In this document: piece after piece, positions 1 through 44,590 of the stretch
How the letters are laid out: the number at the start of each line of letters is the position of its first letter
Position numbering within the stretch: position 1 is the first letter of the stretch
Assembly: GCA_018065435.1 (NCBI GenBank)
Contig: JAGHTK010000026.1
Coordinates: forward strand, 1-44,590
Length of the DNA stretch: 44,590 nt
Direction: 5' to 3'
From: Candidatus Alistipes equi
GTDB taxonomy: Bacteria > Bacteroidota > Bacteroidia > Bacteroidales > Rikenellaceae
The notes under the pieces: model-generated
Told to the model about the DNA's origin: nothing
What the model saw: the letters and a program-made list of their open reading frames with translations, nothing else
Databases searched by the model: none
Translations under genes and position numbers: made by a program

Positions 1-48
1 GCTTTATTCTTGTTATTAAATATTTTTAAAAGGTATAAATAAATAAAA

Positions 49-975
49 ATGAACAACGAACTTGTTGAAAAAATACAATGTTTGAAAGAACATAAAAACG
101 CTACGATTTTCTCCCACTTTTATACGGATCCATCGGTACAAGTAGTTGCTGATTTTTTGGGAGATTCTCTTTCTCTTTCCATCAAGGCTAAAGATGTAAA
201 ATCTCAGATAATACTTTTTGCGGGTGTCCATTTTATGGCGGAAACTGCTAAGATTCTAGTACCACAAAAAAAGGTACTCATTCCAGTTTTAGATGCCGGA
301 TGTTCGCTTGCAGACTCGTGTTCTTATCAAGAACTTCTTGATTTGAAGAAAAAATATCCAAATGCAATAGTTGTTTCATATGTAAATACTGGAATTGATA
401 TAAAATCCCTAACGGATGTGTGTTGTACTTCTTCCAATGCCGTAAAGGTTATAAATAGTATTCCTCAGGACAGGGAAATAATTTTCTGCCCAGATCGCAA
501 TTTAGGTAATTATGTAAAAAAAATTACAGGAAGGAAAAATCTCATTCTTTGGGATGGTGCCTGCAAGGTGCATGAAAGATTTTCAGCTAAGAATCTTATC
601 AAAGCAAAGCAACTTTACAAGGATGCTGAGGTTCTTATTCATCCCGAATGTAAGGAAGAAGTTGTAGAGATGGGTGATTTTGTAGGTTCAACAGCTGCTA
701 TGATTACTTACGCAAAAGCATCTTCAGCAACACGCTTTATTGTCGTAACAGAATCAGGCATACTTTGTGAACTTAAAAAGCAGATACCATCCAAGGAATT
801 TATTCCGCTTGTTACTATAGAAGGAGATTCATGTAACAAGTGTATGGATATGAGAAAGATTACTTTAGAAAACATATACTATACCCTTAAGAATGAAACT
901 CCGGAAGTTATCGTTGACGAAAAGATGCGCCAAAAGGCCGAAAGGGCAATAAATAATATGATTGCAATAAAGTAA
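49..975 (+). CDS. nadA: Quinolinate synthase A
   Basis: 308-aa ORF with NadA motifs DAGCSLADSC, VVSYVNTGIDIKSLTDVCCTSSNAV, FCPDRNLGNYVKK, LWDGACKVHERF. Confidence 0.96.
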   Translation: MNNELVEKIQCLKEHKNATIFSHFYTDPSVQVVADFLGDSLSLSIKAKDVKSQIILFAGVHFMAETAKILVPQKKVLIPVLDAGCSLADSCSYQELLDLKKKYPNAIVVSYVNTGIDIKSLTDVCCTSSNAVKVINSIPQDREIIFCPDRNLGNYVKKITGRKNLILWDGACKVHERFSAKNLIKAKQLYKDAEVLIHPECKEEVVEMGDFVGSTAAMITYAKASSATRFIVVTESGILCELKKQIPSKEFIPLVTIEGDSCNKCMDMRKITLENIYYTLKNETPEVIVDEKMRQKAERAINNMIAIK

Positions 976-976
976 T

Positions 977-2248
977 TTAGAAACTATATATAAGAGGTGT
1001 AATATATACGCAAACCAATAGACTTATTACTTTTAGGGCTATTCCTAATCTTGCAAAATCTTGAAATTTATACTCTCCAACTTTGTATACAATCATGTTG
1101 GGAGGAGTAGCAACAGGTGTTGCATAACTGCTTGAAACAGACAGCATCAAAGCAATCATAAAAGGTTTTGGATCCACACCAAGTTCCATAGCTGCTGCGT
1201 AGGCAATCGGGAAAAATATTCCAGCACATCCTGTATCACTGAGAAACTCTGTTGTAATGGCTGCTGTAGCGCATATCACCAATAGAGTTGTGTAAGGAGA
1301 CATCTTACCCAACAGTAGAAGTTTGCGTGCAATCATTGTATCTATACCGCATTTTGTAAGCGCGGTACCAAAGCAAATGCTACCAGCGAAGATTATAATT
1401 ACTCTCCAATCAATTTCATCAAAGGCTTCATCAGCCGTACAACACTTCAAAAATACCATAAGAATTCCTGCACATAAGCAACAGGTATGAAGAGGGAGAA
1501 TTCCGCAGGCAGAAGTACCTAGCATTATAATAAGGATGCCAAGACTTAAAAAGGTCTTGCGTGATGACTTTACATCCGTTGATAAAACATTATTTTCATC
1601 TGTAAGTACAGAACGCTGTGTGCGAATGGGTAGAAAATTGCGAAGGAGAATGACTATTCCTACGCACAGGATGAAAACTATGCCACCTACTGGAAGTGGT
1701 TCGAAAATGTTCATATGAACAATTTTCTGAGGAAAGTCCACTGCCACCCGTTCAGCATACATAGACGATATAATAAGGTTTGGTGGTGTTCCAATCAGTG
1801 TTAGCAAACCTCCAAGTGAAGCTGCATACGCAAGAGGTATTAGAAGAAGACTTGAGGCAATGTGCAGTTTGTTAGACCATAATCGTACCACACTTTGAAA
1901 AAGAGCTGTACAGGCCGTATTACTCATACAGGAACTCAGAATTCCAACAGGAAGCATCATTTTAAGAAGAGCTCTTGCATGTGTTTTTGGAAGACCCATA
2001 ATGTGTCTAACAATCCATTCCAGAGCTCCAGAATACTTTAGACCGGCAATAACAATATATAAAACGCCTATTGTAAGTACACTGGAAGAGTCAAATCCCT
2101 TAAATGACTCTTCAAAAGAAAGAACTCCTGAAACACACAATAAAGCCATAGCGAAAAAGAACACATATTCTGCTTTTATTTTGGTCAATAGCAATGTAAG
2201 GAATGTTCCTATTATTACAGACAATGTGAAAATTACTTGCCAGGTCAT
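977..2248 (-). CDS. SLC13/DASS-family (ArsB/NhaD superfamily) anion permease
   Basis: 423-aa polytopic protein with paired SNT...GTPPNL and SDTGCAG...TPVATPPNMIVY motifs typical of DASS permeases. Confidence 0.85.
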   Translation of the reverse strand: MTWQVIFTLSVIIGTFLTLLLTKIKAEYVFFFAMALLCVSGVLSFEESFKGFDSSSVLTIGVLYIVIAGLKYSGALEWIVRHIMGLPKTHARALLKMMLPVGILSSCMSNTACTALFQSVVRLWSNKLHIASSLLLIPLAYAASLGGLLTLIGTPPNLIISSMYAERVAVDFPQKIVHMNIFEPLPVGGIVFILCVGIVILLRNFLPIRTQRSVLTDENNVLSTDVKSSRKTFLSLGILIIMLGTSACGILPLHTCCLCAGILMVFLKCCTADEAFDEIDWRVIIIFAGSICFGTALTKCGIDTMIARKLLLLGKMSPYTTLLVICATAAITTEFLSDTGCAGIFFPIAYAAAMELGVDPKPFMIALMLSVSSSYATPVATPPNMIVYKVGEYKFQDFARLGIALKVISLLVCVYITPLIYSF

Positions 2249-2435
2249 AGAAAAATGTTTGGTGAAGTTTCAAAGTCACTTTATTAAGATTAACTAGTTG
2301 CTAATCTTTTAACAAAACACTTTGTAAATATATTTAATTTTTGTTGTAAGAAAGAATTTTGAGCAAAAAGAGGAAAATTTGTGGCAATTCTTATCATATG
2401 TTGTTAGTGAGAGGAACTGCGCCTAAAAGAGTAAA

Positions 2436-2457
2436 CGTAGAGGATTTCTCCCCTACG
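2436..2457 (-). terminator. Probable intrinsic terminator downstream of pgk
   Basis: CGTAGAGGA-TTTC-TCCCCTACG, a 9-bp stem with one G.U and a GAAA loop on the minus strand, followed by TTTACTCTTTT. Confidence 0.6.
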
Positions 2458-2480
2458 TCTACACATCTTAAAAAGGCAAG

Positions 2481-3746
2481 CTATTTTCTGATAGCAGCAA
2501 CGCCAGGAAGTTCCTTACCTTCAATGTATTCCAACAAAGCACCTCCACCTGTTGATACATAAGATACTTTGTCAGTAAGACCGAATTTGTTTATGCAGGC
2601 AACAGAATCTCCTCCACCAATGAGAGAATAAGCACCATTCTTTTGAGTTGTCTCTGCAATGGCTTCTGCAACTGCACGTGAACCTGTTGAGAACTTGTCC
2701 ATTTCAAAAACTCCTACAGGACCATTCCAAAGAATAGTCTTGCATTCTGAGATCTCGTCATGGAAGAGTTTCTTACCTTTTTCACCTATATCAAGACCTT
2801 CCCATGCATCATCTATTTCGTTCGCAGGACAAAGTTTTGTGTTAGCAGTCTCTGCAAAATCGTCAGCAACCAAAGCATCAGGAGTAGTAACTATCTTCAC
2901 ACCCTTTTCCTGAGCTTTCTTCAAAATGTCCAAAGCAACAGGATACATATCAGGTTCACAGATTGATTTACCAATCTTTCCTCCCTTTGCTGCAGCAAAG
3001 GTATAAGTCATACCACCGCCGATGATAATCTTGTCAACTTTTTCCATAAGTGACTCAATGATGGTAATCTTCGTTGAAACTTTTGATCCACCGATGATTG
3101 CAACAAATGGACGCTGAGGATTCTTCATAACTCCGTCGATAGCCTTCAGCTCGTTCTCCATTACATATCCAAACATTTTGTCATTAGGGAAATATTCTGC
3201 AATAAGAGCTGTTGATGAATGTGCTCTGTGAGCAGTTCCGAATGCATCATTAATGTAGCAGTCAGCATAAGAAGCAAGTTTCTTTACGAAAAGTTTCTGA
3301 GGACCTTCCTTTAAAGCCTTCTTTGCAGCCTTCTTTTCCTCATCTGTTGCATCTTCTGCAAGTCCACGTGGTTTACCTTCCTCTTCAGCATAGAATCGTA
3401 GGTTTTCAAGTAACATTACTTCTCCAGGTTTTAGATTCTTTGCCATTTCAGCAGCCTTTTCTCCCATACAGTCACCTGCAAAGAGTATTTTAACACCGAG
3501 TCTTGCTTCAATGGCTAGAATAATCTGTTCCAATGAGAATTTTAGGTCGTTGTTCTTCTTTGGACGGCCAAGATGTGACATTAAAATGACAGAACCACCC
3601 TTTTCAAGAACTTTCTTGATTGTAGGGATTGCAGCACGGATACGTGTATCATCCGTAACTTTTCCTTCTGCGTTCAACGGAACGTTAAAGTCAACGCGGA
3701 TGATTGCGCGCTTACCATTAAAATCGTAATTGTCAATTGCAAACAT
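2481..3746 (-). CDS. pgk: Phosphoglycerate kinase
   Basis: [56 protein letters not shown]. The ATG is at 3746; the longer ORF uses TTG. Confidence 0.97.
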
Positions 3747-3779
3747 ATGTTTCAAATTTATTGGTGATTATTTACGTGA

Positions 3780-3787
3780 CAAAAATA
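3780..3787 (-). promoter_or_regulatory. Bacteroidetes-type -7 element (TATTTTTG) for pgk
   Basis: Matches TAnnTTTG 33 nt upstream of the pgk ATG; -33 element not clear. Confidence 0.35.
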
Positions 3788-3886
3788 TATAAATTTAGCG
3801 TAATGGAATATAGATAAGAGAAGTCTTTACGTGTGAGTATATACTAATCTTCCAAGAAAATGCTTGTTATATGAAAAAGAACTATG

Positions 3887-3917
3887 TTGCAATTTTGAGC
3901 GTCCTTGTTTAAATTTG
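3887..3917 (+). promoter_or_regulatory. Putative Bacteroidetes sigma-ABfr promoter of kbl
   Basis: TTG (3887-3889), 20-nt spacer, TAAATTTG (3910-3917), 24 nt upstream of the ATG at 3942. It lies inside the extended ORF and supports the shorter start. Confidence 0.5.
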
Positions 3918-3941
3918 TTGTTTGTTAAAATACATAAACAC

Positions 3942-5129
3942 ATGTACGGAAAATTTAAGGATTATCTTCAGCAGGAGCTTGATGGTATCAGGGAGGCTGG
4001 ACTTTATAAGGAGGAAAGAGTAATTACCTCACAGCAAAAAGCGCAAATTGAAGTAAAGGGTAAGCAGTGCCTTAACTTCTGTGCGAACAACTATTTAGGT
4101 CTGTCGGATAACAAGAGGCTGATTGAAGCCGCAAAGAAGGCAATGGATTCAAGAGGTTACGGAATGTCTTCGGTGCGCTTTATATGCGGATGTCAAGACC
4201 TACATAGAGAACTAGAAAAGGCAATATCCGATTATTTCGGAACGGAAGACACGATTCTTTACGCTGCATGTTTTGATGCTAATGGAGGTGTTTTTGAGCC
4301 ATTATTTAACGAACAGGATGCTATTATTTCGGATTCTTTGAACCATGCGTCCATAATAGATGGAGTGAGGCTTTGTAAAGCAGTACGTTACCGCTACAAA
4401 AATGCTGACATGGATGATTTGGAACTACAACTTAAGATGGCACAAGCTCAGCGTTTTCGCATAATATGCACGGATGGCGTTTTTTCGATGGATGGTAATG
4501 CGGCCCCATTGGATAAAATTTGTGAATTAGCCGAGAAGTACAAGGCTCTAGTAATGGTTGATGAGTGTCATTCAGCAGGTGTTCTTGGAAAAACAGGTCG
4601 TGGTATAACGGAACTATATAATCTACGTGGACAGGTAGATATTCTTACAGGAACATTAGGAAAGGCATTTGGAGGTGCGGTTGGAGGTTTTACAACGGGT
4701 CGCAAAGAAATCATCGCTATGCTCCGCCAACGTTCACGTCCATATCTATTCTCGAATTCGCTTCCTCCTGCAATCGTAGGTGCCGGTATAGAACTTTTCA
4801 AGATGTTATCTGAAAGCAATGAACACCATGACAGACTTGTGGAAAATGTAGAGTTTTTCCGTGCAGGAATGCTTGCAGCAGGTTTTGATATCAAACCTAC
4901 AGTATCAGCCATCTGTGCAGTTATGCTCTACGATGCAAAGCTTTCACAAGTTTTTGCCTCAGAGTTGCAGGAATTGGGTGTGTTTGTTACCGGATTTTAC
5001 TATCCAGTCGTTCCAAAAGGACAGGCGAGAATACGTGTACAGGTATCGGCAGGTCATACACGAGAACAACTCCAGCAGTGCATAGATGCATTTGTTGTGG
5101 TAGGGAAAAAATTAGGAGTGCTCAAATAG
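3942..5129 (+). CDS. kbl: Glycine C-acetyltransferase (2-amino-3-ketobutyrate CoA ligase)
   Basis: Close to E. coli Kbl along its length: KEERVITS, NFCANNYLGLS, SVRFICGCQDLHRELE, DALNHASIIDG-like, GTLGKAFGGAVGG, RSRPYLFSNSLPPA, FYYPVVPKGQARIRVQ. Confidence 0.96.
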   Translation: MYGKFKDYLQQELDGIREAGLYKEERVITSQQKAQIEVKGKQCLNFCANNYLGLSDNKRLIEAAKKAMDSRGYGMSSVRFICGCQDLHRELEKAISDYFGTEDTILYAACFDANGGVFEPLFNEQDAIISDSLNHASIIDGVRLCKAVRYRYKNADMDDLELQLKMAQAQRFRIICTDGVFSMDGNAAPLDKICELAEKYKALVMVDECHSAGVLGKTGRGITELYNLRGQVDILTGTLGKAFGGAVGGFTTGRKEIIAMLRQRSRPYLFSNSLPPAIVGAGIELFKMLSESNEHHDRLVENVEFFRAGMLAAGFDIKPTVSAICAVMLYDAKLSQVFASELQELGVFVTGFYYPVVPKGQARIRVQVSAGHTREQLQQCIDAFVVVGKKLGVLK

Positions 5130-5151
5130 TACTTGAAAAGTCAAGTTGAAG

Positions 5152-5622
5152 ATGGGGAAAATATATTTAGATGAAATAGACAGAAGAATATTAAGGTTTC
5201 TTATAGACAATGCCCGCATGCCTTATTTGGAAATTGCCAGAGAGTGCGGGATTTCAGGTGCGGCAATTCATCAGCGTATAAAGAAACTTGAGGAGCAAGG
5301 AGTTATTTTGGGTGCGCATACAATGGTGGATCCAAAAAAATTAGGATTGGATGTGTGTGCGTTCGTAAACCTAAAAATTCAGGATCCGATGCTTTCAATT
5401 TCCATCGCAGAAAAACTCAAACAGGTTCCCGAAGTGGTTGAATGTCACTTTATAACTGGAACGTATGCAGTTATGTTAAAACTCTACTGCAAAGACAACG
5501 AACATCTTATGCATACAATTTTTGACGGCATTCTGAGGGTTCAGGGAGTTACATCCACACAGACCTACATTTCCTTGAACGAATCTTTCAAAAGAGAACC
5601 TTATCTTGATTTGAGAAAATGA
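5152..5622 (+). CDS. Lrp/AsnC family transcriptional regulator
   Basis: LDEIDRRILRFLIDNARMPYLEIARECGISGAAIHQRIKKLEEQGVI HTH followed by a RAM/AsnC-type domain. ATG at 5152; the listed ORF begins at a TTG 6 nt earlier. Confidence 0.93.
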   Translation: MGKIYLDEIDRRILRFLIDNARMPYLEIARECGISGAAIHQRIKKLEEQGVILGAHTMVDPKKLGLDVCAFVNLKIQDPMLSISIAEKLKQVPEVVECHFITGTYAVMLKLYCKDNEHLMHTIFDGILRVQGVTSTQTYISLNESFKREPYLDLRK

Positions 5623-6047
5623 TCAGGCTGACAAAGGAGTTTACTTTTGAGATGGCTCATGCCCTAGATGGATATGAGGGAAAGTGTAGTAATCTACATG
5701 GTCATTCTTATCATCTGTGGGTTTGTGTAGAGGGAGTAAAAAATGATGCGAATGGAATGGTGATGGATTTTCATCGTTTACGTCTTTTGGTTCAGCAGAG
5801 TATAATAGAGAGTTTTGACCATTCACTTCTTTTGAGTAAAACGAAAGAAAACGAAGAGGTGATTGATTTTCTAAAGAAAAGATATGGGCGTGTACATGCG
5901 GTGGATTACATACCTACAACGGAGAACATCCTGGAAGACTTTGCCCGTATTCTCAAAGCGGTACTACCCGCGAATGTTAAACTACACTCACTTAAGTTGC
6001 AGGAAACAGAGACCTCTTATGCAGAATGGTTTGATGATTTGATATGA
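5619..6047 (+). CDS. queD: 6-carboxytetrahydropterin synthase QueD / 6-pyruvoyl-tetrahydropterin synthase family
   Basis: FTFEMAHAL...KCSNLHGHSYHLWV...DFHRL...FDHSLLL...TTENI...ETETSYAEW; CxxxHGH present. ATGA overlap with the upstream gene. Confidence 0.93.
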   Translation: MIRLTKEFTFEMAHALDGYEGKCSNLHGHSYHLWVCVEGVKNDANGMVMDFHRLRLLVQQSIIESFDHSLLLSKTKENEEVIDFLKKRYGRVHAVDYIPTTENILEDFARILKAVLPANVKLHSLKLQETETSYAEWFDDLI

Positions 6048-8836
6048 AAATTTTTCTAATAGATGCTTACGCGTTGATATTCAAGTATTATTATGCATTC
6101 ATAACAAGACCTATGCGTAATGGTGCTGGGGAAAACACATCCATTATATATTGCTTCTTGCGTTTTATAAAGGAGATTTTGCATCAAGAACATCCAGATC
6201 TTCTGGGTGTTGCCTTTGATTTGAAGGGTGGTAGTTTTAGAAATGAAATATTTCCGGCATACAAGGCCAATAGACCAGAAACGCCGGCGGACATAATAGC
6301 GTCTACTCCAATTCTAAAGCAGTTTCTTCAGGCATTGAACATTCCTGTTTTGGAGAAGGATGGTTTTGAGGCAGATGACATTATAGGAACGTTAGCCTAT
6401 AAAGCAGAAAAAGCTGGATATGATGTTTATATGGTGACGCCAGATAAAGATTATGGACAACTTGTAACGGATCGTATCAGAATATACAAACAGAAGGATG
6501 ATCATATTGAAATTTTAGATAGTCGGGCTATCTGCGAAGAGTATGGCATTCCACGAGCAGAACTTGTAAGTGATATTTTGGCTATCTGGGGCGACACTGC
6601 AGATAATATACCTGGCATAGATGGTATAGGAAAAAAGGGTGCATCAAAACTTGTTGCCGAGTGGGGAGACATTGAAGAGATCATAAAATCTCTTCCTCAA
6701 CTTTCGGAGAAGATAAGAAAGAAGATAGAAACATCGATAGATAATTTGCGTTTAGCCAAAACATTGACGCTCATCAGGCGTGATGTACCTGTAGAATTAG
6801 TAGAAGAAAATTTAAGAATAGGGGCTATTGACTCTGTGAAATTGGACGAACTTTGTCTTAGAATGGGTTTCAGAACGCTCTCTATGGATTTGCAAAGAGT
6901 TTTTGCCGAGTATGGTGAAAGAGGGACCAATTCAACTCATGTAGAGAAAAAAGCTACAGAAATAAAAGATGAAGGTAGTGTACCATCTCTTCAACCCTAC
7001 AACACAGCGCCTACACTTTTTGATGCGGTGTGGGAAAAGGAAGAATCAAAGGAAGAATCAAAGGATTATATAGTCGTAGAAAACATTGAAGCGCTGAAAG
7101 AAATGTGTCTTGTACTTGGGCGTACGGGAAGTTTTTCATACATGCTTTTAGGTTCTGCGAGCGATTTAAGTGCAGGAAAAATTCATGCAGCCGCCTTTTC
7201 GGCGGATACACGCTCATCGTACTATGTTCCATTAAAGACACATGAAGAGTTTTTTGGGGTGCTAAAAACACTTTTTTCCAATCAAGCCATTAAAAAGCTC
7301 GGTCATGGTATAAAAAAGGATGTGAATGCCTTTCGTCATAAAGGCATCTATATAGAAGAGAAACATGATATACAGATCATGCACTACCTTCTTTATTCAG
7401 AGAACACCAATGACTTACAGTCAATCGTATTGTATCATCTTCAGAAATCTATCCCAGACATTTCGGATATAATAGGAAGGGGAAGCCGACAGACAAGGGT
7501 GTGTGATGTTTCACAAGATGTACTTGCAACTTTTGCTCACGCAAATGTCACGGCCTTGAATGAAGTATATCCGATATTGGAAAGGGAACTTGTGCAAAGA
7601 GGATGTATGAAACTATATAAGGAGATAGAGATACCTCTTGTGGATGTTCTTGCGGATATGGAGTGGGAAGGAGTTAAGATAAACACAGAAGCTCTTTCGA
7701 ACTATGGTAAAGAAATAGGAAAGGAATTGCTCGAATTGGAATCCAAAATCAGGGAACTTTCCAAAGAACCTAGTTTAAATGTCAATTCTCCAAAACAACT
7801 TGGCGAGGTGCTTTTTGGCAAGATGAAACTTGCCGCCAAACCCAAACTTACGGTAACGAAAAACTATTGCACGGATGAGGATTATCTGAGTTCGTTTGCT
7901 GCGGAGCACGAAATAGTAAGACATATCTTGGAGTATCGTGGGAAAAAGAAGCTTCTCTCTACTTATATTGAGGCTTTACCTGCACTTATAGACAAAAAGA
8001 CAGGACGCATACACACGACATATAACCAAACTCAGACAGCAACAGGTCGTCTATCATCATCGAATCCTAATTTGCAGAACATTCCAATCAGGGATTCTGC
8101 AGGAAAGCCAATCAGAGCATCATTCGTACCTTCTACACAAGAACGTTTTCTTCTTTCGGCCGACTATTCACAGATTGAATTGCGTATCATGGCGCATTTA
8201 AGTATGGACGAGAATTTAATATCTGCTTTTCAATCGGGTGAGGATGTGCACACGGCAACAGCTGCCAGAATATATCATAAGAATTTGGAGGATGTGACAG
8301 CCGAGGAGCGCCGTAAGGCCAAGACTGCCAACTTCGGCATCATTTATGGAATATCTGCAACAGGTCTTGCAGATAGACTTTACATTTCAAAAACAGAAGC
8401 CAAAGAACTTATTGATGGTTATTTTTCTTCTTATCCGGGAGTGAAGCAATATATGGAGCAAATTGTCCGTAGTGCCAGAAGCTGCGGATATGTTGAAACT
8501 ATTTTCGGCAGAAGAAGATATCTCCCACAGATAAATTCTTCAAACCATGCTTTACGTTCTTTATCAGAAAGAAATGCAATAAATGCACCGGTCCAAGGAA
8601 CTGCGGCTGATATTATGAAAAAAGCCATGATAGGGGTATGGAAAGCCCTTAGGGAAGAAAAACTTCAGAGCCGAGTTATTTTACAGGTTCACGACGAATT
8701 GATTGTGGATACGCTTTTGGAAGAGGTTCCTAAAGTTAAACAGATACTTCTAGAGCAGATGCAGCAGGCAGCCTCATTGAAGGTTCCACTTCTTGTGGAG
8801 TGTGGCCAGGGTAACAATTGGCTTGAAGCACATTAA
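6044..8836 (+). CDS. polA: DNA polymerase I
   Basis: 5' nuclease FEADDIIG / TPDKDYGQLV; polymerase motifs SADYSQIELRIMAH, RRKAKTANFGIIYGIS, QVHDELIVD. Overlaps queD by 4 nt. Confidence 0.98.
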   Translation: MKIFLIDAYALIFKYYYAFITRPMRNGAGENTSIIYCFLRFIKEILHQEHPDLLGVAFDLKGGSFRNEIFPAYKANRPETPADIIASTPILKQFLQALNIPVLEKDGFEADDIIGTLAYKAEKAGYDVYMVTPDKDYGQLVTDRIRIYKQKDDHIEILDSRAICEEYGIPRAELVSDILAIWGDTADNIPGIDGIGKKGASKLVAEWGDIEEIIKSLPQLSEKIRKKIETSIDNLRLAKTLTLIRRDVPVELVEENLRIGAIDSVKLDELCLRMGFRTLSMDLQRVFAEYGERGTNSTHVEKKATEIKDEGSVPSLQPYNTAPTLFDAVWEKEESKEESKDYIVVENIEALKEMCLVLGRTGSFSYMLLGSASDLSAGKIHAAAFSADTRSSYYVPLKTHEEFFGVLKTLFSNQAIKKLGHGIKKDVNAFRHKGIYIEEKHDIQIMHYLLYSENTNDLQSIVLYHLQKSIPDISDIIGRGSRQTRVCDVSQDVLATFAHANVTALNEVYPILERELVQRGCMKLYKEIEIPLVDVLADMEWEGVKINTEALSNYGKEIGKELLELESKIRELSKEPSLNVNSPKQLGEVLFGKMKLAAKPKLTVTKNYCTDEDYLSSFAAEHEIVRHILEYRGKKKLLSTYIEALPALIDKKTGRIHTTYNQTQTATGRLSSSNPNLQNIPIRDSAGKPIRASFVPSTQERFLLSADYSQIELRIMAHLSMDENLISAFQSGEDVHTATAARIYHKNLEDVTAEERRKAKTANFGIIYGISATGLADRLYISKTEAKELIDGYFSSYPGVKQYMEQIVRSARSCGYVETIFGRRRYLPQINSSNHALRSLSERNAINAPVQGTAADIMKKAMIGVWKALREEKLQSRVILQVHDELIVDTLLEEVPKVKQILLEQMQQAASLKVPLLVECGQGNNWLEAH

Positions 8837-8863
8837 ACATACATAACTTACCATTAAGATAGC

Positions 8864-10174
8864 ATGAGAAAGAATCTACTTATTATTTTTCTACTGGGTC
8901 CGTCCTTTCTGTTTGCACAAACTGCAAGGGAGAAAATCCTTGCAGACACATCCTATGGTACATCCGTTTATCGTTTGTATACCGAGCCGCAAAAGAAAGA
9001 GACTCCCGCCCCAAAGGAATATAAAGCCTTCTACATTTCCCATTACGGAAGACATGGCTCGCGTTACATCTTTGCCAATAAAAATTTTGATGATGTTCTT
9101 GCTGAATTACAACGTGCACATGCCTCTTCGATGCTTAAAGAAGTAGGGGAGGATGTATATAACCGATTTTTGAAAGCAAAAAAGACATGCGGAGGAAGAG
9201 CCGGGGATCTTACTTTGATAGGGCAGGCACAACATGAGGGAATTGCCAGAAGAATGTATCAGCGTTATCCGACTGTCTTTAAGAATAATCCTCATATTTT
9301 TTCATGCACAACTATCACGCCGCGTTGTCTTTTATGTCAGAACTGCTTTACGAACGAACTTCTAAGGCATGATTCGAAATTGGAAATTCACTTTGATCAT
9401 GGTGATAGATATATGCACGCACTTAATCCGTATTCTTACAATCACGATCCCATACAGGCAAAACGTATAGACAAATATCGTTTTCCGAATGCTGATTGGG
9501 TAAAGGATTGGAGAAAGTTCAAAAAGAAACATATGCCAGAAGATAGAATTCTCCATCTTATTTTTAAGGATGAATACATTCCTAAGATTAAGGATGCAGA
9601 TATGTTTCTGTTGGAGCTTTATCGTAACCGCATCTGTTTCCCAGGAACAGAAACTGACGTTAGACTGGATGATCTTTTCACTCCAGAGGAAATGTATGGT
9701 TGGTGGCGTCTGGCAAACATTAAATTTTATTACGAGAAGGGTCATTCAAATGTTGGCGGTGGCTTTTTAAATGACGTTTGCTGGACTCTGGTGGATGATT
9801 TTATACAAAGGGCCGATGCTTGTATAGATGGTTCAACGGCAGGGAAGAGACCATGTGTTACACTTCGTTTTGGTCATGATGGTTGCATAATTGGCTTTTT
9901 GAATACCTTACGTGTTGGAAAATGGGCAGAAACTGCTAAAAGTATGGAAGAAATTGAAAACGTTTTTCATGATTACGACATTCCGATGGCGGCAAACCTC
10001 CAATGGGTATTCTATAAAAACCGCAAGGGAGATGACATTCTTGTAAAGATGCTTCTGAATGAAGAGGAGATAGATTTTCCAGTAGAAAGCGACTGTAAGC
10101 CATATGTACATTGGAAAGATTTGAGAAAATACGCAGTTGACATTATTGAGTATATAAAGACACACCCTAGATAA
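8864..10174 (+). CDS. Secreted histidine-type (clade 2) phosphatase, MINPP/phytase-like
   Basis: Signal peptide MRKNLLIIFLLGPSFLFAQ, catalytic SHYGRHGSRYIF (RHGxR), distal RFGHDGCIIGF (HD). Confidence 0.85.
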   Translation: MRKNLLIIFLLGPSFLFAQTAREKILADTSYGTSVYRLYTEPQKKETPAPKEYKAFYISHYGRHGSRYIFANKNFDDVLAELQRAHASSMLKEVGEDVYNRFLKAKKTCGGRAGDLTLIGQAQHEGIARRMYQRYPTVFKNNPHIFSCTTITPRCLLCQNCFTNELLRHDSKLEIHFDHGDRYMHALNPYSYNHDPIQAKRIDKYRFPNADWVKDWRKFKKKHMPEDRILHLIFKDEYIPKIKDADMFLLELYRNRICFPGTETDVRLDDLFTPEEMYGWWRLANIKFYYEKGHSNVGGGFLNDVCWTLVDDFIQRADACIDGSTAGKRPCVTLRFGHDGCIIGFLNTLRVGKWAETAKSMEEIENVFHDYDIPMAANLQWVFYKNRKGDDILVKMLLNEEEIDFPVESDCKPYVHWKDLRKYAVDIIEYIKTHPR

Positions 10175-10210
10175 GGACACCTCCGAAAGATAAACCAAAC
10201 AAATATAGAT

Positions 10211-11347
10211 ATGAAAAGAATAATACTATCTGTTCTTTTGTGCGCGGCCCTAAGCGTGACTTATGCACAGAAAATGCCAGAAAATTCTGATGACCGAGTT
10301 TATTGTTATGAAACAAGTCCTGGACGAAGGACGGTAATTCAGATTCCAGACATTGATCAATACCGCACATTTAAGTGTGATTTTCATCTTCATACGGTGT
10401 TTGCTGATGCACAACTTTCACCAGAAGGAAGAGTTCGGGAAGCTTGGCACGATGGTCTTGATGTAATTGCCATGACAGAGCACGTAGGCGTACATAAGAC
10501 AAAGGGTATAAAGTTGAAAGACTACAACTTGCCACCAAAATTGGCGCAGCAGGCTGCGAAGGCTTATGGTCTGATAGTAATCAAGGGTGCGGAAGTGACA
10601 AGAACCAAGCCGTTCGGCCATATGAATATGCTCTTTTTGGAGGATTGCAACGTATTCAGTGAGCATCGTTACCTTAAGGATGCAAATGGTCAATATCTAA
10701 AGAGTGAGACAGGCACGAAGGTATCTAATCCGGAAACAGAGAAAGCAGATTTCGAGGCTGCCGAAAAGCAAGGAGCGTTCATAATATGGAATCATCCAGG
10801 ATGGCCAGACAAGAAATGTACAATGTACGATTTGCAGAAAAAACTTATTGAAGAACACCGCATTCACGCAGTTGAACTTTGCAACCATAATGAATGGTAT
10901 CCAAAGGTTTTGGATTGGTTTGATCAGTACCACCTTCCTATGATGGCAAACTCGGATCAGCACAACCCGACTTCTTATGATTATGGAATGTCAATGCGTC
11001 CGATGACGCTTGTCTTTGCAAAGGAATATACCGAACAGTCAATCAAGGAAGCAATGTTTGCCGGCAGAATGGTTGCATTCTTTAATCAAACTTTGGCAGG
11101 AGAAGCTACCTATATAGAGCAACTCATCCACCATTCATTGAGCGTGCGCGTATTAGATGAAAAGACAGGACGTTTGGAAGTGACGAACAATTCAGACATT
11201 CCATTCAAGACTCTTTATGGTTCACATATGAATCCTGTAATTTTCCACCCTCACAAAGCAATACTTGTTTCGATAAAGAAGGGTCAGAAAATTAATTTCA
11301 TCAACTGCTATGTAGGCAGAAACACTTTGAAGGTAGCTCTTTGGTAG
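10211..11347 (+). CDS. Secreted PHP-domain phosphoesterase (Sb-PDE-like phosphodiesterase family)
   Basis: Signal peptide MKRIILSVLLCAALSVTYAQ; PHP motifs CDFHLHTVFADAQLSPEGRVREAWHDGLDVIAMTEH, IIWNHPGWP, MANSDQHN. Confidence 0.82.
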   Translation: MKRIILSVLLCAALSVTYAQKMPENSDDRVYCYETSPGRRTVIQIPDIDQYRTFKCDFHLHTVFADAQLSPEGRVREAWHDGLDVIAMTEHVGVHKTKGIKLKDYNLPPKLAQQAAKAYGLIVIKGAEVTRTKPFGHMNMLFLEDCNVFSEHRYLKDANGQYLKSETGTKVSNPETEKADFEAAEKQGAFIIWNHPGWPDKKCTMYDLQKKLIEEHRIHAVELCNHNEWYPKVLDWFDQYHLPMMANSDQHNPTSYDYGMSMRPMTLVFAKEYTEQSIKEAMFAGRMVAFFNQTLAGEATYIEQLIHHSLSVRVLDEKTGRLEVTNNSDIPFKTLYGSHMNPVIFHPHKAILVSIKKGQKINFINCYVGRNTLKVALW

Positions 11348-11367
11348 TGTTTCAGAAGAAAAAAGTA

Positions 11368-11400
11368 ACCGAATGTCAAAATGGCATTCGGTATTTTTTT
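11368..11400 (+). terminator. Intrinsic terminator after the PHP phosphoesterase (likely bidirectional)
   Basis: ACCGAATG (11368-11375) / CATTCGGT (11385-11392) stem followed by A + T8; flanking AGAAGAAAAAA and TTTTTTCTTCT can extend the stem. Confidence 0.85.
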
Positions 11401-11431
11401 CTTCTGCACATTGTCACAGGGAAAACAACGC

Positions 11432-11722
11432 TTAGGCTTTGCCTCCTCTAGAGAAGTTCGGCCCCTGTTGAGGAATTCTGATTGCTCCGAAGTTAGCTTC
11501 ATATTTGGCAATATTGTCTTGTAGAGAAAGGAGCAGTCTTTTGGCATGTTCAGGGGTTAGGATGATTCTGCTTTTGACCATGGCTTTTTGTAGACCTGGA
11601 AGCATAGCAGCAAAATCAAGAATAAATTCAGACGTAGAGTGTGATATGATGGCCAGATTGGAATAATTGCCTTCAGCTACGTCTTCGCTGAGGTTGATAT
11701 CTAGCGGTTTTACTTCTTCCAT
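11432..11722 (-). CDS. DUF3467-family small protein
   Basis: MEEVKPLDINLSEDVAEGNYSNLAIISHSTSEFILDFAAMLPGLQKAMVKSRIILTPEHAKRLLLSLQDNIAKYEANFG has the DUF3467 pattern. ATG at 11722. Confidence 0.85.
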   Translation of the reverse strand: MEEVKPLDINLSEDVAEGNYSNLAIISHSTSEFILDFAAMLPGLQKAMVKSRIILTPEHAKRLLLSLQDNIAKYEANFGAIRIPQQGPNFSRGGKA

Positions 11723-12088
11723 AGTTGTGTTTTTGCAATAAAGCAAATTTTAGAGAGTTTGTAAAATTTTGTTGTCTATAGCTAAAGGTGATTTGCAAAC
11801 CTCTGCTTTTGACAAAAATAACCATATAATCCATAAATACCTAAGTTCGTAAACAGTAAATCAAATTTGTTAAGGACATTGCTTTAGAGATAACTCTCTT
11901 TCAAAAGCGCATCATCCTGAAAACCACCTCGGCAGATTCAATAAACCAGGGTCATCTAAATGCTTTCCATATTCAAAAGAATGAGGTTCTTTCCTTTAAA
12001 AGAATAAAATCTATATCAAGCCTAAGTGAGAAAGGGGGTGAAATATCCAACAAATTGTTAATTTTGTACGATACGAAACGGTATAAAA

Positions 12089-12784
12089 ATGATACTACCA
12101 ATATTCGATATGATGATAAGGGGCTTTGCAGTAGGCGTTGTTGCTTCTGTGACAGTTGGTCCCGTTGCCGTTTTATGTATACAGCGCGCATTAAGCAAGC
12201 CTTGGCGTGTTGGTGTATTTTCCGGCTTTGGTGTCGCCTTGGCGGATACCCTTATGGCAATTGTAGCATTTTTCTTCTACTCAATGCTTGAATCGAAGAT
12301 TGTGCTCTACTCAGAACTCTTACATCTATTCGGAGGTGTTTTTGTTATAGTTGTAGGAATTGTGATATTCTTTAAGAAGCCAGTTCCTCAACTTCGCCGT
12401 AATATTTCTGACAAGGTGCTACGCGTCGATTCTTCTATATGGAAAGATATGTTTTCCATGATGGGTTTCACATTGGCTAACTTTGTTGTAGTAATTCCAT
12501 ATCTGTTGGCATTTTTTGCCATGTTTGGAGTTGGTACTATTACTTCATCGGGAGGCGTGACAGATTTGGTTACATTCTTACAATCATCCCATATAATCAT
12601 AGGATTTTTATGCGGAGCCATGTTATGGTGGACCGTATTAACATTTATCGTAAGTCTGTTCAGAAGACGGTTTCATCCTGAGCATCTTCATACATTGAAC
12701 CGCATTTCGGGAGTGGTGATAGTAATCCTGGGAATAATAACGATTTTGTCTTTGTATATTTCTCTGCCGCAAGCACAAATTTGA
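12089..12784 (+). CDS. LysE/RhtB family exporter
   Basis: Polytopic 231-aa protein with GFAVGVVASVTVGPVAVLCIQRALSKPWRVGVFSGFGVALADTLMA; TAATTTTG -7-like box at 12059-12066. Confidence 0.8.
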   Translation: MILPIFDMMIRGFAVGVVASVTVGPVAVLCIQRALSKPWRVGVFSGFGVALADTLMAIVAFFFYSMLESKIVLYSELLHLFGGVFVIVVGIVIFFKKPVPQLRRNISDKVLRVDSSIWKDMFSMMGFTLANFVVVIPYLLAFFAMFGVGTITSSGGVTDLVTFLQSSHIIIGFLCGAMLWWTVLTFIVSLFRRRFHPEHLHTLNRISGVVIVILGIITILSLYISLPQAQI

Positions 12785-12786
12785 AT

Positions 12787-13473
12787 ATGAAAAAACTCAT
12801 TATTGCAATTGACGGATTTTCCTCTTGTGGAAAGTCGACATTTGCCAAACTGATAGCCGCCAAATTGGGGTATATTTTTATCGATACAGGTGCAATGTAC
12901 CGTTCTGTAACGCTCTATGCTATGGAACATGGGGCTATCGAAAATGGTATCGTTGACGAAGAAAAACTTATCGGCATGCTTGATCAGATAGAAATAACGT
13001 TCCGTTTCAATCGTTTAAGGGAGGCGAGCGACGTTTATGTTAACGGAGAAATTGCCGAAAATAAGATAAGAACCATAGAGATAAGCAACTGCGTAAGCGC
13101 TGTTGCTTCCATTCGTCAAGTGAGGGAAAAACTTGTAAGGATGCAGCAACAGATGGGAATCAAGCGTGGAATTGTCATGGATGGGCGTGATATCGGTACC
13201 GTGGTATTTCCAGATGCGGATATAAAGCTTTATATGACGGCAGATCCACAGATTAGGGCTGAGCGTCGTTATCGGGAGTTGCTCGAAAAAGGCGACACTG
13301 TATCGTTTGATGAAGTTCTATCCAATGTGATTTCCAGAGACCATGCTGATATGAATCGTTCAATCTCTCCTTTACGCAAAGCGGATGATGCAATTGTTTT
13401 GGACAATAGTGGAATGACCTTAGAGGATGAGATAGATTGGTTTATGAAGCTGTTCGAAAAGCATCAGAATTAG
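12787..13473 (+). CDS. cmk: Cytidylate kinase
   Basis: AIDGFSSCGKSTFAKLIA, FIDTGAMYRSVTLYA, VMDGRDIGTVVFPDADIKLYMTA, RDHADMNRSISPLRKADDAIVLDNS. Confidence 0.96.
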   Translation: MKKLIIAIDGFSSCGKSTFAKLIAAKLGYIFIDTGAMYRSVTLYAMEHGAIENGIVDEEKLIGMLDQIEITFRFNRLREASDVYVNGEIAENKIRTIEISNCVSAVASIRQVREKLVRMQQQMGIKRGIVMDGRDIGTVVFPDADIKLYMTADPQIRAERRYRELLEKGDTVSFDEVLSNVISRDHADMNRSISPLRKADDAIVLDNSGMTLEDEIDWFMKLFEKHQN

Positions 13474-13475
13474 AT

Positions 13476-14339
13476 ATGCATGTAGAGATTGACAATCAGT
13501 CCGGATTCTGTTTCGGTGTGGTAAGTGCCATCAAACAGGCAGAAGATGCTCTTTCGGCTGGTCACAAGGTGTATTCCTTGGGAGATATAGTTCATAACAG
13601 GATAGAGGTACAGCGCCTTGAGATGCTTGGTCTAAAAACAATAAGCCATGAGCAAATTCCATCCCTTAGTGGTAGTTGTATGCTCATTCGTGCACACGGA
13701 GAACCACCATCTACTTACGAGATGGCTTCTGCATATCCCATACAGATAATCGATGCAACATGTCCGGTAGTGGCTGCCCTGCAGAAGAAGATGGTTGTAG
13801 CCTATAAAAAAATGCAAGCTGTAGGCGGAAGTGTAGTTCTGTTGGGTAAAAAAGGCCATGCCGAGGTGATAGGTCTTATTGGACAGGTTGGAAATGATGT
13901 GGTTGTTATAGAGTCTGTGAATGATTTGGATAAGGTAGATTTCTCACGCCCCATATATTTTCTTTCACAGACAACACAGAGCCTTCCACTTTTTAATTTC
14001 TTGGCTTTGGAAATGGAGCGCAGAATATTTGATGGAGTATCTTTTACAAAAGACAATACGATTTGTCGCAGGGTGTCTTCCAGGGAAGAGAACTTAAAAC
14101 GCTTTGCCATGAATTATGATGTAATCATATTTGTGTGCGGACGCAAGTCCAGTAATGGTCAAGTTCTCTTTTCCATATGCTGTGATGCCAATCGAAGGTC
14201 CTACCAGATAGAGGAGCCTTCAGAACTTCAGCGCGCGTGGTTCAAAGATGCCCAAAGAGTTGGCGTGTGTGGCGCGACTTCTACACCAGAATGGCTTATG
14301 ACTAGTGTTGCTTCAGCAATAGAAGCCATGGGACTATAG
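13476..14339 (+). CDS. ispH: 4-hydroxy-3-methylbut-2-enyl diphosphate reductase
   Basis: SGFCFGVVSAIKQAED, YSLGDIVHNRIEVQRLEMLGL, LIRAHGEPPSTYEMA, IDATCPVVAALQKK, GKKGHAEVIGLIGQ, GATSTPEWL. ATG at 13476. Confidence 0.95.
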   Translation: MHVEIDNQSGFCFGVVSAIKQAEDALSAGHKVYSLGDIVHNRIEVQRLEMLGLKTISHEQIPSLSGSCMLIRAHGEPPSTYEMASAYPIQIIDATCPVVAALQKKMVVAYKKMQAVGGSVVLLGKKGHAEVIGLIGQVGNDVVVIESVNDLDKVDFSRPIYFLSQTTQSLPLFNFLALEMERRIFDGVSFTKDNTICRRVSSREENLKRFAMNYDVIIFVCGRKSSNGQVLFSICCDANRRSYQIEEPSELQRAWFKDAQRVGVCGATSTPEWLMTSVASAIEAMGL

Positions 14340-14377
14340 AAAAAATCTGCTTAGGTGTTATAGATAAACTTTGTGAT

Positions 14378-14854
14378 ATGAAAAGATATATTATACGTTC
14401 TGTAAAGTATTTGTTGGCATTGTGTGTACTCTATGTGACTATTGTCTACCTATCTTGCAAGACATCGTCATACCCAATATCTTTTACGGAGTACCTTTCT
14501 TTGTTATTAAGTACAACAAAGGGACATATTCTTGTTGCAGCCACAATTCTTCTTTCCGCTTTTTATCCATATTTTGGTTATGTGAAAAGGGAAGTTGAAG
14601 CCTCTTTGAATAGTGACAGCGAACAGATTATTCGAGCATTTTCCTCATACGGATTTTGTCTTGTCGAGCAGTCAGATAAGCATATGGTATTTCGTGCAAC
14701 AGGGCTAGACCGTCTTACGATGCTTTTCGAGGATGAGATAAGTGTTACGCCGAAAAACGGAGGAGTTCTCATATCCGGTTTACGTAGAAAGGCGGTGAAG
14801 ATAGCTATTCGCCTAGAAGGTTATATGTATCATAAAAACTTGAGCAATGAATAA
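14378..14854 (+). CDS. Hypothetical membrane protein, two predicted TM segments
   Basis: 158 aa with hydrophobic segments near the N-terminus and at ILVAATILLSAFYPYFGY; overlaps the next gene by 8 nt. Confidence 0.6.
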   Translation: MKRYIIRSVKYLLALCVLYVTIVYLSCKTSSYPISFTEYLSLLLSTTKGHILVAATILLSAFYPYFGYVKREVEASLNSDSEQIIRAFSSYGFCLVEQSDKHMVFRATGLDRLTMLFEDEISVTPKNGGVLISGLRRKAVKIAIRLEGYMYHKNLSNE

Positions 14855-16511
14855 GAAGTTTGGCATATTTGCCGTTGTCCTTTTAACGGCAGTAAGTTCG
14901 ATATTTGCCGTTGGAAATAGTTTCGAAATCGGCAAAAGCATAGAGATAATGATTTCTTTCATGCGAGAGATATATATGCGTTATGATGATGGGGTTGATC
15001 CAAAAGAGATTCTGCGAAACGGAACGCTTGGAATGACTTCCACACTTGACCCATATACTGTATTTCTTCCCGAAGAAGAGATGGACGACTTTAAGACCTT
15101 TACAACTGGTAAATATGGTGGCATTGGTGCCGTTATTCGCAAAGATGGAGATTACATACGAATAACCGAGCCATATCGTAACTCTCCTTCAGACAAAGCG
15201 GGCATTAAAATAGGAGATAAAATCGTTTCTATAGAAGGAGAATCTGTAAAGGGATGGTCCGTTTCGGATGTCAGCAAAAAATTACGTGGTGATGCTAATA
15301 CAAAGGTCCGTGTTGGAGTATTAAGTGTAATAGATAGTACTGTTGTTGAAAAGAATATCCGTAGAGAGAGAATCGCAATTCCAAGCATTTCATACGTAGG
15401 TTATGTAGAGCAAGGAATTGGATACATAAGACATGGAGATTTTACGGAAACATGCTATGATGACATGCGTGCGGCAATAAAGACGCTCGAAAGTACTGGA
15501 GAGTTGAAAAAACTTATTTTGGATTATCGCTCCAATGGAGGAGGTGTGATGCAGTCTGCCATAAAAGTTCTGTCATTGTTTTTGCCTAAAGGAACGAAAG
15601 TCCTTGTAACAAAAGGACGTGCAGAGAAGCAAAAAGAGTATTGTACGGAGTACGAACCCGTTCTGCCGGATATTCCGATGGCAGTACTGATAAACAATTC
15701 TTCCGCCTCGGCTTCGGAGATCGTAGCTGGTGCATTGCAAGATTTAGATCGAGCTGTTCTTTTGGGACAAAAGAGTTTCGGTAAAGGATTGGTTCAAACA
15801 ACGTCATATCTTGGCTATGACAATTATGCAAAAATCACTACGGCTAAATACTATATTCCATCTGGTCGATGCATTCAGGCCATGAAATATTCATCAGATG
15901 GCAAGCCTGTCATATTGCCAGACTCCATGCAGAAGGAATACACTACCTCAAAGGGTCGTCGCGTATATGATGGGGGTGGCATTTCTCCAGATATAGCAAC
16001 GGCTGTAGATTATCTTTCTTCATTTACGGCAACCCTATATGTTTCGGGGGTCTTTGATTCGTTTGGCGATTTGTACTATCGAAAGCACGTAGGAGAGACT
16101 TTGGATCTTTCCAAATTCACTATAACGGATGAAGATTTTAAGGAATTCAAGTCCATGGTAAAAGGGAAGGATATTGCCTACCGCTCAGAGTCTAGACGTG
16201 CTTTGGAACAGTTGCGCAAGTCTCTGAAAAAGGAGAATTTCAATGATGCACACCAGCAAATTAAGGATATAGAAGCACTCATTGATGATGATACAGAGAC
16301 ATTGATAGAGAAGTACAGAAAAGAAATTATTAATACAATAAATTCAGACATTGTCCTACGATACGCGTATAATCAGGGAGCTGCGCAGTATTCTTTGCCT
16401 CAAGACAAGACAGTTATCAGAGCTAGACAATTACTAAATTCACCAGATGAATATGCATCCTATCTTGCTAGTGATAGAGTTATAGGGAAAACAGCGACAA
16501 GTAAAAAATGA
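14847..16511 (+). CDS. S41 family C-terminal processing peptidase (CtpA/Prc-like, PDZ)
   Basis: N-terminal signal, PDZ (GIGAVIRKDGDYIRITEPYRNSPSDKAGIKIGDKIVSIEG), S41 core LILDYRSNGGGVMQSAIKV, NNSSASASEIVAGALQD, GQKSFGKGLVQT. Confidence 0.93.
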   Translation: MNKKFGIFAVVLLTAVSSIFAVGNSFEIGKSIEIMISFMREIYMRYDDGVDPKEILRNGTLGMTSTLDPYTVFLPEEEMDDFKTFTTGKYGGIGAVIRKDGDYIRITEPYRNSPSDKAGIKIGDKIVSIEGESVKGWSVSDVSKKLRGDANTKVRVGVLSVIDSTVVEKNIRRERIAIPSISYVGYVEQGIGYIRHGDFTETCYDDMRAAIKTLESTGELKKLILDYRSNGGGVMQSAIKVLSLFLPKGTKVLVTKGRAEKQKEYCTEYEPVLPDIPMAVLINNSSASASEIVAGALQDLDRAVLLGQKSFGKGLVQTTSYLGYDNYAKITTAKYYIPSGRCIQAMKYSSDGKPVILPDSMQKEYTTSKGRRVYDGGGISPDIATAVDYLSSFTATLYVSGVFDSFGDLYYRKHVGETLDLSKFTITDEDFKEFKSMVKGKDIAYRSESRRALEQLRKSLKKENFNDAHQQIKDIEALIDDDTETLIEKYRKEIINTINSDIVLRYAYNQGAAQYSLPQDKTVIRARQLLNSPDEYASYLASDRVIGKTATSKK

Positions 16512-17695
16512 GTCTTTCGTTCATAAAACAGGACATATCCACACGTTTTAGAACCTCAATGATGGTAATAGGAATCATTTTGGTTTCTGTTTCCCTTTTG
16601 ATTTCCAACAGAATGGCTCAAACGCTTAGGGAAAAGGAAAAGCATGATGTGGAACTTTGGGCTGCTGCTATGGAGCGTGTCAACCGCGATGCGTTAGGAG
16701 ATTATATGAAGGATCCGCTTGTAACGGCAATCATCAATAATCGCAATAACATACCATTTATCATAACCGACGAGAATCTCATTCCAATCTCATGTCATCT
16801 CATAGAGGAGCATATAACTTCAAATCCGCTTGCCCTACGAAAAAAGATAGATGAAATGGCAGCGGTCAATACTCCAATTATTGTACATTTTTGGTGGACA
16901 ACCGAACATAACCACATCATTTTTTACGGCAGATCACTTACGTTGAAAATGCTTTATGTCTTTCCTCTAGTACAGATGTTAATTATCATTGCTTTTGTTG
17001 TTGCATTGTTTGTGGCTTTTCGTTCAACGAAGCAAGATGAGCAAAAACGTGTCTGGATTGGATTGGCGAAGGAAACGGCACATCAGTTAGGTACACCTAC
17101 ATCATCGCTTATGGGTTGGCTCGAATATTTGAAGGAACAACCCATTGATCAGGCTGTTGTTGATGAAATATCAAAGGATGTAAGTCACTTGCGCAAGATT
17201 GTGGACAGATTTTCTAAAATTGGGTCCGATGCTCCTCTGATTCTTGGTAATATTAATGAGATAGTAGGTGGAAGTGTTATGTATTTTCGCAAACGTATTC
17301 CACGCTATGTTAATTTAACGTACGATGGCCTGGCACAGACCCCAATTTATGCCATGGTGAATATCGCTTTGTTTGAATGGGTAATTGAAAATCTTTTAAA
17401 GAATTCGCTTGATGCCATGCAGGGACGCGGTTCGTTGGATGTTTTGCTCTCGAGCAATGAACATTCAATTTTTGTTGATGTGCGTGATAGTGGCAAAGGT
17501 ATAGCTAAATCAAATTGGAAACGCATATTCAAGCCTGGATACTCGACAAAGACGCGGGGATGGGGGCTAGGACTCTCCCTCTCCAGACGTATTGTTGAGG
17601 AATATCACGGCGGGCACATAGCAGTCATTGATTCTCAGATTGGAGTAGGAACAACGATTAGAGTCACACTCAAAAGAGCGTATTCATCGCAATGA
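16508..17695 (+). CDS. Membrane sensor histidine kinase (no adjacent response regulator)
   Basis: Two TM segments, H-box KETAHQLGTPTSSLMGWLEYLK, N-box ENLLKNSLDAM, G-boxes DSGKGI and GWGLGLSLSRRIVEEYHGG. Confidence 0.9.
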   Translation: MSLSFIKQDISTRFRTSMMVIGIILVSVSLLISNRMAQTLREKEKHDVELWAAAMERVNRDALGDYMKDPLVTAIINNRNNIPFIITDENLIPISCHLIEEHITSNPLALRKKIDEMAAVNTPIIVHFWWTTEHNHIIFYGRSLTLKMLYVFPLVQMLIIIAFVVALFVAFRSTKQDEQKRVWIGLAKETAHQLGTPTSSLMGWLEYLKEQPIDQAVVDEISKDVSHLRKIVDRFSKIGSDAPLILGNINEIVGGSVMYFRKRIPRYVNLTYDGLAQTPIYAMVNIALFEWVIENLLKNSLDAMQGRGSLDVLLSSNEHSIFVDVRDSGKGIAKSNWKRIFKPGYSTKTRGWGLGLSLSRRIVEEYHGGHIAVIDSQIGVGTTIRVTLKRAYSSQ

Positions 17696-18453
17696 TACAG
17701 GAAATGATTTCATTGGAACGGGTCTTGCCGGAGGATATATTTGGCAGGCGCTCTGCTATTTGTTCTATGACCTTAGAACACGTAGCGGAGCCTTGTGTTG
17801 ATACTTTTTTTACAGATATCTCTGTGTTGGTACTTTCGTTGATGTATATATATTTCCAGGTACGAAATTATAACTTTTTCTTGCAGACATTGTTTCGCAG
17901 TTTTCTTTTCAAGCCCGGCAAATCAAGATCGTTTACATCATCTATTCCACATCTTTCATACGTAAGACTTGCGGTGATTGTGGTGGGCATTATTCTCTCG
18001 TTGTTAATTTTTTGGGGACATAGAGATTTTTCAACTCTAAAACTTGTTGGCTATACGTATAGCGGTGATGCAGCGATATTTCTAGCTCTTGTTTTTGTGG
18101 CAATTGCCTTTATTTTGGGACATATCATTCTTATATATCTTGTCACAGCTTTTTCTACTCGACCGAAGTTTTTTTCAATAATACTTAGAATTAAGATTTT
18201 GCATGTTGCCAACTATTTTTTTGTTACAATTCCCTTGTTACTTATCATGGTTAAGGCAACCAAAGAGGCTTTTAACATAGAAATGTATACAACTTTAGGC
18301 CTTGCCGGGTTTGTAGCGGTTGTTTATTTGTTCGATATACGGAAATTATTTAGAGATAATGGAATTTCAAATCTTTATTGGTTTTTGTATCTTTGCACTT
18401 TAGAAATTTTACCCTTTTCGCTATTGTTTTATCCTGTATTAGGGGGTGATTGA
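17692..18453 (+). CDS. DUF4271-type multispanning membrane protein
   Basis: 253-aa polytopic protein directly upstream of a HemD-like gene, the usual DUF4271 context in Bacteroidetes; family assignment by context and topology. Confidence 0.65.
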   Translation: MIQEMISLERVLPEDIFGRRSAICSMTLEHVAEPCVDTFFTDISVLVLSLMYIYFQVRNYNFFLQTLFRSFLFKPGKSRSFTSSIPHLSYVRLAVIVVGIILSLLIFWGHRDFSTLKLVGYTYSGDAAIFLALVFVAIAFILGHIILIYLVTAFSTRPKFFSIILRIKILHVANYFFVTIPLLLIMVKATKEAFNIEMYTTLGLAGFVAVVYLFDIRKLFRDNGISNLYWFLYLCTLEILPFSLLFYPVLGGD

Positions 18454-18462
18454 TTTGCGTTT

Positions 18463-19320
18463 ATGGCCACAACAATAAAAAAGATACTAATAGCTCAAAA
18501 GGCGCCAGCAGCCAATATAAAATCTCCGTTTGGAGAGATTGTTAAGAAATATGGTGTTCAAATAGACTACCATCCGCTTCAGCAAACGGTAGCTGTTACA
18601 CCAAAGGAATTTCGTTCACAGCATATAGACATATTGTCGTATTCTGCGGTTATATTTACATCTAAAAGTACGATTGACAGCTTCTTTATGAATTGTGAGG
18701 CTGCTCATATCACGGTACCAAATACGATGAAATATATCTGTTCAACAGAATTAATAGCGCTTTATCTACAAAAATATATTGTCTATAGAAAGCGTAAGAT
18801 TTTCTTTGCAAATGGTACGCTTCAGGGTCTTGTGGAGGAAGTAGTTCACCATAAAGAGGAGAAATTCCTTCTCACTTTAAGTGAACCTCACACACCGGAT
18901 TTATCAGAAATGCTAGATCACCTAAACGTGAACTATGATTCAATCACACTAGCCAAAACAGAAACAATGGAAATCTCACAGGAAGAGGTTCTTTCCTATG
19001 ATATGCTTCTTCTTTATACTCCATGGGATATCCGTGCTGTAAAGAAGGCTGTTGGAGACATAAATCCACTTCCGGTCATTGGAACTTTTGGAGAAAAGAC
19101 ACTCAAGGAGGCACATTCCACAGGTTTTTCTGTTATGGTGAACGCACCTAGCGTTCAAGCTCCATCAATGGCTAAGGCAGTCGAGATATTTCTTTCATCC
19201 TTAAAGACAGGAAAGCAAGTAAAGAGTGTTGAATATGTTGATCGTAGTGAAGACAAGGCCGAATTTCTTCGTCAGCAGCAGAATGCGATGAATAGAAAGA
19301 ATCATTCTTCTTCAAAATAA
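18463..19320 (+). CDS. Uroporphyrinogen-III synthase (HemD) family protein
   Basis: 285 aa with UroS-like two-domain layout (VIFTSKSTIDSFF, LLLYTPWDIRAVKKAV, PVIGTFGEKTLKEA) in the DUF4271-hemD-rnpA-yidD context. Confidence 0.75.
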   Translation: MATTIKKILIAQKAPAANIKSPFGEIVKKYGVQIDYHPLQQTVAVTPKEFRSQHIDILSYSAVIFTSKSTIDSFFMNCEAAHITVPNTMKYICSTELIALYLQKYIVYRKRKIFFANGTLQGLVEEVVHHKEEKFLLTLSEPHTPDLSEMLDHLNVNYDSITLAKTETMEISQEEVLSYDMLLLYTPWDIRAVKKAVGDINPLPVIGTFGEKTLKEAHSTGFSVMVNAPSVQAPSMAKAVEIFLSSLKTGKQVKSVEYVDRSEDKAEFLRQQQNAMNRKNHSSSK

Positions 19321-19323
19321 TAT

Positions 19324-19701
19324 ATGCCTGTTGGGAAAAATACTCTCTCCAAAGACGAAATACTTCGTTCTTATGGACATATTACGCGCCTTTTTAGGGA
19401 GGGTACGGGAGGTTTTATATATCCGTTCAGGTATCTTGTCTATACTGAAATTGCTCCTGAGTTTTCATGTAAGGTTCTATTTTCAGTGCCTAAAAAATTT
19501 CATAAGCGTGCAAATAGTCGCAACCTTCTCAAGCGCCGTACAAAAGAGGCTTTTAGAACGAACAAAGCTTTGTTATGGGAAGAAGTACCAGACGTTTGCG
19601 TTGAAGTTGCATTTATATACTCCACTAAAGAAGAACTGAACTACCAGACTATAGAAAATGCGGTTAAAAAAATTATACAGTCGGTTAAAAAACGTTATTA
19701 G
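19324..19701 (+). CDS. rnpA: Ribonuclease P protein component
   Basis: [28 protein letters not shown]-binding signature; followed by yidD. Confidence 0.9.
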
Positions 19702-19918
19702 GCGTGTAAGTTCATTTCCGTTTTTGTTACTGATACGTTTCTATAGAATTTGTATCTCTCCAGTCTTTCCGCCTTCATGCCGTTATACTCCGACATGTTC
19801 GAAATATGCCATGGAAGCTATCGAAAAGTATGGAATTATTAAAGGAGGATTTCTTACATTGAAGCGCCTTTTGAGGTGCCATCCATGGGGAGGAAGTGGT
19901 TATGATCCTGTACCATAA
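19658..19918 (+). CDS. yidD: Membrane protein insertion efficiency factor YidD
   Basis: [35 protein letters not shown]...[18 protein letters not shown]; overlaps the rnpA 3' end by 44 nt. Confidence 0.95.
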
Positions 19919-19923
19919 AAAAA

Positions 19924-19945
19924 GTTCCGCAGATTTCTGCGGAAC
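19924..19945. terminator. Bidirectional intrinsic terminator between yidD and the OmpA/TPR gene
   Basis: Perfect 9-bp GTTCCGCAG-ATTT-CTGCGGAAC hairpin flanked by an A-run upstream and a T-rich tract downstream, between convergent genes. Confidence 0.85.
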
Positions 19946-19967
19946 AATTTATTTAGTTACAGGCAAA

Positions 19968-21716
19968 CTATCTAGTAACGTTTACAGATTTTGCAATGTT
20001 TTCTAGATTAATATCGTTCTGAGCCTTTTGTGCCAATGAAGGATTCATGTTGATTGCGCTTTGAAGTTTAGCCTTAGCCTCTGCAATGTTACCTTCCTTG
20101 TTTGCAATAACTGCACGCAGATACTCAGCATCAGCTCCGTCAACATTTGCAAGGCTTCTCTTGGCCTCTGCATACTTGCCCTGCTGAACTTGTACAAGAG
20201 CAGCATTGTATCCCTTTAGAGATTTTTCAGCTTCTGTGTATTTGCCTTCAGAGGCAGCCATTAAAGCTTTTGTCTCATTATCGGCTACCGATGCATATTC
20301 TTTTGCTTTTTCAGTTTCACCATTTGCAAGAGCAAGAAGAGCGTAGTTTGTATTTACCTCCTGAGACTTTAGACCTTTGCTTGCTGCAAGATCCAAAGCG
20401 GTCTTTGCATTTGCCAAATCACCCTGCTTTGCATAGATAACTGCAAGATTGTTGTATGCTCGAGCATCCTGATACTTGTCACATGCTACTTTCAAAGCCT
20501 TTTCTGCAAGTTCTGGCTTAACTTCTGCCATATGTAACAGTTCTTCGCAAGTAAGCTCATTGCCTTTTCCTGCTTCAATAAGTTTTGCCATTTCAGCATC
20601 TGTCTTACCTGTAATGTCATTGCTGTTTACCACCTGAGCACGACGAAGTTTAGGTAGGATTTCAGTTGTAAGGGTCTTGTATACGGCTGAAAGGTTCTTG
20701 ATTTCCTTTTCGCGCTCCTGTGAAGAAGAATACATCTGAAGAACCTGAAGAATGATATCCTTATCTTCAATGTTAGATTCAGCTACAGCCTCACGGAAAC
20801 CATCCCAGTCTTCGCCATAAGCAGCAACGTCAACCTTGATGCCGGTATTGCCGAGGAACTTATCCAAAGCTTTGCTTCCGCTCTTGCTTCTCTTCTGTGA
20901 TAGGTCATCGTTCTTCTTTTCAGGACCATCAGGAGAAGCATAACCATTTACATATATAGACTGGCGTGAATTTACATTTGCAATGTTCTGGTCGATGTAC
21001 TGCTTCAAAAGCTGAAGTTCGTTTGAGGTCATCGCCTTCTTGTCAACGTTTGCAGAATTGATTTTGTAAACGATATCTGCCTTTACAACTTCTGTAAGAA
21101 TGTTCTTGTAGTTGTTTGTGCATTCTTTCATTGCCAAAGTGTAGTTCAAATCTTTCTGAAGTGTGTTTACACCAACAGCAATTGTGCGACCACAATCATT
21201 TAGAAGACCATTTGCAACAGCACCTCCACCGGTGATGATTGCATTCTGTGATTCAGACAACACTTCTCCAGTATTTGCATTGACCATTGTATAAGTCTTG
21301 CACTTTCCGCTCTTGCACTTAATCTCAACCAAAAGCTTAAGTGTACATTTCTGCATCTGAGGGATGTATTTGAATGTAACAGTGCGGTCAACTTGCAATT
21401 TTTCACCACTCTTTACAACAATACCATTGTCAACAACCTTTTCTCCCTGAAGAACGATGCTTTCACCCTTAACGTAACCATCTTCATAAAAAATGGTAGG
21501 AGTTACACGTACAGATGCGTTCTTGTCAAAGTAATTTTCTGGTACTGTTGCTGAAATATTGGCGGTAATAATTCCATTATTCAGTTCCAAAACTTCAGGA
21601 GAGCATGCAAGTTGTATGGCATCATGAGTCTTTGCCATTTTCTTAAAGCAGTTGCAACTACTGAAAACCAGAGCCGAGCATAACACGGCAACTGTGAGTT
21701 TGATTAAATGTCTCAT
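19968..21716 (-). CDS. OmpA-like/TPR envelope lipoprotein
   Basis: Lipoprotein-like N-terminus (AVLCSALVFSSC), OmpA-like segment (QSIYVNGYASPDGPEKKNDDLSQKRSKSGSKALDKFLG), C-terminal TPR-like helices (ARAYNNLAVIYAKQGDLANAKTALDLA). Confidence 0.8.
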   Translation of the reverse strand: MRHLIKLTVAVLCSALVFSSCNCFKKMAKTHDAIQLACSPEVLELNNGIITANISATVPENYFDKNASVRVTPTIFYEDGYVKGESIVLQGEKVVDNGIVVKSGEKLQVDRTVTFKYIPQMQKCTLKLLVEIKCKSGKCKTYTMVNANTGEVLSESQNAIITGGGAVANGLLNDCGRTIAVGVNTLQKDLNYTLAMKECTNNYKNILTEVVKADIVYKINSANVDKKAMTSNELQLLKQYIDQNIANVNSRQSIYVNGYASPDGPEKKNDDLSQKRSKSGSKALDKFLGNTGIKVDVAAYGEDWDGFREAVAESNIEDKDIILQVLQMYSSSQEREKEIKNLSAVYKTLTTEILPKLRRAQVVNSNDITGKTDAEMAKLIEAGKGNELTCEELLHMAEVKPELAEKALKVACDKYQDARAYNNLAVIYAKQGDLANAKTALDLAASKGLKSQEVNTNYALLALANGETEKAKEYASVADNETKALMAASEGKYTEAEKSLKGYNAALVQVQQGKYAEAKRSLANVDGADAEYLRAVIANKEGNIAEAKAKLQSAINMNPSLAQKAQNDINLENIAKSVNVTR

Positions 21717-21751
21717 TGATATAAATGTTTTGTTAAATTTTCAATATTATA

Positions 21752-21780
21752 CAAATGTAAAAAAAATTTGTTCTTACAAA
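21752..21780 (-). promoter_or_regulatory. Bacteroidetes sigma-ABfr promoter of the OmpA/TPR gene
   Basis: Minus strand TTTG (21777-21780), 17-nt spacer, TACATTTG (21752-21759); close match to TTTG-N~19-TAnnTTTG. Confidence 0.65.
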
Positions 21781-21817
21781 ATGAATAAAATTAGGAAAAG
21801 GCACGGCTGTTTGCATA

Positions 21818-23035
21818 TTAATGCTTATAATGCTTCAAAAGGCAGGAATCTCCGTATGAAAGAAAGCGGTATCCACTTTGCAGAGCATGGTCGTAGACCT
21901 TTTTCCAGTCTCCATCCAAAAATGCAGAAACTAGCAATAGTAGTGTTGATTTCGGCTGGTGGAAATTTGTAATTATGTTGTCTACGACGCGAAAATGAAA
22001 CTTTAGAGGAGTAATCATTATCTGCGTGGAAAATCGTATTCGAGAAAGGTCTTTCTTTTGCATGTAGTTCATCAAATCATCAAGCGTGTCATCAAGCGTG
22101 TAGGATGATGGTATGTCATAAGGCTCCCACTGAGAAATAGCAATCTCGTTTTTGGGTGATGCGTTTTGATGAATTCTGAATGCAAGAGCAGGCAGGGATT
22201 CCAGCGTACGAACGGATGTTGTTCCTACGGCAATAATTCGGCCTTTTTTCTCTTTGATGAGGCGTAGTGTGTCAAAAGAAATTTCCGCATGTTCCGTATG
22301 CATAACATGTCGTGCTGCGTTCTCATCCTTGACTGGTAAAAATGTTCCGGCCCCAACATGAAGCGTTACATAACCTAGAGTATGTCCCATACTCTCAAGA
22401 CTTCCCAAAAGCTCTTCGGTAAAATGCAGACCTGCAGTTGGTGCTGCTACGGAGCCTTCTATACGAGAGTATACAGTTTGATAGCGTGTATTGTCAATTT
22501 CCTGACTTTCACGATTTAGATATGGTGGTATGGGAATACGGCCCAAATGCTCCAATAACATTCCGAAACAAAGCGGAGCATCCCACATAAAGCGGACAAT
22601 TTGTTCTCGCTCCCCACGCTTGGTGATGCTGGCCCGAAGAGAGTACGTTGTTTCATTAAGAGGAAATTGAATGAATACTTCGCCCTCTTTCCACCTTTTG
22701 AGGTTGCCTACAATGCATGACCACTCAGCCTCTTTTTCCTTAGCAAGAGCCCTTTCATAATCGGAAGGATTGTGAGGCTCTAGGCAGAAAACTTCAATTC
22801 TTGCACCGGTATCTTTGTGCATAATAAGACGAGCTCTAATTACTTTCGTATTGTTGAACACGAATAGGGAATCAGGCTCTATTTCTCGTGTAAGGTTTCT
22901 AAACTGAGAATCGCGAATTGTGCCGTTTTCGTATATAAGAAGTTTTGACGAGTCCCTTCTTTCCAGTGGGTACTTCGCAATCTTCTCGTCGTCGAGTGGG
23001 TAGTCGAATTCTGAAATATTTATCTCACGTTCCAT
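21818..23035 (-). CDS. queA: tRNA preQ1(34) S-adenosylmethionine ribosyltransferase-isomerase
   Basis: FDYPLDDEKIAKYPLERRDSSKLL, GSVAAPTAGLHFTEELL, TLHVGAGTFLPV, NFHQPKSTLLLLVSAFLDG. ATG at 23035; the longer ORF reads through the tpiA terminator hairpin. Confidence 0.95.
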   Translation of the reverse strand: MEREINISEFDYPLDDEKIAKYPLERRDSSKLLIYENGTIRDSQFRNLTREIEPDSLFVFNNTKVIRARLIMHKDTGARIEVFCLEPHNPSDYERALAKEKEAEWSCIVGNLKRWKEGEVFIQFPLNETTYSLRASITKRGEREQIVRFMWDAPLCFGMLLEHLGRIPIPPYLNRESQEIDNTRYQTVYSRIEGSVAAPTAGLHFTEELLGSLESMGHTLGYVTLHVGAGTFLPVKDENAARHVMHTEHAEISFDTLRLIKEKKGRIIAVGTTSVRTLESLPALAFRIHQNASPKNEIAISQWEPYDIPSSYTLDDTLDDLMNYMQKKDLSRIRFSTQIMITPLKFHFRVVDNIITNFHQPKSTLLLLVSAFLDGDWKKVYDHALQSGYRFLSYGDSCLLKHYKH

Positions 23036-23045
23036 AGAAAAAAAA

Positions 23046-23081
23046 GGAAGAGGGCCCTCACCATACGTGGTTCCCTCTTCC
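23046..23081 (-). terminator. Intrinsic terminator downstream of tpiA
   Basis: GGAAGAGGG (23046-23054) / CCCTCTTCC (23073-23081), 9-bp stem; minus strand continues TTTTTTCTATGG. Confidence 0.65.
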
Positions 23082-23095
23082 AAGATTATAAGTTT

Positions 23096-23854
23096 TTACT
23101 TTAAAAAACCTTTTCCGATAGCAAGGAAATCCTCAGCTTTTAAGGCTGCACCACCAATCAAACCACCATCTACATCTTCCTTTGCAAAGATTTCGGCTGC
23201 GTTTGAAGGCTTGCATGAACCACCATAAAGAATAGGGCACTGCTCAGCTGCCTTGCCGAACTTTTCAGCAAGAACCTTGCGGATGAATGCGTGAATCTCC
23301 TGAGCCTGGTCTGCAGTTGCTGTTTTGCCAGTTCCAATAGCCCAAACAGGTTCATAAGCAATGATGAGGTTTTCGAACTGTTCCTCGGAAAGATTATAAA
23401 CAACCTCTTCAATCTGAGCCTTTACAACATCGAAATGCTTTCCTGCTTCACGCTCTGCAAGGTTTTCACCGACACAGTAGATTGGAGTAAGGCCGTTTGC
23501 AAAAGCCTGTTCCATCTTCTTATTGAGTGTTTCGGATACTTCACCATAATACTGACGTCTTTCAGAGTGACCTAAAATAACGTATTTGCAACCGATTGCC
23601 TTAATCATCTGAGCGGCAACCTCACCTGTATATGCACCTTTTGCCTCTGCAGCACAGTTCTGTGCTCCTAGTTCGATATCTGAATCCTTAAGTGCAGCTG
23701 CCACTTCAGAGAGATGTGTAAAAGGAGGGCAAACTATGAAATTAACACAAGAGCAAACTTCATTTCTGTTAGCTTTGATATTCTTGGCCAGGGTAACACC
23801 CTCTTCTGGAAGTGTATTCATTTTCCAGTTTCCAGCTACGATTTTCTTTCTCAT
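23096..23854 (-). CDS. tpiA: Triosephosphate isomerase
   Basis: [87 protein letters not shown] at 23854. Confidence 0.97.
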
Positions 23855-23873
23855 ATCATTGAATTTTAATTTG

Positions 23874-25589
23874 TTATTCACACCATTTTTTAACGTCGTC
23901 CATTGAAGGATTCTTAAGTCCAAGCTTCTGTTTCTTGTTGTATCCGCACAAATCATTGAAGAATTTGCCAGCAGATAGTTTTTTAAGTGATTCTACGGTA
24001 ATGTAACCCATTTTCTGGATAACCTCGACCCAAGGTTCAGGTATACCAATTTCTGTATATTTTTCTACGGAATCAATCGTAGGTTTCTTTTCAGGACGCA
24101 TCGTTGGGAAGAAAAGCACGTCTTGTATGGATGTCTGACCTGTCATAAACATCGTTAGGCGGTCGATTCCCATTCCCATTCCTGAACAGTTAGGCATACC
24201 ATATTCCAAAGCACGTACGAAGTCCATGTCGATAAACATCGCTTCATCGTCTCCTCTTTCAGAAAGACGAAGTTGCTCCTGGAAACGCTCCTTTTGGTCA
24301 ATCGGATCGTTCAACTCGGAATAGGCATTACAAAGTTCCTTGCCGGCAACGAAGAGCTCGAAGCGTTCTGTAAGGTCTGCATTATCCCTGTGACGTTTGC
24401 ATAGAGGTGACATTTCGATAGGATAATCACATACGAATGTTGGCTGCACAAGATCCGGTTCGCAGTACTGTCCAAAGATTGCATCAATGAGTTTACCCTT
24501 GCCCATTGTTTGGTCGACCTCGACGCCAAGTTTGAGGCAAGCTGCACGCAGCTCCTCTTCGCTCTGACCTGTAATGTCATATCCGGTTTTCTCCCGAATA
24601 GCATCGGTCATTGTTACACGACGGAATGGTGCTTTGAATGATATCTTTTGTGAATCAATTTCAACATCAGTTGTTCCATTGACGTTAAGCGCAATTTTCT
24701 CGAGCATGTTTTCAGTGAACTCCATCATCCAACGGTAGTCCTTGTATGCAATATATATTTCCATACAAGTGAATTCCGGATTATGAGTTCTGTCCATTCC
24801 CTCGTTGCGGAAATTCTTTCCGAATTCATATACTCCATCGAAACCACCCACAATAAGACGCTTGAGATACAATTCCGTTGCGATACGCATGTAGAAATCA
24901 ATATCTAGGGCATTGTGGTGTGTAATGAAAGGTCTAGCGGATGCTCCTCCTGGAATTGGCTGCAAAATAGGCGTCTCAACCTCCAAACATCCCTTGGAAT
25001 TGAAGTATTCGCGCATTGTTGCAATAATTTTTGCCCTTTTCTGAAAGACTTCCTTCACTTTCGGATTAACCACCAAATCTACGTAGCGTTGGCGATAACG
25101 TACTTCCGGATCCGTTAGAGCATCAAATACCTGTCCATCCTTTTCCTTTACAATAGGGAGTGGTCGAATCGATTTCGAGAGAACCGTAAACTTACGGCAG
25201 TGAACGGAAAGTTCACCTGTGTTTGTGCGGAAAACAAAACCTTCTACGCCTATGAAATCTCCGATGTCAAGAAGTTTCTTGAATACGGTATTGTATAGGG
25301 TTGGATCTGTTTCGGGACATACATCATCTCTTCTGATATAAACTTGTATCCTACCTGCGGCATCCTGCAGTTCAAAAAATGCAGCGGAGCCCATGATGCG
25401 CCGACTCATTATTCTTCCGGCTATTGATATCTCCGAGAATTGTTCTGGATTGTTGTCATAACCTGCAACGATGTCTTGTGTTGAGTGAGTAACATCATAT
25501 TTTTGTGCAGGGTAAGGATTGATTCCGAGTTCACGCAGAGATTGCATTGATTGTCGTCTTTGAATCTCCTGTTCGCTAAGTTGTTCCAT
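23874..25589 (-). CDS. lysS: Lysyl-tRNA synthetase (class II)
   Basis: [98 protein letters not shown]. Confidence 0.97.
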
Positions 25590-25663
25590 TTAAGTATCTT
25601 TCTTTTTTTTACGCGTGCAAATTTAATTAAAATCCTGTCACGCAGTGTTTATATTTCTAATTT

Positions 25664-26254
25664 CTACTTTTTTTCGCAACGATCTATTGTTTTTAGCCAC
25701 ATTCTAAATAGAATATACATAAACGTTGCTGCAGTACAGCCCATCAAAATTCCCAAAAAGAGATCCTTTGGATAGTGACAGGCAAGATATATGCGGGAGT
25801 AGCATACTATTAGAAGCATCGCAATGCCTATCCACGTAACCCACTTTTTTTTCAGCGTTGCGGAAGATAAGAATACAAATGAAGAGATAGTTGCCGCATG
25901 TGCCGACACGGTACCATAGAGCCCATGCCGAAAGGATGGAACGTGGGCAAGATCCCTAATTTCGGGTGTAAACATAGGTCTAAGTCTTGCAGGAAAACTA
26001 GCCCAAAGGTCTTTTAGAAGTCCTGTGTGCTTGAAAATTCCGCAGAAAAGATCCGCAAGCCCCATAGCAAGCGCCGTGCAGATTAGAAATGCAATGGTCT
26101 TTCTCCATCCGAAAGTTTTGTAAGCTTGCCACAAGACAAGTGCATAGATGGGAATCCATACGACCGCTCCCGAGAGAACAGACATAATTTTATCCACTAT
26201 CTCCCCGCCATTGAAATTTAGGGCCAAGAATATTCGTTCGTCAAAAGAGAACAT
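25664..26254 (-). CDS. PAP2-family phosphatase, membrane
   Basis: RPMFTPEIRDL, GTVSAHAATISSFVF, YSRIYLACHYPKDLFLG, the PAP2 tripartite motifs; several TM segments. Confidence 0.88.
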   Translation of the reverse strand: MFSFDERIFLALNFNGGEIVDKIMSVLSGAVVWIPIYALVLWQAYKTFGWRKTIAFLICTALAMGLADLFCGIFKHTGLLKDLWASFPARLRPMFTPEIRDLAHVPSFRHGLYGTVSAHAATISSFVFLSSATLKKKWVTWIGIAMLLIVCYSRIYLACHYPKDLFLGILMGCTAATFMYILFRMWLKTIDRCEKK

Positions 26255-27001
26255 CTAATTGCGTCGGTTGTTTACTAGGGTAAAATAGTAAAGTAGTGTT
26301 GCAATGGCCGAAAGAGCAGCAACCACATATGTTCGCGCCGCCCATTTAAGAGCAATTTCCGCACCCTCGGCCTCTTCATCGCGCAGTATTCTAGAACTTT
26401 CAAGCCAATCAAGAGCTCTGTTCGATGCATCATACTCCACCGGAAGGGTAACCAGCGAAAATACGGCAGACATCGCAATCATACCAAGACCAATCCAGCA
26501 TATAATCTGGCTTGAGGTGGATGCTGTCATTACAAGACCAATCATTATTACAAAGAAGGCCGCTCTTGATGAGAAGTTCACAATCGGGACAAGGGCACTA
26601 CGAAGGCGTAGTGGGGCATAACCTTCAGCATGTTGTATTGCATGGCCACATTCGTGGCATGCAACAGCCAGTGCTGCGACAGAATTGGATGAATAGACTC
26701 CATCAGAAAGGTTAATGGTCATTGTCTGAGGATTGAAATGGTCGGTCAACTCACCGCTTATGTGTGTGATTTTGACATTTGTTATTCTATGTGCCTGAAG
26801 CATTCGTTCGGCGGCTTGTGCTCCTGTCATATATCCCGGAGCAGGTACCTTGGAATATTTAGCGAATACATTTTTGAGTTTTGCCTGGACAATGAATCCT
26901 ATTATTCCTACTGCAATGATGAGAAAGAAGGCTTCACTTGTTGTCAGATTGGACATAGCTCCACTATTCTCGGAATAGGTTGTAAAAAGTGTTGTCAGCA
27001 T
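26255..27001 (-). CDS. Membrane zinc metallopeptidase (YugP-like)
   Basis: HECGHAIQHAEGY (HExxH), KYSKVPAPGYMTGAQAAERML, TM segments. ATG at 27001 chosen because a TATTTTTG -7 box (27025-27032) lies inside the longer ORF. Confidence 0.88.
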   Translation of the reverse strand: MLTTLFTTYSENSGAMSNLTTSEAFFLIIAVGIIGFIVQAKLKNVFAKYSKVPAPGYMTGAQAAERMLQAHRITNVKITHISGELTDHFNPQTMTINLSDGVYSSNSVAALAVACHECGHAIQHAEGYAPLRLRSALVPIVNFSSRAAFFVIMIGLVMTASTSSQIICWIGLGMIAMSAVFSLVTLPVEYDASNRALDWLESSRILRDEEAEGAEIALKWAARTYVVAALSAIATLLYYFTLVNNRRN

Positions 27002-27101
27002 AATTTTTCTTATTTTATCAAATGCAAAAATAGTCATTTTCTCACAAAGTCAGTTCTTTTGCCTCAGGAATACGTTTTGCTTCTTTGCTCTAAAGAAGAA
27101 C

Positions 27102-27133
27102 TTTGCAAATTGCTGATAGTTTGCTTATTTTTG
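27102..27133 (+). promoter_or_regulatory. Consensus Bacteroidetes promoter upstream of the mini-ORF and giant lipoprotein
   Basis: TTTG (27102-27105), 20-nt spacer, TATTTTTG (27126-27133). Confidence 0.65.
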
Positions 27134-27217
27134 GTTGAGGTCAGAATGATTTTATGTAATTATTGTATCTCAAATCATTTGCAGAACTTGATTATAAACA
27201 CCCAAAATTATTTAGAG

Positions 27218-27346
27218 ATGAAGTATCAACATCCAATCGTAAGACAAATTTTTTTTAATGGAGGAAATTATCTTTTTGCCACATCAAACCAGGAGGTGGA
27301 CGTTACTACAGGAGAAGAATCTGGATGGGAATTTGAACAGGATTAA
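27218..27346 (+). CDS. 42-aa small acidic peptide MKYQHPIVRQIFFNGGNYLFATSNQEVDVTTGEESGWEFEQD
   Basis: ATG at 27218 to TAA 27344-27346, whose last base abuts the ATG at 27347; downstream of a consensus promoter; resembles short MKYxxP peptides seen in Bacteroidales. Sits in frame within the supplied 26738-27346 ORF. Confidence 0.55.
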   Translation: MKYQHPIVRQIFFNGGNYLFATSNQEVDVTTGEESGWEFEQD

Positions 27347-30300
27347 ATGATTGTGGCTATGAAAAAGACATTTTTATTATTGGCTACAATCCTTATAGCC
27401 GTATTATTTAGTTGTACAAAAACTGGATTTGAAGAGCAGGATTCTATTATAGATAAAACTATTTTGGGAGTCACGCATGCTAATTTGGATACTAAAACAT
27501 ATCTGGGAGAAGGTGTAACTTCTCGACCTATATTATGGAAGGCAGGTGATAAGATTATTGTCAACAAGGGCGATATGAAAGGAGCACCGGGACTAGTATC
27601 CCAGGAATATGATGGCAAAGCTTCGGCTATCATTCCTTTAGAGTCATATATGGCAGCACCATTCAATGTACTTTATCCTGCCGAGGTTATGGCGGAAGAT
27701 GGCACAATTTTATTGGATGAAGTACAGAGTTTTGTTTCCAACAATGTAGCAAGTGGTACTGCGATTTCTGCCGGATATAGTATGTCAGATGACATATCCT
27801 TGAAATGTTTGTGCGGATTTATAAAATTTACCATTACACAACAAAGCGACGAAGAGATAGAAAGCCTTACAATATCATCCATTGGTGGAAAGGCTATGTC
27901 TGGAATTTTTGATATAGACTATAATACTCCATCAATGACATGTCTATCAGGAAAGGATTTCATCAGAATAGAAAACGTTTCATATACCAATGGAAAAGCA
28001 GAAATAATTGCAACAATTCCTGCGGGAACATATGAGGGCTTTCGTGTAAGAATCCGTTCCAACAAAGAAAAGAATAATATGATGCAGGCGCATCTTACTA
28101 AAAACGCCTCGACGGTTGATATGCTGGGTGGAACCATGGTAGACCTAGGTGTAATACCTTTTAATCCCAACTCAAGTGCAAAAGAGATTACAACTGCTCA
28201 GCAATTTCAACAGTTTCTAAATGATGTGTCTTTAGGTGACTATACAAAGTGGGTGGACGAAAAAAGTGGAGAAGTATTACTTGGGTCAGATATAGATTTT
28301 GCAGGAGCGGATATCGTTAGCGCAACTGCTTCATTCGCAGGAATTCTCAATGGTCAGGGCTATGCTTTGAAAAACACGACATTCAAACAGGCGATATTTA
28401 CTAATTTGACAGGAACAATAAAGAATATTGTTTTGGATGAAACATGTACGATTATCTTCCCTTCAACATCTGGAACAAAAGAGGTTAGAAATGCTGTTCT
28501 TGTTGAGGTGTCTGAAAAAGGATCTGTCATTTCGGGATGCGTATGCAAGGCCATCTGTCCAAAGGTTAATCATACAACAGTAGGGCGACATTTCTTTGGC
28601 ATTTTTGCAGCACGCAGTTATGGACTTTTGCAGAACTGTATAAACTATACAGATGTCGATCTGGAATTTTCAAATATGGATGCAACCATAGACATGGGAT
28701 TGCTTGTTGGTGCCACCAGATATGCATACTGCAGTGTTGAAGAATGTGTCAACTTCGGTGATTTCACACTGACTATCCTCGGCAAAGACAATAATGTATA
28801 CATGGGAGGAATTGTCGGTGTATATACAGCATCAAATGTTGAGAAATGCATAAATCATGGAAATATAACTTATAATTATTCTTCCTCTGGAACCGGGCTT
28901 CCGTATGTAGGTGGAGTGTCTGGCGCAAACGGAAGCACATCTGCATGCGTACTTACTTCCTGCGCGAATTATGGTAATGTCACACTTTCATCATCCGGAA
29001 AGGTTTATAGACCTTACGTTGGAGGTGTTATAGGCTCAGCTTCAGCAACAATTACATCATGTCGTAACGAAGGGTGTGTCAAAGTTGTAGGAACATATGC
29101 GCAAAAGACTGTTTCAGATGTAACATACTATCCTTCCATTGGTGGAATAGTAGGAATTAATGGTGATGCAGACCATGCACGTACCATTGCAGGTTGCGAA
29201 AATGGAGGAGATGTACTTATGGAAAGTACACCAGCATCTGCAACCTACTCTAGAGGTGGTGGTATTGCCGGATTAAACTATGGTACAACAATGGAATGCC
29301 TCAATAAAGGTAATATTCATATTCTGGACTGCGGAAAGGATCATTATGCGGCTGGAATTGTTGGTATTACAACAGGTATAGTATGTACCATAAAAAATTG
29401 TCGCAATGAAGGAACAATTTCCGGGTCGACTACTGCAGGTACCAATTGTAGTCTGCTCCTTGGTGGAATTGTAGGACGTGAACGTGGTGCTGAAATTTCT
29501 TCATGTACAAATGTTGGCGAAATTCATGCTGATGGTGGACAAATCAATGCCGGAGGTATTGTCGGTATGTTGCTCATTGCCTCCACCCATAGCATTTCGG
29601 ATTGTGTTAATGACGGATCAATTATTACATATACATCAAACTCCACAAGCACGGATATTAGTGCTCGCGTTGGAGGTATTGTTGGTTATGCTGGCAAATA
29701 CAAAACTGAATATACAATATCAGGCTGTACGAATAACGCCGATATAAATGTGACAAATGGCGGATCCAATTCATACTACCGCGTAGGTGGAATTATAGGG
29801 TATGGAACACGTGCAAACATTTCAAATTGCGTAAACAATGGAATGATAAATGTTAAGGGTGATGACACATACTCTTGTACAAAGACACAATATGTAGGCG
29901 GTATTGTTGGATACCCTTGTAATGATGATGGATACGAAATTATTGGTTTGAAAGACTGTATTAACAATGCCAAAGTTGAAGATTTATCCTCAAGTAAGGT
30001 GTATATAGGAGGATTGGCGGGAGCTAATTTCATAGAACTTCCTAATCCTGGAAGAAATTATGGTGAAGTATATGCGAAAAATGCTGCACAGGAAAGTGCT
30101 GTGGGTGGAATAGCCGGCTATAACGCCTCAACAATTAGCAATGCCTGGGTTCAATGCAAGGTACATAATGGTTCATCGAACAATGTTTATACAGGTGGCG
30201 TAGTCGGAACACAAAACGCTTCGGCAGACATTCTTGGAGGGTATGTGAATGTGGATGTGTCAACGACAAACACGGGCTTTGTGGGTTTAATTGTAGGAAA

Positions 30301-32221
30301 TCAATATACAGCTACCACAAAAATTGGTTTGGGCTCCCCGTCAGGTAAAATCATGCTGAGTGAGCAGTGTCTTGTTCAGGGTAAGAAGATAGGAAATCCT
30401 CCTACGAAGCAGGAACTTGTCGGTAATATCAAAGAAGAAAGTTTAATCGAAATCAATGGAATAGGCACTGCAGTGCCAACTACAGGTCTTATTTCCTATG
30501 ATGACAAAGCTACCGTTATCGCAGGACGTGGTGGAGATGGTTCTCTGTTTATTTCTGTTGGCGACGAAGATGTCGACATCACTATGACACCATCCGGTTG
30601 GATTCGATTCAGTTCCACAACTCCTTCATCCGCTTTAGCCGGAACAGCTATAAGTCTTAGCTATAATGCCATTGCCAATATGATGGAAAATGAGCGAAAG
30701 AGTGTTGTCCGTATTCAGGGTAAGACATCAGGTCAATATCAAGATATAGTATTCACACAACAGAATGGTGACTGGTTAAAAACAAACGGGGCAGTGTATG
30801 CACTCCCGGCTCGTTGGGTAAATGGATCTACCGCACGTCAGAAAAATGCTGACTTATGGAATAGGTATGGTTATTATGAATCTGCTTACGGGAATATGGA
30901 TGCTAATAAAACAGGAGGATATATTACGTATGTGCGAGCTGATGAAAATGAAGCTTTATGTCCTTTGCAGCGTTCCATATATGAAAATGGACCAGCATTG
31001 AGCAATCTAGCACCTGGAGATTATTGGCTTATAGTAATGCCTGATGTTACAGCTGAAGCTGGTACATGGTTTGAATTCTATGCAACCTTAGCTGGTGCAA
31101 AGAAGAGTAGCAAATACTTTGTCATGGAATGGAAGGATGGAGACGAGTGGAAATGTTTAGAAGACAGGTTGTTCGCTGCTGCCGAAAATCCTTCGTTGAA
31201 GTATTCCTATGCAATCTCGGGTGATGGTATATCGCACTGCTCAACATTCGAATGTGCATTCCCTATTACAAAAGCATTGCAAAAGCAAAATCTCTACATA
31301 CGTCTACGTCCTGTAGGCACATATGCTGCAGATGGCTCTACACATAACATCAACAATACAGTAGAAGCAGAAAGTGGATTTATGTATGCAAACTATGCTG
31401 CTGCATATGTAAATAAACTTGTAGGTCCAAGACCAAGCGTTCGTAAAAAAGTGCTATTCATAGGAAACTCCCTTACTTTCTACTATAATACCATCGCAAA
31501 GACAAAACAGTTGTGTTGGACTCAGGGAGTTGAAATAGATGCTTACGGATACTTGCATGGTGGTGCTGTGTTCTATGAGCATATGGATTGGGATTTCTCC
31601 AAATACGTAATGGCATTAGGTGGTTATGATTATGCAATTCTTCAGTGCGGAGCACGTTCTATTGGACGTTATGGTAGATATATATCACCTTCAGGTTCAG
31701 ACATTGATGCGGATGAAATAAATACATGCAAGAAATACCTAGAAGGATATGATGACATTCAAAATTGGGTTAAGAAATACTCTCCAAATTGTCAAATAAT
31801 TCTTGAACAAGACTGGCGAACCAAGTCAAATGCTACGAACTACGTATCGGATTACAATATTCAAGCAGAGGGATATACCATATCCGAGGCAAATAGAATG
31901 AAAGTGTGTGATATATATATTGACAGAGGTCATGCGCAATGGGCAAAGCTATATCCTATGGTATGGGAATCTCCAGTGGGCGATTCATTCAGATACGTAT
32001 GGGATGTATCAAATTGGGGTTACAATCTATACTATACAGATTCTTACCATGAGAATAATGATGGCGCATACCTAAAGTCCTGCGTTAACACGCTGATGCT
32101 TTGTGGCAAAAAGAAGTTCACATCATCAATAATTAGCATAGACGCCGTCGATGACACTGTTGCAAAAAATCTACAATATGCAGCAGAACACGCTGTTGCA
32201 CCAAAGACATATTTTGAATAG
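27347..32221 (+). CDS. Giant surface lipoprotein: fimbrillin-like N-terminus, GLUG-like GGIVG repeats, BACON-like domain, C-terminal DUF4886/SGNH-like hydrolase
   Basis: 1624-aa ORF; lipobox FLLLATILIAVLFSC; LDTKTYLGE...WKAGDKI; many GG(I/V)(V/I/A)G...CxNxG units; ITMTPSGWIRFSS...SVVRIQGKTSGQYQDIVFTQQNGDW; KKVLFIGNSLTFYYNT and DSYHENNDGAYL. The true start may be 27359 (MKKTFLLL). Confidence 0.85.
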   Translation: MIVAMKKTFLLLATILIAVLFSCTKTGFEEQDSIIDKTILGVTHANLDTKTYLGEGVTSRPILWKAGDKIIVNKGDMKGAPGLVSQEYDGKASAIIPLESYMAAPFNVLYPAEVMAEDGTILLDEVQSFVSNNVASGTAISAGYSMSDDISLKCLCGFIKFTITQQSDEEIESLTISSIGGKAMSGIFDIDYNTPSMTCLSGKDFIRIENVSYTNGKAEIIATIPAGTYEGFRVRIRSNKEKNNMMQAHLTKNASTVDMLGGTMVDLGVIPFNPNSSAKEITTAQQFQQFLNDVSLGDYTKWVDEKSGEVLLGSDIDFAGADIVSATASFAGILNGQGYALKNTTFKQAIFTNLTGTIKNIVLDETCTIIFPSTSGTKEVRNAVLVEVSEKGSVISGCVCKAICPKVNHTTVGRHFFGIFAARSYGLLQNCINYTDVDLEFSNMDATIDMGLLVGATRYAYCSVEECVNFGDFTLTILGKDNNVYMGGIVGVYTASNVEKCINHGNITYNYSSSGTGLPYVGGVSGANGSTSACVLTSCANYGNVTLSSSGKVYRPYVGGVIGSASATITSCRNEGCVKVVGTYAQKTVSDVTYYPSIGGIVGINGDADHARTIAGCENGGDVLMESTPASATYSRGGGIAGLNYGTTMECLNKGNIHILDCGKDHYAAGIVGITTGIVCTIKNCRNEGTISGSTTAGTNCSLLLGGIVGRERGAEISSCTNVGEIHADGGQINAGGIVGMLLIASTHSISDCVNDGSIITYTSNSTSTDISARVGGIVGYAGKYKTEYTISGCTNNADINVTNGGSNSYYRVGGIIGYGTRANISNCVNNGMINVKGDDTYSCTKTQYVGGIVGYPCNDDGYEIIGLKDCINNAKVEDLSSSKVYIGGLAGANFIELPNPGRNYGEVYAKNAAQESAVGGIAGYNASTISNAWVQCKVHNGSSNNVYTGGVVGTQNASADILGGYVNVDVSTTNTGFVGLIVGNQYTATTKIGLGSPSGKIMLSEQCLVQGKKIGNPPTKQELVGNIKEESLIEINGIGTAVPTTGLISYDDKATVIAGRGGDGSLFISVGDEDVDITMTPSGWIRFSSTTPSSALAGTAISLSYNAIANMMENERKSVVRIQGKTSGQYQDIVFTQQNGDWLKTNGAVYALPARWVNGSTARQKNADLWNRYGYYESAYGNMDANKTGGYITYVRADENEALCPLQRSIYENGPALSNLAPGDYWLIVMPDVTAEAGTWFEFYATLAGAKKSSKYFVMEWKDGDEWKCLEDRLFAAAENPSLKYSYAISGDGISHCSTFECAFPITKALQKQNLYIRLRPVGTYAADGSTHNINNTVEAESGFMYANYAAAYVNKLVGPRPSVRKKVLFIGNSLTFYYNTIAKTKQLCWTQGVEIDAYGYLHGGAVFYEHMDWDFSKYVMALGGYDYAILQCGARSIGRYGRYISPSGSDIDADEINTCKKYLEGYDDIQNWVKKYSPNCQIILEQDWRTKSNATNYVSDYNIQAEGYTISEANRMKVCDIYIDRGHAQWAKLYPMVWESPVGDSFRYVWDVSNWGYNLYYTDSYHENNDGAYLKSCVNTLMLCGKKKFTSSIISIDAVDDTVAKNLQYAAEHAVAPKTYFE
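28588..30310 (+). repeat. Tandem degenerate protein-coding repeats (GGIVGxxxxxxxISxCxNxGxI)
   Basis: About 15 units read in frame, e.g. GGIVGVYTASNVEKCINHGNI, GGVIGSASATITSCRNEGCV, GGIVGRERGAEISSCTNVGEI, GGIIGYGTRANISNCVNNGMI, GGLAGANFIELPNPGRNYGEV. Confidence 0.8.
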
Positions 32222-32271
32222 TATTCACTTCTCTAAAAGAATGAAGTAAATTTTGTAATTTTAGTGCTCGA

Positions 32272-32297
32272 CTCATAGCGTATACAATTGCTATGGG
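32272..32297 (+). other. Hairpin in the 5' region of the deaminase gene
   Basis: CTCATAGC-gtatacaatt-GCTATGGG, 8 bp with one G.U. No T-tract. Confidence 0.4.
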
Positions 32298-32362
32298 AGA
32301 TACTTTAAGTCTCTTGAAAAGTGATTTGATAGAAAGTTTTGTAAATAAAAGTTAGGATATAT

Positions 32363-32845
32363 ATGGACAGGTTTAATGATTTGGACAGACAATTTATGCA
32401 ACAAGCCATAGAACTATCGGCTGCTAATGTTGAAAATGGAGGAGGTCCCTTCGGCGCCGTTATCGTTAGAGATGGTGTGGTTGTTGCAACGGGCGTGAAT
32501 AGGGTTACGGCAAATAACGATCCAACGGCTCATGCCGAGGTGAGTGCTATACGTTCCGCCTGTCAAAAACTCGGAACATTTAATCTTTCGGGTTGCGTAA
32601 TATACACCTCGTGTGAACCATGTCCAATGTGTCTAAGTGCCATCTATTGGGCCAGATTGGAAAAAATTTACTTCGCAAACACAAAGGAGGATGCTAAAGC
32701 GATAGATTTTGCAGATTCGTTCATCTATGATGAAATTGCAAAACCATATTCCCAAAGGAAAGTGCCTTTTCTCAACATGATGCGTGAGGACGCCTACAAG
32801 GTGTTTGAATCATGGATTGAGAAGGCAGATAAAATCAAGTACTAG
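32363..32845 (+). CDS. Nucleoside/guanine deaminase (CDA fold, GuaD-like)
   Basis: GGPFGAVIVRDGVVVATGVNRV, DPTAHAEVSAIR, YTSCEPCPMCLSAIYWA. Confidence 0.9.
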   Translation: MDRFNDLDRQFMQQAIELSAANVENGGGPFGAVIVRDGVVVATGVNRVTANNDPTAHAEVSAIRSACQKLGTFNLSGCVIYTSCEPCPMCLSAIYWARLEKIYFANTKEDAKAIDFADSFIYDEIAKPYSQRKVPFLNMMREDAYKVFESWIEKADKIKY

Positions 32846-34071
32846 TGTTTTTCGAGTTCTTCATAGCACGCAGATTGCGTTCTAATACACGTTCGACATC
32901 AAGCATTGTCGGTCGTGTTGCGTTGTGTGCCGTGACACTCAGCATAGCGGTATTGGTAATTACTAGTGCCGTGCTCTTTGGTTTTAGGGAACAACTCATT
33001 GAGCGCATGTCTGTCCTGTCTGGAGAGGTGGTTTTGACGGATGTCGGGACATTTCGGTTTTCGAATGATGCACATGTAGCCGTTGATAAGGACATTTTAG
33101 AAATAGGGAAACGAGTCGATGGCGTTCGGGATGTATCAATGTATGTGACTACAGGTGGCGTGCTACAATCACATGAAGGTTCCTGTGTTTGTCACTTGCA
33201 GGGACTTAACGCTTCAAAACTTGTGCCAAGGCTTACGGATAAGCTTCTCTGCGGTACACTTCCTTCAGAAGAATTTTCCAGTGGACGAGAAATAGTAATT
33301 TCCTCTACGACTGCTCGGCGTTTAGGGGTTGGCGTCAATGACATTGTCGAATTTTTTTCAAAGAGTCCCAAGAACCAGTTTATAAGAACACTTTTTAGAG
33401 TTTCTGCCATTGTTGATGTGAGTATAAGCGTGGATTTTGAACAAGCTTTTACAACGTTAACCAACGCCCAAAGAGTTGCAGATCTTCTTCCGCAGAGAAT
33501 TTCCGGATATATGATAGACTGCGATGGGGATTACTTAAGCGTTGCATCCGATATTAATGGTTTTTTGGTTTATGACTATCAGGGAACGGACAATCTCTCG
33601 GCTTTTACCTTTGATCAGCTTTATGGTAATCTTTTTGCCTGGCTTTCAACCCTTGACATAAATTCCAGGGTTATTATAATAATAATGATGGCCGTATCGC
33701 TTTTTAATATGATAGTGGCCCTTTTGGTTCTTATCCTCGAAAAGACCCGTACGATAGGTGTCTTGCGTTCTTTGGGACTCTCCCGTGGGCGTGTGCGACG
33801 GATATTTGTTATAGAATCAGGTGAAATAATAGTGAAGGGTATAATCCTTGGAGATGTTTGTGGACTTGTACTTTGCGCTTTGCAGAAGTGGTTTCACATT
33901 CTTCGTTTGGATGCTTCTGCATATTTGCTATCGGAGGTTCCAATCAAGATTGATGTGCTATGGATAATTGTTACAAATGTTATATTTGTTGTACTTTTGT
34001 TGGCGGTGGTCATGATGGCGACGACAATCATTTCAAAAATCACCCCAAGTACAACGCTTAAATACGAATAA
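32845..34071 (+). CDS. FtsX/LolC-type ABC transporter permease
   Basis: N-terminal TM, large periplasmic domain, C-terminal FtsX-like TM block with EKTRTIGVLRSLGLSRGRVRRIFVIESGEIIVKG. GTG start overlapping the preceding TAG by 1 nt. Confidence 0.88.
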   Translation: MFFEFFIARRLRSNTRSTSSIVGRVALCAVTLSIAVLVITSAVLFGFREQLIERMSVLSGEVVLTDVGTFRFSNDAHVAVDKDILEIGKRVDGVRDVSMYVTTGGVLQSHEGSCVCHLQGLNASKLVPRLTDKLLCGTLPSEEFSSGREIVISSTTARRLGVGVNDIVEFFSKSPKNQFIRTLFRVSAIVDVSISVDFEQAFTTLTNAQRVADLLPQRISGYMIDCDGDYLSVASDINGFLVYDYQGTDNLSAFTFDQLYGNLFAWLSTLDINSRVIIIIMMAVSLFNMIVALLVLILEKTRTIGVLRSLGLSRGRVRRIFVIESGEIIVKGIILGDVCGLVLCALQKWFHILRLDASAYLLSEVPIKIDVLWIIVTNVIFVVLLLAVVMMATTIISKITPSTTLKYE

Positions 34072-34076
34072 GAGTT

Positions 34077-34787
34077 TTGAAGGTAGATAGAAGCAGTGAA
34101 AATGTAGGCCGGATGTTTGACGACATCGCTCCGACGTATGATTTGCTCAATCATGTATTTTCTTTGGGCATTGACAAAATTTGGAGACGGCGCGTTGTAA
34201 AGATACTTCGTCGTTGTGGTGCAAAAAGTATCCTTGATGTCGCGACGGGTACAGGTGACTTGGCCATAGCCATAGCCGAGGGTATTCCGGGTTCTGCTAT
34301 ATTCGGCGTTGATCTTTCTTCACAGATGCTTGAACGAGCACAGAACAAGATTCTTCGATGTGGACTATGTGAAAGAATCTCTTTAGAGCAGTGCAATGTT
34401 GATGATCTTGCGCTTAAGCAGGAAAGCCTTGATGCTGTGACGGTTGCTTTCGGTATAAGAAACTTTGAGAACAGGGAAAATGCGATTGAGAAATTTTTGA
34501 GAATTCTCAAACCTGGAGGACATCTTGTTATTCTTGAGTTTTCCACTCCTCGTACACGTATTGTTTCGAATCTCTACAAATTCTATTTCCATCATATCAT
34601 GCCTCTAATAGGTGCTCTTGTTTCAAAAAACAAGAAGGCGTATACATATCTCCCGAATTCTGTGGATGAATTTCCGGAACCAAAGAAGTTTATGCAGACA
34701 CTTTATGGTGCAGGATTTGAAAAGGTAACAAAACGTTCACAAAGTTTGGGTATTGCTCAGATTTACATTGCTAAAAAACCAGCATAG
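34077..34787 (+). CDS. menG: Demethylmenaquinone methyltransferase (MenG/UbiE)
   Basis: MFDDIAPTYDLLNHVFSLGIDKIWRR, LDVATGTGDLAIA, AFGIRNFENRENAI, RILKPGGHLVILEFSTP. Apparent TTG start. Confidence 0.93.
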   Translation: MKVDRSSENVGRMFDDIAPTYDLLNHVFSLGIDKIWRRRVVKILRRCGAKSILDVATGTGDLAIAIAEGIPGSAIFGVDLSSQMLERAQNKILRCGLCERISLEQCNVDDLALKQESLDAVTVAFGIRNFENRENAIEKFLRILKPGGHLVILEFSTPRTRIVSNLYKFYFHHIMPLIGALVSKNKKAYTYLPNSVDEFPEPKKFMQTLYGAGFEKVTKRSQSLGIAQIYIAKKPA

Positions 34788-34839
34788 CATTTTATAACGT
34801 TGTAAAAATTTATACATCGTAAAATTACTTGAGAAACTT

Positions 34840-35337
34840 ATGGCTGATTTGAATTACATGAAAAACATATATCGATTATTCATTGTCGTTTTTGCGATAT
34901 GCGTATTGTGCGGATGTCGCGAAAAAATAGAGCGACTTCGTGAGCAGATTGCAATCGAGGGTGTGGAGAGTACAAAGGGTTCACCAATGTCTGGGCTTAC
35001 CATTGGGTTGCGTGTTCGCAATGATTCTTCTTACACGGTCACAATCCCGTCAGCCAGCGTCCAACTCTATTATATGGATAATTACATATGTACGGCAGAA
35101 CTTGATGAAACGGCCCTTATCCCTAAGCGCTATAATGGCAGCGTTAGTGTGAAAGTGAAACTTGACATGCCGAATCCGTTAAAGGGACTTATAATTATTC
35201 GGCAGCTGAGTAAAGGTGACTATTCGGGCTTTACATGCACGCTTGATGCGAAGGTTAAAATCGGAGTGGCATCTCGTCGTTTGCGTCTTGAAAACATTCC
35301 GCTAACAGAGATGTTAAAAAAATTGGGAGTAAAGTGA
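34840..35337 (+). CDS. Small LEA-type-like lipoprotein, unknown function
   Basis: Signal/lipobox YRLFIVVFAICVLCGC, beta-rich SPMSGLTIGLRVRNDSSYTVTIPSASVQLYY. Start may be the internal Met at 34858. Confidence 0.65.
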   Translation: MADLNYMKNIYRLFIVVFAICVLCGCREKIERLREQIAIEGVESTKGSPMSGLTIGLRVRNDSSYTVTIPSASVQLYYMDNYICTAELDETALIPKRYNGSVSVKVKLDMPNPLKGLIIIRQLSKGDYSGFTCTLDAKVKIGVASRRLRLENIPLTEMLKKLGVK

Positions 35338-35783
35338 AAAGATTTATTACACTATTAGGTATTTTATTGTTTCTGGGCTCACTTTCGGCACAGAATCTGC
35401 ATGAATTTTCCCGAAAGATTGGTCAGCGGGAAGTTGATTCTCTGGGTCGCAAACACGGCATAATCCGTGTAGAGGAAAGAGGAGATGTTTCATCCGTTAT
35501 ACAATCAGCTATTTCGGAGAATGTACCTTCAGTTTTAAGTATGCGTGTTGTGGTGTATATGGGAAATGGTCAACAGGCTCGTCAGGAATCAATCGAAGCG
35601 AAGGAATCGGTGCTTTCATTATATCCTGAACTTCAAGTTGATATGGTTTATGAGAACCCATATTTTAAGGTGATTGTAGGCGATTGCCGTACGCGAGAGG
35701 AGGCTGTTGCTCTTTTGGCAAAACTTCAATCTTCTTTTCCAAAAGCCTTTGTCACAAGAGAGCGAATCATGCTTCAGCGCTAG
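35334..35783 (+). CDS. Secreted SPOR-like domain protein
   Basis: Signal peptide then ...YPELQVDMVYENPYFKVIVGDCRTREEAVALLAKLQSSFPKAFVTRE. GTG start overlapping the preceding TGA. Confidence 0.7.
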   Translation: MKRFITLLGILLFLGSLSAQNLHEFSRKIGQREVDSLGRKHGIIRVEERGDVSSVIQSAISENVPSVLSMRVVVYMGNGQQARQESIEAKESVLSLYPELQVDMVYENPYFKVIVGDCRTREEAVALLAKLQSSFPKAFVTRERIMLQR

Positions 35784-36175
35784 TCTTCCTCGTAAAATCC
35801 GTTCATAACAGCATCAATTTGTCGACGTTCCTTTTTCGTTGGACGTCCCGTTCCGCGTTCCCTAAAGATGAAAATTGTTTCACGCGGTACATTAAGTTTA
35901 GCCTTTTCCTCTTCAGGTGTGATGTCGACACAGTACTCTGAAACATTTTTTGCTGGCTGCCGATTCGATACAAGTTTTTCTACGCGGTAGCGAAGCGTTG
36001 CCATTGGTCGTCTTATGGATATTTCATCTCCGGGGTGCACTTCACGCGATGCTTTTACGTATGCATCGTTAATCATTACGCGCTGACTTTTAATTGCTTC
36101 AGCTGCATCTGAGCGTGTTTTGTAAAGTCTTACAGCCCACAGATATTTGTCTAGTCTGATACTATTTTCTTCCAT
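35780..36175 (-). CDS. S4-domain RNA-binding protein (HslR-like)
   Basis: IRLDKYLWAVRLYKTRSDAAEAIKSQRVMINDAYVKASREVHPGDEI. Confidence 0.88.
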   Translation of the reverse strand: MEENSIRLDKYLWAVRLYKTRSDAAEAIKSQRVMINDAYVKASREVHPGDEISIRRPMATLRYRVEKLVSNRQPAKNVSEYCVDITPEEEKAKLNVPRETIFIFRERGTGRPTKKERRQIDAVMNGFYEED

Positions 36176-36650
36176 CTTTTTTAATCCAAGTTGATATTGG
36201 GTGGTGTGCCAGATATGAATTTCTGAAACATCCGAATTGAGTTACCTCATCCGAAATCCAAGGTGGAAGTTCTGGACGTTCATCCTTCTTTCGTAGCTCA
36301 ACTTCTCCCAATATAAGACCTTCATTTTCACCATGAAACTCATCCACTTCGTATATATATCCCCTATAGGGAACAATATATCGATGTTTGTCGATAAGTT
36401 CTGAGCATCGTTTTAGAAGCGCTTCAGCACATTTAAGAGGAATCTCGCGTTCCCATTCAAAGCGACTCAGTCCTCCGTCTCGGCTTTTCCCTTTGATGGT
36501 CAGATATGCTTTTTCTCCGTAGATGCGTATTCGTGCGGTAACTTTTTTTGAGCATAGGTATCCTTGGCATATATGTTGGCTGGATGTCGCACTTGTTTTG
36601 TATGCGTCAGATAAAACCAAGAATTTTCTTTCTATTTCACAATTGTTCAT
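36162..36650 (-). CDS. CYTH domain protein
   Basis: EIERKFLV, RIRIYGEKAYLTIKG, WEREIPL, YEVDEFHGENEGLILGEVEL. Confidence 0.9.
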   Translation of the reverse strand: MNNCEIERKFLVLSDAYKTSATSSQHICQGYLCSKKVTARIRIYGEKAYLTIKGKSRDGGLSRFEWEREIPLKCAEALLKRCSELIDKHRYIVPYRGYIYEVDEFHGENEGLILGEVELRKKDERPELPPWISDEVTQFGCFRNSYLAHHPISTWIKKDGRK

Positions 36651-37198
36651 CGCGATGCCACTTCCTTTGAATCGTCAGGAATAACGCCTTTTTTATCCAC
36701 AGCCCACGTTCCGTGTACACGCAGCACCTGCTCTATAATGTCACGTACAGCGCCAGCGCCACCATTGTATTCAGACACAAAAACAGATGCTTCAATAGCT
36801 TCGATGCAAGCATCTGCGGGAGCTGTTGGCAATCCTACACGTTGCATGCATTCCAAATCAGGAATATCATCGCCCATATATATCGTGTTGTGAAGATTGA
36901 CTTCTGCCTTTTGGGCAAATTCCTCAATAGCTGCAATTTTGTCCATACAGTTCAGGTAAACATACTCAATGTGTAACCTTTTGAGTCTGCTTTCTAGATT
37001 TTTGCCGAAACCTCCGGATATGATACAAATCTTGTAACCGTGACGAATGGCATAAGCCATAGCGTAACCATCCTTTGCATAATAGCGACGCAGAAAATCG
37101 TCACCGATAGGAATTATTGCGCCGTCCGTAAGCACGCCGTCAACATCAAATACGAATGCCTCGACATCTTTCAGTCTTTCTTTAAAGTTCTTTTGCAT
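36647..37198 (-). CDS. kdsC: HAD phosphatase, KdsC-like (KDO-8-phosphate phosphatase)
   Basis: FVFDVDGVLTDGAI, YYAKDGYAMAYAIRHGYKICIISGG, YMGDDIPDLECMQRVGLPTAPADA. Confidence 0.88.
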   Translation of the reverse strand: MQKNFKERLKDVEAFVFDVDGVLTDGAIIPIGDDFLRRYYAKDGYAMAYAIRHGYKICIISGGFGKNLESRLKRLHIEYVYLNCMDKIAAIEEFAQKAEVNLHNTIYMGDDIPDLECMQRVGLPTAPADACIEAIEASVFVSEYNGGAGAVRDIIEQVLRVHGTWAVDKKGVIPDDSKEVASR

Positions 37199-37941
37199 AT
37201 GTTTTGGGTTATGCTTTTATAGATATTACACATGTTTTCATCGTCTTCTAGAAGCTCGAGATGACGGGAAATTGTACCTAAATCACCACGTACGGCAGGT
37301 CCTGTTTGAACATCATCCGGATCTTCGTTTGCCATTGCTTTTCGGAGAGTTTCCTTCATTAAAGGGAAAAGAGTGGCGAATGGTAAATCCTGTTTTTGGA
37401 GTATCTTTCTGGAAATTGAATACATGTGGTTGACAAAATTGTTCACAAACACACCTGAGAGGTGAATACGGCATCTTGTATCAAGTCCGGCTTCGTATAC
37501 AGCCTTTGAAAGCAGGCCTGCAAGTGTAGTAATGGTCTCTAGCGTTTTTTGATTTGTGGCCTCGCAAAAGATTGGAATTGTTTCAAAATCCACATCAATC
37601 CCCTTAGTAAAGGTTTGAAAAGGATAAAACACCGCGCGGTTCTTATACTTATCGGGTATTGCCTCTATGGATACGGCTCCTGCTGTATGGGCGATAACGC
37701 TGTCCAATGGTATGTTTGCCTGTAATATCGCCTCTTCAATTGCAGAATCCTTCACAGCTACAAGATATACATCACTAGCCTCTATGGCTTTGTTGAACCA
37801 TTTCGTTTTTGCAATTGAGGCCAAAAATTTTCCGCGAAGTTCGTTTCTAGAACATATCTGTGAGAGTTGTATAGATGCCTTTAAGCAGCCTTTCACGAGA
37901 GCTTCTGCCACATTGCCACTACCTATAACTGTTACTTTCAT
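37171..37941 (-). CDS. Rossmann-like / DUF2520 oxidoreductase-like protein
   Basis: VTVIGSGNVAEALVKGC; SVIAHTAGAVSIEAI; GVFVNNFVNHMYSISRKIL, DUF2520-type C-terminal helical region. Confidence 0.85.
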   Translation of the reverse strand: MKVTVIGSGNVAEALVKGCLKASIQLSQICSRNELRGKFLASIAKTKWFNKAIEASDVYLVAVKDSAIEEAILQANIPLDSVIAHTAGAVSIEAIPDKYKNRAVFYPFQTFTKGIDVDFETIPIFCEATNQKTLETITTLAGLLSKAVYEAGLDTRCRIHLSGVFVNNFVNHMYSISRKILQKQDLPFATLFPLMKETLRKAMANEDPDDVQTGPAVRGDLGTISRHLELLEDDENMCNIYKSITQNICKRTLKKD

Positions 37942-37943
37942 AG

Positions 37944-39107
37944 CTACAAATTTACTTTTTTTATGCGAAATGCCACCCTTCGGTTTTCAATCCTAGAGAA
38001 ACACCATGTTTCTGTTGTGCCCTCGCTTGTTTTGAGCATTTTTCTTAGTTGGCTGATGCCCATATCAAAATTTCTAAGAAGTATAAGGCTTCGATTACCA
38101 TTAATTGTGCTCTTTAATAATTTTGGAGAGAAGGGTAAATATTGTTCAACATAGTATAGCTGACCAGGATACATTTCTGTAGGCATTCTGTCCATTAGGG
38201 CTATGCCACATTCCTCCCAGTATGCATTGTACTTTTCCATAATTATACCAAGCATTCTTGCATGGTCAATGGCCGGTGAAGGAATGAATAAGTATTTCAG
38301 TGCAGTGGCATCTTCCGCTAGAACATTAGGTGATATTTTTTTTATCGGCCATGGTGTTTCGATAGAGCCCTCTGGAAGATTTCTGACTATAATGCGTGGA
38401 AGGCTTCCGTCAATGAAAATATTCACTTCTTTTGTTTCATTGTGCATGGCAACTACTTCAACGTGGCAATCCGGGAATAGTCTAAAGGCTTCTTTGGTGT
38501 CAAAGAGCGGAGAGCACTTTATGCATACATGCCTTCCTTTTTTTCTTAGAAGACCTTCAATTTCCAGAATGTTCGGCGAACAGTCTTCCAGAAGCACCAT
38601 CTTTTTCCCATTAGAACGTCTATCCGGGTCTATAAGTATCCAGTCAAACTCTTTATTGGTTTTTTCAAGAAACTCTTCTGCTCGTGAACAATAAAGATGA
38701 ACATTAGAAATTCCTAGACGTTTGAGATTTTCCCTGCCAATTCGGCAATTGGGCTCACTTATTTCAATAGCAGTCACATCCTTGAAATTTTTTGAGAGGA
38801 TCACACTATCAACGCCAAGTCCAAAACTTAGATCAAGTAGCGTGTCGCCACTAAGACCCTTGGCCCGGGCGCATTCTTCCGAGGAAGACTGCTCGAAACT
38901 CATTTCGTGCATAACGGCCCTTGCTTCGTAGAATGTGGGTAGTTTCTTTTTGGCTCGTTCAAGATATTTAACAAGGGTAGCTACCAATCGGGCGTTGGGT
39001 ATATGTCTATCAACAGCAATATCCAACGCATTGCGTGAAATGTTGTTTGAAACTTCCTCTTGAAATTCCGAAGAGAGAATAGTATTTAGTTCATCGTCTG
39101 AAAACAT
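37944..39107 (-). CDS. Class I SAM-dependent methyltransferase with THUMP-like C-terminal region
   Basis: LSGDTLLDLSFGLGVDSVILSKNFKDVTAIEISEPNCRIGRENLKRLG, WILIDPDRR. ATG at 39107, preceded on the minus strand by TACATTTG. Confidence 0.8.
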   Translation of the reverse strand: MFSDDELNTILSSEFQEEVSNNISRNALDIAVDRHIPNARLVATLVKYLERAKKKLPTFYEARAVMHEMSFEQSSSEECARAKGLSGDTLLDLSFGLGVDSVILSKNFKDVTAIEISEPNCRIGRENLKRLGISNVHLYCSRAEEFLEKTNKEFDWILIDPDRRSNGKKMVLLEDCSPNILEIEGLLRKKGRHVCIKCSPLFDTKEAFRLFPDCHVEVVAMHNETKEVNIFIDGSLPRIIVRNLPEGSIETPWPIKKISPNVLAEDATALKYLFIPSPAIDHARMLGIIMEKYNAYWEECGIALMDRMPTEMYPGQLYYVEQYLPFSPKLLKSTINGNRSLILLRNFDMGISQLRKMLKTSEGTTETWCFSRIENRRVAFRIKKVNL

Positions 39108-39246
39108 AGTGCAAATGTAGGCATTTGTTAACATCTACAGAAATGCATGTTGAAAACTTGTAAATGATATTGTTAATCAGCTGATTGTATGTTAATAAAA
39201 ATGTTCATATATGTTAAGTATGGAATATTGGCCGATTAATGAGCCA

Positions 39247-39831
39247 TTAGAGAATGTTGCCCTTTTTGCCCAGGATTTTACGCATGTTGATAAGAGCATA
39301 GTGCATACGACCCAGCGCAGTGTTTATTTTTATTCCCTTTCTTTTAGCGATTTCCTTAAAGGACATTTCATCATAATAACGCATCTTTACTACATCCTGT
39401 TGCTCTTTTGGTAGAGAACGGATAATATCCTGCATCTTTTTTTCAAATTCTATGCCTATTATGGCATCCTCCATACACTCATCCGTAAGAGGCATCCTTG
39501 AGAGAATGTCGTAACCAGCCTTCTGCATGTTCATGGTTGCACTCTTTTTCGAAGAGCGTATGTAGTCGATTACATAGTTGTGCGCAATACGCATTATCCA
39601 TGATTTGAATCGACCCATATCCAAATATCTGTTTTTGCAAAGGACATTAGACACTTTGATAAGTATTTCCTGAGTAAGGTCCTTGGCAAGATCCAAATCG
39701 TGAACAATCATCTGCACATACTTTACGATGTGCGGCGTATACTTTTCCAAAAGGTGTGAAAGTGATTCCACATGACCATCAAAATAGCTCCGGAGCAAAT
39801 CCCGGTCGCTAAGCATTACATTGCTCAACAT
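39247..39831 (-). CDS. ECF-type RNA polymerase sigma factor
   Basis: Region 2 DLAKDLTQEILIKV...FKSWIMRIAHNYVIDYIRS; region 4 LPKEQQDVVKMRYYDEMSFKEIAKRKGIKINTALGRMHYAL. ATG at 39831. Confidence 0.9.
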   Translation of the reverse strand: MLSNVMLSDRDLLRSYFDGHVESLSHLLEKYTPHIVKYVQMIVHDLDLAKDLTQEILIKVSNVLCKNRYLDMGRFKSWIMRIAHNYVIDYIRSSKKSATMNMQKAGYDILSRMPLTDECMEDAIIGIEFEKKMQDIIRSLPKEQQDVVKMRYYDEMSFKEIAKRKGIKINTALGRMHYALINMRKILGKKGNIL

Positions 39832-39952
39832 ACTCAATCAAATTAGTATTTACTGAGTAAAGTCGTTTCGATAGGCACTCTGTGTTTTTAGATTCTAATG
39901 TAAAGGTAAACAAAGCAAATGCAATTTCCAAAATGGCATTCGAGTGTAAAAG

Positions 39953-39981
39953 GAACAGGCCGCTTATTTGGCGGCCCGTTC
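39953..39981 (-). terminator. Intrinsic terminator downstream of proS
   Basis: GAACAGGCCGC-ttatttg-GCGGCCCGTTC, 11-bp stem with one mismatch, minus strand continues CCTTTTACAC. Confidence 0.6.
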
Positions 39982-39997
39982 ATTTCAGCAAATCAGT

Positions 39998-41482
39998 TTA
40001 GTAACTGCGTGCAAATAGGACTCTTCGGTGAGAAGGTTTGCCTGTATAGACACATTTTCCTTCTTCATCCTTCACATCCAAAGGAATGCAACGTATTGTA
40101 GCTTTTGTTGCTTCCTTGATTGCTACTTCTGTTTCAACGGTTCCATCCCAATGGGCTGAAACAAATCCACCCTTTGTATCAAGCACCTCTTTGAATTCTT
40201 CCCAAGAGTTTACTTCTGTAATCATAGAGTTGCGGAAGTTGAGCGCTTTCTGGAAAATGTTCTTTTGAATTTCGTCAAGAAGGTCTCTAATATATGTGCT
40301 TAGGTTGTCCTGTGAAACGGTCTGCTTTGTGAGCAAGTCGCGTCTTGCTACCTCAACTGTGTTATTTTCCATGTCGCGCTGTCCTATTGCAATGCGAACA
40401 GGTACACCCTTTAGTTCGTATTCAGAGAACTTGAAACCAGCACGGACATTGTCCCTGTCGTCAATTTTTACGCGTATGCCCAAAGCTTTCATTTCATCGG
40501 CAAGTTTATTCATGCGTGCACGTGTTGCGTTGAGCTGCTCCTCGCCTTTGTAAATTGGCACCATGACAACCTGAATAGGTGCAAGTTTCGGAGGTAGAAC
40601 CAAACCATTGTTGTCGGAATGCGCCATTATGAGAGCTCCCATAAGTCGTGTGGATACACCCCAAGAGGTAGCCCAAACATAATCGAGTTTTCCTTCTTTG
40701 TTGGCAAACTTTACATCAAATGCCTTTGCGAAGTTCTGTCCAAGAAAATGCGATGTACCGCTCTGGAGTGCCTTTCCGTCCTGCATAAGAGCTTCGATTG
40801 TAAGAGTATCCTCTGCGCCGGCAAAACGTTCGTTTGGAGATTTGTGACCAACGATGACAGGTAAGCACATCCACTCCTCGGCAAATGTCTTGTAGACATT
40901 AATCATACGTGTTGCTTCCTCAATGGCCTCTTCTCTTGTCTCGTGAGCCGTATGACCTTCCTGCCACAAAAATTCTGCTGTTCTTAGGAAGAGTCTTGTA
41001 CGCATTTCCCATCTGACAACATTAGCCCATTGGTTGCAAAGTATAGGAAGATCTCTGTAGGAGGTAATCCAATTTTTGTAAGTGTTCCATATGATGGTTT
41101 CAGATGTAGGCCTTACGATGAGTTCTTCCTCGAGTTTTGCATCCGGATCTACAATCACGCCTTTTCCTTCAGGATCGTTTTTCAACCTATAGTGCGTAAC
41201 AACTGCACACTCCTTTGCGAATCCTTCAACATGATGAGCCTCCTTGGAAAAGAAGGATTTTGGGATGAATAGCGGAAAGTATGCATTTTGGTGTCCGGTT
41301 TGCTTGAACATGTCATCCAAAACACGCTGCATGGTTTCCCATATTGCATATCCGTAAGGCTTGATTACCATACATCCGCGAACGGCCGAAGATTCAGCTA
41401 AACCAGCTTTTACGACCAATTCGTTATACCATTGAGAATAATTTTCTTCAGATTTTGTCAAATCTTTCAGTTCTACTGCCAT
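39998..41482 (-). CDS. proS: Prolyl-tRNA synthetase (archaeal/eukaryotic-like, ~494-aa type)
   Basis: [87 protein letters not shown]. Confidence 0.97.
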
Positions 41483-41504
41483 AATATCCTGTTTTATTTC
41501 GCGG

Positions 41505-41512
41505 CAAAAGTA
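41505..41512 (-). promoter_or_regulatory. TACTTTTG -7-like element upstream of proS
   Basis: Matches TAnnTTTG 23 nt upstream of the ATG; no clear -33. Confidence 0.35.
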
Positions 41513-41537
41513 ATAAAAATTGCAATACTAATCGCCT

Positions 41538-43172
41538 TTACCACTTGTAACAAAGTGATATGGCAAGATTGTGACGTAATAGTTTCGAATTGAAAATACC
41601 ACTTTCATTTCGTGCGCCAGTCTGATCGTTTATCGAATAGTAGAGAAGATAGTCCGTTAAGGAGTCTCTGCGGTAGGCATATGAAACATCTAGGCGAAGG
41701 TTGTCCAGAAGCTTGAAACCAACTCCACAACTAACGTTCCAGGCCTGTTCTACAGCTGCGTTCGAAAGAATTGTATCTTTTTTTACCATACGTGAAATAA
41801 TGCCACCACCTGCTCGTAGATAGGATTTTTTCATTGGAATTTCAAGACCTACACGTACTATGTGGGCATTTTGAAAGTTATTTGCAATGTCATTGTTGTA
41901 TGATGAAACATTGAATGGAGCCCCACTATAGGACATGGCACTATATCGGTCGTATTCGTAGTCTGCAGATAAGATGGCATATGGAAATGTGTATGAGATA
42001 CCTGTAAGAACGCGTGTTGGTGAAGAAAATTTCCATCTATATTCGCGTTCATCGATAAGAAGTCTTGATATCTCTTGAGCACTTATTATACCATTTGCCG
42101 TTCTGGCTTCGGATGTCATCATTGCTTCATATTGATAGCTCACCGAATAATAGGTTGGAGTGTGGATGGCAAGACCTATTCTGAGCATACTTACCGGGCG
42201 GAGTGTGATGCCAAATTTTGCTCCAACACCTATTCCGGATATTTTCGTTGATTGCTCGTAGCCAAATGTGCGAAGTTGTGATGGCAATTCGTCAAATGAC
42301 GGTTGTTCACTATAGTTAATATTTTCGCCGTAATAAATATTTTGCGTACGTCGGATAGTAGCAATATCTATTGATGCACCAAAATAGAGTACATTATTAA
42401 GATTTGCACCAACGGCAAAGGATATCTCTCCTGCCGAACCACGGCTACGTATGTTGTAAAAATGATTCATCAAGGCTCCGTTTCCGATTTCGTCAGGATA
42501 CCACTGATTTGAAGTTGGATTGTTAATAAGTCCGCATTTATATGCTAGTACATCTCCCCAGTAATACGGATTCATATTGAAGTCCACATATCCGTTTCGG
42601 TCCGTAATCCGATTTTCGTTATTGATGTATAGTTTACCTCCCTGTGCCAGATCCGAAAATGCATCCGCGAGCGAGCCCACGTTGTCGTATGATACGAAAG
42701 AGCGGTTGTAATTGTAGTCAGCTAGTTTATTGTAAGAGATGGCGAATGTAACAGACTTGATGCGACTGTTTGCTTTGTAAAGGTTAAGTGCAATACCAAT
42801 GTTGTTGAAGCCAAATCTTGTATTTGTGTTTTTGCCGTTCGACATATCCATAGCTCCAGTAGTTGTGGCGCGATCGATGTTGAAGGCCATACTAAAGGAA
42901 GCGTCATTGTGCTGATACATACCAAGTCCTGCAGGGTTGTAGGCAACTGCTGCCAAATCTGCTCCAAGTGATGTAAAGGCTCCTCCCATCGCATGAGAAC
43001 GGGCCGTGGAGAACGTTTGTCTTTGGGATAGTTCTAACAAATCCGTTGTTGAAATAATGTCCCTGTCAAATACGGCCCCTCCTATTGTATAGGAGCTGGA
43101 ACCATCTTGTGCATTGGCGGCGATACACATCCAAATGGCCAATGTATATATTATTACGCGAAAAGTTTTCAT
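41538..43172 (-). CDS. Outer-membrane beta-barrel protein (OmpP1/FadL/TodX-like)
   Basis: Signal peptide; ARSHAMGGAFTSLGADLAAVAYNPAGLGMYQHNDASFSMAF; long amphipathic beta pattern ending ...LRHNLAISLCYKW (terminal aromatic). Confidence 0.8.
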   Translation of the reverse strand: MKTFRVIIYTLAIWMCIAANAQDGSSSYTIGGAVFDRDIISTTDLLELSQRQTFSTARSHAMGGAFTSLGADLAAVAYNPAGLGMYQHNDASFSMAFNIDRATTTGAMDMSNGKNTNTRFGFNNIGIALNLYKANSRIKSVTFAISYNKLADYNYNRSFVSYDNVGSLADAFSDLAQGGKLYINNENRITDRNGYVDFNMNPYYWGDVLAYKCGLINNPTSNQWYPDEIGNGALMNHFYNIRSRGSAGEISFAVGANLNNVLYFGASIDIATIRRTQNIYYGENINYSEQPSFDELPSQLRTFGYEQSTKISGIGVGAKFGITLRPVSMLRIGLAIHTPTYYSVSYQYEAMMTSEARTANGIISAQEISRLLIDEREYRWKFSSPTRVLTGISYTFPYAILSADYEYDRYSAMSYSGAPFNVSSYNNDIANNFQNAHIVRVGLEIPMKKSYLRAGGGIISRMVKKDTILSNAAVEQAWNVSCGVGFKLLDNLRLDVSYAYRRDSLTDYLLYYSINDQTGARNESGIFNSKLLRHNLAISLCYKW

Positions 43173-43190
43173 GGTTTTTTCAATTAAATG

Positions 43191-44291
43191 TTATCTGCCT
43201 CGTGCATTTCCACCTCCGGAATAACCTCCACCTCCGGAATAACCTCCGCCTCCAGAGAAGCTTCCGCTACTGCGATAGCTACTGTTTCCACTATTTTGGT
43301 ATGAAGAGCGGGTAGATGAGTTGTTTCTATATGTTGTGGAGCCGTTACCTCTATTGTAGGAGGTGTTACCGCGTGTCGCTTCTGTGTTGCGTTGATAGCT
43401 GTTTGACTTAGGACTCCTGTAATTACCGGAATGGGCACCACCTTGTCCTCGGTAATTATAATTTGTACTTCGGTCAGAGTGAGAGTATCCGCTTCGACGA
43501 TACGTGGCCGGGCGTCCAACGTAAGGTGATGGATGATATGGCCACCAACCTGGGTGATAAGGACGCCATCCAGGATACCATGGACGCCATCCAGGATACC
43601 ATGGACGCCACCCCGGGTGCCAAGGATGCCAAGGATGCCACCAAGGACCATATATTGAATCCCAATAACAATACGAAAAATGTACATTAATATTTAATGA
43701 TGATGCATAGTGGTAGTATGGATTAACGATTGTTGCGCCCCACGTCCCAAACATTGCAGTAATAAATTTTGGCTCTACCCATACTTCGTCTCCAGATATC
43801 ATAACGTTATAATAGCCTGGATCGTAAGTCGTTGCATAGAAATAGGCGTCGGAATACTGAGCATTGATATAACTTGCCGGCATTCTGTAAGAGAGTGACG
43901 CCATGCCTTTTAAGCGCCTACTACGAGCCTCTTCATAGGTTTCAACAAGAACGTTACCGAAACTCAATTCCTCTAGTTTCGTATTTTGGGGTTGACTAAC
44001 GATTTTGACATTGTTACCAACTGGTTCGTTCGTTCCGTAGAATTCGTTCTCGATGCTAGCAACCCTTTCAGATGCCGTCATTGCGCTTCTGTCATAGGAT
44101 ATGTAAGAATTAGGTGTAGTCGCAACTGTAGCATTTCCTGATGTTTTTGCATAAACGGATTCGTGGGAAGGCTCAGAAAATTTTTTTTGGATGGTATACA
44201 TGTCATCACTCTGCGAAGTCTGCAGAGCTGCAGAACATCCTGAAAGAACAAGAATCTGCAGTAATCCAACAATTTTTGACCTGTGTCTCAT
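43191..44291 (-). CDS. Lipoprotein with Trp/His/Pro/Tyr repeat and R/S/N/Y/G low-complexity tail
   Basis: MRHRSKIVGLLQILVLSGCSAA lipobox; WHPWHPWHPGWRPWYPGWRPWYPGWRPYHPGWWPYHP; tail ...SGGGGYSGGGGYSGGGNARGR. ATG at 44291. Confidence 0.7.
   Translation of the reverse strand: MRHRSKIVGLLQILVLSGCSAALQTSQSDDMYTIQKKFSEPSHESVYAKTSGNATVATTPNSYISYDRSAMTASERVASIENEFYGTNEPVGNNVKIVSQPQNTKLEELSFGNVLVETYEEARSRRLKGMASLSYRMPASYINAQYSDAYFYATTYDPGYYNVMISGDEVWVEPKFITAMFGTWGATIVNPYYHYASSLNINVHFSYCYWDSIYGPWWHPWHPWHPGWRPWYPGWRPWYPGWRPYHPGWWPYHPSPYVGRPATYRRSGYSHSDRSTNYNYRGQGGAHSGNYRSPKSNSYQRNTEATRGNTSYNRGNGSTTYRNNSSTRSSYQNSGNSSYRSSGSFSGGGGYSGGGGYSGGGNARGR
43540..43648 (-). repeat. 21-bp tandem repeat encoding 7-aa GWRPWYP units
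   Basis: Units ggacgccatccaggataccat at 43561-43581 and 43582-43602 are identical; 43603-43623 and flanks are diverged copies. Confidence 0.85.
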
Positions 44292-44446
44292 AGCGTTTCG
44301 TTTTGAATGAATAACGAAATTTCCCACACAATATTATATGTGATTTCTATTACAAAATTATTGAAAATTTGTTAATAGAGCCTGTGGATAGGAATGGAGT
44401 GACTTTTTTAGAGGGTGAAAAGTAAAATTTGAAACAATAAATATGA

Positions 44447-44474
44447 TTGCATTTGTTTTTTTATTGTACCTTTG
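44447..44474 (+). promoter_or_regulatory. Putative promoter of the tRNA-Ser gene
   Basis: TTG (44447-44449), 17-nt spacer, TACCTTTG (44467-44474), 17 nt before the tRNA 5' end. Confidence 0.55.
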
Positions 44475-44491
44475 CCGTGCTCGACTAAAAG

Positions 44492-44578
44492 GGAGAGATG
44501 CCGGAGTGGTCGAACGGACCGCACTCGAAATGCGGCATACGGGTAACTGTATCTAGGGTTCGAATCCCTATCTCTCCG
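44492..44578 (+). tRNA. tRNA-Ser (anticodon CGA)
   Basis: Acceptor GGAGAGA/TCTCTCC, anticodon stem-loop CCGCA-CTCGAAA-TGCGG, long class II variable arm, T-arm TAGGG-TTCGAAT-CCCTA. CCA not encoded. Confidence 0.95.
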
Positions 44579-44590
44579 CACTGAAGTGCC

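Follow-up and report, generated by a model that had tools for sequence, protein, structure and literature searches.

The open reading frame at positions 27347–32221 on the forward strand of the window (the whole stretch of 44,590 nucleotides analyzed here, from Candidatus Alistipes equi) encodes a five-module lipoprotein of a gut Alistipes-type (Rikenellaceae) bacterium. With a probability of about 0.6, we read it as an esterase that removes O-acyl groups from carbohydrates at the cell surface, or as a diverged derivative with a binding role, carried in either case on a fimbrillin/GLUG scaffold. An esterase of this kind is favored because the C-terminal part has a CE2-like layout and relatives are found with SusC/SusD, amylase, CBM26, and rhamnosidase. 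The lipoprotein would be anchored in the outer membrane and is probably surface-exposed; its fimbrillin-fold head and GLUG β-solenoid would act as scaffold and spacer, holding a C-terminal unit of BACON, jelly-roll and SGNH modules. Within this unit, the jelly roll may bind polysaccharide and the SGNH domain would remove O-acyl, most likely O-acetyl, groups through Ser1375-His1568-Asp1565.

The features of the gene are as follows (all on the + strand):

27347–32221, +, whole gene of the modular lipoprotein (1624 aa), with no internal stop; exact match in its own genome (G000:C102)
27359–27415, +, probable start codon (M5) and the signal peptide of the lipoprotein, up to the lipobox LFS-C23
27470–28162, +, head with fimbrillin (FimA/Mfa-like) fold, approximately aa 42–272 (N-terminal AlphaFold2 model and Foldseek)
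28187–30346, +, GLUG repeat solenoid, approximately aa 281–1000 (Pfam PF07581, motif counts, AlphaFold2 model)
30539–30766, +, BACON-like β-sandwich, approximately aa 1065–1140 (AlphaFold2 strands, hhalign to the BACON modules of relatives)
30794–31417, +, jelly-roll, carbohydrate-binding-like module, approximately aa 1150–1357 (AlphaFold2, Foldseek, relatives)
31439–32197, +, SGNH hydrolase domain, DUF4886-related, approximately aa 1365–1617 (AlphaFold2 α/β/α fold, Foldseek, family profile)
31469–31471, +, Ser1375, block I nucleophile (GNS), invariant in the alignment of relatives (A3)
31559–31561, +, Gly1405, block II oxyanion glycine, kept here and conserved in 90% or more of A3
31643–31654, +, Q1433-C-G-A1436, block III, changed from the Q-D-x-S of the clade, Q invariant
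32039–32050, +, D1565-S-Y-H1568, block V DxxH, with both D and H invariant in A3

The Gene and Its N-Terminal Scaffold

The frame is open across 1624 codons, and the second ATG (27359, MKK) is probably the conserved start of the lipoprotein gene, favored because MKK begins most of the paralogues. The lipobox described in the earlier note is present, and its cysteine (C23) aligns with, and is conserved as, the cysteine of related lipoproteins. The gene has the same GC content as the window, evenly along its length, so that recent transfer from DNA of another base composition is not indicated. Scans for promoters and terminators yielded chance-level results. The open reading frame directly upstream (26738–27346) is probably spurious and overlaps the antisense strand of a zinc peptidase gene.

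In searches with the protein itself, GLUG was the sole Pfam match, NCBIfam returned chance-level matches only, a PDB sequence search with the single sequence gave nothing useful, and a search for phage relatives found none. A close orthologue was not found either, the best match having approximately 36% identity in the C-terminal part. Structure prediction with AlphaFold2 combined with Foldseek showed the folds of the modules and their order: fimbrillin-fold head, GLUG coil, BACON-like sandwich, jelly roll and SGNH hydrolase domain.

The N-terminal AlphaFold2 model, of moderate confidence (pLDDT 61.5, shallow alignment), contains a β-sandwich head followed by short strands stacked regularly along the repeats. 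The head matched the structures 4h40, 3sy6, 3t2l, and 3ufi in Foldseek (E-values of 8e-6 to 3e-5), and more weakly Mfa3 and FimA1, so that the fimbrillin-like head proposed earlier does have a fimbrillin fold in this model; the same fold is also common to putative cell-adhesion proteins. No pilus genes or operon were found beside the gene among the window open reading frames scanned.

The repeats that follow, previously described as GLUG-like, passed the Pfam cut-off for GLUG (PF07581; E = 7e-11, 42 bits vs. 20.5). Motifs of the type [GA]G[IVL][IVAS]G occur 14 times, compared to a mean of 0.25 (maximum 3) in 2000 shuffles, and C.N.[GA] motifs 12 times, compared to a mean of 0.53 (maximum 4). 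The coil comprises about 14 GLUG units, of which the canonical GG.VG units span aa 487–954, and its end-cap resembles that of paralogues without a payload. Most repeat blocks were modeled with a pLDDT of 65–92, with low-confidence gaps between them, and the coil weakly matched 3n6z and the IgA1 protease 7uvk in Foldseek. Among the papers searched, none linked GLUG with fimbrillin.

The C-Terminal Unit

The C-terminal part (aa 1028–1624) was modeled with a pLDDT of 83 and a pTM of 0.84 and resolves into three units, the BACON-like sandwich, the jelly roll and the SGNH domain. Pfam BACON (PF13004) has no match in the window protein itself; nevertheless, hhalign aligned this module with the BACON modules of relatives (E = 2.4e-5, probability 76%; control 0.25) and the model predicts a β-sandwich, which agrees with a BACON-like module below Pfam detection. 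Between this sandwich and the SGNH domain lies a jelly roll of approximately 200 aa that the earlier note had overlooked. Most of its blocks have a pLDDT of 80–97, it matches the N-terminal domain of CE2 enzymes as well as CBM6 and CBM4 in Foldseek, and its pairing with the SGNH domain is kept in 66 of 80 SGNH relatives. Two lipoproteins that have no SGNH domain (L053:3657–5351 and L053:10481–13120, genome G023) likewise carry a jelly roll close to their C-terminal end, so the jelly roll is an independent module.

Among PDB folds, aa 1028–1624 best fit the CE2 acetyl-xylan esterases 3u37, 2wao, and 2w9x, which have two domains (E-values of 1.7e-9 to 3.6e-8). Because the full-model TM-scores are low, the match concerns the layout and the domains rather than their exact arrangement. 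The SGNH domain matches CE2, EstL5 and Axe2, and Foldseek also returned the peptidoglycan O-acetylesterase 4k3u and lipase-like GDSL enzymes. With its GNS and D..H motifs and this fold, the C-terminus is that of an SGNH hydrolase, as had been claimed. The assignment to DUF4886 holds in part. The window protein does not reach the cut-off of the Pfam model (PF16227), but among relatives taken from the same genus and from GTDB genomes, 12 of 22 in one set and 16 of 32 full-length proteins in another do match it, and the profile built from their alignment, which places the domain near this family, matches the PDB entries 4s1p (9e-13) and 4i8i (1.6e-10). The domain is related to DUF4886 and probably works like it, but is no strict member. 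A review from 2022 lists no DUF4886 member with a known function (PMC9487903).

Paralogues and Relatives

The module order of the window protein is found in a single polypeptide in the Alistipes-type MAGs L055, L056, L057, and L060. In L082 (genome G030), on the other hand, 18 bases separate the stop of the head-GLUG gene from the start of the next gene, which encodes the BACON-like, jelly-roll and SGNH modules, and in L061 the two halves are similarly adjacent genes; fused in some MAGs and adjacent in these loci, the two halves co-occur in several lineages. Such neighboring genes could have been joined by accident, or by the assembly, in the window. We consider this very improbable indeed, given the fused polypeptides in four other MAGs, the permuted order in paralogues from the same genome (jelly roll and SGNH ahead of GLUG in C41 and C18), the 1624 open codons and the even GC along the gene.

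The tree for counting independent GLUG fusions could not place the window row, which was too long, and the GLUG profile used on it under-labels L055, L056, and L060. Genomes of the genus with the jelly-roll and SGNH unit have 12–93 GLUG candidates, vs. 5–28 in those without it (p = 2e-5), an association that shared ancestry, in one subclade, may explain.

Two further arrangements were observed. The protein at L076:2647–7311 contains two SGNH domains, a DUF4886 domain (approximately aa 441–679) surrounded by GLUG-like stretches and a C-terminal jelly roll with SGNH. In L056 (1–3603) and L060 (2–3538), a second long open reading frame with GLUG repeats and DUF4886 lies directly upstream, placing two such enzymes in tandem.

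The genome itself (2.08 Mb, 85% complete) encodes about twelve relatives of the head or of the GLUG repeats, which show the paralogous scaffold joined to different enzymes. These include calcineurin-like phosphoesterase modules (MetallophosN/C) in C160 and C69, Lipase_GDSL_lke in C1 and C27 and DUF4886 in C92 (1.4e-76), while C169 and C158 have no enzyme part. Judged from these matches, the fimbrillin-GLUG scaffold is reused for several enzymes in this genome. The "unusual architecture" noted earlier is thus a rare combination, yet the protein is one of a set of reshuffled lipoproteins; known parts have been recombined, and this is no new kind of system. Among the paralogues, C160 (G000; L038:6047–10420) is a head-GLUG lipoprotein of 1458 aa with both MetallophosN and MetallophosC modules.

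The window genes scanned beside the lipoprotein gene are ordinary housekeeping genes, without SusC/SusD or CAZyme genes among the open reading frames scanned, in agreement with the earlier statement that it is not part of an obvious polysaccharide utilization locus. Two adjoining open reading frames further along (41538–43172 and 43191–44327, - strand; 544 and 378 aa) have no Pfam match. The genome has one weak SusD match, compared to a median of 4 in the genus. Around the relatives of the SGNH unit the picture is different: L058 and L093 lie beside SusC, SusD and α-amylase, with CBM26 modules, L062, L065, L072, and L109 lie beside α-amylase genes and L086 beside a rhamnosidase gene, and CBM26 is carried by 5 of 32 relatives scanned; as the search for SusC/SusD and amylase around relatives had limited sensitivity, the counts of these neighbors are lower bounds. 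In at least six loci (L072, L062, L065, L109, L058, and L093), the SGNH gene and an α-amylase family gene are no more than 6 kb apart, and the amylase-adjacent relatives could possibly de-acylate α-glucans. Nothing tested points to the host glycans or mucin suggested in the earlier note; relatives occur beside amylase or rhamnosidase or with CBM26 starch modules.

An esterase whose substrate is no carbohydrate, or lies in the envelope of the cell itself (O-acyl groups of peptidoglycan, lipid or capsule), rather than in dietary or host glycans, would fit the lack of such locus genes among the window open reading frames scanned, the near absence of SusD from the genome and the matches to 4k3u and lipase-like GDSL enzymes. 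We regard it as improbable, considering that the jelly roll and SGNH domain have the CE2 layout and that relatives are associated with amylase, rhamnosidase, SusC/SusD, and CBM26. The same associations tie DUF4886 to carbohydrate modules, including a CE2-like jelly roll, and make a role as carbohydrate O-acyl esterase directly testable.

The Active Site and Its Divergence

The alignment of relatives showed GNS, Q, D, and H to be invariant, and the triad residues named earlier (Ser1375, D1565, and H1568) are all kept in the window protein. The clade lacks the block III Asn of the SGNH superfamily, which normally completes the oxyanion hole (PMC9487903), and has a Gln (Gln1433) throughout. We infer that Gln1433 replaces this Asn in the oxyanion hole. 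Block III of the clade reads QDxS, with D in 37 and S in 40 of 41 relatives, and the S is present also in 4i8i and 4s1p; the window copy reads QCGA and has lost both, an alteration overlooked before.

The domain as a whole is extremely diverged. Its end branch is by far the longest among 88 relatives (2.42 changes per column vs. a median of 0.15) and its identity to the consensus is the lowest of 42 (35% vs. a median of 56%), with 16 of 19 near-invariant positions kept. Since the D and S of block III are lost and the branch is by far the longest, activity is uncertain, and the claim of a surface esterase or deacetylase stands in part: the CE2-like pairing supports a carbohydrate esterase, whereas the altered block III and the divergence leave esterase activity of this domain plausible but uncertain.

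The same two features could mean that the SGNH domain is no longer catalytic, or is ceasing to be, and that the protein is now mainly a surface glycan-binding or adhesin lipoprotein whose working parts are the jelly roll, the coil of GLUG repeats and the head. The sharing of the head fold with putative cell-adhesion proteins and the existence of payload-less head/GLUG paralogues, by which the scaffold would be useful by itself, agree with this explanation. We nonetheless consider it rather unlikely: the nucleophile, the block II Gly and the block V Asp and His are kept amid near-total change elsewhere, a sign that the active site is probably still under selection. The domain is either under altered selection or moving toward a non-catalytic role, and we favor a working or altered enzyme.

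Comparison With Known Systems

Three features stand out: DUF4886-type enzymes are linked to carbohydrate modules, one scaffold serves several enzymes, and block III of the window copy is unusual. Interchangeable enzymes on one scaffold suggest a route to surface display outside classical polysaccharide utilization loci. In a subgroup of this Rikenellaceae genus, which is rich in GLUG lipoproteins, and with few SusD proteins in this genome, the fimbrillin-GLUG coil might be a general surface scaffold that takes exchangeable hydrolases (DUF4886, GDSL, calcineurin-like phosphoesterase), as an alternative to SusC/SusD-centered glycan processing. We hold this broader proposal to be doubtful; if true, the window protein would be one cartridge whose oxyanion site has changed and whose acyl specificity may be new.

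The CE2 enzymes (Est2A 3u37, CtCE2 2wao, and CjCE2 2w9x) share the N-terminal jelly roll and C-terminal SGNH domain with the window protein, at approximately 10% identity and without a sequence-level match; no CE2 entries were found in the PDB sequence searches. In many CE2 enzymes, block V has no functional Asp. This residue is invariant in the window clade, and CE2 enzymes do not have the other modules. DUF4886 (PF16227, SGNH clan; solved relative 4i8i) is alike in the GNS of block I, the DxxH of block V and the Gln of the block III region, but the window protein adds the jelly roll, BACON module, GLUG coil and head, and has a changed block III.

For the N-terminal part, the Bacteroidales fimbrillins (FimA/Mfa, 4h40, 3sy6, and 3ufi) have the same head fold and lipoprotein start, whereas the window head has no Pfam fimbrillin match and is joined to a long coil and an enzyme. 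GLUG-repeat or IgA1-protease-like coils (3n6z and 7uvk) share the GLUG motif and a weak solenoid-like fold match; unlike these, the window coil precedes an esterase unit, and no protease domain was found. Finally, the BACON-SGNH lipoproteins of Bacteroidales have a similar core of BACON, jelly roll and SGNH; L087 shows it without GLUG, as does L082 with two BACON-like stretches, whereas in the window protein this core is fused behind the head-GLUG part.
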